Below are positions 1-64,000 of a stretch of 64,000 nucleotides of DNA, one piece after another (the stretch's first letter is position 1; every line of letters starts with the position of its first letter). The notes under the pieces are model-generated. The model worked only from the letters and a program-made list of their open reading frames with translations, made no database searches and was not told the DNA's origin. The translations under genes and the position numbers were made by a program. Source of the DNA: Mugil cephalus (taxonomy: Eukaryota > Chordata > Actinopteri > Mugiliformes > Mugilidae). The DNA lies in NCBI RefSeq assembly GCF_022458985.1, contig NC_061782.1, forward strand, positions 24,069,672 through 24,133,671. Reading direction: 5' to 3'.

Positions 1-928
1 ATTCATTCCTTTTCTAGGAATCTGACCAGCCCGTGTTGAAATAATCAACACATTAGGAAGCACTCACAAGTCTGTACAATAAGATGGATTATTCATCGCC
101 ATGTATCCCAGAAATACAGTTGACTCCTCTTTGTCCAGCCATATCTGGGAATCTCACTTTAGTTTGTGTCAGGACAAGAATCAGTATTAATTTAATTTTA
201 AAATCCCATCTGCTGCGAAGGAACCTCAAACTGTGCAGTATCAAAGCTGGTTTACCAGAAAAACAGACCAAGCATGAGAGAAAATCTGAATCCTGGCTAG
301 ACGTCACCCCCTCAGCAGGCAGCTCCTCATTGATGTTTGCTCAGCATGAAATGGTTAATGACCCACAATTCTGGCACCGACTATCCCCCCGATGGTCAAA
401 TTGCTGCAGATAGAAATGCCAGTGATGTCTGAATGTTTTATCTTTATAGAAGATGGCGTTGGGGAACACTTTAATGTCAGAATGCCAGCATCTCAATTAT
501 GAGCCTGTCTGCCATCATAAAATCACAAATAAAACCCAGCCTCCTTGGTTAGCTGCAAAATGCACTTCCAGTGCAGGAACAACTGTGATGTGTTCAGTAA
601 CTGAATCTCGCACAGCAAGGCGACTGGAAAAGGAAAACTTTACAGTATATTCATATTATTTTCAGTTTATTGAAAAGTCCGTAATGCAGCTTTTGGTTTT
701 GGACCAAATCAGGGAGAAGTCCAATGACATTTAGCAGATGAGTAAATCCATTTGTTTCAGAGAGGTGTTTGTGAAAAGTTTGCAGAGAACTTTTTCAGTT
801 CCTTAGCGAGAATCCATCCAAACTTCTCTTTGTTTGACTACATCAGTATGTGGAGTTATGGTTAAAGTTTCCCCAAAAAGTCAGTTTGTGTTAATCCTGA
901 CCGACTGTTCATAATCAGACATGATATG
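1..928. other. Non-coding stretch, no gene recognised
   Basis: Open frames here are short (up to about 109 codons), lack recognisable domains and show no convincing exon structure. No transposon terminus or simple repeat was recognised before the 8-bp duplication at 929-936. Confidence 0.5.
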
Positions 929-936
929 AACATCTT
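929..936. repeat. Left 8-bp target-site duplication of the foldback element
   Basis: AACATCTT directly precedes the left terminus GGTAACAC and is repeated exactly at 4159-4166 after the right terminus GTGTTACC. Confidence 0.85.
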
Positions 937-2389
937 GGTAACACTTTCTATGAAGGTTGTATTTATGATGCCCTATGAATGCACTCATAATGTTTTATAA
1001 GGTGTCTATAAAGCAATTATAATGGTCATTATTACCATCTATACATATTCACAAGTCGTCATAACCAACTTCATGATGCATTATGACAACTGGTTATGAA
1101 TGATTATAATTTTAATCTGAATAGTGCATTATAAATATGTCAATATCTGCCTACTCACTCGTTAGTTTTATGATGCATAACTACTTCGCTTTGCTAAATG
1201 TGCATAGTGATGCATAATGAGTTTTGACTTCGCCTATAGTGCTTTATATCTGTAGTTATAAGTATATGTAATAAAGTTATAATAATGTATACATCTCCCT
1301 ACAGCACACCGTTATAAACAGCATTCCAATATCATAAGTGCTATTTGTCAGCGCTAAGTAAAGTGACAAGAATATGACACTATTATTAACAGATATAAGT
1401 TACTATGAGTAATTAAAAGGTGCAATAAACTAAGTCCTGAGTCTGGCATCTTTACCCCATATGCACAATGTTAATATCAAAGGTGTTATTTGTCAGCTTT
1501 AGGTAAATTAGTGCAAATGAGGTGTTGTGGATATAAGACTATTATAAACAAATATGAGGCGCAATGAAATGAGAGCCTGGACAGTAAAGACAAAAGGAAT
1601 GCATTTAGTTCACTTTAAATTTCATTTAAACCAACACACATAATCAGAATGATTATCAATGCTCTGAGCACATTGCACAAACACATGAAACAGGCCACAA
1701 AAGAGCACGGCGTGGTCCTAGCGATGTGGCTCTTGAAAGTGCCTTTGGGTTGGTGAGGTGATTCAGGGTCAGAGGTCAGGAGATGGTTTGACAGAAACTT
1801 CAAGAAGAACAGAGGCAAATCTTTAGTGCCCTAGTTGGGTTTGTTTTTAATGCAGGTTTGATTGAAAACACATAAGTAGATCACGTTTTTTTGTTTAAAG
1901 CAGCCTAATGAGACATTGTGTTACCGCATATCATGCAGGCAGCGCAGATTACCCGTAGGTGGCTTAAACTAGCTACACGAAAGTTACCAGACACGGCTAG
2001 TTTTAACTCACAAGTTAGATCGTTTTCATATTCTTGCGTTTAATGATTGAAACCATTCGAAATCATTGCTTTATTACGTAAACGATGTGCTTCATGTAAG
2101 CAATGTAAGGCATTAGCTCACAAAACATTGGCAGGACAGAGAGACAACCTACCTGTCCTGGAGAGGACTCAGCGAAGAAAGGAAAGAAAAGCCGCTTTAC
2201 GACTAGTACATACAGTCAATGCTTTGCGACAGTGGGAGGAGCTGTGGACGGAGGTGGGTGGGGTCTGAGGTCAGGGGTCATGGACTAAGGAATGACATTT
2301 CTACAATAATAATAATATAAATAAAAACGATATTAAAATAATATCTGACGGCATTCAATAAATGCGGACATTTCTAGCGATCCTATATA
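937..2389 (+). repeat. Left arm of the foldback element
   Basis: This arm of about 1.45 kb matches the reverse complement of 2713-4158 with few mismatches and small indels. The outer part is AT-rich and full of ATTATAA/TTATGA words. The inner part (about 1840-2350) is more complex and contains a 73-codon open frame (2047-2268, opened by a TTG rather than an ATG) that is largely preserved on the other arm. I do not recognise that peptide, and preservation of a frame in both arms is expected simply from arm identity. Confidence 0.85.
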
Positions 2390-2712
2390 AGCGACCGATA
2401 CAACAAATAACCATTAATTTTTTTCGAATCTCAAAGTGCCGAATCTTGCAGCAAAATTGTCGTTACATTAAAAACCAAAATAAGATCATTACAAATCTAG
2501 TCTAAATGAAATAAAATCAAACCTCTTTATTGCGCAGTGTCACATTGACAGTCATCCTCATAGCACGAAATAACTTCCAATTGAAATACATCAGTTTGAA
2601 ATTCGTTTCGAGCGGCATGAAAATTTGAGGAAAATCGGCAGGCACCAAACAATAGATTAATTTTCGTGACAGTTTCACATCCACTGTTAGACCGGGTTGG
2701 CATTTAACCGCT
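2390..2712. other. Central spacer of the foldback element
   Basis: This is the unpaired centre, where left- and right-arm similarity stops after GAGCGATCCT-like sequence. A minus-strand frame of 75 codons starts with an ATG inside the right arm (2744) and runs across most of the spacer to 2517. Its product is not recognised and could be a captured fragment or chance. Confidence 0.6.
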
Positions 2713-4158
2713 TGTTTATACAGGATCGCTAGAAATGTCCGCATTTATTGAATGCCGTCAGATGTTATTTTAATATCGTTTTTATTTATATTATTATTAT
2801 TGTAGAAATGTCATTCTTTAGTCCATGGCCCCTGACCCCACCCACCCACCTCCGTCCCCAGCTCCTCCCACTGTCGTAAAGCATTGACCGCGGGTTTTCT
2901 GCTCTTTCTTCGCTGAGTCCTCTCCAGGACAGGTAGGTTGTCTCTCTGTCCTGCTAATGTTTTGTGAGCTAATGCCTTACTTAGTTTACATGAAGCACAT
3001 CGTTTACATATTAAAGCAATGATTTCGAATGGTTTCAATCATTAAACGCAAGAATATGAAAACGATCTAACTTGTGAGGGAAAACTAGCCGTGTCTGGTA
3101 ACTTTGTGTAGCTAGTTTTAAGCCATCCTACGGGTAATCTGCGCTGCCTGCATGATATGCGGTAACACAATGTCTCATTAGGCTGCTTTAAACAAAAAAA
3201 CGTGATCTACTTATGTGTTTTCAATCAAACCTGCATTAAAAACAAACCCAACTAGAGCACTAAAGATTTGCCTCTGTTCTTCTTGTAGTTGCTGTCAAAC
3301 CATCTCCTGACCTCTGACCCTGAATCACCTCACCAACCCAAAGGCACTTTTAAGAGCCACATCTCTAGGACCACGCCGTGCCACTTTTGTGGCCTGTTTC
3401 ATGTGTTTCATGTGTTTGTGTAATGTGCTCAGAGCATTGATAATCATTCTGATTATGTGTGTTGGTTTAAATGAAAATAAAGTGAACTAAATGCATTCCT
3501 TTTGTCTTTACTGTCCAGGCTCTCATTTCATTGCGCCTCATATTTGTTTATAATAGTCTTATATCCACAACACCTCATTTGCACTAATTTACCTAAAGCT
3601 GACAAATAACACCTATGATGTTAACATTGTGCATATGGGGTAAAGATGCCAGACTCAGGACTTAGTTCATTGCACCTTTTAATTACTCATAGTAACTTAT
3701 ATCTGTTAATAATAGTGTCACATTCTTGTCACTTTACTTAGCGCTGACAAATAGCACTTATGATATTGCATAGCTGTTTATAACAGTGTGCTGTAGGGAG
3801 ATGTATACATTATTATAACTTTATTACATATACTTATAACTACAGATATAAAGCACTATAGGCGAAGTCAAAACTCATTATGCATCACTATACACATTTA
3901 GCAAAGCAAAGTAGTTATGATGCATCATAAAACTAACAAGTGATAGGCAGATATTGACATATTTATAATGCACTATTCAGATTAAAATTATAATCATTCA
4001 TAACCAGTTGTCATAATGCACATGAAGTTGGTTATGACGACTTGTGAATATGTATAGATGGTAATAATGACCATTATAATGCTTTATAGACACCTTATAA
4101 AACATTATGAGTGCATTCATAGGGCATTATAAATACAACCTTCATAGAAAGTGTTACC
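2713..4158 (-). repeat. Right arm of the foldback element
   Basis: Inverted copy of 937-2389, readable from 4158 backwards as GGTAACACTTTCTATGAAGG and so on. Small indels relative to the left arm show independent mutation since insertion. Confidence 0.85.
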
Positions 4159-4166
4159 AACATCTT

Positions 4167-7100
4167 TAATGTCATCATTAACATGGCTCAAAATAAAGAA
4201 AATTATGTTTAATTAAAAATATGCCCCAGTTTAAAAGATAAAGAAATAATGAAGTCCTTGAGGACGTGTTTATGTTTATCCTGTCCAGGGGGGGTTGCCA
4301 TGAACAGTGTCTGCATTAGGTGCACAAAGACATACTACTGTATTTAATGGTTAGACTATCATAAACAACAAACCTATGCCAATAAACACTGAAGCAGTTC
4401 TAGAGGCTTCTTGGAGCAACACCTTATTGTGGTTATGTTTCAATCCAATTCAAATCATTCTGATGGTCAGGCATTCTAACTTTACATGACATCTAATTCT
4501 GACACACGTTGTTTTCTCTTATTTTACTGACAACTTCGAACTGCCATGTTTCTGGTCCTGAAAACTTGTTAAAAATATTGGATTTCATTCCAAACAGAGG
4601 GAAACCATCAGATCAAGATAGTAGGAACTGAAATTTCGTATTGAAAAACAAAGGTGTCAAAGTTCACACCACCCCTCTGAATCAGATAAAAAAAAATATA
4701 TATATATCTTTTGTCTTCTGTTATATATACTGGTTGGTTTAAGATTTAGCTATAAACTTACCACAAAGCCAGACAATATTCTTACAAATTTGATACAGTT
4801 TTTTGTATATATTCTTGTCTAATTCCACACTATTTGGGATAAATAAACAATATCTTATGTCTATCCTTCACTTAATCCCTTTCAGGTCTGTATTATTGGT
4901 AATCTATATATGTGTGCTCTTATTTGTTTTTCTTCATTAGTTGTGATCTACACCAGTAAATAACCATCAACCATCACATGTGTCAAACTCAAGACAAGGG
5001 TTCAGGAAGAAAGGTGCTTGTGAGAGAATGGGTGTGCCAATGTGTGTGTCTGTGTTAGAGTGTGTGTGCGTGTGTGTATGTGTGTGTCAGGGGACCTTGT
5101 GTAAATGTTCTGTGCCATTAATGTGCTAACGGCGACATAGATGGAATGCTCACATAGCATTAATATTGATCCCTTAAGCTCTGTAATCCGCTTATGATGA
5201 ATGAGTCAGTGGCTGTTGGATGGCCTATCTTTATACCCTTTTTTACGATTTGCTACGGAGAGACCTATCTGCATGCAATTAGCATGTTGATGGCATCGCA
5301 GTGTGGTATATGCTGCTGGTGCTGCTGGTGCTGCTGTTGCGCGTGCACAGGCAGAATGACAAAGCGAGGGAGAAGGAGCAGACTCAGGTCTGCATTATTC
5401 AACAGGATGATCGTGGATGCTGGCAGGGGAGCCGCTGTGAGCCTGGTGCTGTCTGGCTGATGGGATACTGCAGCAGCATTCGACACATCATTTCAGCTCT
5501 AGTGCAGCTTGAGAAGTATGAGCATGTTAAAGTAACTTAGGCAGCATCCAGATCTTTGTACGGTGCCTGCAGCAGTTTTTGGGAGTCCATCCGCTTTGAC
5601 TGCGGTGATGCATTTACAACATGTCAGAGTCATTGCTGTAGATCCTTGTGGAGACTGTACTCAGCCTGGAACCACTGTACTCACTTAAACAATCTGGTCA
5701 CGCAAAATGAGAAAGTGCTTATAGCAAAACAGGTGAATTAAAAAAATAAAACATTATAATGGAAATAGACAGTACAAATTGGATGCCATGACAGCTCCTA
5801 AAAAGCTCCCCCTGGTGGCTTAGTATAGGTCAAAATCTCCACTCCCTCGGTGTTAGTGACTTTGACATGTACTAAAACTCTGAAGTACAGGTCAAATCTG
5901 CTGAAAATGCTGATGAAGGGTCCATTTTCTTTTGTTTTAGTTATTTAGCGCTATAGAAACAGGATGTGACATCATGTTAACCATTTCCTGGCAACCACTC
6001 AGTGCAGCGGCCCGTAGATCCGTGAGAGTAGGAAAAGATAGATAAATACAGTAGTAAAATATACTTTGTACCAAAGAAACAGTCCCAGCTGTGCAAACTA
6101 GCACGCTAACAATTTTATTATCATGTTAGTATAATGCTGTGCTTATGTAGTGCCTCATATAGCCTCTGATAAGGCTCTAAGCTCTTGCTTTGTTCCATAA
6201 ACTCTCACTAAGCATTATATTGTTTTGCTGTGTTATTTTACGCCCTGCAGACTGGAAGAAAGAGTACCTGCCTCCTGCCCTTTGCCTTAAAATGGTTCAA
6301 ATGCATTTCATGGCATGCAGAATGTGACAAATTCCATATCAATCACGTAGCCCAAAACCTTCCCATAAAACCAAACGTGGCTCCACATTTCGCTGAGGAT
6401 CATCACTTTTAGCTGCTTTTGACTAGCTGGGATTCGAGTGGCCTTTCCTGCATGTCGTTCCACCCCTCTCTGCCTCCTGTCACTCTCCACCTTCCTGTCC
6501 ATTAATAATTACAAAAATCATCCTGGTGTGTGAATAAGGGAAATTATCTGTTATGTAGTTCTTGTTTTGTAATGGTTCGTACAACAATATACACACATAT
6601 ATATATTCACATTTTGAATTATTCAATACAGACTTCAAAACAAACTATAAAGATCAGTTATCTTAGCAATCGCCAGGTTGAAAACAGCATAAGCAATAAA
6701 GAATAAAGAGAGACAGTCAGGATTCAAGAGCATTACGGAAATGGTGTATAGAAATAGAATAAGAGAGCAACATGAAGTGAAAAAGTCAAGACTATGATTG
6801 AATGTAATTATCTATCATTAATTATCAGGCCAACTGTAGAAAAGCTTTGTCATTAACTTTCCATTGAATAACCCAGCTGAATTGTACAGAACAGAAAATG
6901 TTCTGCATTTTGAGTACTACAAAAGACATTATTGCAGCTAAACAGTTTTATGGTTCACCATTTACCTTTTATTGACAACAAGACCACTGGCTGGATTACA
7001 TTCAGAGACAGTTATTTATTTATTCTTTGTGAACAAAGAAATACATTTACGAGCTGTGCCTCAGGAGGTGGTTGGGGTTGATGGTGGACATACAAAGCTC

Positions 7101-7370
7101 TTGACCTTCATATTGGAAACTGGAGTCTGCGTCCATGGATTGTAAATATAATTAAATAAAGTTTAATAAATGTGTCAAGTCATGGGTTTTTGTTTGATTA
7201 ATAGTGTGCTCTGCTTTACATCTGCCAGTTACAAAGAAATCTTAGACTGTACTGAAACAAAACTTCTCAGAAAAATAGATACTTGACCATGCATCAGGAT
7301 TAGATTGACAGAAACCATTGTTGAATGTTGGACATATTTGACGTTTACTTTTGTGTTTTAGTGCAGCACA
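4167..7370. other. Non-coding stretch with (TG)n and a CTG-rich patch
   Basis: No gene recognised. There is an interrupted TG/GT tract at about 5040-5090 and a TGCTGCTGG/TGCTG repeat at about 5310-5340, which creates the cysteine/tryptophan-rich open frame around 5194-5460. That frame is most likely a by-product of the repeat. Otherwise the sequence is AT-rich and unique-looking. Confidence 0.45.
5040..5090. repeat. Interrupted (TG)n microsatellite
   Basis: Alternating TG dinucleotides with a few C/A interruptions. Confidence 0.8.
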
Positions 7371-7611
7371 GTGGGTCCCCCGGTTTCCTTCCACCTCCAA
7401 AGACAAGCTCGTTAGGTTAATTGGTGACTCTAAATTGACCCTAGGTGTGCGTGTGAGTGCGAATGGTTGTCTGATTATGTGTTAGCCCTGCAATAGTCTC
7501 GCGACCTGTGCAGGGTGTACCCCGCCTCTCGCCAGATGCCAGCTGGGATAGGCTCCAGCAATGCCCGCGACCCTAGTGAAGGATTAAGTGGTGAGATGAG
7601 ATGAGACATTT
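7371..7611 (+). mobile_element. Teleost SINE/LINE-tail interspersed repeat
   Basis: Contains the blocks TTAGGTTAATTGGTGACTC, GTGCGAATGGTTGTCTG, GATAGGCTCCAGCA and CCCGCGACCCTAG, followed by a short GAGAT-type simple tail (GTGAGATGAGATGAG). These blocks recur throughout ray-finned fish genomes in a SINE/LINE-derived repeat. Related pieces occur in this window near 45.96-46.61 kb. The family name is not asserted. Confidence 0.75.
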
Positions 7612-7629
7612 GTGTTTTAGTTTGGCCCA

Positions 7630-7760
7630 GTCCCATCCACTAACATGGAGGAGGCAGAGTTTATGACCTATACTGCAGCCAGTCACCAGAGGGAGCTCTA
7701 CTTGCTTAGGCATCAGTTTTGAGGAACTGTTCCATTGTCCATCATTGTACAGTCTATGGC
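7630..7760 (+). repeat. Short dispersed fish repeat (TATACTGCAGCCAG...CAGTCTATGG type)
   Basis: The blocks TTTATGACCTATACTGCAGC, CACCAGAGGGAGCTC and TACAGTCTATGG in this order match a common dispersed fish repeat as I recall it. It follows directly on the preceding repeat. A fragment of similar flavour (GGAAACTGGAGTCTGCGTCC) lies near 7110-7140. Confidence 0.45.
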
Positions 7761-10700
7761 ATTTCCTCATTATGCTGTCAAATGACATCAAAAAGTTCTC
7801 TGGTTGGAGCAACGTTCCGCTAAAATATACATTTGCATTTGTACAAGTACATTTGTATTCATGTTCACAAAACCTAAAAATCTGGAATGTATTTACATGA
7901 TGATCTCAATGTGCAGTCTACGGGCCAGCAGGGGAAATCCTAACTTGTGCAGTAGGTGGCACAACTCGGAAGCAATTATATTTTGGCTCATGCGGCAGGC
8001 AAGCAATTTGTTTTTGTTTTTGTTTGTACAGGGTGAAAGTTATGTGAGTGAGCTACATAGCAAAAAGGGGAAATGTCCCAATGCTAATACACTTCTTTAT
8101 ATGTCCAGCACCAATACAGCAATGAATCCAGACTTGTACTTTGCAGTGTCTTTGCAAAAGGGAAAGAAAATTACATGACTGTAATCAATGGACGCTCTGC
8201 ATTTAATGAGCTGCAGGCAGACACAAAAATACATGTACATGCACACCAAGCTTCAGGTAAACACACACACACATACACACAACAACATGCCTCTTTGAAA
8301 CAATCCTCATCTGCATTTAAATCAGAGGTTTTTGAAGATGAGAAGCAGTGCGGGAATAAGCTGCTTTCTCCCCACCTTGGTCTGAATGGACGCACGCATA
8401 ATTCCTTTCAAGGATTACAAAAAAAAAAAAAAAATGCACAGACACACAAATGAAAACGGCAGAGACAGAAGAACCGCGTGTAGTCTCCAAGCAGCTGTGG
8501 GCCAGTCGCACATTTAGTATGCATTGTTCAAAACGTAACGAGATAAAGAGGCACAAATTGTGTTGGCATTTACAAATTCATGCATATTAGTGTCATTATG
8601 TTTCCACTTTGATCAAATTCTGGGTTATGTGGAGGCCTTGTGTTTCATGGCATCACAACGTGAAATACTTTCCAAATCCCAGCTTTGTTTACATGCAGTT
8701 ACATGCTTCTGTTTTGAAAGGACTTTTTTATGCACTCTGAAATTGGTTAACTCTGGCTTTTCTGTCTGTCCCAAAAAGAAGAAATGAAACAGCAGCACTA
8801 AAATATCATCAGAGACAGAAATGAAATGAAATGAATGAATGAAATGAATGAAAACAGTAACTACATCATTTTCTCAGCACGCTGCATAATGCAGACCTCC
8901 ATACGCTTGACAGACAACATCCCTAAACCCTGTCTGGAAAGAGTTGTAGGCTTTTGCTGAACATCTTTGGTGCTGCAATTGATGATTAATAAATAAAGGT
9001 TAAATTAGGCATACAATCTACTGTACGCATGTCAGACAGAACAAAAGTACTTCTGCTCAGTTCCTATTAATACTAGAAAACCTAATTGCAGCCAGATTAT
9101 ACTTTTTAGAAATGTAATGAGGACACTTTGTCAGGAGCCTTGGCAATTCACCCACACTTGACATGTGAAGGCTAGTAGTGAGTAGTGAGAATTTTATTTT
9201 TTTGTTCCTTAGTGTCTTGTTTGTGCATGTCACGCCACACATTGTGCCTTAAATTTTCCCCGGGGACTAATTTTAATTTGAATGCACTATGCCTGCTGTG
9301 AAACAGTGACGTCAATGCTGCACCATAACTTTTCCACCTACATGTGTTTGAAGCATGTGCTGTCTTCTCCTAAATGAAAAATACCCTCCACACCTTTGGA
9401 ATAGCAATAGAGGAGGTCATGTGACACAACAGCAGATTTTTGCTGGCGTATATGAATTCTGCACCCTACGGCAGTCCTCATCCAGGGTGGCTCAAAAGCA
9501 GCAGTCTAATAAAGTTGTTCCATACACTACAAGTTTTACTGGAGTCTTGCCTTTTATACAGGTTCTTTTTCTCCTCCATGCACCTTGCCAGAAATACAAT
9601 TTGTTTCACAGTCACAGTCTTGTGCCTCCAGCTTGTCCAGCTACGCCTTGTGTCCAGGGTTATAAAAACTGTGAGGTGTGCAATCAAACAAAACAGCACC
9701 AAAGCACCAACATCACTGATGGTCGTTTGTTTCTTTGCACAATGGAATGGAATGGCATGATCTTATGTCAGTTAGCATTTCCAATTTTTCAAATTGCGGG
9801 GTACTCTATTACACCAAAAATCTGAAGTGGCACGAGAAATAATCATGTCAACCAAAGTGCCTTTGCAGCCTAGTCTGTCTGTGAACCAAGGTCTCTGCTG
9901 TAATAAATCATTTTCCTGCTACACCACCAAAGCTCCGTCTAATGACTCCACATTTTTGCACAGAGTTGGTAACCTGACGAACTAAACTCACAGAGAACCA
10001 ATGAATGTTGGGTGTCATTATTTCTTAGAGCTATAGTTGTTGTACTTTTTAAGATTTTAATATTTGAGTGTCAGCATTGACGTGTTCCACAACTTTCCCC
10101 TCATTCTCCATGGCTGAAGCACCCTTGAGCGAGGTGCCCACCCCGAACACTGCTTCAAGTGTGCTCCCTGTTCTTAGTGGTTGTGTACGAATAGATGTCT
10201 TAAGCAAACACGATGGACAGTAAAGAGTCTGTTTGGATACTACGTCAGGATGGAACTAAGTCTGACATCTCGTATTTCAACCGTTTATGTACATTTTTCT
10301 TATAATATGCAAAAATTCTAAATAACTTTGCATGTGGTTATTTGATTATTGTTACATTGTAAGATTCCACTCTGTCAAGACATTAAAAGTAATTTTTTCC
10401 AAACGAAAAAAAAAGGGAACCAGACAATAACAGAACTAGAAGCAAAGGCAATATCAGCAGTATGTCTTACTCAAAAGGTCAAACAATGGCAGTGATGAAT
10501 GGTTTTTTGAATGTCAGACAGAACACCAAAATAATGCGAAGAGCACACATACAGTACGCTCTATAACACCATTTAGCACTGAGTTGTTTGGTAACAGTCT
10601 AAGACAAAACTTTGCAAATATCTACATGCATTAGACTTTGTATTAAATTCAAATGCTTTTTCAAGCCTGAGGGTTGTTTAAGCAATGCAGTTACTATCAT

Positions 10701-11157
10701 TTTGTGGGGGTAAATTAAAAAATATATAAAAAAATGTCTAATCAACCAAAGACTTTGCAATCCCCCTGCAGTACCTCCACAGACCCTCTGTTGAGGACCT
10801 ATGCTATAGACCCCTACATGGCCTACGTTACTGTGATGTTGCGATGTTAAGCAAAACAGAGGGAAAATTCAGGTGAACACTGTCACTTTGAACCATGAAA
10901 ATATTGTCTTGCTGTTGGTGCCAAAACCAAAAAATCAGAAACACTAACTTGAAGTTTTATCACATACTAACCACTGCCAGTCATAGACAACTTTGGTTTG
11001 GCGATTAAAAGAAAGGATTGGAGTGAGACAAACAACAAAGCACACTCTTCTTATCAGATAAGGTTATTATGTAATGCATTATCAGTTTCAGCCTGGACAA
11101 CATTATGGAATAAATAATTAGAATAAATCATGACTAAAATTACGTTCAGTTTGTTTA
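7761..11157. other. Non-coding stretch
   Basis: No gene recognised. It has CA-rich patches (about 8258-8285), a poly(A) run (8419-8434) and a GAAAT/GAATG patch (about 8820-8850). Open frames at 7804-8178 (124 codons) and 9355-9825 (156 codons) have low-complexity or mixed composition, no domain and no splice context, and are judged to be chance. Confidence 0.4.
10095..10205 (+). mobile_element. 3' portion of a SINE
   Basis: GGCTGAAGCACCCTTGAGCG, AGGTGCCCACCCCGAACACTG and the following GTGCTCCC segment match the body of a tRNA-derived fish SINE whose better-preserved copies lie near 43.02 kb and 62.62 kb. The tRNA-like head is missing. Confidence 0.5.
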
Positions 11158-11159
11158 GG

Positions 11160-11310
11160 GCATTCTTGTCACATGTTAATGCTAATGCTAACTGCTAGGC
11201 AACACAACGTTAGTTGTGTGTTTCACGTGTGTCCAAGCAGAAGTTGCATTTGTTACTTTACCCTCCACAGTGGTTCCACTTACTTCTTCTGACATCTTTG
11301 TAGGACAAAA
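11160..11310. repeat. Local direct repeat, copy A
   Basis: CATTCTTGTCACATGTTAATGC (near 11161) and then CCAAGCAGAAGTTGC...TACCCTCCACAGTGGTTC recur in the same order in copy B about 330 bp downstream. Between the two matching blocks copy A holds an ordinary segment with GCTAATGCTAAC, whereas copy B holds a perfect palindrome. Confidence 0.7.
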
Positions 11311-11481
11311 GTCATTGTTCAGATTTTTCTATTGCAAGTCACATGTGACATTGTTATAGGCGTCTTGAATGCCTTCGATTTTTCTTTCATGTACATGCTG
11401 GGTTTCTCAATTAAGTATGTATAAACACGTCCATCACATGGTGGACAGTCCTGTCAAATTGTCCATCACTCACATTATTTG

Positions 11482-11655
11482 GAGGATTCTTGTTACACAT
11501 TAATGCAAACAAGCAAGTAACATTGCATTAGCTCGCTAATCGCGAGCTAATGCAATGTTACTTGCTTGTTTGAAGGGTGTTCAAGCAGAAGTTGCTTTTA
11601 CTACGTTACCCTCCACAGTGGTTCTACTTACTTCTTGTAATATCTTTGTTTGAGA
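11482..11655. repeat. Local direct repeat, copy B
   Basis: Second copy of the segment at 11160-11310, sharing GATTCTTGTTACACATTAATGC and TCAAGCAGAAGTTGC...ACCCTCCACAGTGG. On the minus strand both copies read an alike peptide (EVS.TTVEG.V..ATSA), which may only reflect the duplication. Confidence 0.7.
11506..11572. repeat. Perfect palindrome, 31-bp arms and 5-nt loop
   Basis: The left arm 11506-11536 (CAAACAAGCAAGTAAC...AGCTCGC) is the exact reverse complement of 11542-11572. The loop is TAATC (11537-11541). Such perfection over 31 bp is far beyond chance and implies a recent templated inversion or active maintenance. It lies inside copy B of the local duplication. Confidence 0.95.
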
Positions 11656-13279
11656 AGCTTCACTTGATAAAGACGGACCAGACTTCGTCCCCTCACTGTC
11701 TTGGACAGTAAGTGTATTGGAATATTCTCTAAAATATGCATTTTCCTCATCCATTCGTGCTCTGCGTGATCTTAACTCCATATTTCAATGTTCTCATCTA
11801 ACCCCTTCCTGTGATGGTCTTTTCGCCGCACCATCATGTGTGGCCATTTGGAAAAGCTGCAAACCACTTCTAAATGATCAGACAACACTACATGTAGTGC
11901 ATACACCAACCTGGGATCAGACCAAGTAGAACTTATGATCATGGTGCATTACTTCGTACAAGCAATAATACTCCTGCTCTTTATGTAGTTTATTAATAAC
12001 CTCAGTGATGCTAGGGGAGAAGAAAGTGGAAGTAATGGGGTTTTAAAAGGGTCAGCAAGCATGGGATGCATATTTTATCATTTATTATAATCAGATAGAT
12101 AACTTATATATAATATATGATTTAAATAATTCATAATCCATTACGAATGTGATGCCCTATTTGCTCATGGTTGTAAAATCAATAAACCAGACTCCAGAAC
12201 TAGTGCTGTGAATCGTAATCCTGCCATGGTGAGTTCAGTCTGGGTTTCCAGGCTGGCGAAGGAAAGCCGCTGTGATTTGCTGTCCCGTCCGTATCCGGAT
12301 TAAGTTATGCTGCTAAAATATCTGTGTGGCATAGGACCCACTTTGAACTTCATTTGGATAAATACACCTTAACTGATACATGACGGCTAAAGCCTGTCTG
12401 CACCTGGTAGCTTAGTTAGGGAATGTCAAGGGAAATTGATGAGTGGTTTAATTTGTCCTTAGCTCAGTGCTATGCTGTGTTTATTATGAAGTATGTTGTG
12501 ATTGATTGTGAAGCTTCTCCATCTATGAAGGAGATTACATTGCAGCTGGCCTTAAGTCTGTCGAGTATTGATTGACTAATGCTATTTCTCCTTTAATGAG
12601 GCAGTGTGGGATTTTTCCAGCCTCACTGACAACACTTCTAATGATTTATTTGACTGACATCGTACACATGGAGATAGGGAAAGGAGAGCGTTGTTAATCA
12701 GTGTCACGCTATCAAATGATTTCTCTTCTGCACATACCACTGTAGTTTAATAGATTAACTGAAACTTTACTGATGCATTAAGATTCTCAAATTAAGGCAT
12801 ACCGGCAAATTAAATTTAACTCTCTGATTCAGTAATAAAGCGACAAGCCCTTGTTGCGAGTGACAGTACCTGGATTGGACTAATGCCTCTTGTCTTTGTG
12901 GCAGCACTGCAGTGACAGCTCACCAACTAATCATGCCAGAGGGAAATCTAGCTGTTCCAATATGCAAATAGTCTCAATGCGACACATGAAAACGCGGCTC
13001 AGCATAGCAATTACACTGATCTTCTGCTGATGGCTTCTCACTGTGAAGAGGTTTTATACATATATACAAACAAACAAACAAACAAAACACTAAATTAGAT
13101 GAACTTAAACAATTAAATAGGCTATTGTGTTATATTTATTTCAATTATTGCCAAACTGCTGAGTAATATAAATGCAATCTGATTTATATAGATTTTTACT
13201 AAAGTAGATGTGTTACTGTGTTACTTTAACACATACCATTCATCTTTTGTGTTTGTTCCTGTTGAAGTCTAAGCACACA
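11656..13279. other. Non-coding stretch, possible conserved element
   Basis: No gene recognised. 12,200-12,660 has balanced composition and many homeodomain-like ATTA/TAAT words, of the kind seen in conserved non-coding elements; this is only an impression. A short AACAA run lies at 13,065-13,086. Confidence 0.35.
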
Positions 13280-13345
13280 AAGGTCCCGTTCAGACCTTGC
13301 ATTAACATTCTCCCACCCTGGAGAATCTGATCATCTGATCATTTT
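13280..13345. mobile_element. DNA-transposon end fragment
   Basis: AAGGTCCCGTTCAGACCTTG followed by CATTAACATTCTCCC and a GATC-rich stretch resembles the terminus of a common fish DNA transposon recalled as beginning GGTCC(T/C)GTTCAGACCTGG. Only one end is seen; it is cut off by the LINE tail that follows. Confidence 0.35.
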
Positions 13346-13349
13346 TATT

Positions 13350-13490
13350 TTATTTTAATATAATCTTACTATATTTGATCTTTCTTGTGTTTTTTAAGAG
13401 TGTTTACTTTTATGTGCCATGAAGCTACTGTGACAAAGTAATTTCCCTCGTGGATCATTAAAGTCTGTCTAAGTCTAAGCAGTAGACGCC
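13350..13490 (+). mobile_element. LINE 3' tail fragment
   Basis: GTAATTTCCCTCGTGGATCATTAAAGTC followed by a short TCTAAG repeat is the typical 3' end of CR1/L2-type fish LINEs (pattern AATTTCCC...GGATCAATAAAGT plus simple tail). A sister fragment lies at about 52,895-52,990. Confidence 0.6.
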
Positions 13491-16400
13491 ATTGTGATTA
13501 GCTGAGGCATTGCGTCATCACAACGTGCCTGCTCGGCTCTGTGCCATGGTCTTTGCATCATCGACCAAGGGGAACGGTGTTTGGCAACGGGGTGGATGGA
13601 CTGTGTGCGCTTGATCAGACCCAGACCCTGGTTCATAGGACCACAGTACGTCTGTGCCCGGCTTCAACTGTTAACTCCTAAAACGCCCAAAATCTGAGTC
13701 CAATCCAGAATCCACAAACTGTGGGACAAAAACAGTTTGGATCTCTTTAATCTCTTTAACTAACTCCACATATGACAACTGTACAATGGTGAAGTTTTAC
13801 ATAGCTCATCCATATTAATTAGACTTACCAAGGCCTATTATGTATTCATAATTTAGAGCATGGTCACTTTGCAAGACTAAATACAAAGACTCACAAACCT
13901 ACACACTACATGCCTCGTTGGCATGTGTTTTTAGACACTTGTATTTCTATCAAACCCGCAATACTGTGTGATAGATTTAAGGGCGCACATATTCATCAAT
14001 TACTTGACTGAAGATGATTAGTCTGCATATTTTTTTGCTTAGTCTGTGCACAATGCCATGAACATAATCACAGTGGATAATGTACAGAGGTTCAACTCAT
14101 TTGCATAAAATGATTATTGCTGGTTTTGATGACCATGCATATAGAGGTGTATATACATATATATGTACACACATATACATACATCCCTGAACTAATCTGG
14201 TGTCTCCTTAAGAAAAAATCATGGGAGGGAGAAGGAGTAATGGTAGTATATTAATGCCAAGCTCCATTATATGCAGACAGCATTGAACACTTATGGATGA
14301 ATGGGAGTAGAGAATGGGCGAGAAATAGCATTTGGCCAGCAGCCTGATTACCTGAGGGATGGCAGGCAACAAAAGAGCTGTGGAGTGATCAAAGAAAGAG
14401 CATGAAAGATCAAGTGGGGGATAGATTGTCAGGTGAATCTCCTTGTTCACACAGATAGCCTGGAGAGCAGTACTGTACTGAGCTGTATCCTTGGTTGTAT
14501 GTATCACAGTAGCAGCTAGAGTGCAATAAGCTAAAATACATTTCCGGTGGAAGATGTGATCTGAGATGACAAGCAGATGTCCGCCATTTGTTGATACATG
14601 TTGGGCAAGACGTGTGACACAAAAGTTAAGCCAGGTTTTAACTATTTTTATTTTGTTTTTTTCGTCGACCAATCAAATGCATTTGTGTCACCCATTTGTT
14701 GTGTTGTAGGTTATGTCGCCCATAGCATGAACACACCGTAAAAATCACGAAAGCTCCCAACACAGCTTACCACGGTTAATACTCAAACACAAAAAAGGCA
14801 GCATAGTTCAGGATGGGTGGTTAGAGGAAACACACCGGAAACTGCGTCAAATAATCCCCCTGTAAGAGCTTGACAGGTGGATCTGAAAGGCGTGGAACAT
14901 GTTCGCTTGGTGGAAGACGGTACCTGATTAGCCTGGGTTAACTGCAAAGACGCGGCTCAAACCCCTCCTGCAACTAAATCCGCATCTTGTCAGAAAAGGA
15001 TGAAGAAATATTGATCTTACAGATGTAAACCTGTTGTGAACTGTTGTGAAGCCTAGCTGACAGTAGCTATGAAAGGTGAAGCTCCAGACTTTTTTGAGAC
15101 TCCTTTCATGCCTCCATGGGTGAGTATGATGAACAGATGTTTGTTGTTGTCATTCCAGCAGACTTTAAATCGGACAACAGAGGAATTCACGACTAATCAA
15201 AACAAGACAGGGAAACAACTGCTGCTGTCTTGTTAAATGTCTAAAAAGAATAAGAATAGGAATGAACCAACAGCTCGTTCTGTGGGCCGCAGTGTATTTG
15301 CATCCTCCTCCATCCCTGTCATCGTTAAGGCATGCAGTTTTATAGAACATAACACGAAAGAACAGCGTTCTGTTTGTCATTTACTCTACATTTAAAAGCC
15401 CTTCAACCAATTTCCCTCCACAGATGGCACAGCAAATGCGATCACCGCAATTGTCTCCATCACTCTGCAGCCATTCGTAAACCCTATCAGCAATTTTCTC
15501 GGCAAACAGAAAACATTCGACCGAACCATGGATTATTGCATCCTCTTTAAAATGCAATCGCTGCTATGAAATTGAACCTTCTTGGTAGTTAGATGAACAC
15601 TTCAGCGCTGTGCTGACGAGCACATTTACCAGCTTTTATGTTTGGTGACTTGAATTACCACATGTAGAGGAAGAGAATCTATCATCAGCACATTAGCGTG
15701 AGAGGAAATCAAATATTTATGACACTTGGAAAGGGTTTCGTAGGTAAATGTGCCGCACATTCAGATAACGGCAATTAAAAATGAAGGGCTAATTATTTAT
15801 CCTGTGTGTTTTGTTTGGTGGCACCTGCGTGCCATTGTCAGCGAGATGCCTGGAAACATTTCCCTGTGGCTTTTACACCGCTTATTACTCAATAACCACA
15901 CAGAGGCTTTGCAAAATGAGCTATTGATCACAAGTGTGGAAGTGAAAGTGGCATAGATCAGGCTGCTTATTTAAATGTGAAGGAAGTGTCATATCAATGA
16001 GTGACCCTGCAGCGTAGCCTTACAAACAAGAGAACATAATGGATATGTTTGTCTTAAAATAAGCATAAAAGAGAGGGGTGATGCTTTACTGAAAGCGATG
16101 CAGCACTGTCAGAATCGCTTTAAATTTGTTTGACTCTGGTGTCACTACGGCATAAAATGTTCCTAAACTCTCTTCATCTTTTTTTGTTTTTGCTTTGCAT
16201 CTCTTCTTTTCTTGATAACACACCACAAAAATGTTACTTCTATTGGCTGCAACTGGTGAGGAGCAGTTGTGAAATGTTTGACCTGACTGCTGCTGACTTG
16301 AACTTTGTGAGATTTTATTAGGCTCAGGTTTTTTGAGATGAAATATAAAAGTTTACAAAGAACTCTTACTTGCAAGTTTTCCAAATACAGATAATTTGAA

Positions 16401-17237
16401 TGTTTGTATCCGTGAGATATTTGAATTTCTTCCACTTGTGGCATGTGATGGCTCACTTTGAACTGTCATATATAAGAATCTACAGATACCATGTTAGAAG
16501 CCAAACTGGGTGAAGTATCTGAAGTGTCTTTGATCCACCTGTGCATCATGTGATGTTCCCAAGGATTGACGCACTCCTCAATCCTTTTGTCTCCTCCTCA
16601 TGTATTTCTCTCACATTCTCACTAGAAAGAGCTACGACCTAAGAAATGGAGGAGGGAAGCGAGGTTAGATCGTAAGAAGAATGAAAAGGATCCTCTGTGT
16701 GTACATGTAAGGCTGACAAGCTAATGTCACCAATCCACTGAGACCCCAGCTGAGAGCTCCCTGCCCCCCTCCACTTCTGCTGCATCCTGAGCAGTTTTGT
16801 TTCATGTAAGAATCAATTTTTCATGGATTTTTCATTCATTTTTGTGAGGAGTTTATTTTAAATCTGGAAAGTTTTGTATTTCGTAACCAGTTCTGTTGTT
16901 TGGGGATATTGTTCGATAACTTACTCTGAACTTCCATTCGTGCTGTGCAGCCATTTTGGGACTGTAAGGAGTTGGCATGTTATGTTTAGATTTGTCTGAG
17001 ACGAGCGTATGAACTGTTCCACAACATCCAAACAATTTAACTTGTTATGCATCTGAACCTCCGGAAGAAAACCTGTAGGTTGGACACCCTGCAGATTGAT
17101 GAGTTAAACCTCTGAGTGAGTCACTGCTCATGATTCAATAATAGACAATATTAAAATATTGAATTAAGCAAGCATTTCAAACAGAGCCAACAAATATGGA
17201 GCCTCATTAGCACAACTGAGAGACCAGGAAAACAAAA

Positions 17238-17239
<2 letters not shown>
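13491..17239. other. Non-coding stretch, possible conserved elements
   Basis: No gene recognised. The minus-strand frame 14,208-14,672 (154 codons) has no domain or splice context. Around 15,600-15,960 the sequence has unusually even composition with TAATTATTTAT and GGCAATTAAAAATG words, resembling conserved non-coding DNA. This is an inference from composition only. Confidence 0.35.

Positions 17240-17305
<66 letters not shown>
17240..17305. repeat. (AT)n microsatellite, about 32 units
   Basis: Uninterrupted alternating AT over about 64 bp, able to form a hairpin or cruciform and prone to length error in assembly. Confidence 0.95.
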
Positions 17306-17308
<3 letters not shown>

Positions 17309-17559
17309 TTATTTTTTATTTTTGTTGGTAAATTACTCAAATCAGCTGCTTCAAAATTAGAAAAAGTCACTCCTGACTCTCAGTGGATCATCCCACTGGA
17401 GCAACAAATTCACAAATGAGACCATTAAAAGCCTGAACTGTTATAAGTTGGTGCTCAGAGACTGAATATGACCACTTTTCTATTTGAAAGAGAGCCTCTC
17501 TTGTGACTCATCAGAGAATGGACATGGACATGTCTTCTGAGGGTGTCCTGTGGTGTCTT

Positions 17560-17564
17560 GAAAC
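17560..17564. repeat. Left 5-bp target duplication of the solo LTR
   Basis: GAAAC here is repeated at 18,144-18,148 directly after the LTR. Confidence 0.75.
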
Positions 17565-18143
17565 TGTCACACCGTGGTGAGGGCGTCTTGTCTTGGGGTT
17601 GTTCTGTCCTGTCATTTCCTGTTTTATTTTGAAAAATAACGCTCCTCTCGTTTCAGGCCACTTGCCCTTCCTCATGTGTCACAAGTCTGATTGTCTTCCC
17701 TGATTCCTGATTGTGTCCACCTGTCCCCTATTTCCCTCCATGTGTTTAAGTAGTCTGCGTTCCCCTTGTCTTGTGCCAGAGTGTTGTCGTCGTCAACCTG
17801 TTCTCGTGCCTTGCTTCATGTTTTCAACCAAAGTTTTTCCAAGTATGCCTGTGAATCCTCTCGGAGAGATAGTTTTTGTTTGTTTAGTCTTTTCTTAGTT
17901 ATTTCCTCAGTTCTGAGGTTTTCCTCCATTCGGAGAGTTTTGTGTTTATTTAGTGATTTGTTTCTTCGATTTGTATTTCCTCCTTTTGGAGAGTTTTTGT
18001 TTTCACTGATTAGATTTACGTCCAGGAATTTTTGTGGCCATTTGTTTGTCCCTCTGTGAGGGATCTCTGAGCATTCCAATTAAAGCCCCTTTGTCATCTC
18101 TGCATACTGAGTCCTGAGTTCTGCTTCGAGTCCCGGCCTGACA
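17565..18143 (+). mobile_element. Solo LTR of a retrotransposon
   Basis: The 579-bp segment begins TGTCACACCG and ends CGGCCTGACA, giving TG...CA ends with a short inverted repeat (TGTCA/TGACA). It is bounded by the exact 5-bp duplication GAAAC. Near its 3' end it has ATTAAAG, a plausible polyadenylation signal, which sets the + orientation. No internal coding region or second LTR is adjacent, so it is the product of LTR-LTR recombination. The 5-bp duplication fits Gypsy or retroviral-type elements; the lineage is not determined. Open frames inside it are not considered genes. Confidence 0.82.
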
Positions 18144-18902
18144 GAAACAGAATGTTGTTACTGGGTGCCTTTGGATGCTGTGGGTTGAGGGGAGGGGCCT
18201 CTGTGGATCATCCCACAGATACTTGATCAGTTTAGGTTCTAGTGAATTTGGAGGCCATTGCTACTGCAATTACTGTTGGTTCAACTCCAAAGGACAACTT
18301 GAATTTCCTACTCAATCTACTTTATTAGTTGGCTTCATCAGTCGATTGGTCAGTACACTAAATTAGGTTAACCTTTAAAGACAGATAAACAAAACTTAAC
18401 ATTTTGAATACAATACAATTGAAGTTTTTGAATGAATTAATCATGTAAAGGGAATAAAGAAGAATCTAAAATAAAAATAGCTGATCCACAAGGCATTTAA
18501 CAGAATCTTTACATTTTTAACTTTGTATTATCCTTTTGTATTTTATCATTTTAATTTTTTTTGCCATGTATTCCTTAACCAATCTACACAGCAGTCAAGC
18601 ATTAACTTGAACGTAGCACTTCAAACTACATGAAAGTAAATGAAACATTTCACAGACCATTGGCATCTTTGGACTGAACCCGTGACCGAACTTGAAGCTT
18701 CTTCTTTTGAAGTTTGTGTGAATGACTGAGGACCTTCATTTCTTCTCAGGTGACTGATCAGGAAACGAGGAGCTGGTTTGCTACTGCGTGTGCACGATCA
18801 AAGAAGTGTAGTTCTTTGATCTGAGTAGGGCTGAATATATGGAAAAGCTCCATTCCTGAGGTTCGGCTCAACATGGTCATAATATTGTGGCTGATCAGTG
18901 TA

Positions 18903-21900
18903 GCTGTTAAGATTTTTAGATACAGTCAGATTCCATTGTATCTTGAAAGTGCCCATTCAAAGATTCTCACATCCATATCACATCCACTTTTCTCACAGTG
19001 AACAAAAGACGAGCTCCATCACGTCCAGCACGGTATCATGGAACTGTGTCTAAATATCACGCCACTTCAGATGCATTTCACCTGTCATTTTAACCTTTCC
19101 ATTGGCATTTTACAGCATCAAATGACAGGCAATTAGGGTCAGGTTAGCATGGGTTAGCGTTAGGGCCCAGGTTGGGGGCAGGCAGTTTCTCATTAATGCT
19201 ACGTGGCATGAAATGAGAAAATGTAATAACATGCGTGTGTCATGTTGAATTTGCATGCAGTCACTTAAATGTTCCTGCACTTGCATGGTGCTTGAAATAC
19301 TAAAAATCAAACAAACAAAAAATCAATTGGAAAAAAAAGTGAAAGCCTCGGACCAAAGTGTGAGCCCCATCAGCAACCTTTTTGTGTTAAAAACTAATAA
19401 ATCCTGTTTTATTTTTATAACAAATGACAACCGTTTTTTCCCAAGACACACTCAGTTTATGCATTTGACAAGGATATCTATGGGAGGCTGTGGACTTTGT
19501 GTGGCCAGTTCGCCACATCTGACACTGAAGCTGACAAAGATGAGCACCACTGTGCAGCATTGGTTTTCTGGGCTGAAATGACACAAGATTCATTTTTCTC
19601 TTGTTTTATCTCACCCAGTCTCCCTTTTATATCTGCACATGTGAACGTTCATGGCAGCCTAGGATGAGATAAGCTTAAGAGCTACACGAGAATGTAGTCA
19701 TCACGCAGTTCACTTGACAACGCCCTCCTCTGTGCCTTTGCCTGATAACATTGCCTTCCTCGCATCACAGATTCACTCCCCCCCTCCCCTGGTGTAAATG
19801 ATACAAGACTGTTTGTCTGGCTGAGCCCTACAGACTCTCTTTAGTCAATATTGACTTTGTCTTTACAGCTGTCATGAACTAATTTCATGCTTCACATGGC
19901 TCTTTTTCTACAATGCTGAGGAAGTACAGCACGGAAACAGACACTTTCACACTGTCTGATGTTACTGAAGCATAGATGGTCCAATGTAGTGTCACCTTGC
20001 TGAATTATGGAATTGTATCTTTACACGGTTATGTCTTGCAGGATAAAATTCTACTTGATAAATCTCACCTGCATGGAGAGACATGGACAGACATGATGCT
20101 TGGCTGAACCAAATAAATAGCAGTTGTAACTTTCATTAAAACATGACTTGACTTGATTTAAAGGCAGTCAATTCCTTCTTGAATGCTTTTGAAAAAATGT
20201 GCAGAGTTTGAGATTCTTGTGGTTGTATTTTGTCATATTGCCCTGTAGCTAAACTGTAGCAGATAACCCCACACTCTCAGGTGTTAAGGTAGTCCAGACA
20301 CACTTAGAATTTACTAAGCAGACACCTCAGAGAGAATTAAGGCAAGATTAAAGAAGGTTTTAAAACTTATTTTTTTATTAGGACAGTTAATCACTCACAC
20401 AGTGCTTCCAGCTGTCAGAGAGATCTTCACTGCAGGGGAAGTGCTGCTAAATGACGTGGTTTAAATGAGCCCACTCCCTACTAAAAGATATATATTAAAC
20501 AAATAAAAATCAGTTGAATTCATACAGTTTACTCTACAAAGGCTAAACACACCATTAGCAGGGTTGTGATATCAGTCATGGCACTGAGTCTGAAGCTGAG
20601 GGAGCTCGGCCACAAGCCTCGTTTAAAGGAAAGAACTAAACTGAAATTGACTGTGAAGCCGTTGGGACCATTAACAGTCGTTTTGGTTTTAAAGGCATTT
20701 CCGAGTTAGTGACACAGTTACTAGCTTAATGTCACATTTAATTCCAAATGGATTGATTAAGAAGGAAATCTCCAGCTGATCTGATCAGTTTTGTTCCTTT
20801 CTTCTAGCTGCTGGGTTATGTGCTCTGTGGACCGACTCAGTCTGTGCACCATAGATATTCACTTTGACATGATGTGGATGACAGTTAAATTCTGTGTCTG
20901 TGTTTAGAGTTTGCAGTCTGTCGTTGTCGTGCTACTCTGTTGTTTAACTATGATGTCCATGATCAAGAAACAGCAATACAGAACTGTTAAAACAGCTTCC
21001 GTACTTAAGAATACAACTGTCCAAACTGAGTGGCTGTAACTCCTGATGCTGCTCATGCTCAGGACCAGAAGGCCTCTGATCACATTCTTCCAACAAGATA
21101 AAACAACAGTTTAGAGGTATATCAACTATGAATATAAATACTGGGTGTTATCAGGGGCAGTAAACGCTGACAGACGTCCTGGACTGATAGAGTTGGTGTG
21201 ACAACATTTCTAGACATCACTTCTGGCTGCACAGCTGTTACCAGCAGCTGGACTAAACACAGGAAACACCTAAATCCATCATGCAGATCAAAATTATTTG
21301 AAACCAAACAAATAAAACTTAGCTGTGAAGAGATGAATGTTGTCTAACTGCTTATTTACTGCGGAGGACCGCAGTACATTTGCTCTTTATGCAGTTCTGT
21401 TAGTTAGTTTTCTTTTATCTATTGGTTGAGTCACAAAACTCATTATTGTTTGCTATTCACTTTCTATTTTAGGTGAGGTGGTGTTTATTTTGGCTGTTCT
21501 TCAAATTTCTAAAGTAACTAGCATCTTGTCTTTGTTGGCTTTTCTGCTCCGTCTGTACTGCGGAGCTCACTGTGTGCAACATTGAAATGTTAAGAGTCCA
21601 ATTAAAAGTCAATTTAGCTGCTTAACAGGTTTAACAAAAGGTTGAGAAAGCAGAGAACAAAGTCCTTCAACAACAATCTGAAGAGACTGTCTCTCAAAAC
21701 TAGCTCCTCACAGCCTGCTTAGCCCTGTCCACTAACTCCCTTCCAGCTACCCTTTGTCTTGCTAGGGCCAGCTATTAGAAGCAAAGCCCTCTCGGTGTGG
21801 TTGGGGGGGTCAAGGCTGGAGCACTGCAGTGATGGGACTTCATTGAGGGAGATGTGCAGCCCTGCAGGCAGACTCCACATGAAATGTTTATACCCCTGGC

Positions 21901-22979
21901 AGCCTGCGCTGGTAGATGGATGGAGGTGGAGGCAGGAGGTGGTGTGGGGCCATGGATGGATGGATGGAGGGGGTAGATGGGCAGAGATGGAGAGAAAGGC
22001 TGAGGTCAACAGCCTTCGAGGCAATAAAGACAGATGTGCCATGTGTGAGCTGTTGAGGAAACACCAATAAATAAGTAAAGAAATCTATGTTCTGACAAAA
22101 ACAACAGTGGGTAAATTCGCTAAAAGTGCAATGCCAGTGCTTCAGCCCAGTTTCTACATACCTCTTACCGTATACACTACCTCATCATAACCATTCTGCA
22201 GACTATACATAAATCCAGACATGTATAAAAACAAACCAAAATAAAAGTATTAAGCATGTAACCTTTAGGTAATCAGGGAGACTCAAGTAAAATAAAAATT
22301 TCCACCTGTTCTTTTCTCCTTCTGCCTTCCTGTGAGGTGATAAACTGCTTTTATGTGACTTCTAGGTGATTTCATGACTAATGCGTGGCTAATGTGAGGG
22401 CTTCTATTTTCCTTTGATGGCCCTCGTGATCTGTGCTCTTGGGCCAACGCACCCAAAGAAAATCAGCGCAGCATCAAACGTGTTTATTCACACAGAGGCA
22501 CACCGAGGAGGGGCACGTGCATTGATAGTCCAACAGAAACATTCAGCACATCTGAAGTTCCTCGCCCCGCAGAGCTAGAAGGAACACTGAAATATTTAAC
22601 TCAAGGAGAAAGGAGGTTACTTTTGTCAGCAGCATGCTTTGTACTCCCAACATCCAACTTTTATCTTTCATAGCCGGAGGGCAGACTTTGAAAACGATAT
22701 TCATCTCCGAGGGCCGTCCTGATGTTTCCCATCAGTTAGAGTCGATACTCGACTGACTGGTTTGGTCTGTTTAGATGTTGGGATTGTTTGGAGGACGAGA
22801 CTGCACATCTGAAAAGATTGGGGATAGACTCCCAAAAGAATAAAGTGCCTGCCCAACAAGTAAGCCACAGAAATAGCAGTGCGGAATTTGGATTTTTCTA
22901 TCACAGAAGTGGCAAAAACAAGAGGAAAAGCAACCACTTTCCAGTAACGGCACTTAATAAAAGTGTTATGGTTTCGAGT
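18903..22979. other. Non-coding stretch
   Basis: No gene recognised. A GGATGGATGGATGG patch lies at about 21,954-21,970. Frames up to about 108 codons (19,255-19,581; 21,719-22,070 on both strands) have no domain and no exon boundaries. Confidence 0.4.
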
Positions 22980-22984
22980 TTTGA

Positions 22985-23193
22985 ATGTTTTCTGTAACCC
23001 GACTTGATTTTTCTGCTGTTTCCTGCTTTATTTTGTAATTAGATTTCTTGTTGGATTTTATTTTTACGACGTGTTTGTTCCTGCCTCTGTTATTCCACTC
23101 CCCTGTCTTGCCTTGTGACTTTTGTCTCTGTGTTCCTCCCCTCATTGGTCTCACCTATCTCTCATTATTCCATCAGCCTGTGTGTGTGTATAA
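22985..23193 (+). mobile_element. LTR-like remnant, left part
   Basis: CTGTTTCCTGCTTTATTTTG, CCTTGTGACTTTTGTCTC and CTCATTATTCCATCAGCCTG in this order resemble the upstream half of a fish retrotransposon LTR, comparable in style to the solo LTR at 17,565. It stops exactly where a mariner-like terminus begins. Confidence 0.4.
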
Positions 23194-23420
23194 ACACTGA
23201 TCAGCCACAACATTAAACCACTGACAGGAGAAGTAGATAACATTGTCTTGTGACAATCCAGTGTTAGACATGTTAATTAGACATGTAGCACCCACCTAGA
23301 CCAGACCAGGTGCCCCCACCCCATAGCAACAGCCAGAAACACTTTAGGAACAACTCAAAAAACATGACCTGACCTTCAAATTCACTGGATCTAAAAGGCC
23401 CCCACCAACAACATTCTGTT
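23194..23420. mobile_element. Tc1/mariner-like relic, internally deleted
   Basis: Begins with the inverted-repeat terminus ACACTGATCAGCCACAACAT and continues with ACCACTGACAGGAGAAGTAG, CACCTAGACCAGACCAGGTG and AACATGACCTGACCTTCAAA. These correspond in order to the transposase end of the same mariner-like family as the relic at 17.5-18.9 kb. Most of the coding region is missing and no open frame survives. Confidence 0.6.
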
Positions 23421-23429
23421 TCTTCCATT

Positions 23430-23640
23430 TTCTGATGAATCACAACTGTTTTAGAGGCACAAGAGAAACCTGAGTTCTTGGGTGTCTGGGTTTATTTTTG
23501 GAGGATTTCTCCTGTACACCCTGCAGCACCCTTTGTTCCAGATTTTCTGATATTTTTTAATTTATTATTTCATTTTGTTTCCTGGTTTTGCCTCTCTCTG
23601 CGTCCTGCATATGGGTCCCCACTGGACATAGTGTTTAGTA
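23430..23640 (+). mobile_element. LTR-like remnant, right part
   Basis: TTTATTTTTGGAGGATTTCTC, TTTCCTGGTTTTGCC and CTGCATATGGGTCCCC resemble the downstream half of a fish LTR. Together with 22,985-23,193 it suggests one LTR interrupted by the mariner copy. Exact termini and target duplication could not be defined. Confidence 0.35.
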
Positions 23641-26211
23641 TTTTCATTTGTGCTTTAGGGTTAGGGTTAAGGTCCTCAAAAATGCCTTTCATGAAGCGGT
23701 TGTACTGTTAGCTTAAGGTCTTGTCACAGATTTGTATCATTGGTGAGTATTGCTCCTTTGTCTATCTATAGGTGAGAGCGGGCATTAGTGAGCCAAATCC
23801 AATGGATTGAGTTACTACCACTCCTCCACTGATACCAAAAAAAAAGCTGCACACCATTAACAGGCTAATTAAATAAAATGAGACACTGTAGGATCTTATC
23901 TAGATTTAATAAATATTATTGAAAGTCCATATATTCTTTTTTTTTTTTTTTTTGTATTAGTCATACAAAAACACTCTCTACATGAATGCTGTGTAAGTGT
24001 GTATTTTGCAGTGGCCTTTTGTGACCTTCTATCAGACTCCTATTTTGGATAGTGCGCTCAGCATTTCATCCACCTGTATCTCTAAAACCCACCCGCAAAG
24101 CTCACAAAGAGAAACATTAATGCCGACCTTCTTACCCTGGCCTCTTGCTGCTTCATTTTTCATGGTGAATTTGGTTTTGGTTTTCACTTATCCATTTGGA
24201 AAAGGGAAGAGAATATATCAAGTAAATAGAGTCTGCCCTCACTCCTCTGAAGGAAATCCACAAGGCGAGATTGCTCTAAAGGCTGTTTTCTTAAAGGAAA
24301 GAGTGCAGACTTGGGGAAAAGTCAAAGCTTTGAGTGAAGCAGCAAAAAAAGAGAGACATTAATACATGCGTCATCCACTCTTCTCGATTGTAATCCATCC
24401 ATCCGTTTGAGGCCATTTATGTGGCTCTGAGACATCAGTAGGAGATTAAAACATGCTTTAATTTAGTATCCTACACTCTGACCTGATGTGCACCTCTTCA
24501 GAAATCCAACTGCTAGGTTTTGTGATTTGATTCCGTCTCAAGATCAGACGTGGCCGGACGGTCTTTGCAGGGTTGTAACTTCTGTCAAGTTTTGTCTCAT
24601 TGCACAGCCTGGCCAGATTTGTCATGGAAAACTAGTCTTGTGAGATCACAGCAAGATTTCTGACAAGAGGACGGAGGAAATTGCAGCAATGGTTGTTTAT
24701 TCAAACTGGAAAATAAATAAAAAATAAATAAAAAAAACACGCCTAAATTGTAACATCAAATACATTCAGTATATTCTCCAGAGGTTCTCCAGTAATTTCA
24801 CTGTTGTCAAACTGACTAACACAACCATGGGATGTGCCTTTCCACATGGTTGTTAAAGAAATGAGAAGCTACTCATTGCATGATAACTGATCATCCAATA
24901 GGAGGCTCGTACCTATGGTGGCTTTTTCTTACGCCAGCCAGTGTATTTGCAGGATATAGGACAAAGAGTAAAGTCTGTAATGAAGAGGCTATGGAAATAT
25001 TTTATCTAATAAAGATTTAGAAAAACACCAAGAGTAGTCTTTGTGTAATTTAACTCTATAGGAGAATAAGAGAAGTTCATAGTAACTACACATCTCAACA
25101 ATACACACAACCACAGCTGGCAAAATGTTTTAGCTCTACTTCAAACATAGTTCACTATTGGACTCTGTGCTCAAACTACTGGAGCACCTCTTTTTCTAGC
25201 TCACCAGGTTGAGCAGACACCCCAAAAGGTTGGATTCCTTTGCTGCATGTCATCCCCTTTCACTCTCCTCATTACTTCCTGTCTTTCTCCACTGACAACT
25301 AACAAAGACAAAAGCTCAACATAGTGGCATAGAAATCCCCCTGCCAACAGGCATATGATTGCAGGCACACCATGGCACAAGACTAAATGCTCTTGTAAAC
25401 ACCTGCCAGGGCTGTAACACAAGCTCTGCATAGTTATAATATGCAACAATAAAACAAACAAACAAACAAACAAAAAAAACCCTAATCTAAGTACACAAAC
25501 TTTCCTTACATCCACAACATCTTTTAACATCTCTTGAAATATATGTAAAAATATATTCCAGATCAGTTGTTTATAAGTGCTTGTCCCAATTTCGTCAGGG
25601 ATGCTTTGTGGCATCCATAACTACAGATAGCGGTTGCATGGTAACAGTCTAGCAGGGTTGATGCTGTGCTACAGCATTAAATTGCCTCCAAAAAGACCAC
25701 AAACTGTTACCTTCTGTGTCTGTATCTTCTGTGTGGCTCTTTACTGTGGCACAGATGCATCTGGTTTTAGCTTATTCTTGTTATCCTGGTTTTAATAGCT
25801 TTCAGATTTTCTGTCTGCATTAGGAATGTACGGTTCAGATGAATTTATGAGCTCTAAATGGATTAAATATAATGATTATTAATGATGAGATTGATAAAGA
25901 AATCCTGTTTACCCAGGAGACAACTTTCTATAAAACTACAGTCGCTTAGGTCACACAAAAATAATCCACCTGTGTTTTAATTCTCTTGTTCAATTTTGAA
26001 GATTGCAGCACCTTGATTGTTTTTAGAATTTTTATTATTGTTTTTACTGCTGTATTGTTTTATTGTTTAGTTATTGCTTCAATAGATTACCTATGGGTAC
26101 AAATAAAGTAAACTGAACCTGAACCTCTCTTAAAGAGTTTTGGCTGGTAATAACCATCTAATACAACCAGAATGTTTCCTGTTAAATGCAAAGCTCATGT
26201 TTTATCCTTAA

Positions 26212-26247
26212 TTCATTATTATTATTATTATTATTAATATTATTATT
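26212..26247. repeat. (ATT)n microsatellite
   Basis: About ten ATT units with one interruption. Confidence 0.85.
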
Positions 26248-27383
26248 CAGAAATCTAAGTTCATTGTTATTATTCAGAAATCATTCTTTATTTGCTCATT
26301 GATTATATTTCATGATTTATATCCAGATGGTATTAAAAATACAATTAATAGTAAGATTACTTATATACAGGATTTATTTACTGATATGTAGTGTTACATG
26401 ATTACATGAGTGTTACATGATTAGTGGCGTTTCATTGTTTACATGTCAGTTGAGGAAAGTTCAGAGTTTGAACCGCTGAAGAAAAATAGTCAGTAGAAAA
26501 AAGCGTTAAAAGGAGTTTGTTGGTTTGTAGCCGTTGTGATGTTCTGCAAAGGTATTTTTCTTCAGTAAAAACCCTGAAAAGACGTTTCCTGTTAAAAGCA
26601 AAGATTTCAGACACCTCAAACTGAGAACGCACAATTATAACTCTTTATATCGTAAAGCATATTATTTAAGCATATTATTCTCAATTTTTTTAGTCTTGGA
26701 AACTTATTTTAGTGTGTAGAGGTTAATATGACGAGTCAGGTCCAGCAACAGAGACACTTGGCAAAGGGTTTAAGAAGAAGAGAAGAAAACTTTTTAGGCG
26801 TATGTGCTGAGTAAGCAAGTTCAACAACTGTGTGCACTCTGGCAGGAGTAAAAAACTGAATAAGTTCTTTGACAATTTTGCCTTTATTGGACAGATGACA
26901 CTATCGGTACAGACAGTAATGGGGGTGGGGGCCATGTCACACCCCACACTCCATTTGACAAAAGTGTATCACTGTGCCCTCAGAGCCCTGACTTCACTAT
27001 GCTGAAAAGTTTGTGTGCGAAAGTTTAAAATGGTCCCAAATAAAGATATTAACATTTCTGTCATAAGTGCCTCTAAAATTCACTTTTATGAATGAACCAG
27101 TCTATAAGGTTGCGCACTTCAAAAGGTCGAGCGCAGCATGAAATGAAACTATTAGCACATCATGACTGTGTTCATACAGGAGTCAGACTTCTTCAAGCAA
27201 ATTTAGCCAAGTGTGTACATTTTGCTCATAGGAGAAACACTCATTATTCCTGATCAAAGTACATCCAGTGGGGAAGAGAGTGGGAGGAGAGACGAAAGGA
27301 TGATGCAAGTGCTGCCTTTGATTTGCTCAAGGGACAACGGAAAAGAAAAAGGCACCTTGTGGCTGGGGCTGTCCTGCCCCGAT

Positions 27384-27421
27384 GTCATCATCATCATCAT
27401 CATCGTCGTCGTCATCATCTC
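27384..27421. repeat. (CAT)n/(CGT)n microsatellite
   Basis: Run of CAT units with three CGT variants. It explains the poly-His, poly-Met and poly-Ile stretches seen in open frames on both strands here. Confidence 0.9.
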
Positions 27422-27639
27422 TCTATGAGAGAGATGAAAAGTTTGCATTTCAATTTCATCAAGAACTCTGAAGATGGAAAAGTCAGGTACAAAAAAGTCT
27501 CCTAGACAATCAAACATGAGAGCAAAGATGTTTAAAAGAAAAACAATATTTTTGGTTAATGCACGACACATCATCGGAGTTATTCAACCAAAATTAAAAA
27601 AAATATATACAGACTTATTGGCATGTTAAAAGTAGAGGC

Positions 27640-28118
27640 CAGGGGTCGGCAACCCGCGGCTCCGGAGCCGCATGCGGCTCCTTCGTTCCTCTGTTGCGGC
27701 TCTCTGTGGCGAGTGGTGCGGAGCAAGGACGCTGATCAAAGCCGTTCACTTTTTCACGCTAACTGCCTCAGAATAGCGGCAACTAGTCACTCATCGGTGA
27801 ACGAGCGAGAGCTGCACAACAACTGAATGACACTGAATGCCACACCACACTCACGGTTGTAACATCAAACAACCAAAAAACACTGAACTCCCACAGTGCA
27901 TTGCAGCACATTAGTTGCTACACTCGTTGCTATCGAGTATTTAATTCAAATGTATTTTTATTTTAGTTTAGTTTTTTAAATATAATTCTAAATTTGAATT
28001 GATGATGATCTTTTAACATTAAAATAAAATGTATTTAATTTTTTGTCGCTCAAAATATACGTCACAACTGCCTGCGACCAGGTCCAGCCCGCTATTTATT
28101 GAATTTTTCGACCCCCAG
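27640..28118. mobile_element. hAT-like DNA transposon relic
   Basis: Starts CAGGGGTCGGCAACCCGCGG followed by CTCCGGAGCCGCATGCGGCTC, a signature of a vertebrate hAT-type family, and ends near TTTTTCGACCCCCAG, which approximates the inverted start. At about 480 bp it is far too short to carry a transposase. An exact target duplication is not visible, so the right end is approximate. Confidence 0.65.
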
Positions 28119-29487
28119 GTAAGCCAACCACGGATAAATCCCTGCTATGTCTCATAAATGCAATTCGTTTTCTCTGTAGCAGTCATTTCATTTCATAGGT
28201 GCAACACACTATAAGCCTAGCATAGAGGTGAAAACGATACATGCAGTATTATCATCATTTTAGATGTCAAAGGGGTTTTGTGGCTCCCAGTGTTTTCTTT
28301 TATGTGGGAAACGGTTCCAAATGGCTCATTTTATCATAAATCAATCAGCTATATCAGCTAGAGAGAAGTATGACAAGCCACTGCAGATAAAGATTAACAA
28401 ACCCACTGTGATGTCACTCACTAGTTTATTGAAGCGTGGTTCTGAAGCGAAGCGTGGTTTCTCTGGCCATTGGCATCTTTACTGTGCCAAACTCTACCTA
28501 ACCTCTGGCTAATGGAAAAATTAGTCCAATCTATTTAGTGAGTGAGATAGCAAGTTTTTTTTATTTTATTTTATTTATTTATTTTAAAATCATCCACTTA
28601 TAGTGGTTATCTGTATCAGGCTCTAAATATGTTTAGTTCTGTAAAATAAATAAACGCTTTTTGAGTCGGCCTCAAGTGGACACCATAGAAACTGCAGTTT
28701 CTGACACAAGATTATTTGTTTCTGCTGGGGAATGACTGAAATGAAACACGCGATTTTACTGAATATTTTTTTCTTTGTTCTCTGAGCATTGCTGCATGAT
28801 GTAAATACCTTGTGTATTTTCAGGGAACTTCAGGGACCACTGAACACATCATGGTCAACACACTGGGCTCAGACATTTGTTACTGCAACAGAACAGACCT
28901 TTCCTGGGTCTAGAAATGTGTTCGTTATCAGCTTTAGCTTTTAAATTAATGCATTTCGCTATTGTCAGACCTAGGGTTGCCACCCGTTCCATAAAATACA
29001 GAACGGGCTATATAACTATTCAGGACAACAAATATGAATATCGAAGATTTTTTTTTCTTATTTATTTATTTTTTTATATATATAACTCACTCAAGGTTTA
29101 AAGTTTTGTCTAAATGATGCCGTGGCCGCTTTAGGTGACAGATGGCCCATTTTGACCGTTTTAAATGCAAATACCTGCCTACAATTGCTGCAGTTACGAA
29201 AAACATATAAAAAAAGTGTTGTATTATATGTTCGTTGATGTTGTCTTTGCCCAACATAGTTAGCCTGGTAGCTGAAATGGTTGAGTAGCTAATTAAGCAG
29301 CTAATAAATTAGCCGTGGGTTAGCGCATCTCTGGCTGTGTTAACATGCTAACAAGTGCAAGGTTACTTTTAACGGTATATTTTAAATATAACTGAGAAAA
29401 CTGCATCTCCCAGTAACAGCCTGAGCGTTTCACAGAAAAAAACAACACTTTGATAAAGCTGCACTAAAAGAACTGTTGAGAAAAAAC
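28119..29487. other. Non-coding stretch upstream of the exon-like array
   Basis: No exon could be assigned. GGGTTGCCACCCGTTCC with ACAGAACGGGC near 28,975-29,010 looks like the end of another hAT-type element. No TATA box or CpG-rich promoter is evident for the array downstream. Confidence 0.35.
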
Positions 29488-29702
29488 TTCATGATTAATG
29501 CCATAATTAGGGAATAACTTCTAATAACCAAATCAATAATTATATGAGAATCAGAGACTCCTGTCATGACAGTGAAATCATCTGCTTTCTGTAATTTGCA
29601 TATGGAATGTAGAGAGGTTCCAGACAGTCTTTGATGTTCATCAGAACCTTTGATCAAAGCCTCAGGTTGTCAAGGAGATCCAGCCACAAACACTAAACTC
29701 TG
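29488..29702. repeat. Leader repeat, copy 1, before the exon-like array
   Basis: About 215 bp starting TTCATGATTAATGCCATAAT and ending CACAAACACTAAACTC is repeated almost exactly at 30,374-30,591. Each copy precedes a unit that carries ATGTCAGGC near its 5' end, so the leader marks the start of two successive sub-arrays. Confidence 0.85.
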
Positions 29703-30373
29703 TGTTTAAGATGTCAGGCTTAATGTCACTTTGTTTGCAGCTTTCAGATGGTAAGGTACATCTCAGATTTAGTCTCAAACACTAAACTCAGTTTAACTCT
29801 TTTTCTTCTTTTCTTTTTCAGGATTTTTCAGGAAACAATAAACCTCAGGGAGTCAAATTTCAGACATAACGTGACCTTGTTTGGAGCTTTCACATGGTAA
29901 GGTACATCTCAGATTTAGTCTCAAACACTGAACTCAGTTTAACTCTTTTTCTGCCTTTGTTTTTCAGAACTTCCAGGAAACAAGGAGCCAGATTTCAGAC
30001 TTGACATCACTTTGTTTGGAGCTTTCAGATGGTAAGGTACATCTCAGATTTAGTCTGAAACACTGAGCTCAGTTTAACTCTTTTCCTGTTTTTCTTTTTC
30101 AGGATTTCCAGGAAACAAGGAGTCAGATTTCAGACTTAACATCACTTTGTTTGGAGCTTTCACATGGTAAGGTACATCTCAGATTTAGTCTGAAACACTA
30201 AACTCAGTCTAACTCTTTTTCTTCTTTTCTTTTTCAGAACTTCCAGGAAACAAGGAGTCAGATTTCAGACTTAACGTCACTTTGGAGCTTTCAGATGGTA
30301 AGGTACATCTCAGATTTAGAAATAAGGACAGATGATGTCTAACGTGGCTTCCTTGAAATTGATTTAAAATTTA

Positions 30374-30591
30374 TTCATGATTAATGCCATAATTAGGGAA
30401 TAACTTCTAATATCCAAATCAATAATTATATGAGAATCAGAGACTCCTGTCATGACAGTGAAATCATCTGCTTTCTGTAATTTCCATATGGAATATAGAG
30501 AGGTTCCAGACAGTCTTTGATGTTCATCGGAACCTTTGATCAAAGCCTCAGGTTGTCAAGGAGATCCAACCACAAACACTAAACTCAGTGT
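30374..30591. repeat. Leader repeat, copy 2
   Basis: Near-identical to 29,488-29,702. It is followed by an acceptor-like pyrimidine tract and a core that includes ATGTCAGGCATAATGTCAC, as in copy 1. Confidence 0.85.
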
Positions 30592-31659
30592 TTAACTCTT
30601 TTTTTGCTATTGTTTTTCAGGACTTCCAGTCAAGAATAAACCTCAGGGAGTAAGATGTCAGGCATAATGTCACTTTGTTTGCAGCTTTCAGATGGTAAGG
30701 TACATCTCAGATTTAGTCTCAAACACTGAACTCAGTTTAACTCTTTTTCTTCTTTTCTTTTTCAGGATTTTTCAGGAAACAATAAACCTCAGGGAGTCAA
30801 ATTTCAGACATAACGTCACCTTGTTTGGAGCTTTCACATGGTAAGGTTCATCTCAGATTTAGTCTCAAACACTGAACTCAGTTTAACTCTTTTTCTTCTT
30901 TTCTTTTTTAGGATTTCCAGGAAACAAGGAGTCAAATTTCAGACTTAACATCACTTTGTTTGGCGCTTTCAGATGGTAAGGTACATCTCAGATTTAGTCT
31001 CAAATACTGAATACAGTTTAACTCATTTTCTTCTTTTCTTTTTCAGGATTTTACAGTAAACAGTAAACCTCGGGGAGTCAAATTTCAGACATAATGTGAC
31101 CTTGTTTGGAGCTTTCAGATGGTAAGGTACATCTCAGATTGATTCTCAAACACTGAATTTAGTTTAACTCTTTTTCTACCTTTGTTTTTCAGGACTTTCA
31201 GGAAACAAGGAGTCAGATTTCAGACTTGACATCACTTTGTTTGGAGCTTTCAGATGGTAAGGTACATCTCAGATTTAGTCTCAAATGCTGAACTCAGTTT
31301 AACTCTTTTTCTTCTTTTGTTTTTAAGGTCTTCCAGGAAACAATAAACCTCAGGGAGTCAGATTTCAGACTTAACATCACTTTGTTTGGAGCTTTCAGAT
31401 GGTAAGGTACATCTCAGATTTAGTCTCAAACACTGAGCTCAATTTAACTCCTTTTCTGCTTTTGTTTTTCAGGATTTCCAGGAAACAAGGAGTCAGATTT
31501 CAGACTTAACATCACTTTGTTTTGAGCTTTCACATGGTAAGGTACCTCTCAGATTTAGTCTCAAATGCTGAACTCAGTTTAACTGTTTTTCTGCTTTTGT
31601 TTTTCAGGATCTCACAGGTCAGTAGACTTAAACTCAGGTGAGTTTATATTCGACTTAAC

Positions 31660-32400
31660 ATCACTTGGTTTGTAGTATCTCAAAAATCTTCTATTTGTCT
31701 TCTTTAAATTTTCAATGTTTTAATGTTGTTTGATTCTTTTGGTTCAGACAAACAGGGATAGGTAATAGATTTTAAGTACCGACTATTTTCCACTGTCATC
31801 TCTGCGTTCTTCTTCAAGTTTGTCATTTTAGGTGTGACATGTACTTTTAAGGTGTTCTACCTGTAGAAGTTGTGTCGTACGGTCCTCATTGTGAGCTGAG
31901 TCCATCTGTTGTTTGAGATGTAATGTCCTCATCCTGATTCTTGGTCCGGTCGCCTGCTTCCTGATTCGATGTCCGACAGTTTGTGGTGGACTGGGGGTGT
32001 CTTTGGAGGTCCAGAGCAGGCACTGGTCGCTATGTGTGGGTTTCATGTGTATTGTTACTTTGACTGCTCCGTCATCTTTGTGGTTACTTTGCCAACTTGT
32101 TGACTGAATGGGGATGAGGAGCGTCCATGGCTCTACACACATAGGGACTCTCTCCTCCTAGTAGTCCTTCGGGCTGCCAGGGGCATTTGGCCGACTGGTG
32201 GATCACTATTCGACCACAGGCCTACAGGAGGAGCACCTTTTTAAAAGTACAACGTCTACCTTCCCAGATGACGGCCTGCTAAAGAAGGATCGCACGTGAC
32301 ATTGAAATCATGTCAGGTATTTAAAGAATCCTTTAACTGTACCCTTTTGTCTACCAAAAGAATCAAACACCATCGCTGTTTGAGCTTTCAGATGTCAGGT
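31660..32400. repeat. Higher-order spacer block, copy 1
   Basis: Starts near CTCAAAAATCTTCTATTTGTC, includes TTCAATGTTTTAATGTTGTT, GACAGTTTGTGGTGGACTG, TTGTTACTTTG and GGAGGAGCACCTTTTTAAAAG, and ends at ATCAAACACCATCGCT before a fresh run of units. It holds splice-like words (GGATAGGTAA; CCTGTAG). Partial open frames here differ between copies, so coding is not supported. Confidence 0.8.
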
Positions 32401-33904
32401 ACATTCAGAACTTAGCCACAATCACTAAACTCATAAGATTTAAACTCTTCGTTTTGTTTGTTTCAGATTTCAGAAAGCAATACTCAGAGGAGTCAATTTC
32501 AGACATAATGTTCATTTTGTTTGGAGCTTTCCATGGTAAGGTTACATCTGAGATTAGTCTCAAAGCACCAATTAGCTATGCATTTTAATCTCTTTTCTCC
32601 TTTTGCTTTCAGGATTTCCAGAAAACAAGGACTCAGATTTCAACTTAACCTCACCTTGTTTGGAGCTTTCAGATGGTAAGGTTCATCTCAGATTTAGTCT
32701 CAAATACTGAATACAGTTTATGCTTTGTTCTGCTTTCATTTTTCCAGGATTTCAGAAACAAGGATTTAATTTCAGACTTAACATCACTTTGGAGCTTTCA
32801 GAAATGTAAGGTACATCTTAGATTTGACTTGAAACACTGAGCTCAGTTTAACCTTTTTCTTCTTTTTTTTCAGGAATTTCAGGAAACATTAAACCTCAGG
32901 GCATTCAATTTTTCAGGACATTAATGGACATATTTGGAGCTTTCAGATGTAAGGTACTCAGATTTAGTCTCAATATGAATCAGTTTAACATTTCTTCTTT
33001 TGTTTTACAGGACTTCAGGTAAATATTTGGTCTATGTTTCGACTTAATGTCAAACTTGGAGCGTTTCACTGGTAGGTAATTCAGATTTAGTCTGTAAACA
33101 CTAAACTAGGTTTAACTTTTTTTTAACTGCTTTTCTGTTTCAGGATTTCCGAAACAGGATTCAGATTTCGACTTAAGGCGATCATCTTGGAGCTTTCAGA
33201 TGGTAAGGTACATCTCAGATTTACTCTGAAACACTGAGCTCAGTTTAACTCCTTTTCTGCTTTTGTTTTTCAGGACTTCCAGGAAACAAGGAGTCAGATT
33301 TCAGACTTAACATCACTTTGTTTGGAGCTTTCAGATGGTAAGGTACATCTCAGATTTAGTCTGAAACACTGAGCTCAGTTTAACTCTTTTTCTGCTTTTT
33401 TTTTGGATTCAGGAATTATTCTCAGGAGCAATCAGACAATAAACCTCAGGGAGTCAATATTTCAGACTTACGTGACCTTGTTTGAAGACTAATCAATGTA
33501 AGGTTCTTCGATTTAGTTCTTTCAAATTCATACTGAAATGCAGTTTAACTCTTTTTCTGCTTTTGTTTTTCAGGACTTCCAGAAGAAAAATCTCCCTCTG
33601 CAGATTCAGATTTCAGATTAAGTCATCATGGTTGGAATTTCAATTGTAATGTTATCATCTCAGATTTATTCTCAAATTACGAAACAATTTAACTCTTTTC
33701 TGCTTTTCTTTTTCAGGACTTCCAGGAACAAGGAGTCAGATTTCAGATTAACGTCAACTTCGGAGCTTTCAGATGGTAAGGTACTATCTGCATTTGATTT
33801 TAGTCTGAAACATAAACTCAGTACTAACTCTTTTCAGCGTTTCTTTTTCAGGACTTCCAGGAAACAATCTTTGGATGTATATTTCAGACTTTAACATCTA
33901 CTTG

Positions 33905-34600
33905 TTTGTATTTTAATTCTAAGATTCTTTTTGTCTCTTAAATTTTCAATGTTTTAATGTTGTTTGATTCTTTTGGTTCGACAGAAGGGATAGGTAAGAT
34001 TTTTAAGTACCTGACATGTTTCCACTGTCATCTGCGTTCTTGTTCAGAGTTGTCATCTGGTAGGAGTGACATGTACTGTTAAAATGGTGTTCCTCCTGTA
34101 GACGTGGCCGACGGTCTCTGGAGGACAGAGTCCCATCTGTGAGAGCTGATGCTCCCTCATTTCCGATTCATGGTCGGGTCGCTGCTTCCATGATCTCGAT
34201 GTCCTGACGTTTGTGGTGGATTGGGTGTGTTTGGAAGTCCAGTGCAGGGCACTGGTCGGTACTTTGTGGGTTTCCTGGTATTGTTACTTTGATGCTGCTG
34301 TCATCTTTGGGTTAATTTGCCAACTTTTGACCATGATCAGGATGAGGGAGCATCCATGCTTGACCATCACATGGACTCTACTCCTCAGAGCCATCGGGCC
34401 TTTAGGGGCATGGCGACTGGTGGATCTACGACCACGCCTACAGGAGGAGCACCTTTTTAAAAGTACACGTCACCTTCTACCAGATGACGCCTCTAAAAGA
34501 CTGCACGTGACACATAAAACATGTCAGGTATTTAAAAATCTTAACTGTCCCTTTTGTCTTACCAAAGAATCAAACACCATCGCTTTGTTGGAGCTTTCAA
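33905..34600. repeat. Higher-order spacer block, copy 2
   Basis: Same landmarks as copy 1, with small indels. Its 145-codon frame (34,213-34,650) is not preserved in other copies and is not called a gene. Confidence 0.8.
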
Positions 34601-35749
34601 TGTTGGACATTCTCAGACTTAGCCACAATACACTAAACTCCATACTTTAAACTCTCCTGTTTGTTTTTCAAGATTTCCAGAATGTCAATTTAACTCAGAG
34701 GAGTTCAGAATTCAGACATAACGTCACTTTGTTTGGAGCTTTCACATGGTAAGGTGCATTCTCAGATTTGGGTCTCAACATCGAACTCAGTTTAACTCAT
34801 TTTTCTTCTATTTACTTTTTCAGAACTTCCAGGAAACAGGTTCGATTTCAGTACTTCAACATCCTTTGGAAGAGTCGATTTCAGACTTATGGTAAGGTCA
34901 TCTCAGATTTAGTCTGAAACACTCAAACTTAGTTTAACTCTTTTCTTCTTTTCTTTTTCAGGATTTTTCAGGAAACAATAAACCTCAGGGAGTCAAATTT
35001 CAGACATAACGTCACCTTGTTTGGAGCTTTCAGATGGTAAGGTACATCTCAGATTTAGTCTCAAATACTGAATACAGTTTAACTCTTTCTGCTTTTCTGT
35101 TTCAGGATTTCCAGAAAACAAGGATTCAGATTTCAGACGTAACATCACTTTGTTTGGAGCTTTCAGATGGTAAGGTACATCTCAGATTTACTCTGAAACA
35201 CTGAGCTCAGTTTAACTCTTTTTCTGCTTTTCTTTTTCAGGATTTTTCAGGAAACAATAATTTAAACCTCAGGAGATGTTGACTTTAATTTTCAGCATTT
35301 AACGTGACCTTGTTTGGACTTTCAATGTAAGTTCATCTTCATGTTTTAGTCTCAAATACTGAATACAGTTTAACTCTTTTTCTGCTTTTGTTTTTCAGGA
35401 CTTCCAGAAGAAAAATCTCCCTCTGCAGATTCAGATTTCAGACTTAACGTCACCTGGTTTGGAATTTTCAGATGGTAAGGTACATCTCAGATTTAGTCTC
35501 AAATACTGAACTCAATTTAACTCTTTTTCTGCTTTTCTTTTTCAGGACTTCCAGGAAACAAGGAGTCAGATTTCAGACTTAACGTCACTTCGGAGCTTTC
35601 AGATGGTAAGGTACATCTCAGATTTAGTCTCATTCACTTTTAATTACTCGTTAACTGAAACATTATTCTTGCTTTCTTTTTCATGGACTTCCAGAAACAA
35701 ATCTTAGGGTTAGATCTATACTTTTTGTTTTCAATTCATGTTATGGATT

Positions 35750-36400
35750 TGTTAAAATACTTGGTTTGTTAGTATCTCAAAATCTTCTATTGTCTTCTTA
35801 AATTTCATGTTTTAATGTTGTTTGATCTTGGTTCGACAGAAGGATAGGTAAGTTTTTAAGTACCTGACATGTTTCCTGTCATCTGCGTCTTGTTCGAGTT
35901 GTATCTGGTGGTGACTGTACTTAAATGGTGTTCTCTGTACGTGGCGACGGTCTGAGGCGAGTCCCATCTGTGGTAGAGCATGAATGCTCCCTCATCCCGA
36001 TTCTGGTCCGGTCGCCTGCTTCTGATCTCGATGTCCTGACAGTTGTGTGGACTGTGGGTGTTTGGAGTCCAGAGGCATGGTCGTATTGTGGTTTCTGTGT
36101 ATTGTATTTGATGCTGCTGTCATCTTGGTTAATTTGCCAACTTTTGACTGAATCGATGAGGAGCATCCATGCTCTACCTCCATAGGACTCTCTCTCCAGC
36201 CATCGGGCGGCAGGGGGCATGCCGACTTGGTGGATCTATGGACCACGCTACAGGAGGAGCACCTTTTAAAGTACACGTCACCTTTACCAGTGACGCTTCT
36301 AAGATGACTGCACGTGACTGTTAAACATGTCGGTATTTTAACAATCTTAACTGTCCCTTTTGTCTTACCAAAGAATCAAACCCTCGCTTGTTTGGAGCTT
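35750..36400. repeat. Higher-order spacer block, copy 3
   Basis: Same landmarks, but with dense single-base deletions (for example GACAGTTGTGTGGACTG against GACAGTTTGTGGTGGACTG). The most degraded copy. Confidence 0.8.
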
Positions 36401-37759
36401 TCAGAGGTTCGGTCATCCAGACTTGCCACAAACACAAACTCATAGTTTAACTCTTCTGTTTTTGTTTTTCAAGATTTCCAGAAAGCAATAACTCAGAGGG
36501 AGTCAGATTTCAGACATAATGTCATTTTGTTTGGAGCTTTCACATGGTAAGGTACATCTGAGATTTAGTCTCAAACACCAAACTCAGTTTAACTCTTTTT
36601 CTCCTTTTGCTTTTCAGGATTTCCAGAAAACAAGGAGTCAGATTTCAGACATAACGTCACTTTGTTTGGAGCTTTCAGATGGTAAGGTACATCTCAGATT
36701 TAGTCTCAAATACTGAATACAGTTTAACTCTTTTTCTGCTTTTCTTTTTCAGGATTTCCAGAAAACAAGGATTCAGATTTCAGACTTAACATCACTTTGG
36801 AGCTTTCAGATGGTAAGGTACATCTTAGATTTACTCTGAAACACTGAGCTCAGTTTAACTCTTTTTCTTCTTTTCTTTTTCAGGATTTTTCAGGAAACAA
36901 TAAACCTCAGGGAGTCAAATTTCAGACATAATGTGACCTTGTTTGGAGCTTTCAGATGGTAAGGTACATCTCAGATTTAGTCTCAAATACTGAATACAGT
37001 TTAACTCTTTTTCTGCTTTTGTTTTTCAGGACTTCCAGAAAAACCCGGATTCAATTTCAGACGTAACATCACTTTGGTTTGGAGCTTTCAGCTTTGTAAG
37101 ACATTTAATTTATTCTGAACATGAGACTAGTTTAACTCTTTTTCTGCTTTTTTTTTTCAGGATTTTTCAGGAAACAATAAACCTCGAGAGTCAAATTTCT
37201 AGACATACATCGTGACATGTGTTTGGAGCTTTCAGATTGGTAAGGTATCATTCAGATTTAGTCCAAATATGAATTCAGTTTAACTCTTTTTCTTGCTTTT
37301 GTTTTTCAGACTTTCCAGAAACAACCTCGCAGATCATTTCAGACTTAGACATCCTGTCTGGACTTTCAGATGGTAGGTACATCTCAGATTTAGTCTCAAT
37401 ACTGAACTCATTTAACTCTTTTTCTCTTGTTCTTTTAAGGACTCCAGGAAACAAAACGAGTCAGTTTCACATAACGTCACTTCGGAGCTTTCAGATGGGT
37501 AAGGTACATCTCAGATTTAGTCTCAAATGCTGAACTCAGTTTAACTCTTTTTCTTCTTTTGTTTTTAAGGTCTTCCAGGAAACAATAAACCTCAAGGAGT
37601 CAGATTTCAGACTTAACGTCACTTCGGAGCTTTCAGATGGTAAGGTACCTCTCAGATTTGGTCTCAAATGCTGAACTCAGTTTAACTGTTTTTCTGCTTT
37701 TGTTTTTCAGGATCTCCAGGAAACAAACCTCAGGGAGTCATATGTCAGACTTAACATCA

Positions 37760-38425
37760 CTTGGTTTGTAGTATCTCAAAAATCTTCTATTTGTCTTCTT
37801 TAAATTTTCAATGTTTTAATGTTGTTTGATTCTTTTGGTTCGACAGAAGGGATAGGTAAGATTTTTATTACCTGACACTGTTCCTCTGTTACTCTGGTTC
37901 TTCTTCGTTGTCATTGTAGGATGAATGTCTTTTACAAAGGTTCCTCCTGTAGACGTGCCGCGTCTGGAGGGCAGTCCATCTGTGGAGACATGAATGTACC
38001 TCTTCCTGAGTTCATGGTCCGGTACATCTCTGTTCCTGATCTCGATGTCTGACAGTTTTTGGTGGACTGTGGTGGTGTTTGGAGGTCCAGAGCAGACACG
38101 GTCGGTATGTTGGGTTTCTGTGTATTGTTACTTTGATGCTGCGTCACTTTGTGGTTACTTTTGCCATTTCTTTGTACATGAATCGTTTGAGGAGACCATC
38201 TATACCACATGGGACTCTCTCCTTCAGAGCCATACGTGGCATGGGGCATGGCACGACTGGTGGATTCTATCGACCACGAGCCATACAGAGAAGCACCTTT
38301 TTAAATGTACATCGTCACCTTCCACAGATGACGCCTCTAAAGATAGACTGCACGTGGACACTTAAAAGCATTCAGTATTAAAATCTAATTCCTTTTTGTC
38401 TTTCAAAGAATCAAAACAACCATGC
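37760..38425. repeat. Higher-order spacer block, copy 4
   Basis: Same landmarks, with both insertions and deletions relative to copies 1 and 5. Confidence 0.8.
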
Positions 38426-39784
38426 TTTGTTTGGAGCTTTCAGATGGTAGGTACATCTCAGACTTAGTCCAAATACTAACTCAGTTTAACTCTTTTGTTT
38501 TTGTTTTTCAAGATTTCCAGAAAGCAATAACTCAGAGGGAGTTAGATTTCAGACATTAACGTCACTTGGAGCTTTCAATGGTAAGGTACATCTAGATTTA
38601 TCTAAATCTGAACTCAGTTTAACTTTTTTCTGCTTTTGTTTTCAGGATTTTCAGGAAACAAACCTCAGGGAGTCAATTTCAGACTAACTCACTTGTTTGG
38701 AGCTTTCACATGGTAAGGTACATCTCAGTTTTGATCTCAAAATACTGAATCATTTAAACTCTTTTTCTTCTCTTTCTGTTTCAGGATTTCCGAGATAACA
38801 GGATTCAGATTTCGACTTAAGGGCACTTTGAGAGCTTTCCAGTGTGGTTATAAGGTACATCTCTGATTGATGTCTACAGTTTGATACACATGATGTCTAT
38901 GTTTTAACTCTTCTTTGTTTTTCTTTTCAGGATTTCACAAAACTAGGAGTCCAGATTTAGACTTAAACATCACTTTTTAGAGCTCTTTCAGATGGTTAAG
39001 TGTACATTCTCAGATTTAGATCTTCCTCAAATGATGAACTCGTTTTAAACTTTATTTTTTCTGCTTTTCTTTTTCAGGATTTCCAGGAAACACTAGAGTC
39101 TGATTTCAGACTTAAATCACTTGTTTGGAGCTTTCAATGGTAAGGTACATCTCAGATTTGTCGAAATACTAAACTCAGTTTAACTCTTTTTCTTCTGTTG
39201 CTTTTTCAGGATTCCAGGAAACAAAGGAGTCAGATTTCAGACTAAACGTACCTTTGGAGCTTTCAGATGGTAAGGTACATCTCAGATTTAGTCTAAACAC
39301 TGAACTCAGTTTAACTCTTTTTCTGCTTTTGTTTTTTCCAGGATCTTCCAGGATTACTTTAGATGGAGTCAGATTTGCGAACTTAACTCGTCTTCATTTC
39401 GGGAGACTTATCATGTTATTTGGGTAAGGTACATCTCAGATTTAGTCTCAAATACTGAACTCAGTTTAACTTCTGCTTTGTTTCTGACTTTTTGTTTTTC
39501 AGTGGAGTCTCTCAGTGAAAACTAAACTCAGGAACTTTCTGAGTTTCACTCGGACATTGATTATAAATCACTTTGGTTTTGGTAGGTACTAATTACGACT
39601 GGTTAAAGGTTTTCACTCAGAAAGTATTTCTTAGTCATGACATGTAACTCTCGATTATTAACTGACTTTTAACTGTTTTTCTCTTTTGTTCGACCCGACA
39701 TCAGGACAAACAATGTCTTTAGGAGTCAGATTTCAGATTCTTAACATAACTTTGTTTGTTCAGATTTCAAAAGGATATTCAGAT

Positions 39785-40390
39785 ATCACTTGGTTCTGTC
39801 TTCTTTAAATTTTCAATGTTTTAATGTTGTTTGATTCTTTTGGTTCGACAGAAGGGATAGGTAAAGTTTTTAAGTACCTGACATGTTTCCACTGTCATCT
39901 GCGTTCTTGTTCAGAGTTGTCATCTGAATGCTCCCTCATCTCAATTCATGGTCCGGTCCGCCCGCTTCCTGATCTCGATGTCCTGACAGTTTGTGGTGGA
40001 CTGTGGGGTGTTTGGAGGTCCAGAGCAGGCACTGGTCGGTATGTGTGGGTTTCCTGTGTATTGTTACTTTGATGCTGCTGTCATCTTTGTGGTTACTTTG
40101 CCAACTTTTGACCATGAATCGGGATGAGGGAGCGTCCATGCTCTACCACACATGGGACTCTCTCCTCCAGAGCCCATCAGGTGGCAGGGGGCATGGCCGA
40201 CCTGGTGGATCTATCGACCACGCCTACAGGAGGAGCACCTTTTTAAAAGTACACGTCACCTTCACCAGATGACGCCTCTAAAGAAGACTGCAGGTGACAC
40301 TTAAAACATGTCAGATATTTAAAAATCTTAACTGTCCCTTTTGTCTTACCAAAAGAATCAAACACCATCGCTTTGTTTGGAGCTTTCAGA
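39785..40390. repeat. Higher-order spacer block, copy 5
   Basis: Cleanest copy, with GTCCTGACAGTTTGTGGTGG and CCTACAGGAGGAGCACC intact. It lacks part of the early segment (ACATGTACT...CCTGTAG) seen in the other copies. Followed by the unit variant AAGCAATAACTCAGAGGGAG, which begins each run after a block. Confidence 0.8.
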
Positions 40391-40684
40391 TGTTCAGATT
40401 TTTGTTATTCAAGATTTCCAGAAAGCAATAACTCAGAGGGAGTTGGATTTCAGACATAACGTCACTTTGGAGCTTTCAAATGGTAAGGTACATCTTAGAT
40501 TTACTCTGAAACACTGAGCTCAGTTTAACTCTTTTTCTGCTTTTCTTTTTTCAGGATTTTTCAGGAAACGATAAACTCACTTTTTCACTTTGTTTGGCTT
40601 TCAGATGGTAAGGTACATCTTAGGTTTAGCCACATACACTTAAACTCTTAACACTTAAACTCTTTTTCTCCTTTTGTCTAACAG

Positions 40685-40765
40685 GTGGCGTGCCAACCCA
40701 GATCTGTGATTTATTATTTGTTTATAAGTATATGAATCAATAAACAACACGAGACAAAATCAAAA
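40685..40765 (+). other. Candidate terminal exon and 3' end of the array transcript
   Basis: After the last intron-like part (ending TTTTGTCTAACAG at 40,684) the sequence leaves the repeat and reads GTGGCGTGCCAACCCAGATC, with an AATAAA at 40,739-40,744. Two of the possible entry phases reach a stop soon (TGA at about 40,707 or TAA at about 40,740). The combination of last acceptor, short unique segment and polyadenylation signal is what a 3'-terminal exon would look like. No transcript evidence is available. Confidence 0.5.
40739..40744 (+). promoter_or_regulatory. Candidate polyadenylation signal AATAAA
   Basis: First canonical AATAAA after the array's last acceptor, 54 nt downstream of it. 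Confidence 0.45.
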
Positions 40766-43021
40766 TTCTGATTTAATTTTACATTTTCACAATTTCACAT
40801 ACATTGAATCACTGTCATATTGGTTCCTGTAACGCTGCTTTATTTTGAATGGGCAAAGGTTATCATACATTTTCAATTTCAGCGGGCATTTTCAAGGACT
40901 GTTTGCATTCAAGTTTCAGAGATTTTAACTATACTGCATATATTTAGATTCAAGTTTGCATCTTTACCCGCTGCTGCTGCCGGCCAGTTGTTTGATATCA
41001 CTTTCAGGTTTAGGTGAGTTGGTGAACGTTTGCCTGCAACTTGTGAAATTGAATTGGTTTGTTATCTTTTAGTAGTTGGCCATTTTGTTGCCAGATGCAA
41101 GAAAAATAAAAATGTTGCTCCTTGTTGAGTATTTTATGTCACATAGGGTAGTGTGAAATTATGTCTGCATGCCTTTTATTAGTTCATCGCTCATTGTTTC
41201 AACAAACGGAAATTAAAAAAAATATTGAGAACTTCAGAGCAGTTAAAACAATGATTCCATCTTCTATATGGCAACAGAAATTGGACATACCACAGATGGG
41301 TTGTTTTTCTTGTGCACTATGTATTTGCAAACACTAACACAGTCATCAGGGGAACTCACTGGGTTTGCATACCTGCAATCACATGATAGATATGTAATTA
41401 ATAGTTTAATTTGCCCCCAGCATACATACTTAGAGCATGAAGGGTGGGTGATTAAGGCCATGTCTTGCTAAGATTTAGATGAGAATATACCACTGTCAAG
41501 TCTGTTGAGAGTCCTAGGATCCAGTTAGCTTAGTTTACACTGCACCTGGCTGCACCGGGAGTGCTTGGCACTTAGCAACACTTAGCGATGGCCTTCAGAA
41601 CATGGTCATGCCCCCACCTATACCTTCTCTCTCCCAGTGCCCCAGATCCTATTTGCTATTATTCATTTAGTGATTTTGATGTGGGATTTGTTTTAAAGAT
41701 CCGGTTCTTAATTTATGTTTTTGTTGTTAAGATGGAGCATAATTTCAGTCTTGCACTTTTAAGAGGACATATGCATTGGAAAGCACAGTTTAGGCTACCT
41801 CAGAGAAATAAAAAGGGATTCACTTTCATTTGCTGAGAAAATATAATTAGTAGTTTTTTATATATCTAAATAAATGTATATATTTTTTTAAATATGCATT
41901 CTTTGCATAGTTTGTGTTATACATCCTACAGAAATGTATTTTTTGTTTTTTGTGAATAATAATTAAAGGAATCTTTTTCAGTCATAATTTGTCTGTGAAC
42001 TAATTTTGTTAAAAAATCATGAGAAAATTGTATCGCTAACTCAGTTGAGTGTATCGTTACATCCCTACATTGTGTTGTCACAGCTGACTCTAGACTCGCC
42101 TTATGTTTGCCATGCTTCAGACTGTACTTGATCAGAGGTTTCCCAAGACAATATTGTGAGATGAAAAGAATTCTAACCATTCTTCATTCACAAATGAATG
42201 ACTTTTCATCTTTTTGAACAGACGCCCCCGCTGAGACATTATACAAGGCTCTCAAGGCCATGGTTTAATTAGACAGGATCATGGTGTCATGCTGTGCTTG
42301 AGTTCCTGGTTGTGCGTGGGCTTATTGTCAACTTGCTCAATACTTGAATGCCCTCTGTGACATACACATAAACTTAATGTTTAAAAATGCTTAAACATTA
42401 AGTTCCTCCTCAAAGGAGGGAGCGCCAGACAAAATCCCTTCAAACTGTGCCAAGTTAATTTTTTAGAATATTTTTGTGATGTTTTGTAGTGAAGATCAAG
42501 TGGAGAAAAAGGTTAGATGACAATGACACTGTCAGTGGGACAGGAGCTACCCAATAAAGGAGTTTTTTCCGCCTTCTATCCGTCTTGTTAGCATGCAGTT
42601 CTTACTATTGTCTCCCGTGTTTCATTGGCTGCAGGTGAGCTGCTGTGATTGTCTGTTCCTGGAAATGGTCTGTTCCCTGGGGGAGTAAATGGCACAGTCA
42701 GACAGGATTTTAATGAACCAGCAAGTGAGTGAGTTACTGCTCGTCGGTGGAGGCGACAGGCAGCTGTGATAATGCTAACGGTAGTCGCGCTGGACTCACA
42801 GATAGGGAGCAGTTCTGTTCAAAGAGCCACAGTTTGCATTTAGCGGTGAGAGACTCTATTCTGTTGCACAGGGAGGAAGATGGACACCGTGTTCTTTCCA
42901 CTAAAGATATCTGTTACTGTGGTAACAATACACTAACATTGCCATATCTGCGCCCTTAACTTTCTTGCAAGATGTCAAATTTTTAAAATGTAATTAACAT
43001 GAATTTGGAAGCTGTGGAAGT
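40766..43021. other. Non-coding stretch downstream of the array
   Basis: No gene recognised. AT-rich around 41,830-41,960. Contains a 14-bp perfect hairpin at 42,371-42,404. Confidence 0.4.
42371..42404. repeat. Perfect hairpin, 14-bp arms
   Basis: AACTTAATGTTTAA (42,371-42,384) pairs exactly with TTAAACATTAAGTT (42,391-42,404) across the 6-nt loop AAATGC. Confidence 0.85.
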
Positions 43022-43185
43022 GCCTCTAACTAGCGTTTAGAGAAGTAGCTTTGGGACCATGAGGTTACTGGATCAATCCCCTCTCTGTCCTAGGCTGAGG
43101 AGCCTCAGGCAAGCACCTAAAGAAAAATAGTGTGCTCACTTCGATGTGTCAAATGGAGTGAACAAATTCCATTTATGTAAGTATA
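43022..43185 (+). mobile_element. tRNA-derived SINE
   Basis: Box-B-like GGATCAATCCCCTC after GACCATGAGGTTACT, then GAGGAGCCTCAGGCAAGCAC and a 3' part with AGTGTGCTCACTTCG and GAGTGAACAAATTCC. The same order of blocks appears at 62,617-62,760, and the 3' part at 10,095-10,205. Consistent with a head-body-tail fish SINE transcribed by RNA polymerase III. Confidence 0.65.
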
Positions 43186-45807
43186 TGCCTCATTACCTTT
43201 TTTGCTCCAAGATCAGTAAGAACGTAACCTAAATTTGCTACTTAAGTCCTATTCATGTACACATACTACAGTAATATAGTGTGGTCGTCTGTGATCTGAA
43301 CCCTGTGCGTATCGGTAGCATTGTCTGTAAAGCCCCTTTCACACAGCACGAAAATCCCAGGTCGTCCCAGATCTTTTCAGCAGTGTGAGAGGGTTGCCAT
43401 GGCTAGGTCACGTTCTGATTTTGTCACTGTGCAGCCTGTCATGCTGTCTTTGTGGAATCTCCAGGGCAGTGGGAGCTGCTCGCCCAGATCTCGAAACATA
43501 GCAAAGTTTGGGTCCACTCTGATGAGATCAGTCTTCCTGCTGTTGACTCATTTCTGTAGGGCAGAGATTTTTTTCCAATGAAATAAATCAAATGTGAGTT
43601 AGCCCAACATCATGCTCGAGAAATCCCAGGGAATCTCAGGGAATCCAGTTGTTGTTTACTTCACATGCATGACTGTATTTATATACAACCTGTATAGCGA
43701 CATGAACGACACACCTTTTTTATCCATCATGGCAGCACACGGATATTTCTAGTCTGTGCTGACTTTGTATTCTTTGCAAAAGGGACAAAAGTGCAGCACA
43801 CAAAACAACACGCCAACATTGGACTCACTGACGTCCATGCTGTCCATTGTTTGCCTCACAATGTTCCAGCGCGCTTAAATGTGTAATGATGACGTTGTCG
43901 GTGTGAAGACGTACGACAGTGAGGAAAAAAAAAGGCATGCAACTCTGACATGCAGCTCTTGTGGGTCAAAGTAAGACCCACGACTGCTGGCAGTCTGAAA
44001 GCCCATTAGCGCCCACCAAGGCGGGTCGATCCTAGTCAGAAAATCTTGCAGCAATGCGCTATTTTCCATGTGAAAGTCAGAAGATCTTTTTTTTTTTTTT
44101 TGGCAAAAATTGTGCTTGCATGTCATCTCTTGTAACAACTGCTCCTTTACCTAAAATATATCTGTCGTTTGCGTTTGGCAGAACATTTTATACTATATGT
44201 TGGTTCAGGTCTCATCAGAATATAACTCTTGTGTGAACTTCATTATGGGACGTTTCAAGTCATACAGAGAGAAAAAAAAAACTTGGCACAAAAATGTATA
44301 GTCCTTCAACCAATCAGAGCCATGTTGTTGTAAATAAAGTCAACACTGGTTGCTATGCTGGTGCCGTTGGACTGTATTTAAACATGTTTGTGCGATAACA
44401 CCTGTGTTCAAAATAAACCTGGTGCCAAGTATCCATATGTCTTTGATTGTAGCTGGTTGTAGAGTGTAAGTGTGTGTAAAGGCTGTCTGAAATGTATTAA
44501 CAGCAGTGCAGCTCTTTACACATCACTGCTGCATGTCTCATTAGAACAACCTTCATAGTTGTAATGTTGTCAGCGTTACATGTGTCAGTTTGTATCCCTG
44601 TCATGGTGTGTGCACTCTTGTGCATCTCCGCTGGAGTTTGCTGAAAATGATTCAAAGGCAAATCTACATCTACATTTTTCAGCTGCCATTATTTATTTCC
44701 ATTTTTCACCGATGAATGACTGCAGTCCATTTCCCCTGTTCTCTCGGGCCCCTGGCAGGAGGGAGCAATGAAAAGAGAAAAAGCAAAGAAAGGGCACACA
44801 GTGAGCCAACGACAGCCAGAAAAAGAGGGATGTTGAAAATGTTCAATTAAGCTCCCCCTTTTTTTTTCCCAGGCACCCAGTGGTCTGTTAATCTAGTGGA
44901 GATAAATATTATACAGCAGTTGCTCCATTCATCCTGCAAAATCAATTCTCTCTTTCCCTTCCCTTCTCCCTTTTCCCTCACTTCTTTCTCAGTTACAGTG
45001 TTCAGCCTCACAGCAGAAAATGCCCGAGAAAATAAATTGCTGCCTTTATAATAAGTGGTCCTAATGCAGACGAATGGTGCTGGATCTCAGAGCAGTGAAG
45101 CCTCTCACCAGTCTGCCACCTAGTTTCCTTTAGCTCCATAATAAACAGAACGTGAGACTGAAGTCAGAGCTCTCTGTGCTTTAGTGCTCTTGCTTTCTTT
45201 TTTTTTTCCCCTCCTTGACCATGTCTCATGGTGAACAGTATTTAAGGTTAATACACAAAAAGAACCCGATGAATACTAATTGTACATCGGACTGAATGAC
45301 CTGTGTTGTGGTCATTTCAAAAATGGGGACTTCATACACGTCTTTGTTAATTTAGACAGCTTGTGAAGTAACATTACCTGACAAATCTTGGACTCTTAAG
45401 TCAACAAAGCTTTAATTTAATAGGCCATTTGCAGTTTTATTATATCGAGCTTGTGCACTTGGCTTTGGAGCTAGCTTGACTTCCCCCACAAACAAAGTGG
45501 ATAATTAGTCTGGAGTTCTGATCTGGTCTGATCACACTCTGTCAAGCATTTTCCATCATCTGATCTGATGGTTGATTGGTTGTAGGGATAGTGAATGTTT
45601 TAATGGTCGAAACATGGCCCATAATGAAATGTAAATTACTCCAAGCCAATGTGTACTTACACTTGCATGGCTTAATCTTTGAGACAACCGTATGCTAGTG
45701 GCACAATCAACCAGGTATGCCTGCCCTTGTTTTATTTTATGTTTTTTTTCAAAGGAGCCATCAAATCCAGAATAATTTCTGGTGGAAAGGCCTGAGTCAC
45801 TTATAAG
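43186..45807. other. Non-coding stretch
   Basis: No gene recognised. AAAGCCCCTTTCACACAGCACG at 43,329 resembles the terminus of a fish DNA transposon (recalled as AGCCCCTTTCACACAG), but no matching inverted end was located. 44,600-45,150 has conserved-element-like composition. Poly(T)/(A) runs lie at about 44,090, 44,271 and 45,198. Confidence 0.35.
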
Positions 45808-45843
45808 TCATTCATTCATTCATTCATTCATTCATTCATTCAT
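45808..45843. repeat. (ATTC)n microsatellite
   Basis: About nine uninterrupted ATTC units. Confidence 0.92.
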
Positions 45844-45954
45844 GTTACAATCCATGTAATAGGATTTGCAAAAACAGACTTCTAGCTACATTGATGCCGC
45901 TATTCCGTCTATTCATTTTTTTTTTTTTTTTAACCTTGTGCAACACATGTGACT

Positions 45955-46078
45955 GGGTTGTTAGTGAGTTAGTTAGAGTTAGTGCTCCTTCCTCCCAGTG
46001 AGAAGGTTGTACTCCACCTCTCGCGCAGTGACAGCTGGGACCCTAGTTAAGATTAAGCGGTAGAAGATGAGATGAAGT
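45955..46078 (+). mobile_element. SINE/LINE-tail repeat fragment
   Basis: GAAGGTTGTACTCCACCTCTCG, AGTGACAGCTGGGACC and AAGATTAAGCGGTAGAAGATGAG correspond to the 3' half of the repeat at 7,371-7,611. Confidence 0.6.
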
Positions 46079-46187
46079 CTTGTATATTTGCAATATTTAT
46101 TTTTAGTATTTAATGTATAAATCTCGTATAATTAATACATTTTTGCACTATTTTGTACATACTCTTGTGTTTTGTTTTTTTTTTTGC

Positions 46188-46396
46188 ACTATTCTGTTCA
46201 TTTTTTCTGTAACCGCTTGTCCTATCTTGGAGCCTATCCCAGCTGGCTTTGGGTGAGAGGTGGGTTACAACCTGGACAGGTGTATCTCAGGGCTAACACA
46301 GAGAGAAAGACAACCACTCACATCTGCGGCCACACAGTAAGGCCCCAGTTGGCCACGGATCATACCACTGTGCCGCCCGAGCTACTTATAATTAAA
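46188..46396 (-). mobile_element. SINE/LINE-tail repeat fragment, inverted
   Basis: On the minus strand this reads the GATAGG/CTCCA block, AGCTGGGATAGGCTCC and the TGTTAGCCCTGAGATACACC segment of the same repeat. It lies tail-to-tail with the copy at 45,955. Confidence 0.6.
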
Positions 46397-46442
46397 TGAA
46401 TGAATTTACACCTGATGCTTCAGTAATGTTGTGCTATCGGAA

Positions 46443-46610
46443 GAGTGCAGTGGTTAGCACTGATGCCGTACAGCAAGAAGGTTCGACCATCTGGGGCCTG
46501 TCAGGGTTCATTGGTGACTCTTGGCCATAGGTGTGAGTGTGAATGGTTGTCTGTCTCTCTGTGTTAGCTCTGTGAAAGACTGGCATCTTGTCCAGAATGT
46601 ACCCCAGTAT
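46443..46610 (+). mobile_element. tRNA-headed repeat of the same family
   Basis: GTGCAGTGGTTAGCACTGATG, GCAAGAAGGTTCGACC and then TTGGTGACTCTTGGCCATAG, GTGTGAGTGTGAATGGTTGTC. This copy keeps the tRNA-like head joined to the body seen at 7,371. Confidence 0.65.
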
Positions 46611-49600
46611 AGACTCTATAATGTGAATGTTAAGATCCAGGTTTGGGTCTCAGACTCTGCTGCGCCAGACATGATTATTTTCATTTACTTATGTAATCTG
46701 TCTCTCATGAGTCATCAGCTAACTAACTTAACTAATCAACTGATACGTCATTTCAGAGCTGATTTCCCAGAGTGTAGATAAAATGGAACAACATTAACTG
46801 TTAACGCTATGCGACATGTTATGCGTGTAATGGAAGTGAAAGTAAAAATGGAAGCAGCTGTGATCTATATTCTAACACATGCCTGCTTGTCAGTGACTTA
46901 CAGATAATGAACACCTCATACAGAGCATTTCAGCAACTTTCATCTCTGCGACACAACAAACAGCAGACAGACGATATTAGTAGCTAGCTGGTGAACGTAG
47001 GGAAGCATTTAGTAGTGACAGATATATCCTTGGTAAGAATCAAAAATAGCGCTAAAAGTAGGGTGACTATTGAATTTTCTTTTGCTTTATGTCTCTTAAG
47101 TTAAACACACAGTAAGGTTCAGAAATGAGTCATACATGACTGTGTTTCTGCTCCTTTCCTTACACTTTAGAAAAAACAAGAGCTGATCACAAAGCCTGAA
47201 AAGACTTGGAAAATGTTGCAATGCAATTTGCTACAGTGGTGGATTGAACTGTTGCAGGAAAACTCTGCCACCTACTCACAGTGGATCCATTCACCTTCAC
47301 AAAGACACCTGTGCACTGTTAAATAATAAAGTATGTACACAAATACAGATGCAACCTTTGACAGCTGGTGCAGGATCCACTGATTGGATATGAAAGGAAA
47401 CTGAGGTGAGAGGACAGCACATTCAAACTGACACAAACATATGGAGGTGAAAACTCACCCCATAAATATTTCACTACACTGCACGGAGAAGTCAAAGGTG
47501 CTTCAAATACCACAGCCTGGAGTGTTTTCCTTTACAAAATTTTACCGGTGACAAAATACTGACTGAGCACAGGTTGAGGCTTGGTCTTCAGTCTTTCGTT
47601 CACAAAGACAACAGAGGTTTTCGGGTAAATGCCACAAATGGACTTCATGAGGATTACATTGAAAATCTCAGTAAACCCATTTTATCAGGGTTTAATCACT
47701 TGAAATTATGAGAGGATGCCTGCAGTCTTCAGAAACACACGCCCATATGTGGCCTCACGCTGCAAGGTGAGATGTGACAAGATGGTGCTTCACATGAAGG
47801 TGGAACCACTGGAATTTTATTCAACTGTTTGAACTTTGACAGAAAAGAACTTAAGAGATATCAATAAACATAGACGTATCAAAAGAATCGTTGTACCTGC
47901 TTAAATCTAGAAATCAGCCTTACTCTGTCCAGTCTAACCACGCTTTAGGTTTGTTAGGAAACACTTCTTCAACCTGTAGCACTTACAAATGCACCCGTAC
48001 ATGTTAGGCATTAATTACTACTTAAGCATGACAGACAGACTTATTCAGGAATCCCCTTGTGTTGTTGAGGGTTGAATCTTTTGTTAACAGCAGCCCCTTG
48101 GGTCCTGACTTCCCCGAGTGTAAGCTAGACGCAGTTGGATGGTCAGGGATTCCATCCACACTGAGATAATGTTTCATTTCTTCATATCTACAACTGATTA
48201 TGACACCAGATATGATGTGTGTATAGAGGATTTGATTCTTTTAAAAGCACCTTTGATAGACCAGGCCTGAACTGAATGGGACGGTTATGGCAATGCATGC
48301 CAACTGATAACAGTTTTTTAGAGAAATGTTCACTGGTAGTAACAGCATGAAATACATTTGAAACGGGGCGATGGTCCATCTGACGTGACATCATTTTGTG
48401 AAGCCTAATCCTAAAGCCTCCAATTTCTTGTCAAACTCTAATCAAACAGAATAAACAAATACCATTTCATCACTGACCAATAATAATCACAGCGCCATTC
48501 TGCTGACATATCTAGTGCTGCAGACAGAAGATGATCTAATAAAACAGATGATAACATACTGCATCCTGTGGTTTCAGGCGCCAGTGTCTAAACTCTGAAA
48601 CTGGCAGTTTGATTAGCTGCATGCACGGAATGAGACTATGATCCAGTGTAGTTATTTTTTAGTTTTTGCGCCATACATATGAGGAGTTTTCTCTCATGTA
48701 ATGAACAACTACTGAACACATTTTAAACAAAATTTATGACTGTGATGTGCAGAAGAGTAATAGGGACACAGTCATGGAGGACCACCCAGTTGTGTGCACT
48801 GTCTGTATCAGTTATATTGCCACATCATGAAGTCCAAATGGCGCACTATCAGACTCATAATTTGGTAAAAAAATAAATTGTAGGATAGTTCAGGCTAGTC
48901 GTTTTCTGCATTACACTGTCAAACAGTGTGAAAACCAGGTATAAATGTCTGCTTTTGAGTAGTTTCAAATACTTCAGGCTGTAACTTAGCAGTCCATCAA
49001 TACCTGAAGCAGGTGACAACTCATTTTAGCCAGAGAAGACAGATGGTTATTTATGGATCACCATTCTTTGAGGAAAGAAAACACAACAGACTTTCTCTGA
49101 TTACAGGTGAGCATCTGGTGGTTAATAGACCCTAGTGATACAGGATTCTGATGGCCAACACTCACAGATGTTCCTACGTAAACACCAACTCCCCACCAGT
49201 CTTTTTCTAGAAACTACTTGGATGAAACGTCTTCCAAACACTCCACAAGTCCAGCTGCCTGTGCTTCAGTTTGTTTTGGGTACTTTAACGTACCATGTCT
49301 AGAGTTAATCCAGCATAGAGTTAAGGAGTTCAAGAATGCAATTTTTTTCATGTCACTTAGACTGAGACTTTTGTATTGCATTTATAGCTAAACACCAGCA
49401 GTGCACAATAGAATGCAAAATAATCTGGCAGGGATTTCATGGGTGATGGACAGAAGAGGAACAGCAACACCATCTGAGTGCGTGGAGTTGATTTTCAATC
49501 AAATGCCTCGACTTGACTGTGTTTATGCAGTTAGGTGCAGGGGTATTTCTTTTCTCTGTATCAGTCAAGCAATGCATAATGACACCGAAATTGACTTCTT

Positions 49601-50109
49601 ATAAGTGACATTCACATTCTAAAGAATAACAATCTTTGCTGCAATAGTATTTTATGAGAATCTTTAATGTCATGTTGTTGGAAGGTTTATGACCATCCAA
49701 CAACACCTGGGCAATAATCAGACTTTTCTATAAATCAAGGGGGAGAAAGCAAGTAGATTCAAAAGTGCACAAAGCAACAAAACAAGAAAATTCCCAACCA
49801 AGTAAGTTACTTTGCTTGTTTTTGTTCTGATCTTCTGTTTTACTTGATTTGTATATTGTGACTTATGTACAGCTCTGCTGTGTTCAGTCATTTTACACAG
49901 CAGCTGCATTTTTTTTTTTTTTTTTTTTTTTTACAAATTAGTCAAACTCACAGGCAGAAAGTCCCAATCAAGGAAATTAGACACAGTTTCTTTTTCTCCA
50001 ATCTGCACGACTCCGCATAATTTAAATTATGCACTGTACCTTTCCCTGTTCCCTCCTCTTCGATACGCTCCCCTTCTTCCCTTTCTTTTCCCATCTCATT
50101 GTCCTTCAT
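46611..50109. other. Non-coding stretch
   Basis: No gene, RNA gene or transposon end recognised. A long poly(T) lies at 49,909-49,932. Confidence 0.4.
49909..49932. repeat. Poly(T) tract
   Basis: About 24 consecutive T, possibly the tail of a minus-strand retroposed copy. Confidence 0.85.
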
Positions 50110-50205
50110 CTTCTGAGTGAATGGGTAGATGTGTATGTGACTATACAGCTCTTTGAGGACCAATAGGTAGAAAGGTGCTATATAAAAACAAGGCCTTTTA
50201 CCATT
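50110..50205 (+). repeat. Dispersed fish repeat tail (CTCTTTGAGG...GTGCTATATAAA)
   Basis: GAATGGGTAGATGTGTATGTG, CAGCTCTTTGAGGACC and AAAGGTGCTATATAAAAACA match in order the segment at 54,235-54,360. The pattern GCGCTTTGAG...GCGCTATATAAA is widespread in fish genomes. The TATATAAA here is part of the repeat and not a promoter call. Confidence 0.65.
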
Positions 50206-50559
50206 ATCTCCTCTGCCCTTATCTTCCCTCTTCACCACCCTCCCTCCATTTTCCATCTCTCCTCTCTCAGCATCTCCTCAAATCTTATCTTCTGTTTACT
50301 AATTACCTTTGGCGACAACTTTTCATTATTGACATGTCAGTTTAGGGTGGTTATCGGGATGCTCCCAGCATCCCCCACCCACTCCATTCCTCACTATCCA
50401 AAAGCCATCTACACACATTCAGGTTAAAACCACGATTTACTCGTGTTATTGGGGTCATATAAACAAGAACAGAAGGAGTTTTAAGATGACAGATTTTAAA
50501 TACAGGGGAGGTCATATGTTAAAAATGACCCCTTCACCGTTCACTCTATTCCTCTAATA

Positions 50560-50805
50560 CACAGATGTCAACGACCCGCTTGCCAAAATCGACCCTCACA
50601 GGGTCTAATCTCTATAGTTAAGTTAGTTTATTAAATGTGAACATTCTCATGATTTACATGTTCTTCTTTGCACTAAAACAAATAGAAAAAAATCTGTAGT
50701 TATTATTATTTATAGGTTATTGTTCTGTCATCTTACTGGTTCAGCCACTGGAGATCAAATTGGGCCGAATGTGGCCCTGGAACTAAAATGAGTTTGACAC
50801 CCCTG
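50560..50805 (-). mobile_element. hAT-type MITE
   Basis: On the minus strand it begins CAGGGGTGTCAAACTCATTT and continues TAGTTCCAGGGCCACATTCG, CCCAATTTGATCTCC, ending with a degenerate inverted copy (ATGTCAACG near 50,566). Flanks CTCTAATA (50,552-50,559) and CTCTACTA (50,806-50,813) match at 7 of 8 positions, fitting an 8-bp hAT duplication. About 246 bp with no coding capacity. Confidence 0.75.
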
Positions 50806-51711
50806 CTCTACTAAATTGGTGCACCCTCTCCAGTTTCACTGCTTTGAGCCATGCATCTGTTTTTGTGAAGGATAAAGGGCATTTGTCTCTGAGAAAAACT
50901 CATTTTTATTTTTATTTTTTTCTGTCTATCTATTTCACTCTTTTCTACTTCCACTCCTTTCCAATCCTCTAATATATGGTAACCAAGGCCGGTAAATCTT
51001 TGCTTACCTTGTGACACAAAAACAAGCTGAAACAAGATCAAGTGGACTTGACCTGGATGACTTGGAACCTTTACAGACACCCATCCTGCAGTATTTTACA
51101 TGTCAAAGGATGGAGGCCTCAGCTGGACTTTACCTTGCCTCCCTTGTCTATGCAGCTGGCTCATCTGGATGCTTGAACATGCACCTTTCCTCTCCTCCTC
51201 CTCCTCTACCCACAACAGTTCCTATTATGAACCCACTTTTATGCCATCTGGAAACCATCGATAACTAATGGCGACACAGGAGTCTTTAAGAATTCTCATA
51301 ACACCTTCAAACCTGTAGCAAGTGAGGCAGACTAGCTCTGTTCCTAGTACATGAGGGGATCAACCGAGGCTATGCTCTGGATAACAGATGGTGAACCCTG
51401 TGACTTGAATGACATTCCACTAGGCTGCTGGACACTAAATGTGTGGTTAACATTTTGATCATTCAAGCTGTTTGTGCAGTATTAAGATTAGTAATCATTC
51501 ACCAAGATACAGAGGAAGTTTGTTTTCTGAGCTATGGACCTGATTACAGATGACTGCCAAAAGCTGTTTCAACTGTTCATGTCCTATGCATATATACTAA
51601 TAAGTATTTTCCTTATTAGTGTTCTGTATATATAAAGAGAGAAAACAACAATCACCAAAAGACCTTGAGTGCTAACAAGAAAGAGAAAAGGAGGAATGAT
51701 GAGACGTGTGA

Positions 51712-51749
51712 CATCGTCATTTACACCCGCAGAGGTGTAAATGACGATG
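51712..51749. repeat. Perfect hairpin, 16-bp arms
   Basis: CATCGTCATTTACACC (51,712-51,727) pairs exactly with GGTGTAAATGACGATG (51,734-51,749) across the loop CGCAGA. Confidence 0.92.
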
Positions 51750-52894
51750 AAAGGAGGCTTTGGTGCCTCTGAAGCGAGGCACTTTCAAACAGGACATTTA
51801 TAATTTTCAGTATTTTTAGCCCTCTGAATTAGCATGGCTGAATTGTGAATTCAGTTTTCGCAGCAAAGACCAGATGGATCGCACTGCAGCTGTAGTGGTT
51901 TACTGGTGGTGGATGGATTTCTTTCCTGAGGCAGTGTGTTCTCTGCGCAGCGCTGAGGGCCATGCTGCATGATCATTGACGATACTTTTGGGCAGAGTGC
52001 AAGAATATCCGCTAGCCTGTGTTGTTTTCCATCAGGATGCGTTTAAACCTAATCCAAGCCTTCCTCCCTCAGGTAGACCTGCGAGCTGTTTTGACTTGAA
52101 TATCAAATCGGCCTCTGCTGTAAGTGTCTCCAAAGGGGGGAGGGACTCTGTATCTCCTTTCCCTATTAACATAGTCAGCAGCTGTGAAAGGGCAGAGCAC
52201 AGGCCGCCTGGAGATTTATCAGAATGTCACCGTCATACGCCACATTAGCCCTGACACGAGACGCATGCACAGAAATACACACATTTTCTAGCTGCAACAC
52301 TTCAGACGCTGGTCAAGCCAGGGTCAGACTCATGTGTCAGAAGCAGTCATTTCATTCCAACAAGCTACACAGGTTGCGCACAGTCTGTGTGTGTGTTTCT
52401 ATGCCGTTATATATGTTCGAGGATTCTTTCCAGTAAGAATGGTGTATTCTTACGAATGTATTTGCTTATCCAGAATTCGCTTTTCAGTCGTTTGATCGGG
52501 ACACAAACAGAGGTTTACCAACACAGTGTTTCCTTTCAGAAAGCAACCAACCAGTACATCAAAGACTGGCGTGCGCTCTGCAGCTTCTCAAGTCATTAAA
52601 CACTCTCTTTTATCACAAACACACACCTCAGGCTGCATCAGTGCTGTCAGCTGAATCAGTGTCTGTTACAGGGATGCTGCAACATCTTTCATATTCTATC
52701 TATCTATCACAACCAACGATCTTTATCAGTTTTAAATGTATGTGGCAGCGTTGGTTCCAGATATGGTTACATATGTAACCTATAATGCATCATCTTGACT
52801 TTACACCCAAACAACTATCCAGACTTTGATTTATAACTCCTTCACAATTCCTTAATTTAATTTACTAGATTATCTTAAATTTTATTTTAATCTT

Positions 52895-52990
52895 ATTTTA
52901 TTTTATCTCTTTTAAGAGTCGTTTTTATGTCCAACTAAGCTCCTGTGACCAAGTAATTGCCCCTTGTAGATCATTAAAGTCTAAAAAAAA
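52895..52990 (+). mobile_element. LINE 3' tail fragment
   Basis: AAGAGTCGTTTTTATGTCC, CTCCTGTGACCAAGTAATTG and TGTAGATCATTAAAGTCTAA parallel the tail at 13,390-13,480 (AAGAGTGTTTACTTTTATGT...GTAATTTCCC...GATCATTAAAGTC). Confidence 0.6.
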
Positions 52991-53589
52991 GTTGTGAATC
53001 AAACACACAAGCCCCCAAATCATTCTGATTTGCACTGAAGTAGTTTTATCGCGGTAACCGTGTGTTAGGAGAAATATGTTATTGTATATAGGTTATTTCC
53101 GGTGTCACCACGCCGTCAACTTTTCCTGCGCTCACACTGGCATGTGGAAGTTATCAAGCCTTCAAATGTGGCTATTAAACTGTGCTATCTGGCAGTTTAT
53201 TGCTCTGCGACTGCGACTGGCTGAACAGAACTTTATCATTTGCGTCAGGTTTTATTGAAAGAGTTGAGTCGTATATTTAGTAACACCCATGATTCCCGAT
53301 GGCAACGTGATTGAAGAAGGCCCTCAGCCGTCTTAGTCACGCTGTCAGTCATGATCCCGCCGCCTTTGCAGTTTATGCCCTGCTCCCGTGCCAAATAGAA
53401 TGGAAAAAAAGGGAAATAAGAAAAAAATATAAAAAACACAAAAATCTCTAAACTCTAACTCTAACCACGAAATATAAATGAAAAAAAAATGAAAATAAGG
53501 TATTTATTCAAAAGAATTCCAAAGTGAATCAATAATATCTTTCAGCCGAAATGGACTTTCCCTACACTTTCAGTTTGAATACAATTTTG

Positions 53590-54130
53590 TATTTTTCTGG
53601 CCCAGCTTTGGCTCCATAGATAGATAGAGGTGGTGAGGGTGGTGAGGTTCATCCATCAACAGCTCAGTGTTCTCCTCTCTACCACTAACTCAAAAGTATC
53701 CAGTCTGGTAAAAGATCTCCAGCATCTTACTAACCACACTGAAGGACCAACTTCCTCAGGAAGTAGAGTCACTCCATCCTGGTCCTCCAGATCTGTCCAC
53801 CAGCCCTCTACACTCCTCCTCCCCCCGTCCACCGCTTATACATCCTACAACTGCAGAGTCATCGGAAAACGTCTGTAGGTGACATGACCCTGAGTTGTGC
53901 TGAAAGTCAGTGGTGAACAAGGTAAACAGGAGCAAAGAAAGCACAGTGTGGGGCTCCCACATCACTCACCACCACATCAGACAGGACATGACTCAACCAG
54001 ACAAGCTCTGGTCCGTCTGTCAGGTAGTCAGTGATTTAGGAGGCAGTATGCATGCCGACACCCAGCGACAAGAGCTTCTCACCCAGCAACAAAGGCTGGT
54101 GACTGTGATTCTCACTGAGCCTCCACCACC
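53590..54130 (-). mobile_element. LINE reverse-transcriptase fragment (CR1/L2/Rex-like)
   Basis: On the minus strand, broken frames read SLLLFTLFTTDFQ followed in another frame by the catalytic-box-like LQTFSDDSAVVGCISGG, then EEECRGLVD. This matches the order (PQG..LSP.LFTLYT.DF, then ADDSAVVG) of fish non-LTR reverse transcriptase domains 4 and 5. Several frameshifts and stops show a dead, 5'-truncated copy. Clade assignment is tentative. Confidence 0.65.
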
Positions 54131-54234
54131 ATCCAGGTGTGAGTGAGGAGCTGCAGCAGATAGACGACAACGTCATCCATCCCCAGACACAGCTGGTAGG
54201 CGGGTCTGAAGATGATGTCCCAGTGCAACTGGCA

Positions 54235-54360
54235 CTGGTGCATGAATGTGTGTGTGCTTGTGTGAGCGAATGGGTGAATGTGTCTCTGACTGTAAAAGCG
54301 CTTTGAGTACCTTTGAGTAGGTAGAAAAGCGCTATATAAAAGCAAGACCGTTCACCATTT
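54235..54360 (+). repeat. Dispersed fish repeat tail, second copy
   Basis: GAATGGGTGAATGTGTCTCTG, AAAAGCGCTTTGAGTACC and AGAAAAGCGCTATATAAAAG. Same family and orientation as 50,110-50,205. Confidence 0.7.
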
Positions 54361-55814
54361 AAACCATGATAATGGGAACACATCTTAGTAACAGTATTAG
54401 ATTTGGCAAATCAGGATGGACTCTCAGGAAGTGCTCAGATGCAAACCAGGTATGGAGAGGTCCTGGATGCCACTGTGCAGTTATCCACCTTGGTTGCTAA
54501 GGAGAAGGAAAAGGCTCCTGTGGAGTAAACCCCGGGTCCCCAGGAGGGGGGTCCGCTACTCCCACACACCTCTTCTGCTTCACGGTTGTGAGGCAACACG
54601 AAAAAAAGGAACGTGCTGTTCTTGCCTGTGAAGATTGATGAGGCAGCAAGACTGATGAACTGATAACATCTTAGCTGACACCAAATTACACTTCCCCCCT
54701 TGCAGTATATGTTCACTAACAGATCCTGATAAGCTACAAAACATAAAAAGTATAATCTTTAGCGTCATTAGCGTCATCTTCCAAATACTTGCTTTATCGA
54801 ACCAACAGTAAAAAACCTTGAAATGTTTCTTTGAATTGAAATGGCACCTTAGCATTAAAAACATTACTTTAAGATTCATTTCATTTAGTTTCATTCTCTG
54901 TGACAACTCTGGTTATTGGTTCTGTTGGGGAATTTGATTTATAACAAATAAACTGTTCATATATTTAAGAAGAAATATTTGATTATAAATTTAGAAATGT
55001 GTTGTTTTCATCATCATAATCAGCATCAATCTTTATTTCAGACTTGGATCAGTCCATATAAATATACTACAGGAGCAGCAACAGGAAGAAAGAAAATAAA
55101 TTAAAAAGAGTAAAAACATCAATGAAAGACTCTCTCCATTACCAGCAGACTGGAGACTGGAGAAGTTCACGCTACTGCTCTCATTAGACGTGGCTAGAGC
55201 CTTAATAATGTCATTTTATTTTAGCACTCATCCACCTGTGGAGTTTCAGCAGAATTCTAAGTGCATCGTTGTAAGTCACCTGTAATTTGTTAAACTTAGC
55301 CTAATTGTAGCTACACTACAAGTGGGCACTATACATTGGGCTGCAATAGGCTTTAAATTTTCAGAATACATAGAATTTCTGTGTCAACATATTTGCTTGT
55401 GCATACAATTCACAGTACTGTCGCTGAATGTCATCATCAGCTCTCAGATACCTTAGACTGCAGCACATGCACAGACATGAACTTTGTGTTCTGTATCCAG
55501 CACTGATTTTACATCAGCATTTCCAGCTCTACTTTATTTCTTATCAACCCTATTTCTGTCCCACGGTTCTGCTGCACCCTCAGTCCCCAGCGGGAAACCT
55601 CCTCTGCCAAAAGCTGCTGATCCAGTCACCGCCCAAAAGATTTTAATCATGTACGTGAACACCTTTAGCGTACAGTTGTTTCTTAACATTTATTGTGTAT
55701 TAAAGGTGTGCTGTGTTCAGCGCACACATCAAAGCTTCATGGACGTCACTGAATGACACCGGACAGATAATCTCTCATCTCTCAGTCCTCATTTCTCAAA
55801 CACCAGGATTCCTG
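54361..55814. other. Non-coding stretch upstream of the receptor pseudogene
   Basis: No gene recognised. Frames of up to 108 codons have no domain. TTTATTTCAGACTTGGATCAG near 55,032 may belong to a LINE 3' region. Confidence 0.35.
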
Positions 55815-56375
55815 CTGAAGAATGGAACGTTTGAACGTCAACCCACTGATCATCATTTGCATTTGCATCAGCCTTCCTTTCACCTGAGTGGCCATACACT
55901 CGCTGTCTTCTCTGCTGAGTGTATTGTGACTGGTGTATGTATTGACATACTTAGCTGGATAACTGACTGTGACTGGAGGTGCTGTACATGGAGGAAGTGA
56001 ATGTTAACAGATACTTTTACAATGTTTTCCTGCAGGTCTGAAAGGATCCCAGTGTTCCAGTCTATGTCATCAACCTTCTTATTTTTGGCATCATTCAGCT
56101 CCTCTGCACGATTATATAGGTTGCAAAAGAAAACTGAACCATTTTTTATTATTATTATTTCAGATTATGGTGTTGATCAGTTCTACATCCTAAAACATGC
56201 TCGGCAATAAAGCTTCTTCTGATTGGGATTACACACTGCTGCCAGTAGCTTCTGATAACTCTAGCTTCTGATAACTCTAGCTTCCTCATCGTGCTTCAGA
56301 TTCTTCTTGCAGACTTGATTTTGTACATTTTATACATTTTCACACAACCTTTTGGCCTCACTGTGTTGTTGTAGA
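55815..56375 (+). pseudogene. GPCR pseudogene, decayed tandem copy of the downstream receptor
   Basis: Three blocks align in order with the intact receptor at 58,090-59,126. (1) 55,822-55,912: an ATGGAA start after CACCAGGATTC, jumping to TTTGCATCAGCCTTCC of TM1 with an in-frame stop; most of the N-terminal exon is deleted. (2) Acceptor TTTTCCTGCAG, then 56,036-56,120, matching TM2 (ATCAACCTTCTTATT; ATTCAGCTCCTCTGC) but with a TGA as second codon and a later TAG. (3) 56,291-56,373, matching TM7 and tail (CTTGCAGACTTGATTTTGTAC; TTTTGGCCTCACTGTG). TM3 to TM6 are missing. A 19-bp duplication (TAGCTTCTGATAACTC twice) sits at the deletion scar. Confidence 0.8.
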
Positions 56376-58067
56376 CTATAACTATAGCAAAGAAGGTAAA
56401 CTCTTTCAGTTCTGTCAGGAGTACAGTTTGTCTTCTAGCTGCCACGCATACATCACACTCTATGCAAAAGAAGGTGGAGATAACCGTCAAACTGGATTAA
56501 TATCATGTGTTGGAGGATGTTTTGCTCCTTCCTGACCCCTCTGATGAACACGCAATAATGTTCGATATCTCACTTCCTCATATGAATAGATTTAGGGGAC
56601 CAGAAACCTCCCACGTGTCACATTCTGCTGGTGCAGAGGATAGAACCAAGACTAGTGTGAGGAACTCCTTCACGTTTGATCTTGCAACTTTCTGAGGTAA
56701 ATATTGGAAATTTTAAGAAGGAACAAAGACATAAAAAAATTAATTAAAAAAAAAAAGCAATGAAAATAAATCTGTAACAATTAGAACATCATTGGGCTGT
56801 AGATGTGAAGAGCACTGCAGTTAAAACAGTTTTGCTTTATTTCATTTGCACTTTTTCCTCCTGAACTTTTATTAGTATGTGCAGTGTGTAGCCAATGTGA
56901 CTGTGTCACCAGTGGTGCGGGGAGTAATCCCACATATTGCTTAAATTGACTAAAAAAATATTGCAAAAATCTAATTCCTGCATTCCAGTTTTGATACAAT
57001 TAAATGTTCAGTGACAATGTTGCAGTGACATTTATGCTCATAAATAATATATCTAGATATGGTTTTCTGTGGTAATTTGTTGTAAGTACTTTTAATTCAT
57101 TAGTTAATATTTTGTATAGAGTTGAAACTCGTGAGGATTTTCTGCTGCAGACCGTGAGCGGAGCAGGATCCACTGATCAGTTAGACTATAAAAGACTGGT
57201 CTTCACATAGTCACCCTGATAGTGTTGCCAGATTGGGCAGTTTTCTATCTTATTTTGCAGTTAAAAATAGAACTGGACCATCTGGGAGCCAGAACAACTC
57301 TGATCTGGAGTTTCTGAGTTGAGAACTGATTGCTCTCCTACACAGACTGGGGTCCAATGAATTCATATGTGCAGTCTGTATGTGGTGATAGACAGAAGAG
57401 TAACAGTGATGTAGGCAAACATGTCAACTATAACACTTTGTTCTCTAGAAGCGGGCGGTTTAGATTCCACTGTCGAGTCTGTTGTAAATGATTTTCGTGG
57501 CTTAATAGCTTTAAAGGACAAACAGGTAATATAAGTATCTGCCTATGAGTGACTACATGATGTCATCAGATGCCTGCATAGGAGACAGATGTGATTACTT
57601 GGTGGTAGTTGGAAAATTTCTGTGTAGCTGCATTGATTTCTACCAATGTAAGCAATCTGGGTGGTAAAACTACTAAACAAAACATCAGTCTAACATTTTG
57701 GATGGTTTTGTGTGTGTGTTGGTGATCTTTTAGCTGCTAGTAGACAGCTCTTACCTGCTGTCTCAGCACACTACTGGTGCTTTGTGTGGTTGTGTGTGTG
57801 TATCTCATTCACCTGAATTCTGCTTTTGTGTTTGTTTATTTGGGCGTTACACTCTGTAGCTTTATTACTGTCTGTTATTTCTGCTAATGGGTTTGCAAAT
57901 ATGTAAAGAAATCCTCATCAAAAAGTAGCCTTAGTGTCCCATAGTGAAACCTTCCGCACAAGCACCTTTGTCTAACCAAATGGGAAAACCTTAGAAGTGT
58001 TCAAAATGAATCAAAACATCTGAAGACTGTGAGTATCATTGCAATCTATATGTTTCTTATCTCCCAG
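56376..58067. other. Region between pseudogene and receptor; likely 5' region of the receptor
   Basis: No coding exon recognised. It includes a TATA-like CTATAAAAG at 57,186-57,194. An acceptor-like TTATCTCCCAG ends at 58,067, so at least one upstream non-coding exon of the receptor is expected in or before this stretch. Confidence 0.4.
57186..57194 (+). promoter_or_regulatory. Candidate TATA box for the receptor gene
   Basis: CTATAAAAG in a locally less AT-rich context, about 0.9 kb before the receptor start codon. Position fits a promoter for an upstream 5' untranslated exon, but nothing in the sequence proves use. Confidence 0.2.
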
Positions 58068-58089
58068 GCACCGGGATTCACATTCAAGA

Positions 58090-59126
58090 ATGGAAGATCT
58101 GAACAACAGCAACAGCTCATGGGACCAAAATTATGATACCAACATCAGCGCTGGCAATTCCAGCATCAGATATGGCTGCTATAATGGCAACGAAGGATTC
58201 ATCGTATATGTGGTCTCATGGATCGTTATTTGCGTCGGACTGCCTTTGACCCTATTGGCCGTCTATGCCGTTTCTTCTTGGGTGAGTTCATTACAACTGA
58301 GGACGAGATGAAGTTCAGAGTTTACAAATGCTTTGCCCAATTTTGACAATATTTTCCTGCAGAGCCGAAACGATCACAGTGCTCACATCTACGCCACCAA
58401 CCTCCTCATTTCTGATCTAATTCAGCTCTGCTGCATGATTGCTTGGGTGGCAGGCGAGAAATGCAAGGAAATGCTTTTTTTGTACTTTTTTGGTGTGTTT
58501 TCCAGCGTTGGCTTCATGGTGTGTATTTCCCTGGAAAGGTAACTCTCTCCCTGATACAGTTGGTGTGTAACTACATCGATGTCTAACCATTTTCTAAGTA
58601 TATAATTATGTTGTTCCTAAAAGACTGTACATGCGTGTGTGTCTTTCGTTGCAGGTACCTGGTCATTGCGTGGCCGCTGTGGTACAGATGTAGACGAACC
58701 ATCAAAAACTATGTGGTGACCTGCACCATCGTCTGGGTCCTCCCTCTTATTTTTGTCCTGCTGTGCTTTTACACTAAAGACCGTATCCAATTAACCATCA
58801 TTGCTGTCTTCCTCTTCCTCCCCCTCCCCCTGTTCATCTTCTTCCTGCGTGGGACTCTTAAAGCCCTATCTGCATCCCTCAGTGTCCCCACCGATGAAAA
58901 ACGCAGAATTGTGGCAGTTTTGGTTGTGATTCTGCTTATTTACACACTGCTGTTCCTGCCCTGCATCATTTTGTCACTGGCAGCAGCCGAAATGAGCCAC
59001 GGCTACAGAATGATAACTTTCATTCTTACGCAGATCAGTCCTCTTGCAGATCTGATTTTGTACATTTTCATCAGAAAAGGTGCCACAGACAAGCTTTTGG
59101 CCTCTCTGTGTTTTTGTAGAATGTAG
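58090..59126 (+). CDS. Class A G-protein-coupled receptor, three coding exons, 279 aa
   Basis: Exons 58,090-58,281, 58,363-58,538 and 58,655-59,126 have GT...AG introns of 81 and 116 bp and join in frame (192+176+472 nt). The ATG at 58,090 is chosen because an acceptor (TCTCCCAG, 58,067) lies just upstream; the frame before it is intronic. The N-terminus has sequons at N5, N8, N18 and N23. Seven hydrophobic spans: about 38-60, 72-93, 101-121, 141-162, 168-188, 206-233 and 241-262. TM2 has NLLISDL (D82). TM3 ends in ERY (122-124), a DRY variant, split by intron 2. C98 and C160 can form the usual disulphide. TM7 has ADLILY (254-259), an NPxxY variant with proline lost. The tail is very short and has CFC. 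AWPLWYRCRR resembles Mas-related and GPR4-like receptors of fish. Ligand is unknown. It should act at the plasma membrane. Confidence 0.88.
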
Positions 59127-59304
59127 ATACAGCAATCAGCACATGGACACAATGAATAATGTGTATACAGCCAGCTTCATGTGGGCAGGAAATAGTTTGA
59201 TTTTAGTTGTCGTTGTAGGAAGCTTCATAGCAGCTTTTCTGTAGGCTCTGGCTATGGATACATGTTTTATAGTTCTATATAAACTATATTATCAATTACA
59301 TTCA

Positions 59305-59310
59305 AATAAA
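59305..59310 (+). promoter_or_regulatory. Polyadenylation signal of the receptor gene
   Basis: AATAAA about 180 nt after the stop codon, the first canonical signal downstream, giving a short 3' untranslated region. Confidence 0.55.
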
Positions 59311-59330
59311 TGATGCCTAATCACGTTTGC

Positions 59331-62300
59331 CTGATTGTCATTGTCCATGCAGTAAGACGCAGTAAAGAAAAAAACGTGGAGCCAATAAAAAGTATTCAGT
59401 GGCTTTGTGGGAAGATAGTTTGATTTGCACTTCATCCACGTTTCCACCTTTGTGGATAAAGACGTAATAATATGACAGCAGATGTCATAACATAAAGATG
59501 TCTCATAATTGCCCCTCGGGGATAAATAACTTTTTTTCTTATTCTGATTCTAATATGGAAAACAAACTCCACTGTTTCTTCAGTCTTTGTTCATGCAAGC
59601 TTTGACACACATACAATGGAAGGTTGTCTTCTGATCTGCAGCAGCTCCACTCAGGTCTTTATTTGAAGATGTTGGAATTTGACAGTTAAACTTACTGGGA
59701 GGTAAAAATAACCATACTTTTTACAACCCTAGTTGCTTCTTGAACATCACAAAAAAGGCCTAATTCTTACAGATGAATTCCTCCGCTAACAAGAAGATGA
59801 GAAGATGAGAATCACAGACAAAATAGAAAGGCGTACTAACGCAGGTTTATATCAGTGTTTATAACAGTGTTGAAGTTTTGATGCGTTGAATTACCCTGCA
59901 TCACTGTTTAGTTTCTGGGCAGTCCATTCAAGTGTTCAAGGTTTTGCTAAAGACTCAAAAGCAGCATCATGTCACACAGCTGTGAGTCAGGAGGTTTTCC
60001 TCTTGATAAAGATCAAGGAACCAAACTGCTGTTTATCTGTCACTGAGCTCTGAACATGCAAAGCGTAACTGCTTTTTTTTAATTTTTTTTTACAAGCAAT
60101 CTGTGTTTAATGTCTATGTTTAAATCTATGTTTTTAAATGAAGCAACATCAAGAACGATAAACTGTATGTGTTTTTTGCCTCAATACTAAACTTATTGTA
60201 ACTTCTTGAAAAAAATAGTATAAATTCAGCACATTTAGTTTTAAATGTAAACAAACCTTGTGGAAATTAGCGTCATTTATACTTGTGTCTTCGTCAGTCT
60301 GACTTGCTCTATAAAAACATCACCCAAACGGTGCTGTTTCTTTTTTGCCAGTTGAGTTTATTTTTATTTTTATTTTTATGTTTGTATCTCGGAACCTCCT
60401 CAGTTAACCTTTCTTCAATGCGTTCCATCTTTATTGATCAAACAATCAATTTGAATAGGGGAGATGGAGGAGCATTACATTTTTGGGAGATGCCCATGAG
60501 CTACGGCGCTAGGGTCCGTGTATGCTCCACACCGTATCTATGGTGTCACACTGACTCAGAAGTCTAAATTACTGAGTGAGAGGAAGCTGCTCTTCAGAGG
60601 GAAAAGGCTGACACTGCCATGTTCAGCTGGATTCAGATGCCTGTTCCCTGTCTTCCTTCATCCAGCGTTTTTTTGAGACAGCTCAGTGAGCAGGATAGGC
60701 CACAACGGCACTAGCTGCTTGCTCTCATTGCAACAGCACATACCCTGTTGTTTGGAAACAGCAGATGATAACGATACAGTGTTGGCTCGAGCTACAGCCA
60801 CCAGAGCAACACTAGTTCAAGCAGTCAGGGAAATAAGAATAAATCTGATCTCAGGGGGCTTAAGGGGTGGACTTTAGTCCGTCGAAAATGTTGCTCTGCT
60901 GATATGACGATGCCTCTCAAACCTGCTGCCTTTTCATTAGGTCTGGCACTTTAGTTGTGGGCATATGGTAAAGGTAAAGATAAAGTGCTTTTATTGTCAT
61001 CATTATACATTTGTACAACAAAAGTTCATGGTCTGATGGTGGGTTAGTCCTGAGCCACTGTGACTGACTGCACCGCCACTGTGGGCCAAACTGAGCTGTC
61101 GCCTACCATCCATGATTTTTGATGACGGTAGGAGGAAAATGGAACCCTCCCAAGTATAGAACCCAGTATAGAACCCGGGATCACTAGCAGAAAGCTGGTG
61201 ATAGGACAATGCAGACTGACATGCATCGTGAGTGATCCAATCACAAGCGTCCAGCTTTAAAGTAAATGCACAAACGAACGCAATGAGGAAGCAGTTTTAG
61301 AGATTTGATCTATAACTGAAATGAAAGATGGTCTGAGATGCATTTGACCTTATTCCTTTGGTAGCTTGTACACATAATGAGGTACTGATGGTCACATTAA
61401 CGACCAAATAGAGGTGCTCTTACTTCATGGGATTTCTGCCTCATTCACTGAGAATTAAACACACAACCACTATTATAGTGATTACCTAGTGTCTGATCAC
61501 TGGTGTTATTTACCTTAATTACCAGAGATTACGTTGCAAAAGAAAACGTCCTGAGTTTGAGTTATAATCAGACTTTTTGTTCAGATCTGGAAAATAACTA
61601 AGGTCAGGCTGGAGATCAATATAAATAATAACAACTTGAGTGTGGTGCAACAGTGCAGTTTGTGGTTCTGAAAAAGCGGTAGGTAGAGATTCATTTGAGG
61701 CAGCCACTGTCAAAATACTCTGCTGCACTTCAAATAATGTTGTTGCTTATTTTCTTAAGTGCTGACTAGGGACATATGTGGATAAACATTTTAATACCAC
61801 GTATGAACACAGGCACTAAAAGCTGGTTACCTGTGATTAGATTGTCCAGGTTGGATGTTAATGCTAGGTTGGAACAAGGCCTTAGAAGGTATAATGCAAA
61901 TAATAATAGTAAAAACAATAAACATGTACAATTGTAATTATTTATATGCGTTATTAATGTTTGGACTCTTCATGCCTTGTGTTTTCCTCCATATGTTGCA
62001 GTTGTGAGCCTTCATGCTAGTTAAGTGGCGGACAAATGCAGACGCCTTACAAATCTGGCATAATTATCAACAGAGTGGTTTTCTCTCAGTCTGACGAAGG
62101 ATGTAGAAGCTTTTTGTTTGTTTTCTTCTGATGATAAAAAAAAGCTGCTGTGGAGGAGGAGAAACCACTCAAACTCTGATGGCTTTCCTTACTTTGGTGT
62201 AGCAAATGCATTCCATGCTGTCAGACACATATTTTAACTATACCTGCGTTGACTAAATATACAGAACCCGTGGCTCATCAGTGTATAAAAATTACATCTG

Positions 62301-62616
62301 AACATATGTTTAACAAAGAGAGGTGCAAAGTGTGCTTGACAAAGATGACAATGCCACAGAGGAAGCAAAGCAATGTGCTGTGCAAGTGATGTTAGTATGC
62401 GCTCAGCACATTCAAAACACTGGGGGGGTTAGAGTCCCACTGACATGTGCTGACCAGTACAAGCTTTACCTAATGATCAGCAGCTGTGATACCGACAAGT
62501 CAGAACAAAGCTTCACACATGAGAAAACAAAGATCAGCCAGCAGGATCTTTGAGAGTGGGAAGGTTTCCAGAGTTATATTTTATCTTTTTAGTTCCAAGA
62601 GCAGGATCAGAATGTA
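59331..62616. other. Non-coding stretch after the receptor
   Basis: No gene recognised. A LINE-like tail (ATTGCCCCTCGGGGATAAATAAC with TTCTGATTCT repeats) lies at 59,508-59,555, and TTTTATTGTCATCATTATAC at about 60,988 looks like part of another retroposon 3' end. Frames at 60,283-60,567 and elsewhere have no domain. Confidence 0.4.
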
Positions 62617-62760
62617 GAGTTGTGGTTAGAGAGGCAACTTTAGGACCGTGAGTTCACTGGTTTGATCCCCTCTACATCTAATGTTGAGGTGCCTTTAGCA
62701 TGCACCTATAACCTCCCAAACAGGCCCTTTGCATGGCTGCGCACTTCCATTAATTAATCC
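62617..62760 (+). mobile_element. tRNA-derived SINE
   Basis: GTGGTTAGAGAGGCAACTTTAG, GACCGTGAGTTCACTGGTTTG and ATCCCCTCTAC form a tRNA-like head with box-B-like GGTTTGATCC. GAGGTGCCTTTAGCATGCAC follows, as in the copy at 43,022. The 3' part is less clear and runs into the LINE. Confidence 0.65.
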
Positions 62761-62834
62761 TCCATATTAAATCAGATGAATTTATCTTCATTAACAGGAT
62801 ATTTACCTCAGTCTTTAAAGATAATGCTAATCAG

Positions 62835-64000
62835 TTGTGTGACCATGTAAATAGGAATGGTTTGTTTCAATCAGGTTTTAGAGTTAATCACAATACATGA
62901 AGAGCTCTGGTTAAAGTTAACAACAATGTCCTCATGGCTTCAGACATTGGACTTGTCTCTATACTTGTCCTTCTAGATCTTAACGCTGCTGTTGAAACTA
63001 GTGATCACAATATTTTACTACAGTGTGATGTAGATAAAAGGAACCACATTAAATTGGTTTGAATCTAATCTACACACATTCCACACACATTCCAGTTTGT
63101 CCATCTCAACAATAATTCTTCTACTTACACAAAGGTAAGCTATGGAGTCCCTCAGGGTTCTGTGCTAGGACCAATATTATTCACATTATACATGCTTCCC
63201 TTAGGCAATATTATTAGAAAGCACGGCATAAACTTCCATGCTATGCAGATGATACCCAGCTATATTTATCCAAGAACCCAGATGAAACTAATCAGCTGGC
63301 TAAACTCCAAGCATGCCTTAAAGACATAAAGGATCGGATGACCTGTAATTTTCTACTCTCACACAAAACAGAAGTCATTGTATTTGGCATTACCGTGGCC
63401 TCCAGCACTACTGTGAAAAACCTTGGTGTTATATTTGACCAGGATTTGTCCTTTAATTCTCACATAAAGCAGGTGACCAGGACTGCTTTCTTTCACCTGC
63501 GAAATATCGTCAAAATTAGGAACATCCTTTCTCAGAGTGATGCTGAAAAACTAGTTTGTGCATTTGTGTCTTCCAGGCTGGATTATTGTAACTCATTACT
63601 GTCTGGCTGTCCAAATAGCTCTTTAAAAAGCCTCCAATTGATTAAAATGCTGCAGCAAGATCACTGACAGGAATTAGCAAGAGAGGTCATATTACTCCCA
63701 TTTGAGCTTCTGAACCATCCCTTAATATGCTGCAATAAGCCTAGGCAACTGAGCACATGCCCTCTACTCTCTTCTCTTTCACACCATACTCCTATCATGT
63801 ACTTTGTTTTCTCTGGCACCCAGCTCTCATCCTTTATTTTCTCATCCAATTTCTTCTCTAATATTAGTCATGCAATTCTGTGCAACTACTGTACAGCATG
63901 TTAATTGCTGTGCCTCCCTCTGACCCCTCCCCCTTCCATCCACCCCCTTCCCCTTCCCTCCTCCTCCTCCTCCTCCATCTTCTTGTGAATGTCTCACAAG
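62835..64000 (+). mobile_element. L2/CR1-like LINE, 5'-truncated and frameshifted
   Basis: Reverse-transcriptase motifs appear in order: LFQSGFRVNHNT (about 62,860), [13 protein letters not shown] (63,144-63,182), the catalytic YADDTQLY (63,242-63,265), and VKNLGVIFDQDLSF with SSRLDYCNSLLSG in the open frame 63,338-63,667. The first motif pair lies in different frames (GVPQG at phase 0, YADD at phase 2), so a base has been lost between them, and stops interrupt the upstream part. The C-rich 3' region with CCCTCTGACCCCTCC, and a (CTC)n stretch at 63,957-63,976, look like the element's 3' untranslated part, running to the window edge. Endonuclease and ORF1 are absent. Confidence 0.85.

Follow-up and report, generated by a model that had tools for sequence, protein, structure and literature searches.

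Our analysis covered a window of 64,000 nt (64 kb) of the Mugil cephalus (mullet) genome, in which a 135-nt unit, composed of a 64-nt exon-like core and a 71-nt intron-like part, is repeated in tandem (Table 1). An nhmmer search of the 64-kb window (E<=0.01) detected 56 unit matches, all on the plus strand between 29,706 and 40,680 and none elsewhere in the window; 45 of them are near full length (covering 100 or more of the 135 model columns) and 11 are partial, in line with the about 45-50 exon-plus-mini-intron units counted in the initial annotation. The profile was built from 17 seed units picked by a pattern requiring GTAAG and an AG end, so that it is biased towards intact units, and the 11 partial matches were excluded from all rate counts. 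The array is not the uninterrupted repeat for which it had been taken, since it is broken by five blocks of ~600 nt, which are copies of an inverted repeat with a long hairpin fold, and by one 323-nt intron in Block 1 (30298-30620) that retains donor and acceptor and owes its length to an insert. The first reading of the array had overlooked both these hairpin copies and the noise from sequencing that is described below.

Table 1. Positions of the array, its blocks, the hairpin copies and candidate transcript signals in the window (slash, splice site).
Feature	Position	Strand	Description	Basis
Whole array	29706..40680	+	56 copies (45 near full length) of the exon-like plus intron-like unit	nhmmer
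Block 1	29706..31607	+	13 matches, 11 near full length; cleanest part	nhmmer
Block 2	32369..33908	+	12 matches, 10 near full length; mostly noisy	nhmmer
Block 3	34578..35684	+	8 matches, 7 near full length; clean and noisy	nhmmer
Block 4	36384..37771	+	11 matches, 9 near full length; clean and noisy	nhmmer
Block 5	38419..39770	+	9 matches, 7 near full length; noisy	nhmmer
Last units	40364..40684	+	3 matches, 1 near full length; last acceptor (CTAACAG, end 40684)	
Direct repeat	29488..29708	+	partner 30374-30594, 97% identical; second copy inside the 323-nt intron	
Hairpin copy S1	31723..32373	+	inverted repeat	
Hairpin copy S2	33957..34580	+	fold -314.5 kcal/mol, z -11.8	
Hairpin copy S3	35815..36381	+	noisy	
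Hairpin copy S4	37819..38430	+	noisy; end approximate	
Hairpin copy S5	39824..40368	+	left arm partly missing; fold -245.8 kcal/mol, z -12.9	
Candidate donor GGTAAG (GATAG/GTAAG)	33993..33998	+	S2 left arm; GGTAA in 5/5 copies, GTAAG in 3/5	alignment; use predicted
Alternative candidate donor CAG/GTGAGT	31638..31643	+	upstream of S1 only	use predicted
Candidate terminal exon	40685..40760	+	AATAAA at 40739; end approximate	sequence, motif list; predicted

Anatomy and quality of the units

Twenty-five of the 45 near-full-length units contain indels of the kind expected from unpolished long reads and are here called noisy, as opposed to the 20 clean units. The short indels of many odd units look like assembly error, and gene models in such arrays can reflect unpolished long-read error. 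For the indels, an origin of the noisy units as old degenerate copies is ruled out, since their mismatch rate is near that of the clean units (0.073 vs 0.063), whereas their rate of gap events is 12 times as high (0.083 vs 0.007); as indels were part of the basis for sorting units into clean and noisy, the difference in gaps is to some degree circular, and it is the similarity of the mismatch rates that carries information. Mismatch rates of noisy units were taken from a realignment, the profile alignment having given higher values. In noisy units, fewer gap events fall in the 21 splice columns (21/510) than for any of 134 shifts, which speaks against pure noise. At donors alone they are nearly as frequent as elsewhere (16/225), and their absence at acceptors (0/135) concerns the end of the alignment, where gap scoring is poor.

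The splice signals are arranged much as had been described from the first reading. An uninterrupted GTAAGG donor is found in 20/20 clean and 18/25 noisy units. The intron is measurable in 19 clean units, the exception being unit 33274, which has no acceptor end; all 19 introns start with GTAAGGT and end with AG, and 18 have the claimed length of 71 nt, the remaining one being 69 nt long. The TTTAAC motif, which had been placed about 25 nt before the acceptor, ends 24 nt upstream of the intron end (profile columns), and the core lengths of clean units (60, 64, 70, 74, 75 or 76 nt) span exactly the proposed 60-76 nt. With 71 nt the array intron is just below the vertebrate minimal intron size of 76 bp, below which intron numbers are said to fall fast in the excerpted text of PMC9438311, and its length can be cited both for and against splicing.

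Splice-position variation and coding potential

The initial annotation hinged in part on substitution rates not being equal at splice positions and elsewhere in the units, and they are indeed unequal. Mismatches to the consensus in the 20 clean units amount to 3/417 at splice positions, 87/1179 in the core body and 47/700 in the intron body; the corresponding values for the 25 noisy units are 10/510, 113/1471 and 72/875. Variation at splice positions is hence about tenfold lower than in the rest of the unit in clean units and about fourfold lower in noisy ones. Base-matched random columns gave a mean of 33 mismatches and random blocks a mean of 28, compared to 3 in the 21 splice columns (0 of 20,000 draws as low and P 0.00035, respectively), and mismatches as low were reached by none of 134 circular shifts in clean units and by one of 134 in noisy units. 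With the pyrimidine tract excluded, 2/21 splice columns are variable vs 43/96 others (P 0.0025), values to be read with the reservation that the units are related copies and that alignment cells are therefore not independent. The random-column and random-block test is blind to insertions inside donors, and the donor counts come from the separate tally of uninterrupted GTAAGG. Gap events in clean units affect 17 of 1,239 core cells vs 2 of 1,417 intron cells (P 0.0002), several of the core gaps being common by descent. The quiet region on the donor side reaches ~15 nt past the splice site, which counts against the spliced-gene reading. Overall, the splice sites look functional and appear to have been kept by selection, as far as copies that are not independent can indicate.

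The cores, in turn, have lost any common reading frame. Lengths of 64, 70, 74 and 76 nt break the frame, core 31047-31121 contains a stop in each frame, and three joined runs of clean cores have stops in all three frames. Mismatches are spread evenly over the codon positions of core columns 17-61 (22/297, 21/297 and 23/295), showing no codon periodicity, and a composite protein of 424 aa, assembled from the open translations of cores, had no match at E<=10 among 8,000 candidates scored (0.55-1.75x its length, from a database that includes mullet proteins). These broken frames and stops, together with the even codon positions and the absent protein match, rule out a coding reading of the cores, and the predicted spliced product is not coding, having no conserved reading frame. 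Of the gene of amplified mini-exons suggested earlier, the layout and the constrained splice positions have stood, and the coding part has not. For the other early suggestion, a repeat that would create potential exons wherever it spreads, the 64-kb window offers no copy outside the array. Rfam 15 matched no family at the gathering cut-off, and at E<=1 returned a single unrelated mir-320 match on the minus strand (E 0.22), which is at chance level.

Two accounts that do without a spliced non-coding gene can be weighed against these results. The array could be a relic satellite, i.e., an amplified piece of an old gene (exon, intron and exon edge) that is now neutral and whose splice signals are undecayed leftovers. 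The units do seem fairly young, as 18 of the 20 clean units differ by 2-7% from their nearest neighbour (9-11% for the remaining two), some units have no donor or no acceptor, and neither a protein nor an Rfam family was matched, all of which such a relic would accommodate; neutral copies should, however, vary evenly, unlike the splice columns of both clean and noisy units, and we regard this account as unlikely. Far less probable still is a gene that codes for protein through amplified mini-exons kept in frame, or a recent pseudogene of such a gene. In its favour, coding mini-exons are known to occur in tandem, and the 75-nt core, whose length is divisible by three, has one open frame in three of four clean copies examined, but the frame and database results given above largely refute it.

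The hairpin element

The consensus arms of the hairpin match at 205/270 positions and are thus ~76% complementary. Read on the splice strand, their mismatches comprise 26 G-U vs 5 A-C (P 0.0002), and the G-U excess persists (P 0.003) against the 0.59 expected from directional changes in the units. Among individual copies the bias is significant alone only in S2 (30:9) and S3 (19:5) and not in S1, S4 or S5, and copy-private changes, which come from noisy data, show no bias (45 to 44). Mismatches between two pyrimidines outnumber those between two purines 25 to 9 (P 0.009). The plus strand of the element is also rich in T (T-A skew 0.21 vs 0.03 outside the array), and strand-biased mutation fits these features at least as well as selection on pairing. 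Fold energy is uninformative on the strand, S2 folding strongly on both, and a Pfam search with the reading frames of the hairpin blocks gave nothing above the cut-off.

With a probability that we place somewhat short of even, the hairpin blocks are a foldback (MITE-like) DNA element that was inserted in one unit before block amplification and has no RNA role, an explanation restricted to the hairpins, with which the mini-exon reading of the array can coexist. It would account for an inverted repeat with near-symmetrical ends (GTTTGATTCTTTTGG...CCAAAAGAATCAAAC) that interrupts a unit core, and for copy-private changes without G-U bias. Untranscribed DNA predicts equal numbers of G-U and A-C mismatches, contrary to the consensus arms, and neither a target-site duplication (by eye in the alignment) nor another copy in the 64-kb window was seen. 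Alternatively, the five hairpins could themselves be the product, diced into small RNAs, with splicing merely assembling or releasing the precursor. We consider this highly improbable: very stable hairpins in tandem and a G-U bias on one strand would suit it, but the conserved splice sites in dozens of units are left unexplained and the arms pair imperfectly (~76% complementarity). We also know of no such locus, or well-described counterpart, in fish, which counts against the hairpins as product, and of no conserved mini-exon array at the hairpin-RNA loci of Drosophila, some of which are arranged in tandem. The precedent for it lies in these Drosophila loci, where long hairpins transcribed from the genome make endo-siRNAs according to the excerpted literature, and the mullet array is similar in having long hairpins at a genomic locus, their transcription being presumed.

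Proposed transcript and comparison with known systems

The splice signals are far less variable than the remaining repeat, and the array therefore looks like an unusual gene, non-coding and spliced many times. On balance, we lean towards a mullet gene for a spliced non-coding RNA, read from the plus strand and grown by tandem amplification, of which the array forms the body. Unit anatomy, low splice-position variation, frame loss, the hairpin and its G-U bias are read directly from the sequence, and it is from these that we infer transcription, splicing, exon order, transcript ends and any RNA role. One mini-exon with one minimal intron would first have been amplified in tandem, followed by amplification of 1.8-2.7-kb blocks, each with 7-11 near-full-length units and one hairpin element. 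Excision of the 71-nt introns by the spliceosome would leave dozens of exons of 60-76 nt joined in an RNA built of repeats. The ~600-nt hairpin would most simply lie within a longer intron, from the left-arm donor (GATAG/GTAAG) to the acceptor of the next unit, and the transcript would end after the last acceptor at 40,684 and the AATAAA at 40,739. Selection would act on being spliced, and perhaps on plus-strand hairpin pairing, and not on a protein. The RNA would most likely act as a multivalent repeat RNA or give rise to stable RNAs from its introns or hairpins.

The closest layout is that of the Epstein-Barr virus W repeats (IR1), for which the excerpted sources describe exons W1 and W2 of 66 and 132 nt, an 81-nt short intron, a long intron in which a very long hairpin is predicted, and ebv-sisRNA-1; in a related virus, homologous hairpins span ~597 nt by the given coordinates (PMC3751371, PMC5834210). 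The mullet array likewise combines small exons, a short intron and a long hairpin in each tandem block, a likeness of layout only, with site use predicted. In contrast to the viral exons, which encode EBNA-LP, the mullet cores are non-coding and share no joined frame; the virus has a promoter in each unit, whereas none is known in the mullet array, and the array has 7-11 near-full-length units per hairpin. The resemblance is thus one of layout without known sequence or coding relation, and the unit pattern is absent from viral and prokaryote collections and the hairpin pattern from the viral collection, as expected for fish DNA.

Repeat-derived exons are also found in the lncRNA Firre, in which the RRD local repeat occurs in 7/13 human and 11/23 mouse exons according to the excerpt of PMC4820808. 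Like Firre, the proposed mullet RNA would be non-coding with many exons that are copies of a local repeat, but the Firre repeats are discontinuous in the locus, whereas in mullet exon and minimal intron together form the tandem unit. Introners similarly are repeated sequences carrying spliceosomal signals, and vertebrates are listed, in the part of PMC9860276 cited here, among the groups without a pattern of introner gain; they insert into many genes, in contrast to the mullet introns, which lie in one array and nowhere else in the 64-kb window. Among the open-licence literature matches listed, as far as their excerpts go, none describes this locus or mini-exon units arranged in tandem in a fish.

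Tentatively, and as a doubtful rather than a probable extension, a vertebrate nuclear gene may have independently reached the W-repeat layout, with about fifty mini-exons, minimal introns, hairpins in longer introns and selection on splicing and RNA pairing instead of exon sequence; the products of such a gene could be stable intronic RNAs, a multivalent repeat RNA or the two together. Where tandem repeats are maintained at all, the usual explanation is a role in chromatin or in a protein, and the part that resists change here is the splice code itself, within non-coding sequence. If the array is spliced, dozens of near-identical minimal introns have to be removed from each transcript, and the mullet locus would be a naturally occurring system in which to study the pairing of neighbouring sites by the spliceosome, the skipping of exons when the choices are identical, and the growth of new non-coding genes from an exon-intron seed.

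Anatomy and coding potential of the repeat unit

A profile search of the 64-kb window (E≤0.01) detected 56 copies of the array unit between 29,706 and 40,680. Every copy has the + orientation, and the search gave no hit outside this interval. The profile was built from 17 seed units whose pattern demanded GTAAG and a terminal AG, and it is thus biased to intact units. At least 100 of the 135 columns are covered in 45 of the 56 copies; we divided these 45 units, according to where they lie and how many indels they carry, into a clean group of 20 and a noisy group of 25. The consensus consists of a 64-nt exon-like core followed by a 71-nt intron-like stretch that opens with GTAAGGTACATCTCAG and closes with TTTGTTTTTCAG. 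All 19 directly measured clean introns start with GTAAGGT and end with AG, 18 of them being 71 nt and one 69 nt long; the twentieth clean unit, 33274, has no acceptor. An unbroken GTAAGG is present in 20/20 clean and 18/25 noisy units. TTAAC within the conserved TTTAAC matches the vertebrate branch-site pattern, and its second A lies 25 nt from the intron end. One study puts the minimal size of vertebrate introns at ∼76 bp, with shorter introns falling off rapidly in frequency (PMC9438311), so that the 71-nt array intron is at or just below this minimum. In cores of the longer type, e.g., those at 29837, 30781, 34977, and 36899, AATAAA occurs within the exon-like sequence, where in several units it may serve as an internal polyadenylation signal.

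A coding reading of the cores was rejected. Their lengths of 60, 64, 70, 74, 75, and 76 nt break the reading frame, the core at 31,047–31,121 has stop codons in all frames, and three joined runs of clean cores contain stops in every frame. Mismatches in core columns 17–61 are equal among codon positions (22/297, 21/297, and 23/295), and a composite of the open core translations gave no protein match at E≤10 among 8,000 candidates scored, from a database that includes mullet proteins.

Variation and indels at splice positions

The initial annotation had read the array as mini-exons with mini-introns and named equal substitution at splice positions and elsewhere as the outcome against this view. 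The comparison favors its reading: in clean units the 21 splice columns (positions −3 to +6 of the donor, the TTTAAC motif, and the final six intron bases) carry 3/417 mismatches versus 87/1179 in other core columns, 47/700 in other intron columns, and 30/360 in the pyrimidine tract, with the reservations that the unit copies share descent, that mismatch events are not independent, and that the low-variation region at the donor is broader than the splice site itself. The corresponding values in noisy units are 10/510, 113/1471, 72/875, and 35/450. Circular shifts of the splice mask were equally low in 0/134 cases for the clean and 1/134 for the noisy set, three randomly placed blocks gave at most three mismatches in 0.035% of 20,000 trials, and base-matched random columns never did. 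Variable columns make up 2/21 of the splice columns versus 43/96 of the others (P 0.0025; P 0.0028 without CpG columns).

Decay was rejected as an explanation of the indels in noisy units. When compared with the consensus, the clean set shows 167 mismatches but 19 gap events, and the noisy set 230 and 259, which means similar mismatch rates (0.063 vs 0.073) and gap rates 12-fold apart. Together with an excess of 1-nt gaps among the hairpin copies described below, this points to unpolished long-read error in stretches to which short reads could not be mapped. One published mullet assembly, the presumed source of the window, is described as WTDBG2 on PacBio subreads with Illumina polishing (PMC9247318). 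Gap events in the splice columns of noisy units (21/510) are below every circular shift (0/134 as low), a poor fit to plain noise, with the caveat that the acceptor sits at the alignment end; donor gap events (16/225) are nearly as frequent as at other places.

Hairpin blocks and proposed splicing

Five blocks between groups of units (S1–S5) are copies of a single ∼600-nt inverted repeat, with folds of −314.5 kcal/mol for S2 (z −11.8, 20 shuffles) and −245.8 kcal/mol for S5 (z −12.9, 100 shuffles). The arms of the five-copy consensus match at 205/270 positions, and the 65 mismatches, read on the + strand, include 26 G-U and five A-C, which should be equally common in untranscribed DNA. The G-U share of 26/31 still exceeds (P 0.003) the ∼59% expected from directional changes in the units (20 vs 16 column events, site-scaled). 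Ratios of G-U to A-C in the copies are 9:4 (S1), 30:9 (S2), 19:5 (S3), 11:5 (S4), and 18:8 (S5), significant on their own in S2 and S3 only, and copy-private changes, which are noisy data, show no bias (45:44). Pyrimidine-pyrimidine mismatches outnumber purine-purine ones (25 vs 9), and the + strand of the element is rich in T; pairing selection by itself predicts neither. The G-U bias would thus reflect either a + strand RNA selected for pairing or long transcription in the + direction with strand-biased mutation; under both readings the strand indicated would be the one that carries the splice signals.

The last unit before the hairpin retains TTTTTCAG in three of the five copies (S1, S2, S4), but lacks GTAAGG. 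The next candidate donor, GATAG/GTAAG, lies in the left arm of the hairpin (GGTAA in 5/5 copies, GTAAG in 3/5), and S1 alone has an additional candidate, CAG/GTGAGT, at 31,638. The half unit after the hairpin has an exact GTAAGG in 0/5 copies, donor decay there being uncertain because GTAGGT in S4 may be an intact donor minus one base, and the acceptor after it ends with CAG or AAG in 5/5. The missing GTAAGG, the left-arm donor, and the later acceptor together suggest that each hairpin would reside in a ∼700-nt intron. At the array's end, the AATAAA that follows the last acceptor would close the transcript.

Features of the array and its surroundings.
Feature	Position	Strand	Remarks
Direct repeat, ∼220 nt, 97% identical	29488–29708 and 30374–30594		Array's upstream edge; second copy within array intron
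Putative 323-nt intron	30,298–30,620		Insert between intact ends
Last putative acceptor	40,684		Then AATAAA at 40,739
GPR4-like receptor gene	58033–59123	+	Several frames; protein match to Mugil cephalus in last part
Reverse transcriptase fragment (RVT_1)	63069–63664	+	Under Pfam cut-off; overlapping frames

Within the receptor gene, the fragment at 58,587–59,123 is 98% identical to a GPR4-like receptor of Mugil cephalus, the flathead grey mullet, a percomorph belonging to the Mugiliformes, and the last 157 aligned residues are identical. The window is teleost DNA, and this match indicates M. cephalus or a very near relative. The RVT_1 fragment is probably a LINE remnant. The sequence at 27639–28120 opens with CCAGGGGTCGGCAACCCGCGGCTCCGGAGCCGC, which we take to be a candidate likeness to hAT-type element ends.

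Comparison with known repeat-built RNAs

The W repeats of Epstein-Barr virus are described as having exons of 66 and 132 nt and introns of 81 nt and 2,791 nt, the latter with a predicted very long hairpin (PMC3751371), a layout of small exons, short intron, and hairpin-bearing long intron that matches the one proposed for the mullet array. The viral exons are coding, whereas those of the array are non-coding, and neither an Rfam search nor two scans of viral contigs for exact patterns revealed a sequence relation. Repeat-derived exons in a non-coding RNA are known from Firre, in which many exons are reported to be built from a local repeat (PMC4820808). Introners likewise bear splice signals, but scatter among genes, and one account lists vertebrates with the groups that show no pattern of introner gain (PMC9860276). 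Judged from its sequence, the mullet locus is probably a spliced non-coding gene, a reading we hold with moderate confidence, and we file it as a new variant among repeat-built RNA genes, outside the Epstein-Barr virus W repeats, Firre, and introners.
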